NCBI GenBank assembly: GCA_951230915.1
Contig: OX579633.1
Span: 7,352,145-7,416,144, forward strand
DNA: 64,000 bases
Origin: Antitrichia curtipendula
Lineage: Eukaryota; Streptophyta; Bryopsida; Hypnales; Leucodontaceae
Reading direction: 5' to 3'
The translations under genes and the position numbers were made by a program. The notes under the pieces were generated by a model. That model did no database searches. It was not told where the DNA came from and was given only the letters and a program-made list of their open reading frames with translations. Each line of letters opens with the position of its first letter. Within the stretch, counting starts at the first letter, position 1. Shown here piece after piece: positions 1 to 64,000 of the stretch.

Positions 1-492
1 TTATTCTATTTTATTTCTTTTAGATTATTTATTTATGGTGATATAATTTCATTTTTCTTCAATTTTTTAACTCAATTTGATTTATTTTAATAACTACATA
101 GAAGGATTTTGATGGTAATTTAACATTGGGATTACATGGCTTATATGAAATTACAAGCCAAATGTTAAAGTTAGTTATGTATTTAGAAAACCTTTACAAT
201 TAGGCACATAAGTATTTTAAGGATAATTTTAATAATATTGCAATATGATTGTTGGGAACCCTATGCAACTCCAATGTTCCATTTGTCCATTACAATAGCA
301 AAACCTAGTATGTAGACAAAAAAGAAATTGAACGTTTCAAACAAGTTTTATGAATATTCAGTGTCTAAATCATCAATGTAAAGGGTAAACCTTTAAAAAA
401 AATTAAAGAAAATTAAAGAAAAGAAGAATGTAGTTCCTATTTGGAGAATTCATAAATGCATCCTTCAACTTGAATTAAGAAAAATATGTACC
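1..492. other. AT-rich stretch without recognised gene
   Basis: AT-rich non-coding sequence with short homopolymer runs. No reading frame, repeat pair or RNA gene was recognised. Confidence 0.5.
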
Positions 493-743
493 TTATCTTT
501 TGTTATAAATCCAAAAACTTCTAGCGTCTACTTTCAATTTTTTTTTAATAGAAGCGAGCAAGTCAATTTTCATTTTCTGAAATTTTCTTTTTTGCAGAGT
601 AAATCCTAGTTCGCAAATGCATGGTGAAGGCATGAAAGAGAGGTCCGGGCCCAAGAAGGGAGCAACATGCTTCCACACATGATCTTTGAACTCAAAAAGT
701 AGTTCGGACCCCTTAATGCAGCCATTGACTTGAAGATATTCCC
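493..743 (-). CDS. isolated exon of an unrecognised gene
   Basis: The minus strand has an open stretch of about 83 codons. It is preceded by a good acceptor (TTTGATTTCAG at about 744-754) and followed by a GTACAT donor just after an in-frame TAA at the low-coordinate end. The peptide looks protein-like and contains FKDHVWKHVAPFLGPDLSF and a basic tail. No family was recognised and no neighbouring exon could be joined to it. It could be a leftover exon of a transposon gene. The call rests on splice-like borders and composition only. Confidence 0.3.
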
Positions 744-839
744 CTGAAATCAAATTAAAGGTTGGCTGCATTAATGGGTTCCCCCTCTCCATGCAAAAGA
801 CGAATTCCATAACCAAGTTCAACTTCTATTTCAACTTCC

Positions 840-1205
840 CTCCCATACTGTGGCTGAGGAGCGGGACGTCCGCGCCTTGTCCAGGCATCTGTGCCCCTGC
901 GTCCGTGCCCTGTCCAGGCATCCACGCCCCTCCAGGACGTCCGCGCCCCTGCGTCCACACTTTGTCCAAGCATCCATGCCTTGTAAAGTCTCTGCCCTAA
1001 CGATGACATTCCTGCTCTGACTTTCACGTCCGCACCCTGATTCCAGCATGGACCACCACTGTGGAAGTGAGTTGTCAATTGGAAAATTGGAAAATTGGAA
1101 AAATGAAAGGCATCTGGGCTGTCCGAGACGTCCGGTTGTCCGGTCCGATTTGGCCATCTGTCCGTCTCGTCTGATCACCTCGACCCGTCCACTATGACAA
1201 CCCTG
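840..1205. repeat. GC-rich MITE remnant with GTCC-rich minisatellite
   Basis: A GC-rich island in AT-rich DNA. The left half holds degenerate repeats built on GTCCAGGCATC and GCGTCCGTGCCC (about 868-990). The right half is rich in GTCCG and ends in GACAACCCTG at 1196-1205, the same terminus as the two intact hAT-type MITEs at 34919-35267 and 38636-38943. No matching left terminus or target duplication was found, so it is probably a truncated family member. Open frames across it reflect the GC-rich repeats, not genes. Confidence 0.5.
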
Positions 1206-1875
1206 GCTTGTGAGCCTATGAGCCTATGAGCTGGAATTTTTATTTTGAAAAAAAGGGATGAGGGATCTATGACCTTGGGTTTACTAAATTGTTTAAAACA
1301 TCAAATGTGAAGTCATTTTTGTGAGTACCTAGGTGTGGAAAAATATTTTCTTATACTCTTATATGCATTCTAAAAAGATACGCAAATTTAAAACAAACCA
1401 AGTAATGCCAAATCTCAAAAGAATGAATACACCACAACTGATATAGCCATAAAACACACAAATCCAATCATAATAAAAAACAATACATAATACTTTGACT
1501 CACGAGATATGTCAATCTCATGAGTCTAAGCCGCTATAGACTCAATCACAGAATCTTGAGTTGTAGACGGCTCTGAAGTCTCTCTACCTTCGGATACTAA
1601 CCCATTTATGAACTGTAAACATTCAAAGCATATGTATATCTATGGCATTTGCATTTAATACATTCAAACTCCACAAATGCTGATGCCGCCTACTTGGCAT
1701 ATATTGGAAGATGAAAAGACTTCTCTAGATTAGAGAGAAGACTTTGCTTCTTCATCATTGCATCTTTTGACATCAATCCTTGACGGCTGCAAACACAAAT
1801 GACACGATGTTAGACTCATAAAATACAATGATTACCGAACAAAACAAGAGTTCAAAAATATACAAACTTACTTAC

Positions 1876-2444
1876 TCAATTTTCCCTTCCGTGCAAACTT
1901 CCGAGGCACCACAGTCATATTATCCGGATCTTGAGATGCTGCAACTGTTGCTGGCAGTTTTGCAGTCACTGTGGTTGGAGTGGATTTCTTCATGGGTTTG
2001 AAGACCGCGTCAAAAATGTCTACGTCCTCCTCCAAAACCACAATGTAGTGGCCCGTGCCACGATACACTGTAATGGACGCACCTACAGTAAACAAAATGA
2101 AACTTGTTATCTCAAAAGATAAATACAGAAATTCAAATTGAAATTCACAACCCTTAAATAGAGAACTCACCTGTAGATGCATTGCAGTCAATAATCAATT
2201 CTCCTTCAACCATTGTCGCTTTGATGAGGAGTTGGAAAAGCCTAGGGTCTTTCTTGCGAGCACCATGGCATGGTTTATCCCCATTCATCAACATGTTCTC
2301 TTTGGTGGTGAAATTCATCAACATGTCATCTAATCCGATATCCATGCCGACATTCTCTATCATTGGGGTATGTTTGAAAGAGAAATTAGATTTTCCTTTT
2401 GTGCCAAGGTCTTTCACCATGAAGCTGATCCCAAACTTTTGAGT
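1876..2444 (-). CDS. SAM-binding region exons of the methyltransferase domain (older copy)
   Basis: Two exons, 2444-2171 and 2084-1876, separated by an 86-base GT-AG intron. The first contains GARKKDPRLFQLLIKA and ends in GELIIDCNASTG; the second begins GASITVYRGTGHYIVVLEED. Together they match the order found near the C-terminus of beta-class N4/N6 DNA methyltransferases: motif X (K-P-x-x-L), motif I (V-L-D-x-F-x-G-S-G-T) and motif II (G-R-x-x-I-G-I-E-x-D). The FxGSG loop is degenerate (NASTG), so SAM binding is uncertain. The intron falls inside motif I at the same place in both copies. Confidence 0.55.
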
Positions 2445-2540
2445 CTACAAACATTCAAACAAAAATAATATTAAGAATCACAAAAAATGTTTGGAAATCC
2501 AAATGCTACTTCAAATCATGAAATTGAAAAGATAACATAC

Positions 2541-2879
2541 CGTGGTAGTACTACCAAAGGCTGAGGTCAAGTGCATGCGGTTCATTTCTATACACTCCTT
2601 CTTTACCATCATATATGTCTCGTATAGTCCTACAATATTGGACTTCAAATCTAAGGAGAATGAATGAAACACAATCATACATCCATGGTCTTGCAAATAC
2701 TTTTCAACAAAAAAAGAAGGCCATCTGCATAGCCTCATATTCCTTGTTTGCATTCCATGTCGGTACCGCCATTGGTGGAGAAGACACCTCCAGAACCGGC
2801 CAATTCTTCGGGCAGTCAAAAAACACAAGGTCCACTTCCGGACACTGGTTCACTTTACCGTCAAACATGCAAGACTTAC
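2541..2879 (-). CDS. methyltransferase motif IV-like exon (older copy)
   Basis: Starts after GGCAG at 2880 and ends at a GTATGT donor at 2540. The peptide has a hydrophobic strand followed by an acidic turn, VDLVFFDCPKNW. This is the position where amino DNA methyltransferases carry D-P-P-Y/W; here the motif reads DCPK, so the second proline and the aromatic residue are missing. A second hydrophobic strand (GCMIVFHSF) follows about 50 residues later, as in the Rossmann-like fold. The frame breaks in a run of seven A at 2709-2715. Aligned exon in the younger copy: 28509-28856. Confidence 0.5.
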
Positions 2880-5349
2880 CTGCCAATAACTTCAAACAAA
2901 CAAGTAATGGATACATACAACGTTCATGTCCTTCATTTTCAATATAAATTAGCAAACTAAAATTTATAAAATTCTTACCCTTTTTAAGAACTCCATCACC
3001 TCGTTGTAGAATGTTGGCATCTCAATCTCCATGTCATCCATGAGCTCCACAATGGACAAGTTGAGGATACACTCTTCCGTATTGTCTTCATCATCCTCAC
3101 CAATGACAATCACCTAAGTCCCTTGAACAATGATGTCTTCTGTTAGTTGTAACAAGGCCGCTTTTCTCTTCAATCTAGTCTGAGATGCAGATTGCATCTG
3201 TGACCCTGGTCCATCGTAGATGATGTTGGAACTTAGCCACCGCCTTTGACCTTCTTCTTGCCTTTGCCTTTTCCCTTCCCCTCATTTTCTGTTTCTTTCT
3301 CTTTCTCCGCCAACTTTGCCGCTCGATCTACTTCCTTCTTCTCCTTATTGATGAGGATGTCTTTTTCCTTGGCTTCTTTCTTTTTGTCAACGATTGTCCT
3401 TCTAGCAATGGTCTTCTTCTTTTCCGCATCACTGAGGCTTGCAAATTCGTCCACCACCAAATCAATAGCCCCAAGACCTTCAAAAGACTTCCACAAGTCA
3501 ACCTCCAAAGGATGCGTGAATGTGATGGGGTAGTCTATGTACCACCCTCCGCCACTAAGATGAGCGGTCGTGAAAGTGCGGAGCTGACTCGGTAAATACA
3601 TGCAATCAGCCGAAGAATGATCTAGCCATGTCATCAAGAACGGAGGAAGATCTTGACGATTAATTGCGCCTTTAGTAAGAAGCTCATACTTGAAGTATCT
3701 ACACCCAAAAAAATGAATTGGAATCAATTGCAATAGTAATCCTACAGAATGGTTTATGAAAAAAAAAAAAGGTGATGAAGGTAATTGACAACTGGAAGAC
3801 AAATGAGTCATTTAAATGCCTTTTAAGAAAAATGTGTTACAAAAATGGGACCAAATCAAGGGATACCCTGAGGTACTTCTTCAACCCTAGTTGGATCCGA
3901 CTAAGGTCTTGGCTCTACCTCGAAGTACCCTTGATATTAGTCAATCACTTTGGTCCATATAATAATCTACCAATATTGACAATTCCAAATAGAATTTAGT
4001 AATCATATTCTTAAAGCAGCTTCATTGACTATGACAATCACTTCTACAAAATTCAGCATTCATACCGGAAGAACACTCTTTGAACCGTCTGCATTGATCC
4101 ATCAAAATTTACGAAGGAGCCACCTTTCTTGAAGTAATTTGCTCCTTTTAGAGCCGGTCCAAACCCTTGATCCCAAATCTTCCTTCTCCAACCTTCCACG
4201 TACTCCGATAAGTACTTCGACTGTTGTGGAATTTTCATATTGATCATGATACTATCTTTATGCACCATTGTGTCAAAGTACTCCACGGCCGCATCTTCAA
4301 TTTGGCATCACAGAATTGCAAATAAGTATTTTAGAATTTTCTATAACATATACATGTCAACAACGTAGAAATGGGAGAGTATAATACATAACTGGACCAA
4401 ATAAATACTTTGAATTAATGGACAGAAGCACTTACCCCGTATACCAGACGCACTTGTTCAAGAAAGGTCCCAAATTTGTCTCTGAAACAGGTCGACTAGG
4501 AAATCTTCTAGTGTCGTGAGATGGCATGGAGGAGTTCCACCACTTGTGGAACTTTATCTTGTGAAAGGCTGTGGTATTGCACGTAGCTACCATCTGCAGT
4601 TTCTCAAGAGTCATCTTTGGAACCTCATTAGAGCTCCAATGTTTTTCAACCTGCACAAACAATAAAACATTTTATATCAAGAATAAAAAGCACATTCAAC
4701 AATGCCTTGAACTTCATTATCATACATTGGATCTCACCTCTTCAAGGAATCCAGGACCGTATGCAGGATTTGACACCGTTAACAACTTAATCATCTTCGT
4801 ATACAATTTTGATGCTTTCTCCTTTGCTTCAGCCCTCATGGTGTTAGTGACACCAGAATCACTTTTTTCTTCAAATGGTGTTATCTCGTTGTACTTTCTA
4901 ACAGCAGCATCTGCTGCTAGAGCAATCTCTTGCTGTACAAGTGAAACATCATATAAATTAGTAATGGGCACAAGAACAACAAGCAAAAAATTATGCATAA
5001 GTAATTGAACACATTCCAAGATTCACCCGAAATACAAATGTCGTAAAGACCTCAGCAAGCATTGAATACCAGGTCTTTCTTGGTGTTAGAGTTCCACATC
5101 TTTTCACCACTAATGGCCGCAGCATCTCGTTGAACCTTTCCATTGAAAGGAGTCCATACTTTTGAACCCAGTACAAAGTATGTACTAAGTTCGTTTTAAT
5201 ATGCGAATCCTCTGTCGATCTGTATTTAGTACATCATAGTTAGAATTGACATTGTAAAATAAATACCACATATGATGGTCAATAATTTACTAACAAATTC
5301 CAAAAATAACATGACATTATTGTACTTATTTGTTTATGTCATACATCAC

Positions 5350-5982
5350 CTGCATGACAAGCTCAATCCTTCCCTTTGTGTCAAGCATAATCTAGTCCAC
5401 TGCAAAATGCCACGACGGGTCTGCCGAGTGAAGTCTGTTGATGTGGTTCATACATACAATCCGGCGGTGATTGCCATCGCATACATAGAACTTAAAGTTC
5501 TTGAGGAACTTTAGAGGTGCCACCGACTCTACAACTTTGTTGAATTCGTCATTCTCTTTCTTCCAGAGCAAGCCCCAACCATCAATCTCTTCTGTCGTAA
5601 ACTCGGAACTCTCACCAGCCTTGTTGGTCGCTGAAACATAAAAAACCGCCTCTCCATCACAGTAGCTATGTACAAATTCTTGCTCTAACTTCACAATGTC
5701 ACATGAGAGGGTTGGCCTCACCATGGGCATTGCAACAAGCCTGCAAAGAAGAACTCGGAGTCGAAATAGCTTCTCTGGCTTCATCCTCAATGTTGAAATG
5801 GTGGCCACGGAGTCAACCTTCTGGAGCCTTTGTAACTCATCCTCTAGCAATTCCTTTTCTTCTTCTTCCTCCAAAAAGTCACCAACATCTTCAACACCAA
5901 TGTCGGGCTGAGTTGCTTCATTGGTTCCCAAGGTCTCCACAATCTTCTCCTCTTGAGTTTGAGATGTGGGCAATACCTCCAT
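5350..5982 (-). CDS. ParB-like domain exon (older copy)
   Basis: The exon runs from an acceptor (ATTTGCAG) at 5983 to a donor (CAG/GTGATG) at 5350. An acidic Glu-rich N-terminal segment is followed by a region ending in FYVCDGNHRRIVCMNHI and then DPSWHFAVD. The DGNHR block matches the G-x-H/R-R motif of ParB/Srx-fold domains, where a Gly-Glu-Arg-Arg or Asp-Gly-His-Arg loop closes the nucleotide- or substrate-binding site. The sister exon at 31010-31614 has WDGNHRLAAWLPI at the same place. TAG at 5392-5394 replaces what is a serine codon in the sister exon, so translation would stop before the methyltransferase exons. Confidence 0.55.
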
Positions 5983-6956
5983 CTGCAAATGAATAATAAA
6001 GTGCACATTAGATATGAGATAATGAATCATAAACTGAAACAACTAATGGGAATTGAAGATCAATTGTATAAATCACTTCTTTACATTGAATTGCACAGTG
6101 CACTTGTCCATTACAAAGATACAATGGTGTCTCTATGTCCAACACTTGCACATGCAAGGGTGACATTGTTCATTAATGAACCTAGTAGCTAGTGTATAAA
6201 AAAGCTACATTCCCGTTGAGTCAACATCAACATCACAGTCAGAGTCCGATGAAAGGTGAATGTACACCACATCATGTTTTCCTACTTGAGTACTACATGT
6301 ACAATCACAATACTCCACAAATTGGGGACTAGTAATTGATACTAAACTGCCCTTATCAGAGGTATATTTGGTGTTAGAACTCTCAGATGAAAATACGAGC
6401 TGCTTCCTCTTGCGTGAAAGAGGAAGTTAGTTGATCCAACTAACATGTGGCTGCTCGACATAATCACATGCCCAATTGCATGCATCCAATATATCATCCA
6501 AAATTACCAAGTCGGTCTCAAACTCTCAATGGCTTCTTCTGGCAACGTCTTAGTAGTAATGTTGGTGACTGTATGTGCTGGAGACTTGGGAACAGAAGGG
6601 CCTGCCATTGAGTCATTGGAAACCATCTCGCTTGAGTCATATGAAAAACATCCTTGACTAACTTGACCAATAGCCTGCATTTTCCAATGACGATGAAATT
6701 ATGAGAACCATCAAGATAAGTCTAATAAATGGCATACATTTGTGAAATTAAGCACAGATTTCAGAACGAACATTTACCTTATCACATATAGAATAAAACG
6801 GTTTTTTTGATTAGAAAAAGCATATCTCATCACTACTCATTATTCAATACTCTATTCTTAACTTTAAATTGCAAATTTTCAAAAAAATATTTCTACGAGT
6901 CCCAAGTGACAAATTGGGAGCTCACACCAAGTCTACATCTTCTCAATCTTTATGGA
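5983..6956. other. intergenic stretch between methyltransferase gene and hAT gene
   Basis: Mostly AT-rich. On the minus strand around 6440-6680 there is a short coding-like stretch with stops (Ser/Thr/Pro-rich), which may be a decayed 3' exon of the hAT gene or the lost 5' part of the methyltransferase gene. Nothing else was recognised. Confidence 0.35.
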
Positions 6957-9900
6957 CTAAGGTTGGTAATCACTATCTCCTTTCACTTCAGTCCTGCTAC
7001 TATGACATGTTCTATCCCATCTGGAATCATTGTTGCTGGATGAATTTTGCATATTATCTGATGAAGATTGTACAATCTTCCCTCCTTCTTCTTGTACTTG
7101 TTTTGATGCGCCTAATCTCACTGGTCTACCTAACATATGGTCCCTTTTGGCTTTTAGTATAAACTTTCCAATACCTCCTTTAAGGTCGTGGACTGGCTTC
7201 ACTTTTCGCTTGATTAGAGGCAAACTTGCATCAAGGGGGATTCTACCTACATTTTATTTTTTCAATGGAGAGATTGCAATAGGTTCCATTATTCTTTTCT
7301 TCTTAGCTTTTTTGCACTCCTTCACCGTGGGTGGACTTCCTTCCAAACCTTCTAGAATATTTGTCTTCTTTGCGGACAAAGCTTCCACTGTACGGTTTAA
7401 AGATTTGATCGGAGAATGCATTGCATGGCCAGAAAATCGACGAAGCATAGACTCCAATGTTTCTACATCATCGTTGTCTGATGAAACGGATGGATTTGGA
7501 TTGGCACCAATGTACAATTCTTTCAAATTGTTCAAATGTTGTTCTTTAAACCGTGAGTCTCCAGGACCATTCAAAGTTGTGCTACGGCTTGTATATAGTG
7601 CATGTCAAGGACCGGTAAGTGGTGGTAATTGAGGATCTTGCACTAGTTGCTTCATGTCTTTGGCGTTGCGGTTTGGCATTGGGCACATGGACTCCAATAC
7701 ATGTGGATCTTGACTTCCCTCTATTTGAGGTGCTTGGATATTTTGAATGCCTAAAAGTCCAATATTTTCACTTGCCAATGCCCCTAGTAGTTCAATACTT
7801 TGGTTGACCACATTTGTGTGGGACTTCACCCCGCACTCTTTCATGTCATTGTGTTGATCATTTTCTTCCGCTCCTACCGTTGTCATGGATGGACACTCGG
7901 GAATTTGAATCACTTCATCCATTTGGGAAGTTTCATCACCTATAAACATTTTCTCATCTTCCTCCGTTATCTTTGCATGAATATTTTTCCTATTTGCTAG
8001 AATGTTTTCACTACGCAACAACCCGGTTCCATCTAAGTATTTAGCTATGGAAGGTCCACCTTCATCATATTCACAGTCATCCTCATTCAACGGAAACTTG
8101 TAAGGGTCTTCACAATCATCTCCGATGTCTCCATCATAACAAGGTGGGCTTCGAAGCGGTTCATCATCAAAATTGCGGATGCCGTGGTCATCTTCATCGT
8201 TTATGAGGGGATCAACTTCTTCACCGGATTCACCACCCTCATCTTCCAATGAAGACAAGGCCGAATCCTCCGACTTGAGGTTCTCGTCGTACCATTTCTT
8301 CTTGTCGTTTTTCTTTGATCCATCGAGGACTTTGGAATTGGTATACACATATATCAAATCTTGTGCTCTTTGTGGCTTCAACTTGTTCTGATATTTGTTG
8401 TGAACAAAAGAGTAGCTACTCCAATTTCGTTCACATGAAGACAATGATACCGGTTGGGCCAAAATCCTCTTGACAATTGGAGCAATGAGCTTCCCGCACG
8501 CGCCCTCAAAATCCCACCAAGCATATGCCGACAATTGTTGTTCACCCGGATCCAACATGTTGTGGAACGGAGGTTCCCTATGGCGGAAGGCTATAAATTC
8601 CTTCACAACCTTCACGTATTCTAAAGGTGTATATATTTGCATTAGAACACGCTTGCATGCAGCCATGGCATCGGTGTTGTCGGCTAGTTTTTTGTCTTCA
8701 AGAAGGTAGGGATTCAAAAGTGCTCCTACATAATGTAAATCAGTCTTCACCATATCACATCGTTTGTAGAACAACTTCACCAACGGGATGGCTTTGTCCA
8801 AAGCCAAACAAAAAGGCTCTTTGTCTAAAGCGAGGACGTGCTTCTCTAGATTCCTCATAATATGTAACACCTTGCCCATACATGGTGTCTTCCCATCCAA
8901 ATCATGAAGAGCATTGACAATTGGAGCTGTCACATCTTCAAAATTTTGACAAAATGCCCACTTAGAAATTAGAATGGTCTTCTTCATCCATTCGGATTCT
9001 AAACGAGTTTTGAATTTTCGGGAGTGCTTTCTAGCATATTCCTCCCATTGCAGATCCGTCACAGTTTGTTGCAATTGTGCTTTCACCTTGAGCATACGTG
9101 CAACCATGTTGTAATTCGAGGCAAATCTTGTTTCTACCGCCAACAACAAGTTGTACTATGTCAAATATTTCCGAAGTATCGCAAGCGGCATGTGCCTCTT
9201 CTTGAAGAATTTGACTATCTTTCGGGAATCTTTCACGACGTCATCAATCCATTGTTCGTTTGCCCAATCTTTTAGCAACAAATTCAAGGCATGCACCACG
9301 CAACCTTGGAAAAAAATGTGGGGATAGGTAGTAGATACCAAACTCCATGCTGCTGAATTTACAGCCGCATTATCTGTACTCACCTGCACTACGTTTGCAG
9401 GGCCCACTTGTTCTATGAAACTCTCTAATATAGAAGTCAAATATGGAGCATCTTTAATTTTCCTAGTTGTATCCACTGATTCTAGGAATTGCTCACCTGC
9501 GGATGACACAAGGATGGCATTTATCAATGGCCGATTCAAAACCGAGGTCCACCCATCAATAGACAATGTGGCTCCAAACTTCCTAATATTGGTTTCACTC
9601 CACTTACAGAGATTGACCTCCAAGTCTACCTTTGCTTGATTATGCAATTTATGACGTAGGTCATAATATGATGGTAGGCTATAAGGTTGGTGAAACTCTG
9701 TCATTTTCTTCATTGCTTTTTTAAAGGTTGGATTTCAGGCTACATCAAATGGTATGTTTGCCGCATAAAAAAAATTGGCCCACATTGCATTCAAAATGCG
9801 TTTATTTGCTTCTTCAAATCCCTCTACTAGCCTACTCTGTCTTTGAGGCCTACTGCTTGATGTCCGTTGAGTTCTATGTCCACCTGATGCTTTTGTACTT

Positions 9901-10075
9901 GAATTCACTTGGGAAGAACCATCAACATATTCCTCTGGTACCATACATGAGTCTTCTTTGGTAGAATTCATAGTGTCTCTCGCATTTGACATAGCACAAA
10001 CAACCATAGCCATAGGTGCGTCGTTGCCATCCACATTGTGTGGAGTACATCTTTGTGGAATCACTTCATTGCAAT
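6957..10075 (-). pseudogene. hAT transposase (DUF659 type), BED finger cut off
   Basis: One reading frame can be followed from 10075 down to 6957. It has the catalytic hAT/DUF659 core with DGWTSVLNRPLINA (first Asp), VSTDNAAVNSAAW (second Asp) and CVVHALNLLLKDWANEQW, then the C-terminal dimerisation region with SLSSCERNWSSYSFVHNKYQ (catalytic Glu in CERNWS), followed by a long acidic tail. In-frame stops lie at 9735-9737 (TGA), 9156-9158 (TAG), 7605-7607 (TGA) and 7254-7256. The N-terminus shows one cysteine pair (CNEVIPQRC) but the rest of the BED zinc finger is missing, because element 10076-11339 abuts it exactly there. hAT transposases cut and paste with 8-bp target duplications; the ends of this element were not found. 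Confidence 0.8.
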
Positions 10076-11339
10076 TGTCGCACGCGTAGTTAGCGCGTAA
10101 GTATCTTTAACACAAAAATGTGGTAAGATGACACGAGTTATCGTCCCAGGGAATTCTAGTATGTTGCTGCAAGTTTTGGGTATCCGGATCACTTCCAAAA
10201 ACACCCCAAGCAATCCGTACACTCTATTGCTATCTTCCGGAAACTAGTATTTTCCGGATTCCAATCCGGTTCCGCCCTATTCCGGATTCCGGTTCCAACT
10301 CTCTCAAGTAACTGGTTTTAGATACCCCTGTTTCACCCTCAGGGGGTCCACTATTGATCTTTCCGAGGGGCAGGGACTCGCCACTCTTGGTTCACACTCT
10401 CTATCCGTAACAAACAAAACAAAACACCCAAGAATTATACAGTAATAGCAAAGGGAGAATCCGTACCCTCACAATCTTCCAGATGACGTATCCGGAAAGT
10501 AGGTCACACAGGGCCCGGTTAGATCCACCTTACTACAACGACAGATCCAGACTTTCCGGATTGTAGTGCTGACTTTGTATCTCTCGAGTGCTCCAGAGGT
10601 TGGCAGACCTTCCGATGGCTGGGATAATTCCTCAGGCGGTTGCTAATCTCCGCACGGAATCCTCCCTGGACTTCCGGACTCGCACCCTCACCCGTAACAG
10701 GCTTCCACCGGATCACCGTTCCAGCAATTTAAAGGCACCATGCACAGTTCCTCATTCACACATCTAAAGCTCTTCCGTCACAGCATATGTATCCGTCAAC
10801 CCAAGAATCCGGACTCCCTCTCACACACTCTCACTCACAAACCAGTGTACGACTCAATCATCAACGCGATACGCAAAGAGATGATCAAATTGATCTCCGG
10901 TAAGCTTCGATTAAATGACAAGAAAGGAAATGACAGGCCAACAAGCCGGCCTGCCCTTAAAAACAACCAAAAGCGGCCCAACGGTCCACCCAAAACCCGG
11001 CCAACGGCCAGCTAACCGTTCCGGGAAAACCGGAGAGCCGTTGACAACCTAAAAGTCCGGAACTACAGCAATCCCTAAAATTCCGGAACTTCCTAAAATT
11101 CCGGATCTCGACTACTTCCGGAAACTCCTAAAATTCCGGAACATTTCCGGAATCCGGATTCGACCTGTTACTGGACTTTAACGTTTATAACAATTCTAAT
11201 GATCCGGAAATTACTTATTCTAAACTTACTCTCAATCTGTTCCGTATTGCCTATTCTTACATTAGAAATGAAAATTTCTACTCTATTCTAATCCGGTTCT
11301 AGTCTATTCTACTAACATTTGAATTTCCGTACTGTGACA
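10076..11339. mobile_element. 1.26-kb derivative of the TGTCGC element family (fragment A)
   Basis: Starts TGTCGCACGCG and ends GTACTGTGACA, so the termini form a short imperfect inverted repeat. The body is full of TCCGGA motifs. It shares blocks with the complete element 12679-16060 and the truncated one at 56095-58500, for example the CTACAACGAC block after GGTCAC at about 10501 (also about 13209 and 56519). It lacks the ORF, so it looks like a solo terminal repeat or an internally deleted copy. The flanks do not form a target duplication: hAT coding sequence lies on the left and SWIM transposase sequence on the right, so a rearrangement probably occurred here. Confidence 0.55.
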
Positions 11340-13860
11340 CCAAAGATCCAAGGAAAATTGCAAAAGCATTGAACACTTTATCTAGAGTAGAGGGGCTTGG
11401 AAATCGTATACCGCATTTGGAAGGAGAAGAATTCTTTGGAAGTACAAAGAGGAAATTGGATGTACCTATTGGAGATGCTGGAGACTCACATAGACCAGAC
11501 AAAGTGAATTTCAATCAACCACGTGTACGAACAAGGTCTACGGCTCCTTCAAATGAGATTTTCCAAGAGAAAGGTAAAGAGCTTGATAGTAATAGTGGTC
11601 CACATGTCACTCTTGCAAGTGAAAATGGCTGTGACACCTAACGATGGCATATTGCAAGGATAAGCCACAAATCAAATGCTAAATGTCACGCTCAACAACA
11701 GGGGTCGAATATAAAGTGCATTGCCAAAATTGCAAGGGAGAAGAAAGGAACAGCAGCTCCAACATATCAAGGTAGAAAAGTGGAGTATGGAAGTAAGCAA
11801 GAGGTGGTGGTCGACTTTTGGTCTTGTTGGGATGATATAGAACGATGTGTGAAAGGCTCAAAACGCAAGTGGATAATCGACTAGACAAAGCTGCCAAACG
11901 TCTGGCCACTACTGTTAGGGACACACCTCAACCGAGAGGAGACTTTGATCTTGCAACATGCAGGATTCTAACTCCAACAATGCCCTACACTATCGCCTCA
12001 TTGACTGTTCAGCATGTCAAAGGTTTTCAAGACTGTTTTATTTGACCATCGAACACCAACAAATCCAGATGTCTATCCAACGGTGAAGAACAGTCGAACC
12101 AGTAGAAGGATTGCAAATGCACCAAGTATTGAACAACAGAATAAGTGGGAGAGTACAAAGAACATTAGAGGTCAAATTCTAGGAGTAACCTTAATCCTAG
12201 AACCAGGCTTAGGAGCAATAGTGTCACTAGAGACATGGATAGATCAATACAAAAATGTCTACCGAATTGCAATTGGTCTGTTTCCCACGTGCACATGTCC
12301 AAACTTTGTAAATATGGTTGTTTCTGCTATTGGAGGTCGACAGCAGTACGTGAATTGCAAACACCTATACTACTCACTATAAGAAAACAGGTTGTTTTTT
12401 TATGTTGCAGAAAACATGAGACGGCGTCTTGTTTGACGCGGAAGTAATCGGCTTAGACGTCTCCTAAAATCCGTTTGAATTGACAGGCAAAAAACGTGCA
12501 AAAATCACAAAAAAACGCGTCGTTTCCTAGCTTGTTTTTTCCTGATGTCACACATGACAAGGTGAACAAAGGTCTGTAGAGGTCGACATGTGGAGGCCAC
12601 GTAAGCGCCATGTCAGTGCCACATGCTCGACCACTGCCACGTCATCTTTTTTTCCATCCATGTCATTGCTGATGTGGTTGTCGCAGCACAGGATAAACAA
12701 TTCCCATGTTATACTTCCAAAAACCACTCTAAAGCATAACAAAGTGACTCTAAAGATCGAACCCACGAGATTCTGTGAAGTATCTAACTCTATTAACGAA
12801 CTAAGCCAAGTCAGGGACAACAGTCATCTTTTCCGGTCCTCTTCCTATGACCGGAACCAAAAACACCCAGAAAACAAAGGACCGGATTCTTGCTCTCTTC
12901 CGATTCCAACTAGTCTTCCGATTGTTGAATCCAAAACAACCCAAGGACCCTATCTCTTCCGGTCCGGGTATCCGTCTAGACCAATCTGTTCTAGACAACT
13001 CACAACCATTTCCTCTCCTATCCGGTTTGGTTTTGCCTCTGTTTAGCCATCAAAGGGTTCGCCGCTTGCTTTTGAGAGTGGTAGGCCCACCACACCTTCC
13101 GTGACTTATAGTGGCTGAAGACCCACTTTCCTAATCTCTTCCTTCCTAGGCTAGTACGGATCCGGTTTGGTCCTTCACAGCAATCCAGATCGCAATCCGG
13201 TCCACTGGTCACACAAAGCCCCCCCGTACGATCCTCTCAATACTACAACGACCCTAATGTCATCTTATTCCGTGCGAAGCTAAGGCGGTTACAAGTGTAC
13301 CCGTCCGTTCCAACGTCAACTAGAATTCTTCCGTTTACCGCTAAGATGGCGAGACCTCACAAGAGATCAGACACTCAACCGGATTTCTCACCTAGGAGTT
13401 CTAGCGCGACTAAGGAATCCCTCCCTATCCGCCTAGCCTAACAACGGCTTTCTCACCCGGAATCTCAAACTCTAGAAGCGCTGAGGCACTGAAGTTCACT
13501 CCCAACTCTATCCTATCCGCTCACATGCACTTAGAACCAAGAAAAACACCAAGGGGAGAAATCCCAACGCATCCGCTCGTGCTTTCCAAACTCCCTCACG
13601 CACAACTCTGCCAAAACATGGGAGAACGTACAACAAGAAAGTACAAAGAGAGAACACAAAGAAAATGTAGAAGGAAAGACTCCCAGTCCTCAGTACAAGG
13701 ACTGAATTATATACACTTTGAGAACTTCCAAAAATAACAAAAGGCAAAAAGAACCGTTAAAAGTCAACCTAAATCCGGATCCTAACTTCCGGTCTTCCTA
13801 ACACTACCGGATCGGATTACTAATCCGGATCCGTTCCTGTCCTATCTTTCCTAACTTATT

Positions 13861-15504
13861 CTACATCGCTATCCCGCGCCCCAACGAAGGACTCTTGGGC
13901 TCCGCCTCCAATTGCTCAAAGACTTCTTCCAAGTTCCTGTTCCGCTCTCCAGCCATCGGATTTGGCATGTCAGAACCGGGAGAGTCTTCGATGTTGATCG
14001 GCGCGGTCTGGGAAGGCTAACTCGGCTTTGACTGCAGAGTCTGGTCCCTTCCTTCCCTTGGGTCTGGCACTTCCGGAAACGATTCCGGCATGGAGATGTT
14101 TGATAGGTGGACCCTCATCGATCCGGTCAGCTTCTGTGTACATTCCTCCATCCGATCCGCCGCTCCTCGTGCTAAGACCAAATTCTTCTCCACCTGCTCG
14201 AAGAAATCAGTCAGGATCCGGACTATCCGGGTACCGGATAGTTTCTTCTCCTCCAAGACCTTCTCGTCAAAGAGTCTGGCCCTGACTGCCACGCTTCCGG
14301 TCTCACCGAAAGTCGCCTTTACCGATTCCGCCACCTTTTGCGTCTCATCCGCCATTATCCGGGTGGCGGCCATATCTTCCTTGAAGGTGGCCACTTCCGC
14401 CTTCAACATGTCGACCTCCTCTTGAAGTCGACGGATCTCCGCTTCCTGCTTCCGGATCTCGACCGGATTGGTGATGCACTCCGCTACCTTCCCTGGCAAC
14501 TTGCTATCCGGTGCGACCTGCACCAACTCTCCGATTTGGATTAGGGCGATTCTCTTTGCCTCCCAGTCCGTGCGGATGTCGACGAGGGTCTTCACCAACT
14601 TCTCGAACGGGTCGACCGGTCCCTTCTTCGAACAGCCTGTCTTCTCCCCTTCCGGTGTCTTCTCCTTTCCGATTTTATCACCGAGTGGAGATCCTCTTCC
14701 GGTCGGAGACGTCGTCTTGTGCCGCTTGGGCTGCCTCTCCGCCTCTTCTTCATCTTCTTCTTTTTCTTCGGTCTCGGATCCGGTTTCCTCTTCCTCCTCG
14801 TCCGTTTCCGATTCTCCGTATTTCAGGAGATTTTCCTGGGCCTTCCACTCCTTCTCTTCCGAGTCTAAAAGGAGCTGGTGTTGCTCATAGAGGTGGAAAA
14901 GGTAGGGACACACGGGTGTCAGCCTACTCCTTCCGACCCTCGTCGCCAACTGGGCCACCAGATCGAACATGATCCGGGCCCAGTCCGCTTTCCGGTCACC
15001 GCTCAGGGCATCGAAAATAGTGTTGCCGAGGGTGATTGTCACCCTTGTCGGCTTCTCCGGATGGAGGATCGGGATCAGGAACTGTAACAGTTTCCGGTGC
15101 CGGTCGTCGATGCAGTCTTCCACCGCGTATCCGTCCTTGGGGTTGACCGCTCCTCGGAACTTGCCCCGGACGTACTCGTCCTTCCGGTTTGCCATCCCGT
15201 GGCCTCCTACCCGGAACTTATAAACCTCCCTCCAGATCTCTTCCGTCCATTGATGTGGAACACAGCGGATCGTGTTGTCGAACTGGTTCGTCCACTTCCC
15301 CTGGATCTCCTTCACCATCCGCTCGTCCTTAAAACCCCAAGGTTTGTCGAGCAAACCCTGGCACCCCATCCGGTTGAGATCTAACCGGAGCATCTCCATC
15401 TCCTCCTCTGTCGAAGGGAGAACCGGAACGACCTTCCGGAGTTTGACCGGAGCCGACGACGTGGATGGGCCTGGTCTGTTCCGCCTAAGCTGCGGCATGG
15501 ACAC
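13861..15504 (-). CDS. coiled-coil capsid-like (gag-like) protein of element B, one internal TAG
   Basis: Starts with ATG at 15504 (MSMPQLRRNRPGPSTSS) and runs 495 codons to a TAG at 14017-14019. The same frame then stays open for another 51 codons to the TAG at 13861-13863. The N-terminal third is globular, with RKADWARIMFDLVAQ and TPVCPYLFHLYEQHQLL, a pattern reminiscent of plant transposon proteins found in non-autonomous elements. Then come an acidic Asp/Glu stretch, a basic KRHKTTSP segment and a long heptad-rich coiled coil (about residues 330-400). There is no zinc knuckle, protease or polymerase. The related ORF at 57191-58490 also carries internal stops, at different sites. Function unknown; a structural particle protein or DNA-binding factor is possible. 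Confidence 0.6.
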
Positions 15505-15759
15505 AGACTAGATCTAAGACAATCCTTTCCGATTCTACCTCACACAGTCCTAGCCGCACGTCCCGTTCTCACGTTCTCTCTCCGATCTCAACCGGAAACC
15601 TGCACAGCGATCGGTACGCAACCGGAAACCTACCCTGCAGCACACCTCTACCGCTCACACAAGCACGCGCACGCTCACAACACTTGAAAACGAGGAGCGC
15701 CCAAGAACACTCTCACCAAACAGCGTTTGGAAATGGACAGTAACTGAGGAGGTCCTGGG

Positions 15760-15767
15760 CTTTTATA
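15760..15767 (-). promoter_or_regulatory. TATA box for the element B ORF
   Basis: On the minus strand the sequence reads TATAAAAG about 255 bases upstream of the ORF start at 15504, inside the element and about 295 bases from its right end. Its place suggests the element brings its own promoter. The transcription start would fall near 15735. Confidence 0.45.
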
Positions 15768-17188
15768 GTCTCTCATGACCTAAAAGCCGTCATGATGACG
15801 TTTACCGGTCCGGTCCCACCAATCCGGTCTAACCCTAATCCGGTTCTATACCCCCAATCCGGTCCACTACTACTTCCGATTCCAATCCGGTTCCTGGGTG
15901 TCACCACTAGGATTGGATTCGTGCCAACTATTCCACTATTTCAATGTCTTTCCTAATTTTCCGTCCTCTGCTGTTTCTAGACAAAACCTACATACTAATC
16001 GATAGTTTCCGTTCCGTTTTCTAGATAAACAACTGAAAACCAAAAATTCGGACTGCGACAGTGGTCTTTGACGTGGAGGCAGGAAATTGTGACGTGGTCA
16101 TTGACGTGGAGGCGGGAAATTGTGACGTGGTCACTGACATGGAGGCCACGTCAGCTCATTTTTGTGTCATTTGAATAATTTAATGGTGTTTTTTGAGATG
16201 TCAAATTAGACATTTTTTGCAATGTCAAATTACACATTTTTTCAAACATCAATTGCTATATACCCTACCTACAAGGCAATATCAATAAAAATTTAATATA
16301 AATTAAAAAAATGAAATGAACAAAAAAAAATTCTGAATTCAACAAAAATTGAAGAAAACTTACCATCAACCATTAAGGGAATTTTTAATGGCCAAATGAA
16401 GGAATTACTTCATTAAAAGTTAATAAAAATGAAGGATAAGGACATTGTATTTATATCCATACTCTGCCCATGGAAAGACAAACAATATGGGATAAGTAGA
16501 ATATGGTTATTTCACTTGTTTACATGATGTTGTTTTTGACGTGTATATGTTTTTTTAAACATAGAGATGTTGTTTCAGACATCTCGACGTTTTTGTGGAC
16601 ATTTCACTTTGAATACAATTTTTTTTATATATCCCATATCAATTGTCTCTCTTCCACCCCCCACCTGTATAAAGACTTTATATTTTCATCCATGGAACAC
16701 ATCCATTTTCATCCATCCATTTTTTTTTTTTTTGGAAAGCATGCCACGTCATTGCCTTTTTCCTAAATTTTTTTTATAAGGCCAATATTTTTCCATTGAC
16801 CGTAGTAATTTTTAGTAATTTATCTATAATGAAAGTGGACTTCATGCTGACGTGGCAGTCTATATTTCTTGAGATGTCACAACATGTGATCAACTTGTTT
16901 TTTTAAACATTGTTAAAAACATCTCTGTCTACGGTGACATCTACTTGTTTTCCAACTTAGTCGCACATGTTTTTTGCAACATCAAATCAAATTCACTCTT
17001 TTGCACCCGTTCACTGCTTAACGCATGACATCTCAGCAAACATGGCACGTTTTGGTCCAACGACAGCAAAAACGGGGTTTTCTTATAGTGACTTGTATAT
17101 GTACTTTTGCAAGATGGATGTGAACGAAGACAAATTCATTCACACACCCAGTTATAACTTCAATGAGTTGAAGGTACTTCTAGTTTGA

Positions 17189-18430
17189 GCAGGAATTATT
17201 ATACTTCCTGAATAGGCATAGACACATTTTAAAGTGTATTCTATGCATATTGTATTCACTTAAGTATAGTAGAATTGAAACATTATGAGTATGATTATTC
17301 CCTAAATCCTAAACCGTCTTTGAAGTATAGGAAGTTGGGAACATGTCTCATTACTCTGAGTCGTGTAGTTTTATAAGGTGAGTTTATGACTTCATGTGAT
17401 TTATTTTGAACCACGCCTTCATCATTATACATATGAAAATGGAAATCATTTTTGGTCAAACCATTCTCATCTTCATGGGCCTACTTCATTTTTTTCTTAA
17501 TTCCTTTTTTCCCCTTGCCCTTTCCTATTTTTTTGGCCTCTTATAATTATTTTTTTCTTTCCTTAATATTGTTTTTCATCCTCCCAATTTTTTTTCCCAA
17601 TTTTCTTTCATTTTTCTTCCATTTTTTTGGCCTCTTATAATTATTTTTTCCTTTCCTTAATATTTTTTTTCATCCTCCCAATTTTTTTTTTCCAATTTTC
17701 TTTCATTTTTCTTCCATTTTTTTGGCGTTTTCCTTCCATTTCCATTTTTCTATTTCTATTTTCCATTTATTTCAATTATTTTTTTGGCGTTTTCCTTCCA
17801 TTTCCATTTTTCTATTTCTATTTTCCATTTATTTCAATTATTTTTTTGGCGTTTTCCTTCCATTTCCATTTTTCTATTTCTATTTCCCATTTATTTCAAT
17901 TATTTTTTTGGCCTTCTTCCCCCCCCCCTTTTTTTTAAATCCACCTTTTCATTCATTCATTTCAGCGCTTAAAGTACTCATTGCCTTCACTGTTTGCTTG
18001 TTTTTTAGTATGATGCCTTCCATTTCTGAAGCCTAAACCTTCGCCTAAATACTTAAACATTGGAGCAAGATGTCTACCACTATAGTATGAGGTATTCATG
18101 TCCCCTAAGCTTCAAGCTGCGTACTCACTCTCCACGTGCCGTCATTGCTGAAATTCTGCACAAAACTACAACTAACTAGGGCCTAACCCTATAGAAAATC
18201 AGAATTGGAAGACAATAAAATAAAAAATTGAACACAATCCACGGTTATAGGAGACACGGCCATAAGTACCAACAATTACCATAAATAGTAAGTTTTTTTT
18301 TTTGTAGACTAGAATTTGAAAACTTTCCTTCTTTAGGTCTGGTAAACAAAATTTATAAAATTTTAGAGCTCTACGCTCGCAAACTTCACGTTCATAGCTT
18401 GCAAGCTCGACGCTCCAAACTCGCATGCTA
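17189..18430. other. right subterminal region of the older two-gene element
   Basis: Non-coding, after the stop of the SWIM transposase. Apart from the pyrimidine-rich repeats it holds CACGGTTATAGG and CACGGCCATAAG (about 18240-18270) and the run GCTCTACGCTCGCAAA (about 18368-18383). These match motifs in the subterminal regions of the intact element (about 26560-26720 and 40180-40470). Confidence 0.45.
17525..17930 (+). repeat. pyrimidine-rich tandem repeats (about 100-bp and 62-bp units)
   Basis: Almost pure T/C on the plus strand. Two copies of a roughly 100-base unit (starting TTTTTTTGGCCTCTTATAAT at about 17528 and 17627) are followed by three nearly identical 62-base units beginning TTTTTTGGCGTTTTCCTTCC (about 17719, 17781 and 17843). 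The block ends in a C8/T8 run at about 17922-17936. Open frames here encode only Phe/Pro/Ser/Ile low-complexity peptides and are not genes. Confidence 0.85.
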
Positions 18431-18437
18431 GTGTCCA

Positions 18438-18571
18438 CTAGAAAAAACTTGTGTTTTTTTGGACATCAAACATAATATTAAGATGCTAGTTTTGACATCA
18501 AAACTAGTATTTTAATGTTATGTTTGATGTCCAAAAAAGTGGACGTCCAAAAAAACACAGGTTTCTTCTAG
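18438..18571. repeat. 134-bp hairpin (foldback MITE-like)
   Basis: A nearly complete palindrome. The left arm starts CTAGAAAAAACTTGTG and the right arm ends CAGGTTTCTTCTAG. The centre is CTAGTTTTGA / TCAAAACTAG with a two-base spacer. The arms are about 65 bases with only a few mismatches. It lies right at the end of the older two-gene element and may be a small insertion into its terminal repeat. Confidence 0.7.
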
Positions 18572-21500
18572 ACATTGTTGAACAATTTAGATTTTCCTTT
18601 AATCTTGAACCTACTTCTACCTAAATATTTTTTAGTGAGTGAAAACTAAGTGTATTTTTGAATTTTTTTTCCTAGTCTCTCAACTCAATTATTTATCATA
18701 TAAAACTAGAGTTTCAAAATTAATAAAGCAAAAATGATAAGTTATGAAGGTTGAAAGCCAAAAAATGTAGTTGAGCAAGGTGCAAAAAAATTTGTTTCTT
18801 TATTTTAAATGCAAATATCTTGCAATTGACACAATCAAAGTTTGTAAAAATTCTTCCACATTCTTACACTTGTCTAGTACAAAATTCTAAGGTTGAATAT
18901 AGAAAAAAAAACATTTTGGATTTTTTTGCTCTTTGCTATAGAAATGATACTTTTGAGTAATTTTGATGGAAAAGAGGCCTTAGGACTTTAGGAGTTAAAC
19001 TATTTTTGAGCCCACTTGAAGTTTCTCTTTATCAAACATAAATTAGCAACACTTAAGGTCCTTCTTAAATATGGTTTCTTGTTCAATTTGAACACAAATT
19101 AGAAATTCCAATTGAATTAGGATTTTGTGGGATTCTTTTTGCCACCTCAAAGATGAGGGATATCAAGAATGTTCAAGTTTTTAAGGAAGGACAAATGTAC
19201 TCATTCTTGTGGAACTCTCCAAACTTCCCTCATTTATGTGATCATTATGGATAGCAAGCTCTATGAAAACTTAAAATGATTGAAATGGAATGAAATTTAT
19301 GTGAACATTTTCAACTATGATTCTATGAATGGAGGGCCACCATTAAAAATTCTAAACAATAAATATCATTGACATTATTGACATGTTACTTCTTTCACAT
19401 TGAAAACATAAATTTTAATCTCGTAGCTCCTCGTTAACTCCATTCAACCATTAACCTCTAAATGCCCAAGGCACCAAAATGTGGTGTTGAAGAAACCTTG
19501 ACAAAAATGTGGTGTCAAAGAAACTTTGAAGCTAAATAAAACCTTACCATCTTTGAGGTGGCAAAAAGAATCTCACAAAATCCTAATTCAATTGGAATTT
19601 ATATTTTTTTTTAATTATTTTTTAAGTCTAGTTTAGCATCAAAAATCCAATTTTGAAAATGATTGATTATGATTTTTCTATTCAAGATGTTGTACAAAGA
19701 TGTCTATTGCAATCTTGACTTTCTGTAGTTTTGAGGGCTCTTAGAAACGAGCCTCAAATTTACTAGATTTTGGAGAAGAAATCGGATTAGAAATTCATTT
19801 AAAAAAATTGTAAAGTAGATTTTTAGAAGCCATAAACTGATAGGGGTTATGCATGTGAGGCCCTTTATCTTCATATTTTTTTGGTAACCAACTTTTTAGA
19901 TTTGACATGTGAAAAGAGGATTGAAAGACCTCAAATCACTTTTGCAATTTTAACATTATCTTGATCAAATGTTATAATATTTCAATCTATAAGTGATATT
20001 GTTGTGTTCTCTTTTCTTATGTGATCTCTAACATGTCTAATTTGAATTTGTGTGGTTGCAATTCAAAAAAATTGATATAACTTATCAAAAAGTTATTTTT
20101 GTTCAATTTAGAGCAAATTCCTAGAAGTTCAAAAAAGACCTTAGACATTTAGGGATTAAGAAGAAATTGGGGCCTAGAGAAAGTTGTCCCCTTTTGAGAA
20201 GTTGTGACCAACAATCACGGGGAGTTCACTTAGAGTGTCCATTAGAAACTACGTGCAAATAAAACTTTGGACCCCCTATTTACTTTTTGAATTTTAAATA
20301 AAATAAAAAATATGAATATATGAATATATTTTCCTACTTTGAAAGTTTATATTTTGAATTATTTTTATTTTTATTTGTTAATAATAATTAGTTACAAATT
20401 TTTGAAGTAAAAAGATACATTGTAGAACTGAAAAATAACTTTCACACTCCTATATTATATAAGAAAAAATTGTCTAAAAAATGAACAAAAAATTCCTAAC
20501 AATAACTCTTTGTTGAAAGCTCATTTTGAGTTGAAAATTGATTCAATGGTCATCTAAATGTATTCTCTATAATTATTTGAGTTGAAAAACATGTCATTTT
20601 AGTTCATTTTCAACCTCTGCTACAAATCATTTTACATTTTATTTGGGTTGGAAATTTCGGCAATAGAAACCTATAGTCATTATTAAACAATGCTCAAAAT
20701 TTTAGGTTGAAATTATTGTTTATTAGAAACCACTTGTCCGCACGTGGTTTGTTGTAGTAGCACAAGTGCACCCCCCGAGCCAACAATGACTAGCAAACTG
20801 TTGAATAAAAAAATTAATTACAATCCACTCTAACAAGCTATTTGTCATGGTAGACTGCACTTTGAATTTATTTTTTATTTATTTTTCTTTTATAAGTAAT
20901 CCACCTGCCAAGGCTAGCAATGTGGATTGTGATTCTATTTTTTTATTTTTTATTTTTTTTTGATTCCATTATCTACTAAGGTAGTCTACTCTAAAAGCAA
21001 CTGGCCTCTTGAAACCAATACTATAAAAAGGTATTGAATGGAGATGGTATGGTTCTTAAATGGACTTCTTTAGCCATTGAAAAACTTGAGAAAAAAATAT
21101 TGTTTATTGCAAAAGCCAATCATTGGCCTTGATTTCCTCAAATCACTTTAGAAGTTGCAAATGAATGATTTTTGGAAGATCTAGGGTCACAAACAGTAGG
21201 TGCCTACAACAAAAAAGCTTTGAAAATCCATAGGTAATTGAGAATTGCTTCAAAAAATCTAAAACCACTTTGGTTACATTTGGCATCTATTTGTTTTTCT
21301 GAAAAATGAGCTAAAAATATTTTTATTCATATAAAGCTATGAAAAAGATGGATCAGCCCTTAAATGGTTGTTTTTAGAGCATACTACCTTAGTCACTATT
21401 GGTTTAGAAGTGTGTGAGCACTTGACTTATTACTTCAGTCTCAAAATAATTTTTTTTCTTTTGCATTTTATTAATAAGTTTTATAAATAAACCTCTCTAC

Positions 21501-22900
21501 AAGTAGTGTTAATATGTAATTGGTAAAGTCCCTACTAATTTAATGTCTTACCCTCATAAATATGGAGTATCAAAAACACTCTAATGTCATGCTTTAAGAT
21601 GAATTTGGTATTCCAAAAATAGCCTAGGTCTAATTTGTAGAATTAATAGCAAAATATCCTTTCAATTAGAACCTAATCCTAACTTGCAAATATATGTGAT
21701 AGGACCAGCTAAATTAAATTAGTATTTTCATTTGTGATAGAGTCTTTTTAGGTCTAAAAGACCTCATAAGACGAGAATTCTAAGTTACCAGTCATTTTGA
21801 AAGAAAAATTTAAAAATTAAATATTAGCCTTGTAGATGAAACCTCAAGTAGTGTAAAGAACACCGCAACCAAAGATTGAAGAAAAGTGTTTTTGAAACAA
21901 TATCATGCCAAGAGCTCAACAACACAATTGGTTCATCAAGATTCCCTTCTAATCAAAAGATTCTTGATCCACTAGATCAAATAGAAAGAAATAACGATTA
22001 GCCTTCTTGTGGAAAGTACATACTAGTAAGAATATGAGCATGCATTTAGTTTTTGAGACCCACTTAAAAGTCAACTTAAAAGTTATAGAATTTTTTTAAT
22101 TGCAAGAGTGAGTTTTTAGAAAAGTCAACCACTTCAACCAATGTTGGAATTTTTTTTGAAATTATCCAGGTTGGAATAAAATTTCACTAAATATATTAGT
22201 ATAGAATTTTTAGTCACAACAATGCTCTTTGACAAGTTTCAAGGCATTCAAACACCAACAAGTACCCAAACAAACAACCCGAATGATAGTTTTTTGCAAA
22301 ATTTAAACAAATTTGAAGTATTGGTTGAAGCCAAGGGAACATATGACATCTAAACAAAGTCAAAATGAAGTATTTTATTACTCCCAAAAGACTTTTGAAC
22401 ACTCCAAACAAGTCCAAATTCTTTGAAAATATAAATTCTTTCATCTAAGATTTAATGGGTTTTTATTTGGGCAATTTGCAATTTTTATGAGTTGAAATGA
22501 CCTAAAAGATGGGGGGAAGGGAGTTTCACATGCAAATTTTGATCCTTCTAAAGCTAATATTGCAATATATTTGCAATTTGGAGCTTTTCTCCAAAATTTA
22601 GAAATTAGTTCAACAATAAATTTGACTTTTATTAGTAATTAGAGGTTAAAGATTAAAAACATTTTGGGGTTAAACAAGGAGAAAAGGCCTTTGGAAAATG
22701 TATAAAATTTCATTCTTTTTCTCCTCAAAGCACCTCCATTTTCTAATGTTGAAACATTGATGTTTTGTCTGCATGGAATTTTGGGCCAATTTGGCCTTTT
22801 GTTGTCCTTATTGTGGGCTTAGAGTAATTTTTGCTCATCTTTCTAAGTGTTTTGATGCACTCTTTTAAGGACATGAGGATCCCTTCAACTCTTTCTACAT
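18572..22900. other. AT-rich non-coding repeat region
   Basis: No convincing gene. It contains the MITE at 19103-19600. The stretch at about 19610-20020 resembles the reverse complement of the interior of the foldback element at 53480-55445: both share an ACATGTCAAATCTAAAAA block next to a TTGGTnACCAAAAAAATATG block. The rest (20300-22900) is unique-looking AT-rich DNA with a short minus-strand frame at 22214-22444 that shows no family features. Confidence 0.5.
19103..19600. mobile_element. 498-bp MITE with 52-bp terminal inverted repeats
   Basis: The left end starts AAATTCCAATTGAATTAGGA at 19103 and the right end is its reverse complement, ending at 19600. The inverted repeats extend 52 bases through CACCTCAAAGATG with a single mismatch (G/A). 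The interior is AT-rich and non-coding. The target duplication was not resolved. The near-identity of the arms points to recent activity or conversion. Confidence 0.8.
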
Positions 22901-24321
22901 TTCTTCTATTCTCATGTTTTGTGAATCTTGATTACTAATACTTGTGGTTTTGTGGTTCTTACTTGAATTTTTAAGTCATTGTTTTGAGGTTGTAGTCTTG
23001 CACTAGCTCCTTTGCTAGAAATTCCAATCTTTTGTAAGATCCCCCCTAGAGCCTTGACATACAAAACATAGTCCTTGTTCACTAAATACTTGTCCTTTGT
23101 GTTTTGCACCATTATTTAAATGTTACAATTCTGCATTAGTTTGGTAGATGAAGATTCCAAACTTCTGAGAATTCCCCCTTAATTTCCAAAGTGACATTCA
23201 ATTTTGGCGTAGATAGAAAACTCCTAAAAGTTGCCCAAGTAGATGAATTATTTTTTGAACATCAACAGAAGTATGGATACATCCAACCATACAATGGAAA
23301 AGGTCAATTGTCTAGGTGCATCTTCAAAAGACATCCACTTGTTTATTCTCGGGTTAGGAGACTTTTTTCTTTCCGTGTGACCTAGTCCAGTACTCCAAAA
23401 ACCAAAGTGAAATATAGAAATTTTTTACTTTGGGGGCTTCATCCATCCACAACTAAGAATTAGCAGTGATGATGAACTAAAAAAATGTGCACTGATATAA
23501 GAAAGCCCCCTTACTTGACAAAAAAAATGTAAAAGCTCCAAAGCATTGTCGTACTTGATGGAGGTTCTAGAGCCTTGTCTAAGTGGGCAATTTGACTACT
23601 TGGAATGAAAAAAATTGCCCACAAAATGAGAACAACAATTTCACAAAAATATAAACAATGCATTCACAATTGCTTGGAATCAGTGACAACCCAAAAAAAT
23701 TTGAAGAAAACTCACTAGTACAATCTCCAGTGAGAAGGCAACAAACAACCATTAGAGCAGAATTGGGGTCTCTGGATGGCCGGTACTTTTGGCTTGGAAA
23801 TGAATTCTTTGATATTTGGAAAAGGTGTAATTACAAGTTTTTAGTCAATTCCATCCGTTTCCATCAAACCTGCAAACCAATAAGCTGTTGGCAGTACATG
23901 CCGAGTTGGCTTTACAGTACTCAAGCCCGGTCTATGTGGCAACGGCCATGCACTAATACTGTGTACAAACATTGACCATGTTGGCAACTTAGCACTTGAA
24001 GCAATGAAGACAACACATAGATTATTGTAATTTTATGACTATTCTATAGTAGTTCACGAGTACCATTTGGCGACCGGTTGTCGTGCAGACAGGTTTTCGG
24101 GGTTGAGATTTGGGTGCCACTATTTCTAATTATTGTACTCGCCACTTACTGGCTAGTTGACAAGCGTGGGAACTGGAGGAATGTGGGAATGTCAACGTGG
24201 AGATGCTTGCAAGTTCAACACTGTTGGCAAGCCATTAGAATTCCCTCCCGCCAAATGAGCTGGCTGATCCATGTTTCCACAGTCAGTGAATCAGTAACTT
24301 TGTAGAAATTTAGATGTTGTT
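22901..24321. other. region with faint coding remnants upstream of the host transposase
   Basis: Short plus-strand frames (for example 23191-23385 and 23658-23975) look more protein-like than the surrounding DNA but could not be joined or assigned. They may be decayed 5' exons of the gene starting at 24322. Confidence 0.3.
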
Positions 24322-25512
24322 TTGCACAAGAATTTAATCTTGGCAGAAGCGATGGCACTTCAAGATGTTACGAACAAAGGAAAGAATAGTTCGTATACAA
24401 CAGCTGTAGTACTTGATAGTAGATTTGCGCCTATGGTGAAGAAAGGGGTTCGAATTGATCAACAACTCTCTCGCTCAGAGTTTCCAGCCTTGAGAGAATC
24501 TGGAGCCACGAACATGGACTTATGGTTGGATGGGAGTCTGTACCTAACAGATCCAGTGACTAGGAAGCCACCACAATTTCAAACGTTGAAGAGTTACTTA
24601 GAATTTGTTTGTTACGGTAATTCAGGCCTCTTAGGATACACGAAACACTTGGTTAGCACTAGTGATGTAGTGAGGGGCTTGGAATAGGAATTAGAGAGGA
24701 CACGAGTGGATTGTTTTCGAGAAACAGTTTGTTTGCAAAATTCAATCGCCAAGCTAAAGCGTGACATCGACGTTGCTAACAACAAGTCGGCAGTGCATTC
24801 AGAGGAGCTTCTTGTAGGTAGTTGCGATGAGATTGTCCTATTGAAGAGCGAATCTGACGAGTTGAGGTCCAGATGTGTAGGGCTCGAATGAGCCTTGAAG
24901 GAGAACGAAGAGGCTTACAACAACAACATTCTAATGGCCCAACAACAGGGACGTGAAGCTATAAATCAAGAGTTGCAGCGAGTGGAGCATGATCTGAAGG
25001 AAGCAAGAAAGTTGGTACTGAAGTTTAAAAGGAAAATGGAACGACTGGTCAGTACTCCAATAGGTGCGCAACTACGAGCATCCAAGGGTCTGTCTGAATT
25101 AGCCAAGACTGGTGGCGCAGCAAGAGCACGTATAGCAAAGATTCGGAGCTTGTTGCAACCAAATGCCGTTCATTCTATACACGTGTTGAATAAGGTGTCG
25201 AAAGGGAGGAAGAGACTGTGTGGCGACAAAAATTTACAAGAAGGCACAGGGCAGGGCTTAGGCGGTTTTTTGTCGCAAGGAGAGACATTAGCGTTGGTGG
25301 CAAATCCAAGGAGCAGTTTTGCAGCTACTACAATGACCAACTACTATCTCGATAAAATTGGGCAGGAGTTGGGAACAGAATCAATATTGGCAGCATGTGA
25401 CATGACAGGAGTGTCTCAGAGAGGCTATGGTGAAATCTACAAATCGATCAAAGGGCGCGTGCAACTCGTGGATAAGAGATTGAAGCCGAATTTCCTGCCA
25501 AATCCGCAGAAG

Positions 25513-25810
25513 GTATTATTCACTCCATTCCATGAGAGTCTCTCCTATAATGTGTTGGAAACAAGTTGTGGGATTTCGTTCTGTACACGATACAATGGGT
25601 TGTTTAGGGTTTAGGGTTTGGGATCTCATGCACAATGCAATATTTTTAGATGGTTCGGGAGTTTTGCACAAGGTATTGCTTACGCATCCCGTTCCATGAG
25701 TTTAGAGTATACTGTGTTGGGAACAAGATGCGGGTGTTTTATCTGTATACAATGCATGCGGTTTAGAGTTTAGGGCTGGGTTCTCATGGACAGTGCAATA
25801 TATTTATTAG
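25513..25810 (+). repeat. tandemly duplicated intron with a 23-base spacer
   Basis: The intron between exons 1 and 2 of the host transposase consists of two diverged copies, 25513-25649 and 25673-25810. Each starts GTATT and ends in TTTTTAG or TTATTAG, and they share CCATTCCATGAG-like, TGTGTTGG-AACAAG and TTTAGGGTTT-like blocks. The 23-base spacer (25650-25672) is flanked by acceptor and donor signals like a micro-exon, but including it would shift the frame into a stop, whereas joining 25512 to 25811 keeps the frame. Confidence 0.6.
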
Positions 25811-26382
25811 GTCACATTGTTGCGAACACAACTGAATGGAAAGTTGAAGGATCTTGTGGGAGACTATTACCACATCGATAGCACGTTGGAGATTGTGGCG
25901 CAAGTTCCAGTGTCCAATGCTAAAGGAAGGAAGAAGAAATCAGAGATAACACGAGTTGTTTTGTCATCAAAAAACTCTTTGTTTGTTGACATTGAAGTTG
26001 TGCAGAGAACTATGGTAAAGCTATATGGTTTCACCACCGAAGGTCAATACTTCATCAGGTTCCCAATTTCTATGAAAGGATGCTAGATGTGTCTTCTGCT
26101 CTTATTGACTGGTATACTTCATGCAGTCTACTGAAACGTTACAGTGTTCAAAACGTGTGCAGAAGTTGGAGACAAGCCGTTGATTTTTGTGTTGAAGATG
26201 GACGAAGCAGAGATTTTGCATGGCAGAAAGTTTGAAAGGGTTAGTTTGACCCTTATGAATCGTGCTTTGGACACCAACATACAAAAGACCGATGATAGGT
26301 ATTTCTCAGTTCAATCAAAAATCAAAATATGGCCCATTGCATGCTTTGAGGTTGCCAAGGAGTCAAATGAAGTCCTCCAATG

Positions 26383-26720
26383 GGGGACGATGCTATTTTG
26401 CGTGCGGTGAGCATAGAGCATAGAGCGGTGAGCGTAGTTTTGCGAGCCTAGGGTCCCCTAAAATGGGCATATTCTATAAAAGTAAAAGTAGAAGATAGAT
26501 TCTAAATTAAACATAAAATAAAAATAAAAGTAGTTGTACAAAAGTAGGGCCCTATAGCCGTGAGGTTAGTTGAATGTGAGAAACAATTGACCACGGTAAT
26601 AGGCGGCACAGGGTGATCAAATGGCAAACAGAGACGGTTTATTTTCGGAATTATGTAGGTGCCCTATGGCCGTGGACACCCTATGGCCATTGTTACCCTA
26701 AGGCCATGGGAAGAGTTCCT
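26383..26720. repeat. left terminal and subterminal region of the 14.1-kb element
   Basis: Begins with the terminal inverted repeat, then GTGAGCATAGAGCATAGAGC and GTGAGCGTAG motifs. Further in lies a cluster of CCCTATAGCCGTG and CCCTATGGCCGTGG variants (about 26550-26705). Arrays like these usually serve as transposase-binding sites. The right end has the matching motifs in reverse. Confidence 0.65.
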
Positions 26721-27552
26721 TAAAATAAAGTAAGTTACCTTTGGATATAATCACACCATTAACAAAAATAGAACATTTCATATTCTTTAGAAAACTGCAA
26801 ACATGAGTGTGCCTCCAATAGTTGAAGGAGAATTTTGGAAATTATTGTAGAAATCCATATTGGAACCAGAAAACACTTGGGGGGGCTTCAACAATTGTGT
26901 ATTTTTTTGGATTCCCAATTTTGAAACAAAAACAACTTCGTCGGCTAACCAATTTTATATTTTTTTGGATTCCCAGTTAGGAACAAGCAATCACTTTGAG
27001 GGCATCAACATTTGTGTATTTTCTGGGATTTGCACTTTTGAAGTAGAAATAAGTTTAGGCCTTTAGGGAGTGTGTCTCCAACAGTTGAAGAAAAAAATGG
27101 AAACTATCGAGGATTTATTCACGTCATAGAGATGAAAAAAATGTACTCAAAAAACATCCATTCATGAAAATTATAATCTGAATGCATTCAACAATGATAG
27201 AGCAAACAGACTGCAACAAGTTTATGAATAAATTGATTAATAAACGGGCTACGAATGAAATCATGGAGACTTCGCATGTAGAACTTCCTCAAATATAGGA
27301 GGGTTCGAGGTTTAGTGTTTAATATGTCTAATTATTCCCCAGTCATTGAGAGTGTAGTCCAAGCCACAAATACTTTGGAGAATTGATGTATTTAAGCTGA
27401 TCAATTAGACAACCACATTCAAATACACAACGAATGGATGTTAAAATAAACCATTCACTGATATATACACACTTTGAACATTACAAATGAAAGCACAAGA
27501 TGAATGCGTGTGAAAATAATTATAACAATAAATCCGGTAGACAATGAAATTA
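26721..27552. other. non-coding stretch inside the left end of the 14.1-kb element
   Basis: AT-rich, about 830 bases. A loose duplication is visible: GGATTCCCAATTTTGAA (about 26917) and GGATTCCCAGTTAGGAA (about 26968) sit in similar contexts with TATTTTTTTGGATTCCCA. No gene was recognised; it is probably the 3' flank of the ParB/methyltransferase gene. Confidence 0.4.
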
Positions 27553-27852
27553 TCAAAATGAGAAAGTGGAAAAACTGCCAGATGATACTGGTCTTGGTTC
27601 CATATCAACATCGGCCTCGTCATCAATAAAAAGACGGACGGGTCTACCAGAACATCTACCAGTGGACGTGGAGGTCAGAGAAGATCCTGCCGCCTACAAT
27701 ACAACAATCTCTACGTCCCACGGCGCCATAAAATAGTCTTTGTCCGAAGAATGTAGTAAGGAAATCACTTTGAGACAAACGAGTTTATGTTAGTGAACTG
27801 ATCACAAACAGGAAAATGAAACAAATTAGAATCAAGTAGAAAACGTACTTAC

Positions 27853-28417
27853 TGAATCTGTTCTTTTTCGTGATATGCCGAATAGGGACGTCCAGTGCAA
27901 TCTCTGCTGGAGTCTTGGAAGCTTCAAGTGGAATTGGAGGTATAGCTTCAACCTGGTCCAAGTGCTCCAACTTAGCCCGAAAGATCTCGATATCGTCTTC
28001 GAGGGCCACAATGTGTCGTCCAATAGCTTTGCAAGCTCGAACAGAGTTACCTGAATTCGGATGAAGCAATTTAAATTTAGAAATGACTCGAAAAATGAGA
28101 GGAAAGACTATTTACCAGGAGAAGCATCACGATAGAAAAGACTACTCACCAAGAGAAGCGGATGCATCCAGGATGACGGATCCAGGCATCGTAAAAGCCT
28201 CGATCAACATTTGAAGGAAAACTGGGTCCTTCTCACGGGCGCCTCTCTACAGAACAGATCCATTCATGGATTGAGTGACCACCGTAGTGAAATTGAACAA
28301 GACATCAGTTTCAGCAACTCCCATTCCGAACTCCACAAGTGCTTGGTCGGTCGCAATCATGAATTCGCTAGCATCCATGGCACGGTGAATGAAGAGCTGA
28401 ATACGGAATCCTCTGCT
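27853..28417 (-). CDS. SAM-binding region exons of the methyltransferase domain (younger copy)
   Basis: Exons 28417-28150 and 28050-27853. The first has GAREKDPVFLQMLIEAFTMP followed by GSVILDASASLG; the second opens GNSVRACKAIGRHIVALEDD. This follows closely the K-P-x-x-L-L-x-x-x-I ... G-D-x-V-L-D-x-F-x-G-S-G-T ... A-x-x-x-G-R-x-x-I-G-I-E-x-D series of beta-class amino DNA methyltransferases. The loop reads SASLG rather than FAGSG. A TAG (CAG to TAG) precedes the GAREKD block. Confidence 0.6.
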
Positions 28418-28508
28418 CTGAAAATGGACATTACAGTGGAATTGAATTAGAACCAGGAGAAACTGTAGAATGCAGTGAAATCAAGTATTGATTTGAAACA
28501 GTAATTAC

Positions 28509-28856
28509 CTTATAAGCTGAATTGTAAAACGACGCAGAGGGTAGGTCATTAATTCCCTACCACTCTTGATGCAGACCGAAGTTGTAGCCATGTACATAGG
28601 ACAGCACATCAGTTCGGATCTTTGGAACATCTGGCACAAACAACAGAATTGCACCCGCACCGTGAAGAAAGTGTTCCGCAAACTCAAAAAGACTTTCAGT
28701 GTGTTGCTCCGAGTACGCATTCCAGGCAGGGACATCGTCGGGGTTTGCCGAAATGGACGGAACCCAGAGGCCATCCTTGATATCGCCATGAATCAAATCA
28801 AAGCCACTGTGCGGACAAGACTTATTCAAAGCCTTTTCACCGACTTCTTCCTTGAC
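28509..28856 (-). CDS. methyltransferase motif IV-like exon (younger copy)
   Basis: Begins after ATCTCCAG and ends at a GTAATT donor. FDLIHGDIKDGLW sits where D-P-P-Y/W is expected and reads GDIK, so the catalytic motif is degenerate, differently from the older copy (DCPK). A second core strand, GAGAILLFV, follows about 50 residues later, then YVHGYNFGLHQEW. A TAG after HQEW replaces what looks like a second Trp codon (TGG to TAG). Confidence 0.5.
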
Positions 28857-30544
28857 CTGGAGATTACAGAAGGTGGAATTGATTAATTCATACTTAACAG
28901 AAGTACCATAGAATCCCATCTGCCTCTAAACGCAAAGGAATTAGTGAAAGAAATGTGGTGAGTGAAAAGACAAACCTTGAGAACAAACTTGTTCACCGTG
29001 TCAAGACAAATGTGCACCTCCGGAAGAGCCTCCATAATCTGAGAGAGGCTGGTATTCTGTACACAGACACTGGATTTGATTGAAGATCCTGACGCCGAAG
29101 CCGATACCCGAGAGGCGACTGCGCTCTTGAGCTTGTGCATTACAAACGACAGCGGGCTAAAGAGGCCAAGAAGAGAAGGAACATGCGGATTACGAGCACC
29201 ACTAAGAGTGAGCTGCGAAGGCCTGGGCAGAACAACCTCCATCGCCTCCATTTCCGTATCTTCACCAGGGGCTGGAAGCGTAGTCTTCTTGGCACTCCCC
29301 AAAGCCATAACATCACTCTCCAGTGCGGCCGCAGCATCTGAGGCAGCCTTCTTCTTCGCTTCTTCCTCTGCTTTCCTCTTTGAGCCCCTTGTCTTCTTAG
29401 CAAGCGCCTCTTTACGCGGAGTATCGTGAACCGTCTTCAGCCCAGCCAAATCGGGTTGCACCGTGTTCCTCAAATCAATCTCAAAGTGCGAAGGATTGTT
29501 CAAGGGGCAGTCAATATACCACCCACAGACTTCTCAGTGCTCTTTCTTCCACTTTCTCGCGATCTCATCCGATATCATACAATTCTCGGCACGTTTGTCC
29601 AAGTAGCTTGGGAAGAATGACGGGGTCTTTGATGTGGCATTCCTTGCATACAACACAAACTTGAAATACCGGTATAGAACCCTCGCGACAGCCTTGTCAA
29701 GACCGACCTGAAACTCAGGAGGATGATTCTTGTGAACTCCTTTGCCATCGAAGACATGGGAGAATGTTGTATCCCAAAGTTGGATACGATTTTGCTCCAC
29801 ATAATCAGCAATGCAAGGAATTGGACTTTCCCCAGGCGGTTGATAATTGATTGTGACATCCAGCTCAGAAAGAGTCGCATCGAACAATTCCTGCACCGCA
29901 CTTGCCAACTACAATAGGGAATTACTGACAACTCTTAGACGACAGCATCAAGCCAATGAAAATAACAGAACATGGAGACACTGTACCTGAGCCCACCAAG
30001 TGGCCTTGTGAAGCCAGTCGGGAAATGCATGATCCAGGAACTTGCTTTTTGGGAACCTCATTGCTTCTCGAAGCGAGGCAGGTTTGTTCCACCGCTCCAG
30101 CCATTTGACCTTCACTGCCGCATCCATGACCGAGGTTGAAAGATACCACAACTTCTCTTGGGACATCTTCGGGTCGTCTTCTCGGTTCTCATAATGAATC
30201 CTAACTTGTTCCAAGAACTGCGGAGTTTGCCTTGGGTCAGCAATGGGGAGTTGTTTCTTCACATCAAATGACGTATCCTTCTTCACTTTATCCACGGCCT
30301 TCCCAATGACATCGTACAGCTTCCCCGTAGTCCATTCACTTGATTTCTTCGGATACTTTTCCTTGAATCTCTCCTGGTGGCGTAAGCTACTGCCTCACCC
30401 AACTCTTGCTGCAAGACAACGGACAAGGCGACAGAAAGAGTAAATTGTGGAGAAATATAAGAATTATGTTGCAAAACATTGAAATCCTCAACCCGTTTAT
30501 CGCATTGGTAGTACGCAGCAGAAGGCAGCAAGTGCACTGGATTT

Positions 30545-30625
30545 GGAGTGCTGACATCGGCAACCCCTTCAGTGGTGTCCCAGACAGCTGAACATATTGA
30601 ACCACCGAGAGGGGTGCCGATATCG
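30545..30625. repeat. small hairpin with GTGCCGATATCGGCAC core, in an intron
   Basis: The left arm GGAGTGCTGACATCGGCAAC and right arm ending GTGCCGATATCGGCACTCC are inverted copies about 26 bases long with a loop of about 30-50 bases. It sits in an intron of the ParB/methyltransferase gene. The same palindromic core occurs at 31840-32215 and near 37700-37735. Confidence 0.65.
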
Positions 30626-31009
30626 GCACTCCATTTTAAGAGTCTCACGCCAAGAAAAAGACGTCACCAAATAGCGAAAAAGTCTCAAATTATCAAACAT
30701 GATAAAGGGCCGTACCTGATAGAGAACGCTTATGAGCCCGTTAAGCGTTAACGTGTACCATGTTCAGGTCTTCGACCTCTGCTTCTTTTCGGCGTCAGCT
30801 AGCTCTTTAGTGGTAACTAGATTCTCATAATAGGACAATGGCTGGCCAGCTATACTCTGAAGCCGGTAGAGTTTGTGTACAAGGTTTAACTTCACATGGC
30901 AAGTCTGGTTTCTCATGTTTCAGTAGTTGAGAGTAAGAACACAAGAGCACACATACTTCACAGTAAACGAGTAAGAGAAAAGGGCCGAGCTCGTGGATTA
31001 CCAGTTCAC

Positions 31010-31614
31010 TTGGTGCAACGCGGTGAGGAGTGGCCCAATCTGGCCTTCCACCTCCAGAACAATTGATTCAACCGCATAATGCCATGACGGGTCGTCTCCA
31101 TGGTCTCTGTTAATTATTGGCAGCCAGGCCGCAAGCCGATGGTTGCCGTCCCAGACGAAGAACATCTTTCCCGAGAATTGCTTCCAGGCGTCTTCCTTCT
31201 GAAGCTCCTTCTCGAAATTCTCATTTGCCTCAACCCATAACGGACTCCAACTAGCCAAATCCTTGTCTGTCACGTCCAGCGTTTTGCCCTCGTTGTTCTG
31301 CAAGGCGACATAGAAAACATCGTGCCCGTCCATGTATCCTGTACTTACAAAATGTGCACCCAGTGCCATCACATCGTTCTTCAGGTAGGGTCGAACAGCA
31401 GCTAGAGCTTTCACTTGACAGAGCGGGATGTTGAGCTTAGACTTCTCCCTTGGCGTGAACCGCAGCCTGTCCAAGACAACGTTTGTATTCACCGACTCCC
31501 GAACAACCATCTTGTCCATTTCCCTCCCAAGCTCCTCGGCGGTCATCTCAATTGACGCTTTTTCTGCTTCATCAGTATGTTGGGATGTCTCGACATCCTC
31601 GTCACCCACTTCCT
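31010..31614 (-). CDS. ParB-like domain exon (younger copy)
   Basis: Open throughout. After an acidic N-terminal part comes NIPLCQVKALAAVRPYL (the usual I-P-x-x-x-L start of ParB domains), then MALGAHFVSTGYMDGHDVFY (counterpart of L-x-x-S-I-x-x-x-G) and MFFVWDGNHRLAAWLPI (counterpart of the G-x-H-R-x-x-A loop), ending in DPSWHYAVESIVLEV. The spacing matches a ParB/Srx-type fold of about 130 residues. In bacteria and phages such domains are often fused to or encoded beside amino DNA methyltransferases, which supports the reading. No catalytic activity can be claimed. Confidence 0.6.
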
Positions 31615-31839
31615 CTGCGAAATAGTTACCGTTAGCCAAAGGCGAAGAAACAACATAATCTCACAGAACCAGGTTTAGGATTCGCACCCGACTCGTGAAT
31701 TTATGGCTGCGATGAGGATTGCAGCCTATCTTGTACCGACTCCCTTCCAGGATCGGTCATGTCCGCCGATTGTGCTGCACGAAGGACAAAAAAACAGCGA
31801 ATTTGAGAAGTGCTCGCACTGTGAAGCCCCCATCGAGAC

Positions 31840-32215
31840 AATGCAGACGTCGGCACCACCTCCACGAGGTTGCTTTGTGAAGCTGAAGCACCCCCTTGGA
31901 GGTGGTGCCGATGTCGGCACCACCTCCAAGGGGGTGCTTCGGCTTCATAAAGCACCCCTTTGGAGGCGGTGCCGTCATCGGCACCGTCACCAAGGAGGTG
32001 CTGTAGATTTGCGAAGCCCCCCCATGGAGGTGGTGCCAACATCGGCACTGCCCCCATGGAGGCGCTTTGATTTCAGAAGCCCCTTCATGGGGGCAATGCC
32101 AATGTCGGCACTGCCCCCATGGGGGGGCTTTGCAAATCCGCAGCCCCGCCTTGGAGGTGGTGCCGGTGATGGCACTGCCTCCAAGGGGGGGCTTCAAAAG
32201 AAAGAAGCGCCCTCT
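31840..32215. repeat. tandem array of ~60-bp palindromes, in an intron
   Basis: Five to six consecutive units, each a near-perfect inverted repeat. One unit, at about 31888-31943, reads GAAGCACCCCCTTGGAGGTG, then GTGCCGATGTCGGCAC, then the complement of the first arm. Other units replace CTTGG by CATGG or TTTGG symmetrically. The array lies between exons 32284 and 31614 of the ParB/methyltransferase gene. Long open frames over it on both strands are artefacts of the GC-rich repeat. Confidence 0.85.
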
Positions 32216-32689
32216 CGAATACAAATGCCATTCATTGCACTTATGAGTGTTTACAAAACATGCACCAAGCTTGTGAATTTTACCTCCTGTAGTGTCCGTT
32301 CCTTCCTCCTCGTTGCGCTTTTTCTGCCACTCCAGTTCCTCTTTCTCTGTGCTGGTTGGTGACGGATTTGCGCCTTCACTATCCATCTTGGCAGAACCTG
32401 CTGGAATCCAACATTCTCGTGAGGCTTCAGTGAATTTATGAAAGTGAATGGTGGAACGGACAGCAAAGTAATCAAGAAAATAATGAATCGTAACTACAAA
32501 CTTGACTGAATAGTATGAAATGAGCCAAATGTATCGCCTTGGTTGACTCCTTCAATAAAATCTAAGGCTTGCGAATGAAGATTGAAATCCCTAAAGTGAA
32601 TTTCTAGCAAATCGGACAAAATTCTCGCGAGCATCCTAAACACGAACTGGAGAAACCTAAATCTTTCGATTATCCCAACTCGGGATGTT

Positions 32690-33250
32690 GCGGAGTATTA
32701 GAATCTGGTGAGCTTCCTGACCAGTATCCAAGCGTTTATAAGTACCCGATCTGAGAGCAAGGGAGTATTTATCCTTGGCGTGTGTCAAAGCATGAAACGG
32801 GACCGGATCCGATAGCAATAGAGTACCTGTCCCTGGCTTGTATCCAAGCAAAAAGAAGTAACGGATCCGAGGGCAAAAGAGTACCAAGACCTGGCGTGTG
32901 TAAAAGCATAATGAAGTACTGGATCCGAGAGCAAGAGAGTACCGAGACCCTGGCGTGTTTCCAAGCTTGAACAAGTTGCGGAGATAAGAGTTAAAGACTA
33001 CTGATCCCTAGCTTGTGTCCAAGCACTAACATTTGCGAGATCCGAGAGCTAAAGAATTCCAAGACTCTGGGGTGTGTCCAAGCATTAACAGTACCGGATC
33101 CGAGAGCAAAAGACTACTGAAACCCTACCGGTGTTCAAAGCATGAACAACTTCCAGACCCGAGAGCTAAGGAGTCCCGATCCCTGGCGTGTGTCCAAGCA
33201 TAAACCTGTGCGGCGTCCAAGAGCAAAAGAGTACCGAGGTTGACAACAAA
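32690..33250. repeat. minisatellite of ~60-bp units, in the first intron
   Basis: About nine degenerate units of the pattern CCTGGCGTGTGTCCAAGCAT, a short variable stretch, CGGATCCGAGAGCAAAAGAG and TACCGAGAC. It lies in the 1.6-kb first intron (34028-32398) of the ParB/methyltransferase gene. Confidence 0.8.
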
Positions 33251-34356
33251 GACAAGTACCGAAACCCTTGTGTGTGTTGCCAAAACAAATCCCGAACCCA
33301 ATTGTCAACGCCATCCGAGAATCGCATACCCTGGCCGACTAGTTCAACCTGCCGCTAAACAAAACCCTGATGCCTTGCTCAGATCGTGGCTCCTGGACAG
33401 ATACAAGTTGTTTCATAAACGGTGTTGCTTCCATAGGAACCAGCCATGTGAAATCACTCCGGAAAACAAACCAAAAATTTATTCCCACTAGTTTTCGTTT
33501 TTTCTTTCCTTGTTGATATTTTCACTGGAAGCGTGTCTATCATGAATTAATTCAATTCTCCGTGCGTGTCTATGCGCAATTGTTTATGAAGCCCCGCAAA
33601 TAACATTCTTGCCTTTTTGGTTAGTGCTTACGAGCCAATAAGACTAGGATTGGCGAACTCTAGAATAAATTCCGACGTCTCCCGATAGACAAGAAACTCA
33701 ACTCCACTTAATTCACAATCCCACTAATTACTCAACTCCTGAAACTTCCAATGTCATAGATCACTCTCTCGGCCTCTCTTGTACTAGCATTTTGAATTAG
33801 AAGTTACTTCTCCGGCAACCATCTTTAGCATTTGAGATCCTACAAAGCTGTCAAATATTGCTAAATGTCCTTACTACTTCAAATATGACGCGGGTTGTCT
33901 TCCCGAAGTGGTAAACCCTCTAGCAACTCACGCTTGCAATGCGTTTGCAGAAGATGCTTGTGATAACACCTTAAAAATCACCAACAATGATCAGAGGAAA
34001 CCAACCAAAAAGTTAATCGTCACAATACCTTGCTCTTTAGTGCCCTTTCTACTCGATCGCTTGCCACGATCCCCGGCACACTCATCAGGAGAGCTTCCAC
34101 TTTTGCTGCTAGCTGGGGACGACTTCTCTGGAAGTTCTGCCCCCATCGTCTCCTCTGCAATTTCTATAAGGCTAGCTGAAGGAAGACCCTGCAATTCGCT
34201 ATCTAATGGTTCTCCGCTACCAAATTGAAGGACTCTAACTGTCTCTCCTACATCAGCTATGCGACAATGTGACCGCAACTCCCTCATAATCCGAGACTTC
34301 TTCAAACGCTTCTGGTCTGTAAAATACAAAGCTTGTCGTTTTCGTCTCTTCAGCAT

Positions 34357-35534
34357 TCTGAAGGACGTAGGAATTGATTGTCAGCTCCACTCCCCGCAAT
34401 ACTTATTACCCTAGTTCTATATATGTATCATAATACCTATGTTGGTATTATTTCAAGTGCTTGCGCCATAATGACTTAGTTCTACAGCCCAACAGGATGT
34501 TAGGAATCATGTTGGAAACACCAATGGCATGAAGCCATTCTCACGGGCCGATGTCCACTGATGACAGTTTGGTATATTCAAACCCGTAGCGCCGTCATGA
34601 CTAATTTATTATGAAAATGAATATCGTAAAGGCAGTTGCCGTTCTTAAGAGTTGGTCCCGCCACCAATTCGCGGTTTGAATATTCTGACACTTCAATTGA
34701 CGGTTGTCTGGAGGGAGGTCAAATTATGGAAGATTTACTAGTTAAGAGCCTACTTGCTTCTAATTACGTGTGCAGTAGTTCTAGCTGTTCATAGACTAAT
34801 TGCCTTTTTAATAATAATTTCAAGGACTACTCTTATAACCACTCATACTTCGAGAATCTAGTCTAATGAGACACTCTGTTGTTTGTGCAGGATCTATAGA
34901 TATGCCGCCGGTTCCAACTAGGGTTGTCCCTGTCACGTCCTGTCAGTCCGTCAGGATGTCCGGACGGACGTCAGGATTCAACCCCGGCGTCCGTCAGGAT
35001 CCAAAAAAAAAAAAAAAAATTTTTTTTTTTTTTTTTGTAGACAGTCTGTCCGTCCTGTGGACGGCTGGTCCGTCCCTGTGGATGGCCGGCCATCCAGGTC
35101 AACGGCTGGCCGTCCAGGTCAACGGACGGGCCGTCCTCGAAAAAAAAAAAAAAAAAAAAAAAAATTTTGATCCTGACGCAATTCTGACGCATCAGGACGC
35201 GTCCGGACTGACGCCGACGGACATCCGCACGTGAAAACCCCACGTCACGTCTGGATAGACAACCCTGGTTCCAACTGATTGCAGATCCAACAATGTCCTT
35301 TGTAACTAGGAACGGATACTATTTGAATGGAACGTGTACCACCAAATTCGGTTCAATAATACAATGCCTTCTTGTACTACTAAATGGTGGCATGTCTTTG
35401 GTTATTAAATGAAATGACTAAATTGATGTAGTCCTCAAGCACTACGTTTCTTATTCAAGGAATTCGGTAGCTACATTTTTCATTTCCTTGTTCTGCATGT
35501 CTGTTGTATTCCCTCCTTCAGATTTAGGATTGCC
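34357..35534. promoter_or_regulatory. divergent intergenic region between methyltransferase and transposase genes
   Basis: About 1.2 kb between the ATG at 34356 (-) and the ATG at 35535 (+). It should hold the promoters of both genes of the 14.1-kb element, perhaps a shared one. A 349-bp hAT-type MITE (34919-35267) has inserted into it. No convincing TATA box was singled out. Confidence 0.4.
34919..35267. mobile_element. hAT-type MITE, copy 1 (349 bp)
   Basis: The termini are TAGGGTTGTC and GACAACCCTG, flanked by a perfect 8-bp duplication GTTCCAAC (34911-34918 and 35268-35275). The interior is built of GTCCG/GGACGG repeats and long A and T runs. YAGGGTTG ends with an 8-bp duplication are typical of hAT-derived MITEs. 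A close relative lies at 38636-38943 and a remnant at 840-1205. Frames across it are not genes. Confidence 0.92.
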
Positions 35535-37699
35535 ATGTCTACTTTGGAGGATGCCATCCTCAATACGGTTCTAATTCGAGGAAATGGATTGACAGTGCCG
35601 ATTTCTTTTGGCGTAGAGGAGGATGGCCTCGCTAGAGTTATAGGTTCTCGTTTGGCTTCTAGGTTTCAGATTGTGGAAGGTACTTTGCATTTAGATTTGG
35701 ACATTATTGACCCAGTCTCGAGGCAAGTCACTCACATTGTAGCGCAGATGTCGTGTGACTCTCTTAACGGTGAGGTCTGGTCTTTGTCACCTGGAAACTA
35801 CCACGTGTATGGAATGAAGGTCAATGCAGTCGATTCTTCAGCGAGACGTTCTTCCACAACATCAGTAGTCACTCCAATGCTTCGGAATGTTAAATTAGAG
35901 CTTGGCGATGGTCCAGTCCTGCTTCTTAGTGATGATTGTGATAGTGATTGCATCCGTTCAAAGCTAGACTTCACTACTCCCAACCTTATAGGACCCACAC
36001 TCGTACATGCACCTTCTGTTCTTGAGTCTGGTTCCTCGCGTCACTTAGGTCCATCCACTTCCAAGCCTCCCTTGCCACATGCTGAAAGTATCGTCTCCTG
36101 CCTACGCCAGTTGAATACAACCAAGGGCGCTAGGTCAATTCTTAGCAAGTTAGATTACAATTCAATTACGATAGAGAAGGTAGAATATCTGCCCCCAGAT
36201 TTTAATGGTGATATTATCTTTGAGCTTCCTCCGATGCGGAAGTATCTGCTATCCACCAAGGATGGACAACTGCATGGCATGGATAAAAAGGATGACGGAC
36301 ACGCTTGGACTCGAACAGCTACTACGCATATTCAATCAGCATCTCAACTTTCTTTCAGATTGTCCAATTGCCTGGGACATCTACGATGCACGAATACCGC
36401 TTGTGAATATATAAGTCGGCCCAACCGTTTGTCTACGTCAAATGAAACTGAGTAGGACGGTCTTGCTTCCTCTGCCTTCGTTCCCGGATCTGATCCCCCT
36501 TCTAATTCTACCGTCGTCTGTGCCCTCTGCCTTGTTAAGCCTACTTGCCTAGATAGTTGCCTTGCTAAGATATATTACGTTTACGGCCCCAATCACATGA
36601 CCCATGCTTGTATTCATCTCGGATTCCATTCACATCCTGTGAAACAAGGAAATTATCGAGAGTCAGCTGCCAAACTTCGTAGTCTTATTGGTGAACATGT
36701 AGAAAAGATTCCATCAGCAACAAACTCTGCCATTGTCCTTGAGGCGAGTAATTAGGAGTACCTTGGCGAACTACTTTTATGTCCGGAAGGTGTGTCTCAA
36801 AAGACTCTAGCAATAGAAGAATTGATCCCTATCCTGGACAAATTTAAGCAAATGTCATCTCCCAGTATCAGAAACGAGGTAACCACTTTTCGATACCTCC
36901 GTCGTTTTGGAGTCCTTGATAGCATCACCAAACTGAGAGGGGTTAGCAACTGGGCCTTCATCCAGGAGAACAGGTTTCTGGGACAAGGCGCGGACTCTGA
37001 CAAGGTCTTCATTTTTAAGATGGCGGAGTTGGGCTTTGGAAGTGGAGTCGACTTGGTGAGGCGTATGCAACCCAGAGGTGATTTGGAAAACGCGTGGATG
37101 ATGTTCGACCATGTCAAACGGGTGAAGTCTTGGACCACAATGGCTTGTCACGTGTATGACTCCACATACTGCCGTGTCATGACGATTGCTGTTTGCGACA
37201 TGCAATCTGAAGATGTGGCAGCTCAACAAGTGTTTTGGAAAAATCTGAATGTTGTGTCTGCTAGGCATAATGTTACTAATCCAAATTTCAAAGGGTTCAT
37301 GGCTGACAGTGCACAGGCAAACTGGAATGCGGTACGTATTGTGTACGATTCTGGTGACTCAGCAATCCATATGATCAACCGCGAGAGGACTTGCCTTTTT
37401 CATTGGATGCAATCACTGGAGAAACACACCAAGGCAGATATCAGAGCAGACCTACAGGATCAACATCGACGCCTTGGTAAACAATACAAGAACTTGGTAT
37501 CATTGGAAGAAGCTCAAAGTAGGTATTTGGCCATCCGTGCATGGTGGTTATCATCTGGCGCTTCAACTGATGAAGGACTTCCAAGACTCGACTTATGGCT
37601 AGCATTCTGGCATTTTTGTTACCGTCAGTGGGGAGGATTCATGGAATTGGTAAGTGCGGCCTTCACTCGTTTCTTCTCTTGCTTTTGCACACTGTGCAC

Positions 37700-37735
37700 T
37701 CAGGATGCCGATATCGGCACTACTCCTCAATAGTG
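37700..37735. repeat. ATGCCGATATCGGCAC hairpin in the transposase intron
   Basis: The intron 37650-37812 contains ATGCCGATATCGGCACTA followed by CTCCTCAATAGTGC. The same palindromic core is found in introns of the neighbouring ParB/methyltransferase gene (30545-30625 and 31840-32215). Confidence 0.55.
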
Positions 37736-38635
37736 CTAGTTCTTTAGTCTCTTCCTTTCTATTCACCAAATGCTTTGTGTTCATATTCCTTGTTTCAACA
37801 CTCATCATGTAGGATTGCGTGCAGGACCTGTCACCAACCAAATTGGCAGAGATGCCCTCATGTAATTTGGCGGAGTCAATTCACAACAAGTGGCTGCAAC
37901 AGTCTGGCAAAAGAGGCAGTGACTTGTATGTTGCTTATGTCGATGACATGGTCAGAGCATTCATGCAGGTTGTTGCCTACTATCAATTCCTAAAGGGTAA
38001 AAAGCCAAGTATTAGTCTGTAAAAAGAAGAACTTCGTCTTCGTGCTGTTCAACGCACTGCTCAACGATCCGGAAATTCAAAGGTTCTTCATGCCGCTTTT
38101 GCCAATATGCCTGGTGCTGACGTCTTCTACACACGTGATCCTCATCTAGAAGGGGAAGAAATTTTTATTTCCTTGAAGAGAAAGGCAGATCTTCTTCCGG
38201 GATCAGAATTCGACTCGCACCGCCCTGACAAGATTAGTGTCTCCCGCCCAAGACGCAAGGCCCAACGGCTCAATCCGGAGATTGTTGATCTCACTGCTAA
38301 GGAACCTCAGTCAGAATTCGAACTTCGACCAGGAGAAGGCACTATCCCCCACTGAAGTCACCATTGACTCATTCTCCAATACAGCATGTCAAATCAGTTC
38401 AGGAGACCGTTTGCAATGAGCGGCAGTGGCATATTGCAAGACTCCCGAGGACGTCTGCGAAAGCTTGCTTTGCTCTGCAGGCCAAGACTAAAAAGAAATG
38501 CGTGGCAAGGATTGTGTAGGACAATCGAAGTACACATGCCCCAACTTACACCGGCTTGATGGACAATTACAAGAAGGTCAGTTTGGAAAATATGCAGTTT
38601 TTTTCTGCAATGATGACATCAATCGCTGTGTCAAT

Positions 38636-38943
38636 CAGGGTTGTCCCCGTCATGTCATGTCCGTCCGTCAGGATGTCCGGATGGACGTCAGGATTCAACC
38701 CCGGCGTCCGTCAGGATAAAAAAAAAAAAAAAAATTTGTGGACGGCTGGTCGTCCCTATCGAGGGCAGGCCGTCCCTGTGGACGGATAGGCCATCCAGGT
38801 CGACGGACAGGCCGTCCTCGAAAAAAAAAAAAAAAAAAAATTTTGATCCTGACGCAATTTTGGCGCGTCAGGACGCATCCGGACTGACGTTGACGGACAT
38901 CCGGACGTGAAAACCCCACATCACGTCCAGATAGACAACCCTA
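38636..38943. mobile_element. hAT-type MITE, copy 2 (308 bp)
   Basis: The termini are CAGGGTTGTC and GACAACCCTA, with a perfect 8-bp duplication GTGTCAAT at 38628-38635 and 38944-38951. It resembles the MITE at 34919-35267 over its whole length; copy 1 has an extra T-run segment. It is inserted in the coding sequence of the SWIM transposase between the DDE core and the SWIM finger, which alone would inactivate the gene. Confidence 0.93.
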
Positions 38944-39587
38944 GTGTCAATGGAACTCAGCGGAAATGGGTAGTTTCTAAACCTATCGTTCCTGATGTTT
39001 GGCCTGTTAAAATGGGCACAAACTTGACAAGGAAAGAGATTCTAACTCTCGAAAATGCCGGATTTAACTTCATGGAGCGCGTGGAGCTATCCCCTCGAAA
39101 GTTGTTTGCAGAAGGGATTTTCGTAAACCTCAGCGACTATCCTTCTCCTCCAAATCCTTCAGATCACCCCACCAAGCGATACGGGAAAAACATTCGAAGG
39201 AACCCTACCGCTCCAACAACGAAGCACCACAACAACTGCGCCTCTGCTTTGTCTATTGTTGGGGAGATCTGCAGTATTCTGATGGTTCCTCCTCCAGCTC
39301 TCGACTGCATTGTTACATTAGAGTCTAGAAATATTTCTAAGGTCTCTAGGTATTTGCTGACTATTGGTCAATTCCCAAGCTGCGACTGCCCATCATTCAA
39401 AGACATGTCACAAAAGTCACTTGGCAAGCGAGGAGCATGGACGTATTGTAAGCACTTGTACTACATATTCGTCATAGTTTGTAAGTTAGATCTCGAGGTA
39501 CATATCTTTACGCACGCTCCTAGTTTCAACTGGAATGACGTAAAACAGGTTCTACAGATTCTGCTACTTAAACACTACGGTGCATAG

Positions 39588-40481
39588 TGAGTATGAATAG
39601 TCCTATTATCACAATGTGATCCTCTCCCCTACTTTAAAGAGAAGGCGGTGAGACTTGAAGGACCACCGCCAGAGTTTCTGCACAAGGAGTTGTTGTTTTA
39701 AACTTGCTCCATAATCAAATCTAGTAGAAGTTCTTGGAGTATTTCCAACTAATCATGTAAGTGCATGACATGAATTTCTACCCTATTCATTAAATGTCTG
39801 TCTCATATCTAAGCCTTCCTCGTTTTCTGAATCCCTAAACACATTTCCGCTGTTGCGGCGGACTACGTCTATCTTCCAAGTGTTTCGGAATCATCCTAAA
39901 CAACAAACCCACCATGTCTTCGCACCGTAAATTGTTTGCTTCTGCCTTCTAAACCCTACCCATAAGCTAAACCACACAAAAATCTGCTCGTCTACCACCA
40001 CGGTAGGTGCTCTTCCTCACTCTTTCGCGCCCATTCTCCATCATGTACTCTCCCTAACTCTTGCAATCTCCTAAACAATATCTCCTCACTCCCACTCGGC
40101 TTCCCTTCTACTCTTCTTCTTGCTTCAATCCAGAACCATAGATATCATATCTTCTCACCTCTTACAATCCTTATCAGCACGGTTATAGGACCTTGTTTCC
40201 GATACTTGCGTCTGTCATCTTCTTGATGGTATGTGTACTGACAAAATAAAACCCCTCTGCACTACATTCCTGCAATTCATTCCACGGTCATAGGTCTGTC
40301 ATTATTAAAGATTTTAAAAGTATTCACCCTTAAAATGTTCTATGACTTTTACTTTATCGCTCGCATTCCAAAAATTAACTACCTTTTAACGCTCTATGCT
40401 CGCAAATCTACGCTCTATGCTCGCAAATCTAAGCTCTACGCTCTATGCTCGCATCTCTACGCACGCAAAATAGCAATCCCC
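39588..40481. repeat. right subterminal and terminal region of the 14.1-kb element
   Basis: Non-coding after the transposase stop. Contains CACGGTTATAGG and CCACGGTCATAGG (about 40180 and 40284), then at 40390-40460 repeated CGCTCTATGCTCGCAAATCT units, and ends in CGCACGCAAAATAGCAATCCCC, the right terminal inverted repeat. Confidence 0.65.
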
Positions 40482-42276
40482 CTCCAGTGGGTGTTCCAAC
40501 AAACGCAATTTCCTACACTCATCAAAGCACAAGATGAGGGCCAGCTGCTATGTGTTGAGGGTGTAGGAAACTTTAGAGTAGAATGGCATTTGTCAACAGA
40601 TATGAAGACAATCAAAATGTTTGTATGGGCTGAAGCATGGAGCCAATGCCGTTCATTCCTGCATTTACTGTAACCAATAGCGGACCAAATCAGTGGTGGG
40701 AACAATGGCAGAAGCTACTTCGGAGGCTAGGAGAAGGAAACATACATGGCATGGAGGTCTATTTGCTGGCAATGTCACATCTAAACCAATGTCCATTGAT
40801 GGAGAATCACGATGGAAACCAATTCTACCGATACCTCTTGAGAGGGTACATATTTGCACATTACATGCCTTAACGAGGATGATTTAGAAGATTCTTCACT
40901 TGCACTTCATGTTCATTTGGAACATGGAGAATGAGGCCCGTCAACAAGTTGCCATAGAAAATATGGAGAAGACGTTGTCAGCAGCTGGACTTCACGGTGG
41001 CAACGTCCGCATAATGAAGGACACAACGCTCAGTGGCGTTTCCAACAGTATTCCCATCAAACCCTCCTTTAGTGGCGTTATTGCAGCTAGGATGTTCCAA
41101 CTATCAACTTGGTCAAGGCAAGATCGAGTATGGAAGGACGTCTTGCGCTTAGAAAACAACACACTCAATCAAGGTAGACAATATTTGGACAGGGTAGAAA
41201 TGTGGAAGGCGTTGGAAACAATCTTTACCTATTTGGTGGGCCTATCCTTGAATCAAGAGCAAATCGACACCTTCAAGGGGAAAATTGAGAGTTGGGGGCG
41301 CCTTTACGTGAAGTGCTTCGGGGAAGACCATGTCACTCATTATATGGTAAGTTTAGGGTTTAGGGACGTTGCCAACATCCTTGCTAGTGCTACCAAAATG
41401 ATGTATGTCCTATTTGGAAAGTGCCTAAGTAACGTGTTTAGGGTGTGATGGATTTGGATGTTGTGCGAGTATGTGTGACTAATTTATTTTATTATTGTCT
41501 TGCAGCATAACCTTGTGCGGCATGGTCCTTGGTATGTGGAAACATACGGGAGCCTAGCTGTTTGGAACAACCAAGGTATGGAAAAATCACATCATGCAGC
41601 TAAGTCTGCTAATCAGCATCACACTCAACATGGTGGCACTAAAGATAAAACAAGTGCCATCGTTCAGCAGTACCAACATTGGTACAGAAATGTACAACAC
41701 AAATTTGCAAAGCAAAAACGAGTGCGGGACGCATGCAACATGAGAGACGTAGAAGCTGATGCTAACATGGCGGCAATGCTGCACAAGAAGAGGATGGCCT
41801 ATAATGCTTCGAATGCGATGGATGCAGCTAGGAGGTGGAGGGAAGATAGAAAGCGAGTAGGCAAAGCTTGGGTGAGAGCACTTGAAACTGAGGTTGTGGA
41901 AGATAGTGCCACTGATGTGGCGAACCTAAACACGAATGATGTTGGCAACGTGGAGAGTTCTGACGAATAACGACGCGATTTACCAACGATTTAGGGACCT
42001 GGCTGTATTGCTAGACTTACTTAAAACCAACATACATTTGTATAGGCACGTAAGAGCAACAGAAAAGAAGATACATCAGTGGCATTTACAATAAAGTTTG
42101 GGTTTTAGGTGCTTAAGACTTCACATGTTCACAACTTTGCATGACCCAAAAATGGATACCAAGTTCTTAGCAACTACATGTACAAGTAGAACACAAGTAC
42201 AACTGTCAAGTACTATGTACTAATCCTTGCCATACAGTGCTATCTGGAAATAATCATCCCGTGTCTCTTCCAAAAT

Positions 42277-44169
42277 TTAGGACATTGTAGAAGGATTCTT
42301 GTTGATGGAAATCACCCCATCTTGTCCAACAGTAACATTAAAATCACATAGTGCCACAGGGGTGGAAACGCTCTGTGATGAGGCTGACGCGCCATCTGGA
42401 AGTAGGCAAAAGTTGGCACACGTTGGTGAATTCAGTGATATAGCAATGGTGGTTGAAACTGTCGGCAAGCTTCCCGTTGTTGGTATCCGACTGGGGCCCG
42501 GTTCCACATTTCCGCCTTCAATTGTGGACGATGGAATTGTCCCTCCACTTCTTAGCGTAGCGCTATTCTCCCCCATCATCACATCTTCACTGTCCTTGTG
42601 GACCACGATATCTTGAACAATTGCCTTATTGGCTGCAAGACATTTATTGGACACTTAGGATTTAGGACAAATCAACAGCAAAACATAGAAGCAAGCAAAC
42701 GGTAATGTTATTCAAATCAACTCATCTAAATTTGCCACAGCTTCTGCCTCCAACCTTGTAGTCATGTTGGAAACGTCCTCCTCCATGCGGGGTGTAAGAG
42801 GATACCCAAACTGAGCCATCTAAGCTCCACTGAACTTTTCCTCGCAATGTGGGCAACTGTGTTTATGCTCGGCCAACAACATGCTGATGCACACTGGGTG
42901 AAATTTACAACCACAAGATGCAATGATCACAGCACGCGCTACAAATCCGTGTTTCATACAGCTCGCACACAACTTGGGTTCTGTTCTCCACATGGGAGGG
43001 ACAGACTTGCCTGTTGGGTACACGAATGGAGCCTACGGTCGCAGCACCAAAGAAGCTCTTTTCACCTTCCGTAACTTCTCCTTGGCTGTCGCAACAGCAT
43101 TGTTGGAGTAGTTGACAGACCTTAAAGATAGAACCAGCTGCTCACCTTCAATAGCTTGTATTGATGCTTCTGCCTTGTCTTTTGTGTCCGCCATTTTGAT
43201 CAATTTCTCCAACATCTCCCTAGTGGCCACCAACTTCTCCGTTGACAACGCCTGGTTGCCTTCGCGTTTCAGCTCCAGTGCCGCAGCCATCATGGTGCCA
43301 TACTGCTCCTGCAATTCTTCTTGGTCTTGGCCACAAGTAGCAAGTGCCTCCTTTGATTCCATCAATGCCAACAAGAGGTTATCGTGTGCACTTAATGCTT
43401 GATCACGAAGCTTGATGAAATCGTGCAATTCTGATTCCGCATGCGCTACTGTGTTGGAACCTTTATGGGCACGCAAATTTTTTGTCGAGCTTCTGTTGCT
43501 AGCAGAAGTCGCGGTGTAACTATGGGCGATGGTGCACAAGGTGGCAAGTTGCTCTCGGATTGCCACAGGTCCCAATTTGTGGCGGTTGTGCTTCTTTTGA
43601 TCCATTTGCGTGTTGCGCCTCTTAATTGCCTCTGCCACCCAATCGACCTCAAGTTTGTGCACAAATGTGGCGAAGCAAGCTCGTAAGAACCTCAAAGAGA
43701 ATGCTTCGTTGTCAGGCTGGCCTCCTTACACGAGCCTGTGCTGTTCCCAGAACTGTGCCGCTTGCTCGTTGTCAACACACAAGTTCATTGGAAACCAATA
43801 CGGATCTAACCGTGTCTTCTATTTTAATAAGATCTCGTTGTCAGTAACTGGCGTGTGCTGCAACACCTGGTCTACTTGAATGCTGCGGGGGCATAGCCCC
43901 ACGACAATGGTGAAGAACCGCGCGTCGTATACACCATGATGACCTTGGAGCACGGGAGCAACAGCGACCAGCTGGTGCTTGAGGTCTTCCGGAATTCCAT
44001 CCATTGGAATTGGCTCCTGGAATTCATCGTCCACAAGTCCTGCATGGCTATGCAAAGGGTCATCCTCTACGCTCTCGACTGATTGTATATTTACAGAGTC
44101 GGGGGATATTCCTGGGTCCCGCCCTTTCCTCCTGTTGAGAACACAAGCACGATGGGGTTGTCTCCCCAT
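42277..44169 (-). pseudogene. coiled-coil RING-finger protein gene, decayed copy
   Basis: A single frame runs from ATG at 44169 to the stop at 42820, broken by TAG 43819-43821, TAA 43726-43728 and TAG 43033-43035. A second exon, 42650-42277, is preceded by TCTTGCAG. The N-terminal block IPEDLKHQLVAVAPVLQG...YDARFFTIVVGLC, the central coiled coil and the C-terminal finger all match the copy at 45416-47481. The finger is CASC ... CGCKFHPVC ... CPHC, a C-x2-C / C-x-C-x2-H-x2-C / C-x2-C arrangement like a compact RING domain. RING proteins usually act as E3 ubiquitin ligases; for this family that is inference. It converges with the host transposase gene, 306 bases apart, so the two may belong to one element. 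Confidence 0.65.
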
Positions 44170-44462
44170 GTTGTATGTACGTATATCCGATGTGACTGAA
44201 TACGTTCAGCACTAAACTACATGAGTTGTTGCTAAGCCCAAACTCGAAGAAGAAAACATTGAGATGAAACCAGAATGGTTGGAACAATGTGCCTCATTCT
44301 CAATAGTGGGCTTGAGCATGGTAATCATGAAACTGTGAATTGGACCCAACAATAAATGCATGACTTGCATTGGGCCTCAAATTGTTTTAAATGGGGCCAT
44401 TTGTTTAATAAATGAACCTCTCAATGTACATTTGATCATACGGTCACACGGCTTTTTTAAAA

Positions 44463-44925
44463 CCGGCTTCTTCTTTGGGATTGTATCATTGGGTGTGCCA
44501 AGCACTTGCACACTCAATGATACATTTTTTTTTTTAATTTCGGGACTTTCCCAATTTAATGATACATTTTTTTGTTTCCGGTTTCTTCTTTGGGATTGTA
44601 TCATTGGGTGTGCCAAGCACTTGCACACTCAATGATACATTTTTTTTTTTCAATTTCGGGACTTTCCCAATTTAATGATACATTTTTTTTTGTTTCCGGT
44701 TTCTTCTTTGGGATTGTATCATTGGGTGTGCCAAGCACTTGAACACTCAATGATACATTTTTTTTTTTAATTTCGGGACTTTCCCAACTTAATGATACAT
44801 TTTTTTTGTAGACCTTGTCTTCTTTGGGATTGTATCATTGGGTGTGCCAAGCACTTGCACACTCAATCATACATTTTTTTTTTAAATTTCGGGACTTTCC
44901 CAACTTAATGATACATTTTTTTTGC
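44463..44925. repeat. four tandem ~118-bp units, each with a hairpin
   Basis: Units start TTCTTCTTTGGGATTGTATC at about 44468, 44583, 44701 and 44819. Each contains TGTATCATTGGGTGTG, an 11-base loop, then CACACTCAATGATACA, an inverted repeat of 16 bases with one mismatch. This is followed by a T-run, ATTTCGGGACTTTCCCAA and a third ATGATACA. The array lies in the 1.25-kb gap between the two divergent RING-finger genes. Confidence 0.9.
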
Positions 44926-44929
44926 CACC

Positions 44930-45050
44930 CTAAATCCTAGACCAAAAAACGTAGACCCTAAACCCTAAAACCTTGGATCCTAGATTCTAAATCTAGGATG
45001 CAGACCCTAAACTCTAAACCCTAAACCCTGACCCTTAATCTAGACCCAAG
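44930..45050. repeat. degenerate interstitial CCCTAAA-type repeats
   Basis: Several CCCTAAA and CCCTAAACCCTAAA copies mixed with diverged versions (ACCCTAAACTCTAAACCC). This is the plant telomere motif in an interstitial, decayed state. Similar short TTTAGGG runs occur in introns at about 25605 and 41350. Confidence 0.6.
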
Positions 45051-45415
45051 ACTAGACCCTGAACCCAATGACTGAACTTCTGAAATATATTAACTATGAG
45101 TGGACTTGCTAGTTCTAGTGTGTACCCGTCAGTCCCTCGTTCCAGGCATGATTACACGCAACCTGTCATCATTGAAATGTACTATCACTAATCCGAGGGT
45201 TTAGGGTGTACCCATTAGACTGTTGACGGCTTGGGGTAGCGTTGCCATCACGCGTAATCAATGCCATCAGCCTAACCCTGAACCCTAAAACTGTAACTTC
45301 CTTCTTCTTGTCAGTATTGTGTTTCCAAGTTCATTCTTCTTCATAGTGTGTTTCCATCGCCCAAGCTGTGTTGCATTTCATATTTTTTTTCCTTTTCTTT
45401 GAGTCTATTTCGAAC

Positions 45416-47481
45416 ATGTCAAGTGGCAACAGAGCAAGTTGTTCGAAAAGCCTTATCAAAGGGAAAGCCGCTCTTCAGGCAAAGGAACGGGAACGAAAGT
45501 CTCTTGTGAAATCAGAAGCTCATTTGAAAGAGTCAATTTCGCCAGACTTGTTGTGGGATGCTCCGTTTGATTTACAGGGGATTCCAACAGAGTTGAAAGA
45601 GAGGCTAGTTGTGTTGGCACCGTGTTTGTTAGGGAGAGCAAAGGCGATTTATGACGAGGAGTTCTTTCATAGGGTAGTAGGACTCTGCAAGGAGGGTTGT
45701 TCGTCGAAAGAGGTGACGGAGAGCATGGTTCTAGCAGAGATGTATGAGAGCGATTGGCCTCGTGGGGAAGGTGCCAATAAGACGAGGTATTTGATTGAAA
45801 AGTGTCGGGACCTTCAAGCCCGAGAAGCATACCTGAGAATTTACCAACGAGTATACAGCGACTCTCCCGACAACAAAGCGTTCAGCCAGACGTTCTTGCG
45901 TGCATGTGTCTTTTACCATCAAGACAATGGACGCAAGAACAAGGTCAATTGGGCAGCGGCAGCTGTCAAAGTAACAGAGGAGCGTCAAAATCATGCGCAC
46001 AACAATCCGCTTAAGTTGGGCCCTCCAGCATCGAAGCAACAACTCGCGGGCATCGTGAAGGAGTGTTGTCAGTACTTTGCTGAGCATGGTGGAGCTGAAC
46101 ACGGTGGAGGTGGAGAAACTGGCGTGCAGAAGGTGGATGAGTTGCTCAAGGAGGTGAAGAAGAAGTGCATTGACCTCCGGGGTAAGGAGAAGTGTCTTTC
46201 TAATTTGAAGGACACGTACAAGAAAGTAGAAGGCCGTAAGCTGCAGTTGGAAACAGAAGACGACCGGCTCAATTCCATGAAGGAAGAATTGCGTAGAAAG
46301 AGCAAAGCCCTTGCTAAAGCGGGGGAGCTAGAAGAGAAGGCTCTTATTGACAAGCAGCAACGACAAGTGTGCAAGGACATTGCTGCAAACGACGACAAAT
46401 TGGAGGCAGCCGTGGACTCTGCGGCAAAAATGGCAACCACCATTGCGACCGCCTCCAAAATTTTCCTGAGTTCCGAACAGGCTTTAGAACAGTTGCAAAA
46501 GAAAGTAGCAGTGGAGAGAGCAGCACAGTATTCCATCAAGCCGAAGAAACTTGCTGGAAACAAGTGGTCGGAAGCAGGTGTTTTGCCACAGATTCAACTA
46601 GATGCACCATGTGCATGCTGCTCCCTACTGTTTGTTTCTAACGGTGCAGTACCGTATTCTTGTGGTTGTGTGTTTCACCCTTGGTGTTTGTGGCCAGAAC
46701 TCCTTTCAGGATCTCGCACCTGTCCTCGGTGTAAGAAACTAGGCGATCCCCAGTGGTTGGAATTGTGGGATTTTGACGTCTTAGAAACACCTCCCCGAAA
46801 CCCTCTTCTCAAAGTGAAAGGGCCAGCACTTCCGGAGTCGTCCACCTTTGTGATGCGTAAGAGAGAAGCTGCTAGCGCTGCTGAGGGACCACCAGCTCCC
46901 AAGTCCCCGAAGCCGAAGGTCCAAATTAAGGGTCCTTCGCCCCTAGCTGGTAAGGCAACATACAACGTCCCTCCAATAACTATATATCAGCCGATTTTGC
47001 CCTTTCCTCTGCTTGCTAATCGACCTCGTGGAAGTATCTATACAGAAGCTGTTGTTGCGGCCATTTCAACCTTAGCCAAACATAGTACGTTCTTTATAGA
47101 GTTTTGTTGTCAATTAGCACCCTTTAGCACCTCTGTTTCGTACCTGTGTTTGTTGGAATTTTGTTGTGACTAGCTAGACAAACTAACAGTGATGCTTGTT
47201 TTCGGATGCCCCGAATGTTTCCAACAGCAAATCAATTATTGGAAGAGAGGAAGAAAGAAGAAGAGAGGAAGAAAGAAGAAGACATGAAGAAGGAAGAAAA
47301 GAAGAAGCAAGAGAGGAGGAAGGTGCGTGACAATGACAACAAGCTAAAGGCTCCAGAACAAGAAGTCGAGGAAGAAAGTTCTGAAGACGACGACGACAGT
47401 CCGGAGAAACCTGCATCGGGTTTGTCCGAATCGGCTACATCGGTCTCAGAGGATCTTGATAACTTAATTGAAGCTATATGA
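45416..47481 (+). CDS. coiled-coil RING-finger protein gene, intact-looking copy
   Basis: Start chosen at ATG 45416 (MSSGNRASCSKS); an upstream in-frame ATG at 45368 would add a Phe-rich, unlikely leader. The frame is open to about 47085, where a GTACGT donor lies, and a second exon (about 47190-47481) adds a Lys/Glu-rich tail ending DNLIEAI. Parts: a basic N-terminus; the conserved block IPTELKERLVVLAPCLLG...YDEEFFHRVVGLC (about residues 55-100); a long coiled coil (about 210-390); a RING-like finger CACC ... CGCVFHPWC ... CPRC (about 405-445); and a Pro/Lys-rich region. It has no internal stops, unlike its partner at 42277-44169. Genomic function unknown; a ubiquitin ligase encoded by a mobile element is one possibility. 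Confidence 0.7.
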
Positions 47482-47837
47482 CTTGGCTGGACAGCTTGAG
47501 GACAAGCGATACAGTTTAATATAGGTTTTATAGTCTGAAATGACTCTTGTCCCGTAACATAGCATTTTGAACATTTTGAATATTATGAATACACATTTTG
47601 ACATCACAGGCTTCCCAGAAAACAAGTGCAAAATGAGTTTAAAACTTGAAAAACCGTTGTATTGTTGGCATCGTATTAACTTAGAAAAAAAGAATGCCTA
47701 CATTGTCAAAATCCAGCCTTGGAGTACTTCCTATTACGGCTGTTGGAAACATATCGTTTGTACAGCTTCCCTTGTTCTAAACATCAAATCTATTCCATTG
47801 TAATCTCTATACCTCATGTAGCACTAGTTTTTCCTAA

Positions 47838-49402
47838 TTAGGTGCTAGCCACTATCTCAAAAGTCCAGGGCGGTAGGACTTGTGATACTGTGTTGACAGC
47901 TTCGTGCCTGGGGTTGATATTGATATCGTGAAAACCAGCCTGTCTCACCTTGAAGTGGAACTCCTCTGGTGCCACATCCCCCAAGGTGATACAAACCTCT
48001 CTGCAAATGTGAGACAATGGCCATGCTTTACCCACTTCAAACCTTGCCACCGTCGCACCTTGGAAAACACAAGGAAGAACCACCATTTCCTCCTCCCGCA
48101 CTTGGTCAATCTGTTCCCAAGTGACCCCATCTTGCCCTAGACGCTCTCTTCCATACTTGAAGTTTGTATATAGCGTTGATCGCCCTACATGGTACCTGTA
48201 GAACCGCACAACACATGTTAGAGCAGACTTTAATTCAAGCAAGGCAACAACTTCAAACATCCAAAACCGCAGCAACACAAGGCCATGGCATTGACAATAG
48301 AGCAGTGGAAACAGAAGCAGGCCGTGAACCAGAAATGGCAACAAAGCAATGGCGATATAGTAATGGCAAATTGAGCAATGGCAACATGGTACAACGTACC
48401 TGAAGATTAAGGTGTATTATGAGATAGTGCACCTGACAATATCCTTACCGAATACGATTTTTTGATGCCAACCTGGATCCATAAGGCTCATGAACAGCTC
48501 TTCGGAGGGATTGTTGAGAACATAGAAGGTGGATGTTCGTCTCATCGTGTTTCCATCTAGGGCAAACAGATCAACAAAAACGTGCAGAGGAACAAACCAC
48601 TGCAGATGTCCCATGCGGCTCCCAGTAGTGGCTTTGGTTACAGACTGGAAATCTGCTCAGAACTTGGCTCTGAAAGCTTCACTAGTATGCATGTCCGGGA
48701 GGGGCCAGTCTGGATCATCGAATGTTGGCAACGCAACGACTTAGTTGATCCGTAGAGAACCCTCGGGGTAGGTGGAACATGCACCAAGTTAGAAAAGAAA
48801 ATATCATTCTCAAGTAGCTCGGTGTAGGAACGCCCATTGCGTCCGGCCTCCCCAACATCGTTATGGACAACAACAATGACTCCAAGTATAGAATCTGGAT
48901 CCACCCAATCCTCAAAAAAGGATTGGTACAGAATTGTTTCCAACAAGAAACACACCACACAAAATTAATAACCAAGAAAAAAGCTATTACTAAACCATTG
49001 GCAACAAACTGGAACTCATTCAGAGTGGAAGCGAAGATGTAGTGGAACATTACAGTTGCATGGAACTCGGTCGTGGCGAATTTCGGGATCCAGCAGCACT
49101 TGATGCCAATGATATGCGTGCCTCACCAACACTGCCTCTAGCTCCAGTTTGTTGGAAACGGGCTTGCGGCCATCAACTTTGAACCTGAAATCGACTATTT
49201 GCGCTTTGTAAGATCCTCGCATGCTGTCCCCTCCATGCCGGTGAGCTTCTCGCGCCCAAGTTCCTCTAAACCCCGGATTCAACCTCACCCATGAGAGTCT
49301 CTCATATCTTGTAGGAATCCACTCCCCTTGATCATTGTGCGTGTTGTGGAGAGTCACTGTCGCAACTTCTGAACGAGGTCTATGACTTTCCATAGTCTTC
49401 AC
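47838..49402 (-). pseudogene. unrecognised decayed multi-exon gene
   Basis: Three coding-like blocks on the minus strand in order: 49402-49030 (rich in His, Arg and Trp; GTWAREAHRHGGDSM and VRHAYHWHQVLLDPE), about 48925-48417 (DPDSILGVIVVVHNDVGEAG, then NTMRRTSTFYVLNNPSEELF in a shifted frame) and about 48200-47838 (STLYTNFKYGRERLG, then VLPCVFQGATVARFEVGKAW). The joins need introns or frameshifts. No family was recognised. It converges with the RING gene at 45416-47481 and may belong to the same element. Confidence 0.4.
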
Positions 49403-51596
49403 ACCCTCCCTAACCGCTCACACAATCCAACCCAAAGTTCGTATAAAAGCAGTTGCCACTGATCAACTGTTTCCACACTTCGACACTCTGATTCCACACT
49501 CCAACACTACTATGAACTACCTGTTTCCACCGCCAATACAAATTTTACATTGATCATACTATTGTGTTAGTTGAAAGTAATTTGCACCACTTGCTAGAGT
49601 GTGTACCAATTTCATTCTAGCTAGATTCGTTTGAATTTGAAATTCCCACAAAATGTGTGAAGCCATCACATCAAAGACTTTCACCCAGCGGCTCCACTAC
49701 TTGTCCTGTTGCGCAACAGGTCCTGCATCAGTACACCCATCGCCAAACCCTTTTTATAATGTTAATGGAGGACATGGTACGTTGGGTACAAGGGTTATTT
49801 TATAATACCCAACACCATGGTCCGATTGGAGGAACCCTGTGACAAATCTGATGTCACGGCCTTATACTCCACGTTGGCAACGTGCCCTGTGGCATTTATC
49901 GGGATTTTTCCAGGCCGATATTAGAAAATGCAAGTTGGACATCTGGAGACCCCAGTTTTGCTCTAATGATATTTATGCATCTTCTTCCCAAATCCAATGT
50001 ATTGTCGGGCTACTCCGTCTTCAGAGTGCCGCGTGAGCAATGTCGTGCATGCCAAAATACACGAGGGGCAACACACTTCTTCAACAACGGTCTTTCCGTT
50101 TTCGGGTGTCCAAATCCAAAATCCAAACTTGTCTCCGGTGATGTCAATCCTAGAGCCTACATGGACATGCTCATAGCATTGTTCTCTAATTCTTGCTCTA
50201 ACTGTGCGGAAATTGAAATTAGCACCAAGAAAAAGGAAGTTATCAAATTTTTGAGGTGATAATGTCATTACAAAGGTCTCTCACAGATCTACAAGAAGTT
50301 TTCATAACTTTTTCTCAATTGACTCCTCTAAGTTTCAATTTCCAGCAATAGAAAAAACTTAAGGACATTTTTTGTCCTCTTTGACATTTTGGGATTAATC
50401 GTGATATGCGGAATTTGTAGCCCCTAACCAAATTCTTAAATTGTAATATGTTTTAGGTTCTAAATATTTTAGGTTTTATGTTATATTAATGCAATTACTG
50501 CATCTTTTGAGTTCATTGTCATTGTAACAAACTATTACAATAAGATCAAAAATAAAATAAAATAAAATTGAATTGATTGTATCCCTCTGGTAAGCTCAAA
50601 AAAGAATTTAAATTAAATTTATTTATTTTTGTATCCACCCATCCCACCCGTTTGTAATTTTCAAGTGGAGATGGGGGTAGCATATATATCTCATATCCTG
50701 TATCCGTATCTCATATCTCGTATTTCATATCTATATTTGTATTATGTATTGTATCTACATATGTATAAGACATGTATGTGTATCATATTTGTGTTGTATC
50801 TACATTCATACAATACATGTATATGTATTGTGTCCTTATCTGTATCCAAATATGTTTTTCAAGATCAATGGCATCAGGAGGGGGAGGATTTTTTTTTAAT
50901 TTTAAAATCAACAAATCTCAATTTTTCAAGCGGGGGGGGAGGAAATGGACATGACGCATCTTTTGATTACATTGGACATTGTGATATGTTTTAGGTTCCT
51001 AATAAGACAATGAAGCTTTCACTATTACAAGCCAACCTCTCTTTCGGTTTTTTAGTCTCAACCTACAGGTAAGTTAACTCCCTACTCCCTTTATAAAAAA
51101 AACAGAGTTCATTTGGAGCTCCCATTCCTGTTGAAAACAAACTAGAGTTCAATTAGAAATCCCCAATCCCTATTAGAAACAAACAAGAGTTCATTTGAAA
51201 CCTCCAATCCCATTGAGGTAGGAGGTCCATAAACCACTCATCTAAGAGCTAAATCTAAATTTTGGGGAGGTAAAACTTCTTTAAATATTTTTCGGTAAAT
51301 TTTCCTTGAAAGGCAAGAGAAATTAACATCTCAAGTTGTTTCATATTTTTTGAAGCTTTGTAGATTTAGTTATGAATTTCTGAAGTAGCAGAAAAGTGCA
51401 TTTTTGTGGGCTCTAAAACCGACCACCTCCTCAAATGCACACCATTTGTACACTGGAAAGTCCAAAATGTACTTATAGAGCCCGATTGGTTTTAGAACCC
51501 GCCCCATTTTAGAACCTGTTACCTTAGAAGAAAAATAAAATAACCGAACATAACATTCAAGAGCTGTGAGAGCAGCTGCCTTCCCTCTGACGGAAT
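49403..51596. other. AT-rich region without clear genes
   Basis: A TATAAAAG box sits on the plus strand at 49442-49449, followed by a weak open frame at 49882-50259 with Cys and Asn-rich composition; no family was seen. 50640-50860 is a TATC/GTAT-rich low-complexity tract. Nothing else was recognised. Confidence 0.35.
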
Positions 51597-51657
51597 GATG
51601 TGGTATATTCCACATCATTTCATCCAAAGGATGAAATGGTGTGGAATATTCCACACC
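51597..51657. repeat. 61-bp hairpin, arms 29 bp
   Basis: GATGTGGTATATTCCACATC...TTTCATCC, a three-base loop AAA, then GGATGAAATGGTGTGGAATA...CCACACC. The arms match at all but three positions. It could be a short foldback insertion. Confidence 0.75.
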
Positions 51658-51889
51658 CAACATTAGCTAATAAGCCACGCGTCAATAATGTCAGACTTCT
51701 GCTCAGTGCCAAGGTCATGACTGTACAATCGGGTTACTGGGAAATTGACCACTTTCAATTTCAACAGAAAGTAAAAAAATAGCTTAAGAAAATGAAAAAC
51801 AACTCAGTGAGGTCAATAATTTCAAATTTTTAATTCCCTCACATTGCATTGTAAGCCATTCATGTTTTGTGATTTGGAATGAGAAGACA

Positions 51890-52480
51890 ATTCTTTATGT
51901 ACATATGGGGTGGTAGGAAGTAGAACAACCCACGTGGGATATGTAATTTAGAGTTTGTAATTTCTCAACCGCTCATAGTTAAGTCTAAATTAGGAATTGT
52001 GTTAAAATTATAATTTCAGACCTCATTTAGGCATAGTGGAATACCTTTTTTCAAAATACTTTGAGCTAAAATAAGTTGGAGAATAAAGTTAAATTTCATC
52101 TCCAAAAATCCGTTTGAGATTTTAATATTCCACTCAAAAGTTATAGACAAATTTCATAGAGGGGTTTAAAAGGATTTTTTTTTGACATTTTCATACATCC
52201 TCTCTGAAATTTGTCCATAACTTTTGAGTGGAAGATCTAAATCTAAAACGGATTTTTGGAGATGAAACTTAGCTTGATTCCCCAACTTATTTTAGTTCAA
52301 AGTATTTTGAAAAAAGATATTACACTATGCCTAAATGAGGTCTGAAATTATAATTTTAACACAATTCCTAATTTAGACTTAACTATGAGCGGTTGAGAAA
52401 TTACAAACTCTAAATTACATATCCCACAAGGGTTGTTGTATCTCCTACCACCCCAAGTGTACATACAGAGCTTCTCTTTA
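51890..52480. mobile_element. ~590-bp foldback element, arms ~275 bp
   Basis: The left arm (about 51893-52165) and right arm (about 52195-52478) are inverted copies at roughly 90 percent by eye. Shared landmarks include GGGGTGGTAGGA, GGGATATGTAATTTAGAGTT, CTCAACCGCTCATAGTTAAG, AGACCTCATTTAGGCATAGT and TCCAAAAATCCGTTT. Only about 25-30 bases separate the arms. Non-coding. The same arm sequences bound the larger element at 53480-55445. Confidence 0.85.
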
Positions 52481-53479
52481 CAACAAAAAAAATCAGAATA
52501 AATTATTCATGGCAAATGGTTAGATTTCATTGGTGTAATACTCAATGAAGTCTTTCAGTTTTGACAGACCATCTATCTTTAAAATTATTTGTTTGTATAT
52601 TTGGTCCTAGAATTAGCCAAAAAAATAAATCGCACCATAAATGCACTGCCATTGTCTCGGTCCTGAAGCATACATTAATAACATGTGGATGCATTTCGTG
52701 GATGAAGACTTCAGAGAGGCAAAGGCAGCCTCTCTGAAGGCTCTTGAATGTTATGAAGTCATTTGTAGCCCAGTCCCATTAGAAGCTAACCTGAAGTCAT
52801 TGGGAACATCCTAGTCTTGTCAATGGGGCCAATTGATTGGGCTCAGGGGTGGAGAGTCTGAGAAGAGGGGCTGAGTAGAGGAAAGTCAGCTAGATCAATG
52901 AAAACCAATTTGAATGGAGAGAGTATGTATTTAAATTTGAAGAAGAAGGTTGTGATTTGAGAATCTAAATACTTGTGGCCTAGCAAATCCAGAAGTTGAA
53001 ATTAAGGGACAAATTTAACCTCCACTATGTTGACTTTGGGTTCAAAGAAAAAAAAAAAAAAAATTGAATGCATGTTGACTATTAGTATACATTTAGTAGA
53101 AGGTGTTGAGATTTTAGATAATATTAATTATAATATTATTATTATTATTATTATTATTTTATTTTTGATATAAATGGAATCCATTTCATAAACAACGATT
53201 ACACCACAATGCAACCTGAAGGCTGGACAACCTAATAAAGGGTACAGAAAACAAACTTTTGCCTGTTCCACATAATGTTTACAACAATTCTAAGGCCATA
53301 ACAAAGGACTTATGGTATGTTCCCACCTGGCGTTTGCAAACACCAGGTGTTAAAAGATAAAACCTCGGCATTAAAAGAAAATATTTTTATTTCTCAGGAG
53401 TTCAGGTTCGGAATTGATTTCACTACAATTCAGATTTCACTACAATTGAGGTTCGAAAAAGATTTCACTACAATTCAAT
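52481..53479. other. non-coding spacer with TTA microsatellite
   Basis: No gene recognised. Contains an A-run at about 53047-53063 and a TTA-type microsatellite at about 53128-53160. Confidence 0.5.
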
Positions 53480-55445
53480 TCTAGCACATGTATATTACAA
53501 AATGGGTGGAGATATTGTTTTTATAATGAATTTCATTGTCCATCATGAATCTTCAAAGGGTATGGGACAATTTGAAGATGACAATTTAACCAGTCATTGT
53601 CAAAATGCAGGAATTGTGTTTAATGTAGAATTTCAGACCTCATGTAGGCATAGTATAATAACTTTTTTCAAGAAAATTGGAACTAAGAAAAGTTGGTAAA
53701 GTAAATAAACTTTCATCACCAAAAATCCATTTGAGATTATCAGCCTTAAATCAAAATCTTGGGACAAAATTCAAAGAGGGATTGGAACAAACCCCTAAAG
53801 CTGTATTGCATATTAACCCTTAAATTCCCAAGGCCTTTTCTAAGCTTCTTGAAGCTTGCTATAAATTAAACTAAATGTCAAAATTTTAATAAATTTTATC
53901 AATTTTCTAAAAATCATAACCATACAAATTCAAATTAAGCTCGTTAAGTATCCCATGGGAAAAAAATCTTAACAATATCACTTATGATTTGAAAAATTGT
54001 AATGTTTAATTATAAAGGTGCTAAAATTATGAAACCAATTTGAAGCCTTTTAGTCCTCTTTTTACATGTCAAATCTAAAAAATTGGTCACCAAAAAAATA
54101 TGAAGGTTAAAGGGCAGAACATGTAGAGCTCCAATCAATTTACAACTTCTCAAAAAAAATTATTTTATTTTCTTAAATGAATTTTTTATGTGATTTTATC
54201 TTTAAGATCTAGTGTATTTGAGAGCCTTCAACACTAGAAAATCAAGGTTTGCAATAGAATTCCTTGCTCAAAATCTTGAATAGAAAAATAATAATCATTC
54301 ATTTTTATAATTAGATTTTTTTTGTTGAAACTAGATTTAATATTTTTTAAGAGAAACTATCAAAAACAGTAACTTGGTTAGGTTTTTATTTAACTTCAAA
54401 GTATTTTTGACAAGAAAATTCATTACCTCAAGCATTTAAAGGATTAGAATAGGTATCCCTCGAACTGACACTTTTTGCTACTCCTCTTGGTTTCTATTAT
54501 TATTAGATGAGTCAAATTTTCATATTTTCTTGTTGGCAAATCAAAGGAGGTTCTAACACATTAAAGAATGCAACATTTGAATATTGTATGCAAAAGTAAT
54601 GATGGGTCACAACTTTTTTTTATTGAAGTTATGACATTGTAAATTGAGATCACATAATCCTATGCAAACTCTCATTTATCTCGCAAGGGGACAAAAGATC
54701 CTTCAAGGGTTAAATATTTTTCCAACAAATAATGTTGAACTTGCCTTCCAGATATTGTAGTTTAGTCTTTGGTCTCTCCCTTTGCTTGTAGGTTAAAACT
54801 ATAAAATACTCTTGTTTTAGTATTTTTTGTACTCTCCTTTTCTAATAGAATCCTCTTCTCATCACTTCCATCTAAAATACAAAATAAATAAGTAAAAAAT
54901 TATATTATTGCAAATTATAACTTTCATTAACCTTGAAACGCTAGACAATCCAAAAGTGACCAATGGATGACTTTCTAAATCATTGTAGTAATGAAGAATG
55001 TACCTATTGGTTCATACATTAGATCATTTTTGACAAAGTACCTTAGTGATGAGTCTCCTCTTTCTTGAATTAAAGATTCCAAATAAGTGCACTTTGTGCT
55101 TGAAATGATGAATTGAATTGCACTTCTTGTTGCACAAAGTCAAAAAAAATGTTCCTCCCAACCCCTCTTTGAATTTTGTCCCTAACTTTTGATTTAAGGC
55201 TCCAAATCTGAAATGGATTTTTGGTGATGAAAGTTAGCTTGATTTTAAGAAAATTCATAGTTCAAAATTTCTTAAAAAAAAGTTATTCTACTATGCCTAT
55301 ATGAGGACTCAAGTTCTAAATTGAACACAATTCCTCTGTTTGACTTAACTAGGTATGAACGGTTGAATTTTTATTAAACCTAATTTACATATCCCACATG
55401 AGTTGTTTTACATTCCATCACCCCACTTGTATAAAGAAATTGCTT
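53480..55445. mobile_element. larger member of the foldback family (~1.9 kb)
   Basis: The left arm (about 53600-53790) carries GAATTTCAGACCTCATGTAG, GGCATAGTATAATAAC and CACCAAAAATCCATTTGAGA. The right arm (about 55150-55440) carries the reverse complement of these and ends with CACCCCACTTGTATAAAGAA. The arms equal those of the element at 51890-52480 but enclose about 1.3 kb instead of 30 bases. No transposase is visible inside; part of the interior (53940-54330) also occurs in reverse at about 19610-20020. Confidence 0.7.
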
Positions 55446-56094
55446 ATACATCCTCCTAATCATATTCAATTCAATTGAAACTTTCAGGAATTTCTATGAG
55501 GTGGGTATTGAGAAATTTCAAAATTTTTGATTTTCCCACGTCAGGCCTTGCTAGTTTTGGCCTTGGGCAGCCATTGTTCTAATGTACTTGGTCATCAGCC
55601 AAGCATGTTGTTAAGAGCGGCAGTTCTATGTTCAAATCTTCATTTTAAGAAGATTTTAAAGTTTTTGTTACTGACTAGTTTTGCTATGGTGGGCCAACGA
55701 TACAGAAGTGATTAATGACTTTAGGAGCGCTCTCAGGTCCATGCCACCTCGGCTGTCATGTAGGTTCGGTAGATAGATGAGTACATGCACAACAATTTAC
55801 AGATGATTTACTGCCACCGTAAGGCCAAGTGGGATCATACCTTTAGTCCAAATAATATCAAACCGGAACCAAATATGTTGGGCTTGTTGTGGTCTACATC
55901 TCGCATCATGTTGGGTACCACACGTCCAGTTTCCAAAAAGACCCTCCCAAATCGCAGTTTGAATCCTGTCAGAACCATTAGTCTTGTGAAAAAACAGGAT
56001 TGTTTCAAGAAATGACATTATTTTCTTTAATCCATAGTCAATTAAAAGACAATTAGTGTCAAAGGATTGACAAAGCAAAATACCTCAAAAAGAA
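55446..56094. other. stretch with a weak tRNA/SINE-like segment
   Basis: No gene. At about 55586-55650 a TTGGTCATCAGCCAAGC motif followed 30 bases later by TATGTTCAAATC is loosely like the A and B boxes of a tRNA-derived promoter, so a SINE fragment is conceivable. A tRNA cloverleaf could not be drawn. Confidence 0.3.
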
Positions 56095-58500
56095 TGTCGT
56101 ACGCGTAATCTAGGTGTAAGCACCTTTAACACACAATTGTGGTTAGATGACACGGAAAATCATCCCAGGGAATCTACTATGTTGTTATGAATTTGGTTTT
56201 GTCCGGATTATTTCTAAAACACCCCAAGGGAACCCAAAACCTCTCTTTCCCTCTTCCGGAACTTACTTCTTTCCGGATACTAATCCGGATCCGTCCTCTT
56301 CCGGAATCCGGATACAATTACTCTTCAGTTTGTTATACCCCTGTTTTACCTTCAGGGGGTCCGCTTTTACTCTTTTAAAGGGGTAGGGACTCCACCACTT
56401 ATCAATAACACACTCTAACACCTACAAAACACCCCAAGACATTCCACAGATCTAAATGTCGCAATAAAGTAGGTTTTCGTCTCCTTACGACTTTCCGGAT
56501 GGCCTATCCAGAAAGCAGGTCACGCAGAATCCGGTCTCTCCTCTCCACTACAACGACAGATACACAACTATCTAGATTTAACACAAGAGAGAACCTACGG
56601 AGAAATAGTCTAATACTGTAGTTGGCAGATCTTCCGGTAAGTGGGGGTTTCTTCCCCTTGGCGGCCGCTTAACTCCGCACGGAACTACTCATAATTCCGA
56701 AACCTCACCCTGTCCACTCCAATCGGATTACTGTAGTAGTTTAAAGAATCTAAATGCACAAGTCCTATAGATCCGACACAACTCCTTCAAATGTCCTCCC
56801 CTACTGTCTAAATCCAAACAATCATAAATCCGGATTCCTCCTTCTTGATTTCCTCTCACACTTTGCAAACATGCAAACACAAATTCCAAACTCTCGTACA
56901 ACACTTAGAGCGTGAAAAGGTCCACTTGGTGGCTCAGATTAAAGTAAGGAAAATGAAATGAAAAAAATTTGAAAGCACACAAGGTTGGAATGAATGGGCG
57001 ACAGATCTGTCCACCATTTAAAACTAACACAAAAAGGGAAAAAGGGGCCAAAAATCCCGGTGACCAACCGCTGACGCTTCCGAGATACCCGGCACGCCAA
57101 AACTATCCCTAAAAATCCGGAAACGGGCCCACACTTACGGAAAATCCATTCCGGAAACTAAATACTCAAAATCCTAACTATTCATCCTATCTACTTCCCG
57201 CGGAGCGTCTTCTTCGAACTGCTTCCGCCTTGATTCGCAGCTTCCTTCGAATTGGTCTTGATAGGAGTCGACCGGAGAGCCGCACGGGTTTTAATCTTCC
57301 TGGGAGGGGGCAGAAGGTCTTCATCTGTTTCCGTCATGGATCCGGATTCAAAGTCATCCTTGTCTGAATCCACGATCTCGTTTGCATCCTCCAACTCGTC
57401 TAGGTCGATGGGAGCTTCTTTCTCCCTCAGTGCCTCTCCTTCTGGTGCATCCGTCTCCCGCATATGCACAAAATCTTGGGGGCTTGTCCGGGCCGGATTG
57501 GCCACCAACCCCATCCACTTGATGAGGTTGTTATCCACCATCGACTGTGTCGGATTTACGGAATCGGAAGTTCCACCCTGTACTGGTGTAGGTGTTTTCG
57601 CCTGAGCCGAAGTACTCTGTTGCTGGGCCGGAACCTTCGTGGTGATCTAACTCCGCTGCGCCAACCACCCCTGTGGAATCTCGTGTGGCTTTAGCAATGA
57701 TCCTAGTCCTTCCGGCTTCGAACGGATGGAGCTCTTGCCCAAATGCTTCACCGGAGTCTGAAGATATGGATTGGTCGACAAATCCGGAAATGACGAGAAA
57801 TTCATTGCATGTTCCGGATCCACCCAAGCCACCAACGCCTGCATCTCCTTCAAGACCCTCTCCATCCTCATCTGGAAGTCCATCAAGATCATCACCACCT
57901 TTGATCCGGTGATGTACCCATCTGTCACCAACTGCACATCGTAAAGGGCCGCCTTGTTCACCAAATCCGTCGGTTGGGTGACAAGCGATTGTAAACTGCG
58001 GACCATGTTGAGGGCGTCCTTCTCGTTCCGTCTTGCCAAGGAACACTCCCCTTCCGCCCAACTGGTCCGAGCTTGGAACTCGTCCCGGGTCTTCTCCAGA
58101 TTCCGGATCTCCTTGTCCTTCAGGCGGATCGTATCCGAATCCAGCCTTCGTCGGATCTCATCAATAATTTCCTCGGGCGGAACCTTTAGTTCATCCGCAA
58201 CCTCCTGGATGATCGCGGTCGTCCTTACATGTAGGAGTCGCGCCTCTACCATCCACTGGTCTCCGACGTCGAAGAACTCCTTGCCAGAAGTTCTTCTCTC
58301 CTCTGGAACTTGGCTTGGCTCCACCGGATCCACCTCGGGCTGCTTCCCCCTTGAACCCGGATCCGTGGACTTCCTCTTAGTTCCTCTACGTCTAACCCGG
58401 TCCTCCTCGAATTCCTCCTCTTCCTCTTACGAAACTAGAGCATCCTCCTGGACCTCGTCCATCAATCCGTACTTCAGGATTTCACATCATGTTTCGTAGA
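56095..58500 (-). mobile_element. truncated relative of element B (fragment C)
   Basis: Starts TGTCGTACGCG, then follows fragment A closely (TTTAACACAC, AGATGACACG, ATCCCAGGGAATCTA). After about 1.1 kb of TCCGGA-rich sequence it enters the 3' end of an ORF homologous to that of element B. It breaks off near 58500 within the ORF, so the promoter end is lost. No target duplication can be seen. Confidence 0.7.
57191..58490 (-). pseudogene. gag-like coiled-coil ORF of fragment C
   Basis: The frame enters at about 58490 (EILKYGLMDEV, equal to ENLLKYG in element B), has TAA at about 58429 and TAG at 57647-57649, and ends at 57191 with SSSKKTLRGK. Long heptad-rich stretches (IRNLEKTRDEFQARTSWAEG) and FQMRMERVLKEMQALVAW align with the coiled-coil part of the element B protein. 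After the TAG the frame continues with a Gln/Thr-rich linker and an acidic tail rich in Asp and Glu. The globular N-terminal domain is missing. Confidence 0.6.
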
Positions 58501-59454
58501 TGAGGGTCTCATCCGGCGCTCGGGGAGTGCACTATATAAGGTTTTGGTGGGTACCTTGCGTTCGAGGCCCTATTAGAGGGGGGCTATGTAGGTAAATTTT
58601 GGCAATTTATATAGGGCTATGTTTAGGTAAATTTCTAAATTTTTAAGATTAAATTTACCCTATATTTCATTTTAAATAAGTTTTTGTGATATTTTAGGGT
58701 ACCTTACGTTCATTAGAAATAGGAGTTATTTTTATTAGTGTAGGGTTAAAGGTAAGGGTTGCTGAGAGAAAATACATTCCAAAAATCCAGCCTTCCATAG
58801 TAAAGCTACTCTACAACAAGTATTACCTTAGGAATTATACTCATGCCTTTCAAACACGGAATTTCAGTAATCACATTTCGAACATGGAATTTCAATAATC
58901 ACAAAGTAAGATTCAACAAGAAATCTGGAACTCATGACACATAAACCACTATAAACACAAACTCCTTTAACCCTACCATTATTCCAACCAAGCTGCATCA
59001 AACCACAATGCCTATGAGAAAAAAACTTATACCAAGTTTACCATACAAAAAAATTTCATTCAAGGTTTACAGTGAACTGTGTGGGAGCAACTGGTTCTAT
59101 GAAACCTAGTTCTGTATCACAGCACAACAGATAGCATTTACAAGAATCACAAAAACTAGCTTGTATTCCAAAATACAGTAGAATGCCCAAACTTAGACAT
59201 CAAAAACTAGAGCAAGGGTGAAAGGGACAAATGAAAATGCCACAAAAATGAACAGCATTGAGTAGCAAAATGGACTCTTCAAAATTCAAGTCATGACTTC
59301 ACTCAATCACTCAATGCTGCGCACTAACACATTCTGTCATCATGGGTTCCTGCACATCAATACACAAACACTGTAATTAGTGACTACTTACATAAAGCAT
59401 TCAAAGTTTAGGGTTTAGGAGAGTTTAGGAATCAGACAAGGTTAGCATTGTACC
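58501..59454. other. non-coding stretch
   Basis: AT-rich, no gene seen. At about 58540-58740 a short motif, TTTTGTGATATTTTAGGGTACC, and related GGTACCTTGCGTTCGAGGCC lie in loose direct repeat (ACCTTACGTTCATTAG at about 58702). Confidence 0.4.
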
Positions 59455-59961
59455 TCATCGAGAACCCGGGGTAACCCAGACGTTCTTCTCGTGAACTTGC
59501 CCATCTCCTGCACACACATTTGTTTTCAACTGCCACCCTTTCTGGATAAATTTGCGCAGTTCATGTAGCTCCTGAACCTGCAACTTGTCTAGTGCGGTTT
59601 CCCGTAATTTGCTAGGAATGTCAACCTCGAGCCTCCAGGAGTTGTTAAATACGTCATAGTTCAAATCAAAAAAGTCCAGCACACTTGCAGCCTTGGTTTG
59701 TTTTCGACCTTTCCAAATTGATGATTCCATGTCGTAAAAAGCAAGCCTAAGTGCCGCCAGTTCTACCGTGACTCCAATGCAAAAACGAACCTCCTTCGAC
59801 ACACCTCCGAAAACTGCTAGCATGCGGAGGAAAAGAGCCCTGTCTTTAGGGCGTCTGTCGAGATAGTCCCACGATAAAGATCCAGGGCGGACTTGATCCA
59901 ACACATAACTCAGTAAGGCGTCGTGAAGAATGACCTCAGCATCGGATGTAGGAGAATCCAT
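59455..59961 (-). CDS. unrecognised 168-residue protein or exon
   Basis: Uninterrupted frame starting MDSPTSDAEVILHDALLSYV with an amphipathic, well-mixed composition: SWDYLDRRPKDRALFLRMLA, CIGVTVELAALRLAFYDMES and VQELHELRKFIQKGWQL. No family was recognised. It lies upstream of nothing obvious but on the same strand as the DDE-like transposase at 61145-64000, so it may be a second gene of that element. The last codons may belong to an intron (possible donor near 59480). Confidence 0.45.
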   Translation of the reverse strand: MDSPTSDAEVILHDALLSYVLDQVRPGSLSWDYLDRRPKDRALFLRMLAVFGGVSKEVRFCIGVTVELAALRLAFYDMESSIWKGRKQTKAASVLDFFDLNYDVFNNSWRLEVDIPSKLRETALDKLQVQELHELRKFIQKGWQLKTNVCAGDGQVHEKNVWVTPGSR

Positions 59962-61144
59962 GCTTCCCCGTCAAATCCTAGCAAACAAACATTAGTAGGT
60001 TAGATTAAAAGGAAGCAATCTTCATCGAATTCAAACACCACTAATTGAACACAAGGGTTACGGTTTTAACGGGTTCAAAAAAATATGTGTGTCGCTATCA
60101 AAACAAAAGAGAAAGGAAGATTGTTAGCACAGTTTACCTTCACCTGAACGCGCCGACAAACTTAGCAGTATCGGCTGGAAGTGTTTAGGACAAGCTCCGA
60201 TAAATGAAGTGTTTAACCCTTACAACGAACCTGCACCCACCTGCTAGCGTGGAGACAGTGTGAGACGAAACTCATTTGCTAAAACAAAGGCGGCTTTGTG
60301 TGCACAAGTAGATCCACTCTGCGAATACAGAAATTCTATGCCAGATGAGAAGCGGAATACCTTAAGAGTGTATGAACTAATGAATGCGAGAGAGATTAAG
60401 GTTCCAAAAACAAACAAAGCTTCAAAATCGCCCTCTTCAATACATGAATTGTGCACATACAATGTTTAGGATAGTTTAGGGTTCGCTCTTACTCATTATT
60501 GCCTGATGTATGCAGGGCGGTAAAGTGCTAATCTTTGCAAGATCTTCTTGGCGGATGAAAGTGGAGTCATTTTTCTAAAACGTCACCTCGATTAGATGGT
60601 GACTAGTTTGCCTTTATACAAACGTCGCGTCAAGACAGTGCCTACTTAGGTATAAAACAGAGCTTTCCCTTCTAGTAATCCAAGGGTCCCATAAGAAACG
60701 TTGTTCTGCACAATTCAAAAATACAGCACGAAGTCAGCAACTTCGGGATTTTCACCTGAACTATTGAGTTTATTCAAACTAATCAACTTTGATGACTATT
60801 CCATAAACAGAAGAAGTAGAATTCATGGTAAAGCAAACGGTTACTAGAAATACAAGCATTTGTTACAACAAAAATCATAAGTACGTTTAGGCTAAAGAAA
60901 CAAAGGACGTCCATGAATATGAGAAGACCTTCACAAAAGGAAAACAAATGAACTGCACTGTCGAGAAGACCTTCACAAAAGGAAAAAAAGTGAGCTGCAC
61001 TGTCGGGATGTACTGTGGATATGCAGGCCTCAAAAAATAGAAGTTCTACAAGGCAAGACTAGATAAAACTCTAAAAAAACTTGAATAGAACTTGTACTTA
61101 TCCAGAAATTCTTTTGGGAGCCACCATGACATTGCCTCCCCTTC
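59962..61144. other. non-coding gap
   Basis: No gene recognised. Contains a local direct repeat GAGAAGACCTTCACAAAAGG at about 60919 and 60963 with similar context (GAACTGCACTGTC / GAGCTGCACTGTC). Confidence 0.45.
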
Positions 61145-64000
61145 CTAATCTTCACTGTTATTGGAAACATATTCATTTAAATTCTCTGCATCTTCCCGGT
61201 CCACTATATAAATTCCATTCGCGGAATTATAAGACAGAGTGACGTTAGTAATAACTGCTTCTAGACTAACCCAATTGGAGTCTGTTAAATCGTACTTAAA
61301 CCTATACTGCCCTAATACACGAGTGTAATAGTGTAGAATAACTTCAACGTTCACAACTTGGACACCTTTCTTACCTCCACTTACCTCATGCTTCATCAGA
61401 TCAACGGGTTGCTTTAGAGATCCCCAAGAGTTCCCACCTGCACGTCTTCTCATTTTTTGGATTCTCCCAATCCACCAGGTGCCTTCATCCACACCAGAAT
61501 CCTTCGAGGTTGGCCTTCCCAACTTCCCACCTTTAGATTTCCTCTTTTTTTTGGCTGCAGTCACCGTAGAGGATCTTGTAACTGTGGACTTTTGCACAAA
61601 GTATACACCCACGTCTGAACCAATGCCTACGAAACACGTATTTGAACTTTCTGCGGCATTTAGGTAATCTTCACTGTTATTGTAGTACAGAGACTTCTTC
61701 ACCCGAGTGAGTCTGTCCTTCGACAGAAAAGGGTTTCCGTTGAACTGACCAGCCAACGTGGACTTAAAAATTCTATTGCCGTCAAACTGGACGAAGGCTT
61801 CAACTTTAACCGGAACGGGTACTGCACGAACGTGGTCTTCATGGTCACCTAGCAACTCTGAAATGACATCACGCGTTTCACTCTCAACGACTATGATTGC
61901 TGGGACGCCATCGTCGATTGTTTCGTCTTCTAGTTCTTCGACAACTGCTGGTTCGTTCTCACCCAATTCTGCACGCCGTCACTGATCTTGTTCAAGTTTA
62001 TCTAAGTCTTCTCGTAAAACTTCCATGTCCCCATCTTCACCTCAAACTGGTTTAGAAGCAGCAGCATAAGAAAAACATTGTTTCTCTTCCCTTTCAGCAA
62101 TCCAAGGTTTTAGAAACCAAACCTTGTTCTTTGCATTAGCTTGGGGATTAGGAGCCATATTCAAGTTGTTCAACATCCTTTGTGCCTCCTTCAAACCCTC
62201 TTTCAAGGCTGTCACAACATCCTCGTTAGTAGCAACATCACTATAATCTCCTAGGTTAGAGTCTACCTCGTCCTCTTCTAGTTTGTGCAACTTTGCCCAT
62301 ATATTATTCATTTTATTGTGAGCTCTTCCAAACTTCAATCCATTCCTTCCATATTCTATCTGTGACAAATGATTAATAGTATTTGCGGCACCCAGAAGTT
62401 CTTGAAAATCATATGCCCTCTCCATTCCCACCATCCCACCTATCTTGGAGAAAAACACCTCGCAAGAGTCACTCCCAGTAAGATGCAATGGGACAGCTAA
62501 GTGTGGGTACTTATCACGAAAATGACAAATGAGCAATACAACAAAGTGACAAGACAATTCAACATCTAAAAAACATTGGTGGCTCACAAAATGAAGCTTA
62601 GGATTCACCGCTTCAGTATTCCCAAGCACTCCGTGATTTCCATGGGTCATCCAAAGCTTCCAAAGTCTAAAAAAGAAAGAGACCTTACCTGCCTTGACAA
62701 TCCGAGCGCGGAGGTCATGACGAGGAGAGAGAAAGATGTCGATGTATTCGGCACAGATTTCCAAGTACATCTCCGTTCCAAGTGTTCTCTCCCGATGCAA
62801 ATCAGTGGATTTACGTAAGTTGCGCAAGCAGGACCGTACCTTCCCAGAATATAGTCTTTGCGCGCTTGCCCAGTTTTGCCTGTCCCTCCTGTCGTAGTCT
62901 TTTTGAAGTAGTCCGTGCTCATCCACCGTGAATTTGTTGTACACCTGACAAATCTGCTGGTGCAATGCCATGTCGGCCCCTAGTCTAAGAGTTCTAACGT
63001 TGCTGTCAAGTGGATTAAGTAGCTTCTTACCATTGTGAATGTAGTCTTGGTCGTGCAATCCTGTTGCTTCACCACTACTATTCACAGCGGAGCTGAAAAT
63101 CCAACCCTCCCAATCCACGGTTAACCTAGTGCCGTTTGAACCTCTATAATCAGCAAGCATTAATTGTCGCCTACGCGAATCACCATCACTAGCATGTCCA
63201 ATAATAGGACCTACCGCATCATAGCAATGACTCGACCATAAATCCTCAATTCTAGTCCATTGCTCCCTAATCCACCCCGAATTGAAACACCCGCAAGTGC
63301 AGCAAGCACACAACACTAATCTAGGAAGTAGTGGGTGCAAAGGGTTAACCACAATCACTCTCGCAAACCCACCTACTTTGTCATACCTGAAAGAGTCCAC
63401 CGTTTTGTTATATCCTTCCTCCCCAACTCCAATGACAGGTTTGTAATTGGTTATGCAGATGTGATTATCTTTGGGACCACAAAATCCTACAAGAGTGTCT
63501 GACCGAGCTTCCCAGGCAACTCGACCCCTTACCTTTGTCTCGTCTTCAGCGAGAATGACAGGGACAAGTCCAGTAATTCCATGTTGAAGTTTGGAATCCC
63601 TGTAGATGTTAGCAATGGATTCAAAAATCTCACGATGTTCCCCAGAGATGAACAACACACCCTTGTGCGACTCCCTCCAAATGCTGTCAAAACTAGGACC
63701 AGCAAAATTTAAACTGAACAAATCACACAATCGACGCCCCCCGTATATCCGCATTGCCTGCGAAAAACATTTAGTATTCTCACTATATCGTTTACCTGGA
63801 GCCTTACGGTTTAAGTTAGTGGCCACATCCTTCATGAAGTCCCAAAGAGCAGGCTTTCCTCCAAAGGCTCCTACTCTGTGGGCACTAATAATATTGTTAC
63901 AGAATTTTATAAGATTGTTATCTGATGAGGCATTCAGGGCACTCTCACGTAAAGTAGGTCTTTTTGCTTTCAGTTGTACAATGCGAGACCTAGCATGTGA
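61145..64000 (-). pseudogene. DDE-like transposase with C-terminal BAH/chromo-like tail, runs off the window
   Basis: Open from the window edge (no stop upstream of the ATG at 63835) to a TGA at 62042-62044, then in the same frame 20 codons to a second TGA near 61980, then open to 61145. The whole would exceed 950 residues. Candidate catalytic residues are Asp/Glu in LAEDETKVRGRVAWEARSD, Asp in GHASDGDSRRRQLML and Glu in LTGSDSCEVFFSKIGG, spaced like a DDE/RNase H transposase. The part after the stops has FLSKDRLTRVKKSLYY and then WWIGRIQKM...VILHYYTRVL...WVSLEAV, which looks like a small beta-rich chromatin-reader-type domain. The superfamily was not assigned; P-like, Dada or KDZ relatives are possibilities. 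Confidence 0.6.

What the first reader, a model, noticed from the sequence alone, without database searches (positions are those of the whole stretch)
26383..40481. A 14-kb DNA transposon pairing a Mutator-like SWIM transposase with a ParB/DNA-methyltransferase-like gene
The element is bounded by inverted repeats (GGGGA...TCCCC with shared GCTATTTTGCGTGCG) and an 8-9 bp duplication, and removing it restores a host reading frame. It holds just two genes, divergently arranged. A transposase plus a DNA-methyltransferase-like partner is unusual. A known parallel is the VANC anti-silencing protein of Arabidopsis VANDAL Mutator elements, so the partner might protect the element from host silencing (inference).
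Basis: partly seen in the sequence, partly recalled or inferred. Interest (0 to 1): 0.9.

Follow-up and report, generated by a model that had tools for sequence, protein, structure and literature searches.

The report
Transposon with ParB-methylase-like gene and palindromes
This is a real jumping gene that carries, beside its transposase, a gene resembling a bacterial DNA-partition protein fused to a dead-looking DNA methylase, and related families each carry their own short palindromes that look like that protein's landing sites.

The parts
26375..26384 (.). left copy of the 10-bp target duplication (CTCCAATGGG)
40482..40491 (.). right copy of the target duplication (CTCCAGTGGG, one mismatch)
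26385..26451 (+). left terminal inverted repeat
   Evidence: the same end in the fetched copies
40415..40481 (-). right terminal inverted repeat
32284..32386 (-). partner gene, first exon in this copy (start codon inferred by eye)
   Evidence: no comparison supports the start
31002..31614 (-). partner gene, ParB-fold exon; DGNHR motif at 31124-31150
30716..30920 (-). partner gene, short exon (5' boundary approximate; in-frame stop in this copy)
   Evidence: same position as f61 exon 2
29987..30408 (-). partner gene, helical middle exon
28976..29908 (-). partner gene, long exon with linker (in-frame stop in this copy)
28509..28856 (-). partner gene, methyltransferase-like exon; motif IV position FDLIHGDIKDG at 28770-28802 (placed by eye; in-frame stop in this copy)
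28150..28417 (-). partner gene, methyltransferase-like exon with motif I position VILDASASL (28151-28177; in-frame stop in this copy)
27853..28050 (-). partner gene, methyltransferase-like exon GRHIVALEDD; the gene's 3' end is uncertain
30549..30628 (.). two palindromes of the family (30549, one mismatch; 30615, GTGCCGATATCGGCAC at 30614-30629) in a partner intron
31842..32110 (.). five palindrome sites (31842, 31906, 31970, 32034, 32097; 0 or 1 mismatch) in a 64-nt tandem array in the intron before the ParB exon
37706..37719 (.). palindrome TGCCGATATCGGCA in the transposase intron; both CpGs kept in 7 of 7 aligned copies
32716..33238 (.). 58-nt tandem repeats between the two genes, no palindrome of the family found in them
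35535..37649 (+). transposase exon 1; in-frame stops at 36453-36455 and 36753-36755; DDE-like positions D 37158-37160, D 37305-37307, E 37509-37511 (E inferred)
37826..39587 (+). transposase exon 2 (5' boundary approximate), split by the insertion 38636-38943; SWIM-type C-x-C...C-x-H at 39381-39455
34920..35266 (.). nested insertion of this copy between the genes
38636..38943 (.). nested insertion of this copy, same kind, inside transposase exon 2

Best explanation
It is a two-gene DNA transposon. SHOWN by sequence: fixed ends and 10-bp duplications, multi-copy, two divergent genes kept together in several diverged families. SHOWN by comparison: the partner protein is a ParB-fold domain followed by a beta-class (N6/N4) DNA-methyltransferase domain. 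INFERRED, about 0.85: the methyltransferase is a pseudoenzyme (catalytic DPPY replaced by EYPD, DIKD, DVPE or DVPD). INFERRED, about 0.7: the partner, through its ParB half, binds as a dimer to the family's own palindromes, which lie in the introns of both genes and between them, as bacterial ParB binds parS. INFERRED, about 0.4: from there it covers the element (perhaps spreading as ParB does) and keeps host silencing off its own family only, as VANC does for VANDAL elements.
For: Copies and duplications. Gene pairing: (56 of 86 ParB matches; 57 of 67 transposase matches; 0 same-strand and 0 convergent pairs; mean 0.5, maximum 3 in 500 random placements). The architecture recurs in three more families read at 20 kb. 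ParB fold. Methyltransferase. Palindromes: in 4 of 4 full elements and 0 of 6 control stretches, in 3 of 3 further families and 0 of 21 control windows of 3.5 kb. The window element has 8 sites and the other 49.9 kb of the window none. Genome-wide, 28 of 28 exact 16-mers lie within 5.1 kb of a listed ParB or transposase match of the group. Half-sites GCCG[A/T] versus CTCGG split the four full families as the ParB domain does (1000 of 1000 bootstraps), not as the transposase does. VANC precedent: (passages).
Against: No binding, expression or methylation data. The window copy is broken in both genes. With exact 5+2+5 matching, the 3.5-kb test region of the window family alone (30500-34000) has no palindrome three times; its sites there are degenerate. 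For the t73 16-mer, 7 of 20 genomic sites have no listed transposase within 15 kb (the list holds 132 of 1487 candidates). The methyltransferase halves give a third tree (win+p41, 989 of 1000), so whether the half-site follows ParB rests on one split among four families, which chance gives one time in three. CpG retention in motifs is not clearly above the rest: 24 of 28 and 14 of 14 against 0.891 and 0.898. Motif IV was placed by eye: the CcrM alignment begins after it. The ParB motif for the CTP phosphates was not examined.
Confidence: 0.5

Rival explanations
1. The partner is an autoregulator of the KorB kind: it binds operator palindromes between the genes and in introns, and tunes transposase expression, with no role in host silencing.
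Against: Many sites lie in introns and in tandem arrays up to ten copies, more than one operator needs.
Confidence: 0.25
2. The partner is a working DNA methyltransferase that marks element DNA.
For: Clear beta-class methyltransferase homology in 4 of 4 families.
Against: The catalytic DPPY position reads EYPD, DIKD, DVPE or DVPD, and the glycine-rich motif I is altered in 4 of 4 (placement of motif IV by eye).
Confidence: 0.08
3. The partner is a transposition accessory (as mudrB is said to be in maize): it pairs ends or acts in integration, and the palindromes are internal binding sites for the transpososome.
For: The gene is kept with the transposase in families as far apart as 54% in the transposase core.
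Against: The palindromes are internal and in introns, not at the ends.
Confidence: 0.13
4. The partner is captured passenger DNA, as in Pack-MULEs, without a function for the element.
For: Several copies, the window's included, carry stops.
Against: Same gene order in four families read at length; ParB exon codon-position differences 0.389, 0.253 and 0.636 between window and f61 copies, as under purifying selection; most listed f61-like matches have no stop.
Confidence: 0.04

Closest known systems
VANDAL elements with VANC (Arabidopsis; PMC5735166 passages; PMC10398659 outline and abstract)
   Same: An element-encoded protein besides the transposase; short motifs, many in tandem repeats in introns of the accessory genes and upstream of the transposase gene; motifs differ between families; target specificity diverges.
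   Different: The protein here is ParB plus methyltransferase-like (VANC homology was not tested by a comparison); motifs here are palindromes with a CG in each half, VANC21's is YAGTATTAY; no anti-silencing shown here.
Bacterial ParB-parS (PMC8494293 and related, search listing and start of abstracts)
   Same: ParB N-domain fold; palindromic sites of about 16 bp.
   Different: A eukaryotic transposon; sites family-specific and intronic; no ParA looked for; CTP binding not tested.
Beta-class DNA methyltransferases such as CcrM (6pbd)
   Same: Profile match E 2e-6; same motif order.
   Different: Catalytic motif looks lost; interrupted by introns; joined to a ParB-fold domain.
Retrotransposons with captured cytosine methyltransferases (PMC5890265, listing and start of abstract)
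   Same: A eukaryotic mobile element that carries a DNA-methyltransferase gene.
   Different: DNA transposon here, different methyltransferase class, probably inactive.
Bdelloid N4CMT (PMC8885841, listing and start of abstract)
   Same: Bacterial-type methyltransferase taken into a eukaryote.
   Different: There the abstract reports a working 4mC mark; here a transposon gene that looks inactive.

Membership tests
Mutator-like elements (MULE) | target duplication of 8-11 bp (range as in PMC6446971, passages) | tested here: met
   10 bp in 8 of 8 window-family copies with two ends; 10 bp exact in the f61 copy; not found convincingly in the p41 copy, t73 ends not found
Mutator-like elements (MULE) | MULE transposase domain | tested here: inconclusive
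   Pfam MULE not matched by 10 of 10 proteins at E up to 10; no Pfam domain precomputed in the 120 listed of 163 relatives; DDE-like and C..H motif order seen by eye
Mutator-like elements (MULE) | SWIM zinc finger at the C-terminus | tested here: inconclusive
   C-x-C...C-x-H seen in all four families by eye; Pfam SWIM only in 1 of 10, E 1.5, below cut-off
ParB | ParB N-domain fold | tested here: met
ParB | binding to palindromic parS-like sites and CTP-dependent spreading | not testable with these tools
   recurring palindromes present but no binding data
N6/N4 DNA methyltransferase | homology to the methyltransferase domain | tested here: met
   Pfam N6_N4_Mtase matched by 4 of 4, best 3e-9; CcrM E 2e-6
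N6/N4 DNA methyltransferase | catalytic motif (D/N/S)PP(Y/F/W) (motif recalled) | tested here: not met
   EYPD, DIKD, DVPE, DVPD in 4 of 4 families at the position placed by eye
VANC | sequence homology to VANC | not tested
   no VANC sequence was compared
VANC-like logic | family-specific motif arrays in noncoding parts of the element | tested here: met
   7 of 7 families; for 4 of them outside the coding exons as modelled, for 3 only the region 5' of the ParB exon was read

The most novel reading that the evidence does not exclude
A eukaryotic DNA transposon has built a ParB/parS-type system: a ParB-pseudomethyltransferase that recognises family-specific CG-containing palindromes in the element's own introns and promoters, loads there and spreads as a clamp, and so shields only its own family from host silencing. 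Protein and sites co-diverge, and domains are exchanged between families to give new specificities.
Probability: 0.4. Interest if true: 0.95.

Novelty: new variant of a known kind. Interest (0 to 1): 0.85.

Why it matters
If true, sequence-specific self-protection of transposons, known from the VANC proteins of Arabidopsis, has arisen a second time from quite different parts: a bacterial-type partition protein and a dead methylase. It would give a dated series of protein/site pairs (seven in one genome) in which to watch DNA-binding specificity change, and a route by which ParB-type DNA clamps could act in eukaryotic chromatin. It also gives directly testable pairs: each ParB domain with its predicted palindrome.

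Tried and rejected
Active methylase reading: set aside because the catalytic motif looks altered in 4 of 4 families. Simple gene capture: set aside because the gene recurs in order across families. Sequence routes to ParB that found nothing: Pfam, PDB profile, PHROGs; the first structure model was poor (pLDDT 62.6) and its best matches, sulfiredoxins, were not significant (E 0.8). Viral contigs: 19 pattern matches, none confirmed. Full-length partner search: 7988 candidates scored, none at E 0.001 or less; single-exon searches found 40 (ParB) and 163 (transposase) relatives, whose surroundings I could not read, so pairing in other species is untested. Transposase profile against PDB: none. CpG retention as a sign of low methylation: no clear signal. 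Selection along the gene from copies of one family: too similar to tell. A p41 duplication TGACAAACAT was found by the script but its ends do not match the inverted repeats, so it was not accepted. The host was not identified; the test for a plant gene family did not complete. Genome-wide tests of the p41 palindrome did not complete each time, and of the f61 palindrome the one time.

Literature: nine searches. In the rows listed, no paper held ParB together with Mutator-like (20 of 32 papers listed; 8 of 572 listed; 4 of 4, bacterial or archaeal by title). Most rows were not seen, and subscription papers are not in the library, so absence from print is not shown.
Full report
What is there. The window lies at C1:7352145-7416144 of a 400-Mb genome in 303 contigs, not named. 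Genes with GT-AG introns show a eukaryote; a plant is my guess. The element is 26385-40481. A 139-nt left-end query has 40 scored matches. I fetched ten of these copies. Of the 11 copies, 8 have both ends, at 12.8-17.6 kb, and each of the 8 has a 10-bp target duplication under one common boundary, 5 exact and 3 with one mismatch. The 8 fetched copies that align across the window copy's two nested insertions lack both. Copies are mostly 92-96% identical and colinear with the window element, apart from insertions and repeat arrays.

Two genes, kept together. The ParB-like exon has 150 scored matches of 1267 candidates, the transposase core exon 132 of 1487 plus one 44-residue fragment that I dropped. 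Of 86 ParB matches with 66% identity or more, 56 have the transposase on the other strand, divergently, within 20 kb (3.0-10.8 kb); no same-strand and no convergent pair was seen; random placement gives 0.5 on average and 3 at most in 500 trials. Of 67 transposase matches of 76% or more, 57 have the partner. The remaining ParB matches (48 at 50-65%, 16 below 50%) had 1 and 0 pairs, and the 65 transposases at 69-75% had none, because each list is cut at its best matches: reading 20 kb around one member of three such groups (f61, t73, p41) showed the same two genes in the same divergent order in 3 of 3.

The palindromes. An unbiased look for repeats in four families showed that each has a palindrome of its own that recurs: GTGCCGATATCGGCAC in the window family, AGCCGTCAACGGCT in f61, GTCTCGGTACCGAGAC in t73, and TCCTCGG(TG/CA)CCGAGGA in p41. 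Under an order-1 Markov null, one 6+2+6 palindrome recurring twice appeared in 0 to 0.5% of 200 resamples per family, three times in none. In real DNA, 4 of 4 elements and 0 of 6 control stretches of 12-13 kb showed the pattern. I then predicted that other families would have one too, and read only 3-3.5 kb 5' of the ParB exon in three more: the 72% family has GCCGA-YR-TCGGC three times, the 45% family TCCTCGT-CC-ACGAGGA three times, the 39% family CTCGG-CC-CCGAG ten times; 0 of 21 control windows of 3.5 kb have any such palindrome three times. In the same test the window family's region 30500-34000 fails the exact criterion, since its sites there are degenerate; allowing two mismatches, the element has 8 sites and the rest of the window none. 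In all seven the 5-nt half-site has CG at its third and fourth base, with a 2-nt centre.

Where they lie. In the four families with gene models the sites fall outside the coding exons as modelled: partner introns, the stretch between the genes or 5' of the partner, and in the window family and t73 the same transposase intron. Many are in tandem arrays. The exact window 16-mer occurs 28 times in 400 Mb, where about 0.1 is expected by base count and the backward control gives 0; all 28 lie within 5.1 kb of a listed match of the group, at three kinds of place: a partner intron 3' of the ParB exon, the intron 5' of it, and the transposase intron. The t73 16-mer occurs 20 times; 13 lie 2.6-3.0 kb upstream of a listed t73-type transposase and 7 have none listed nearby.

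Trees. Quartets on p-distances with 1000 bootstraps group window+t73 for the transposase core and for the SWIM part (1000 each), window+f61 for ParB (1000), and window+p41 for the methyltransferase half (989). So domains seem to have been exchanged between families, though saturation or uneven rates could mislead such a simple test. Half-sites GCCG[A/T] (window, f61) and CTCGG (t73, p41) split as the ParB domain does. With one split among four families this is a hint only; chance gives it one time in three.

How it may work. Shown: the element, the pairing, the protein's domains, the palindromes. Inferred: the partner binds the palindromes (about 0.7), and does so to keep its own family unsilenced (about 0.4). 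The closest parallel in logic is VANC21, which binds YAGTATTAY motifs in tandem repeats in introns of VANC21 and VANB21 and upstream of VANA21 (PMC5735166, passages). Bacterial ParB loads at 16-bp parS palindromes and spreads (starts of abstracts), which would suit a protein that has to cover several kilobases from a few sites. An autoregulator of the KorB kind is the main rival.

Family label. 10-bp duplications fit Mutator-like elements (8-11 bp; PMC6446971, passages), and the motif order and the SWIM-type C-x-C...C-x-H fit too. But Pfam MULE was not matched by any of 10 proteins and SWIM only by one at E 1.5. I call it Mutator-like by motif, unsettled by profile.

What is new. In the rows listed by my searches no paper describes such an element (many rows unseen). 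I file it as a new variant of a known kind: a two-gene DNA transposon with motif arrays, built with an unrelated protein.

Noticed in passing
34920-35266 and 38636-38943: Two nested insertions of one kind in the window copy, with poly-A/T tracts and repeated GGCCGTCC-type motifs; direct repeats D4 and D5 about 90% identical.
   Followed up: partly
32716-33238: 58-nt tandem repeats between the two genes, varying in length between copies; no palindrome of the family in them.
   Followed up: partly
L029:3740-4060 and L029:5560-5900: A long hairpin-like repeat of about 300 nt sits in two different introns of the f61 partner gene; it may be a small transposon with a taste for this gene.
   Followed up: no
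L029/L030, L031/L032, L033/L034: Transposase, ParB and methyltransferase parts give three different quartet trees, as if domains had been exchanged between families.
   Followed up: partly
7605-9734: hAT-type transposase remains on the minus strand (DUF659 E 6e-33 and hAT dimerisation domain E 9e-9).
   Followed up: no
25992-41970: The gene-like sequence interrupted by the element: a 143-aa frame spans the joined flanks, and open frames follow downstream; no Pfam match to the two flanking frames tested.
   Followed up: partly
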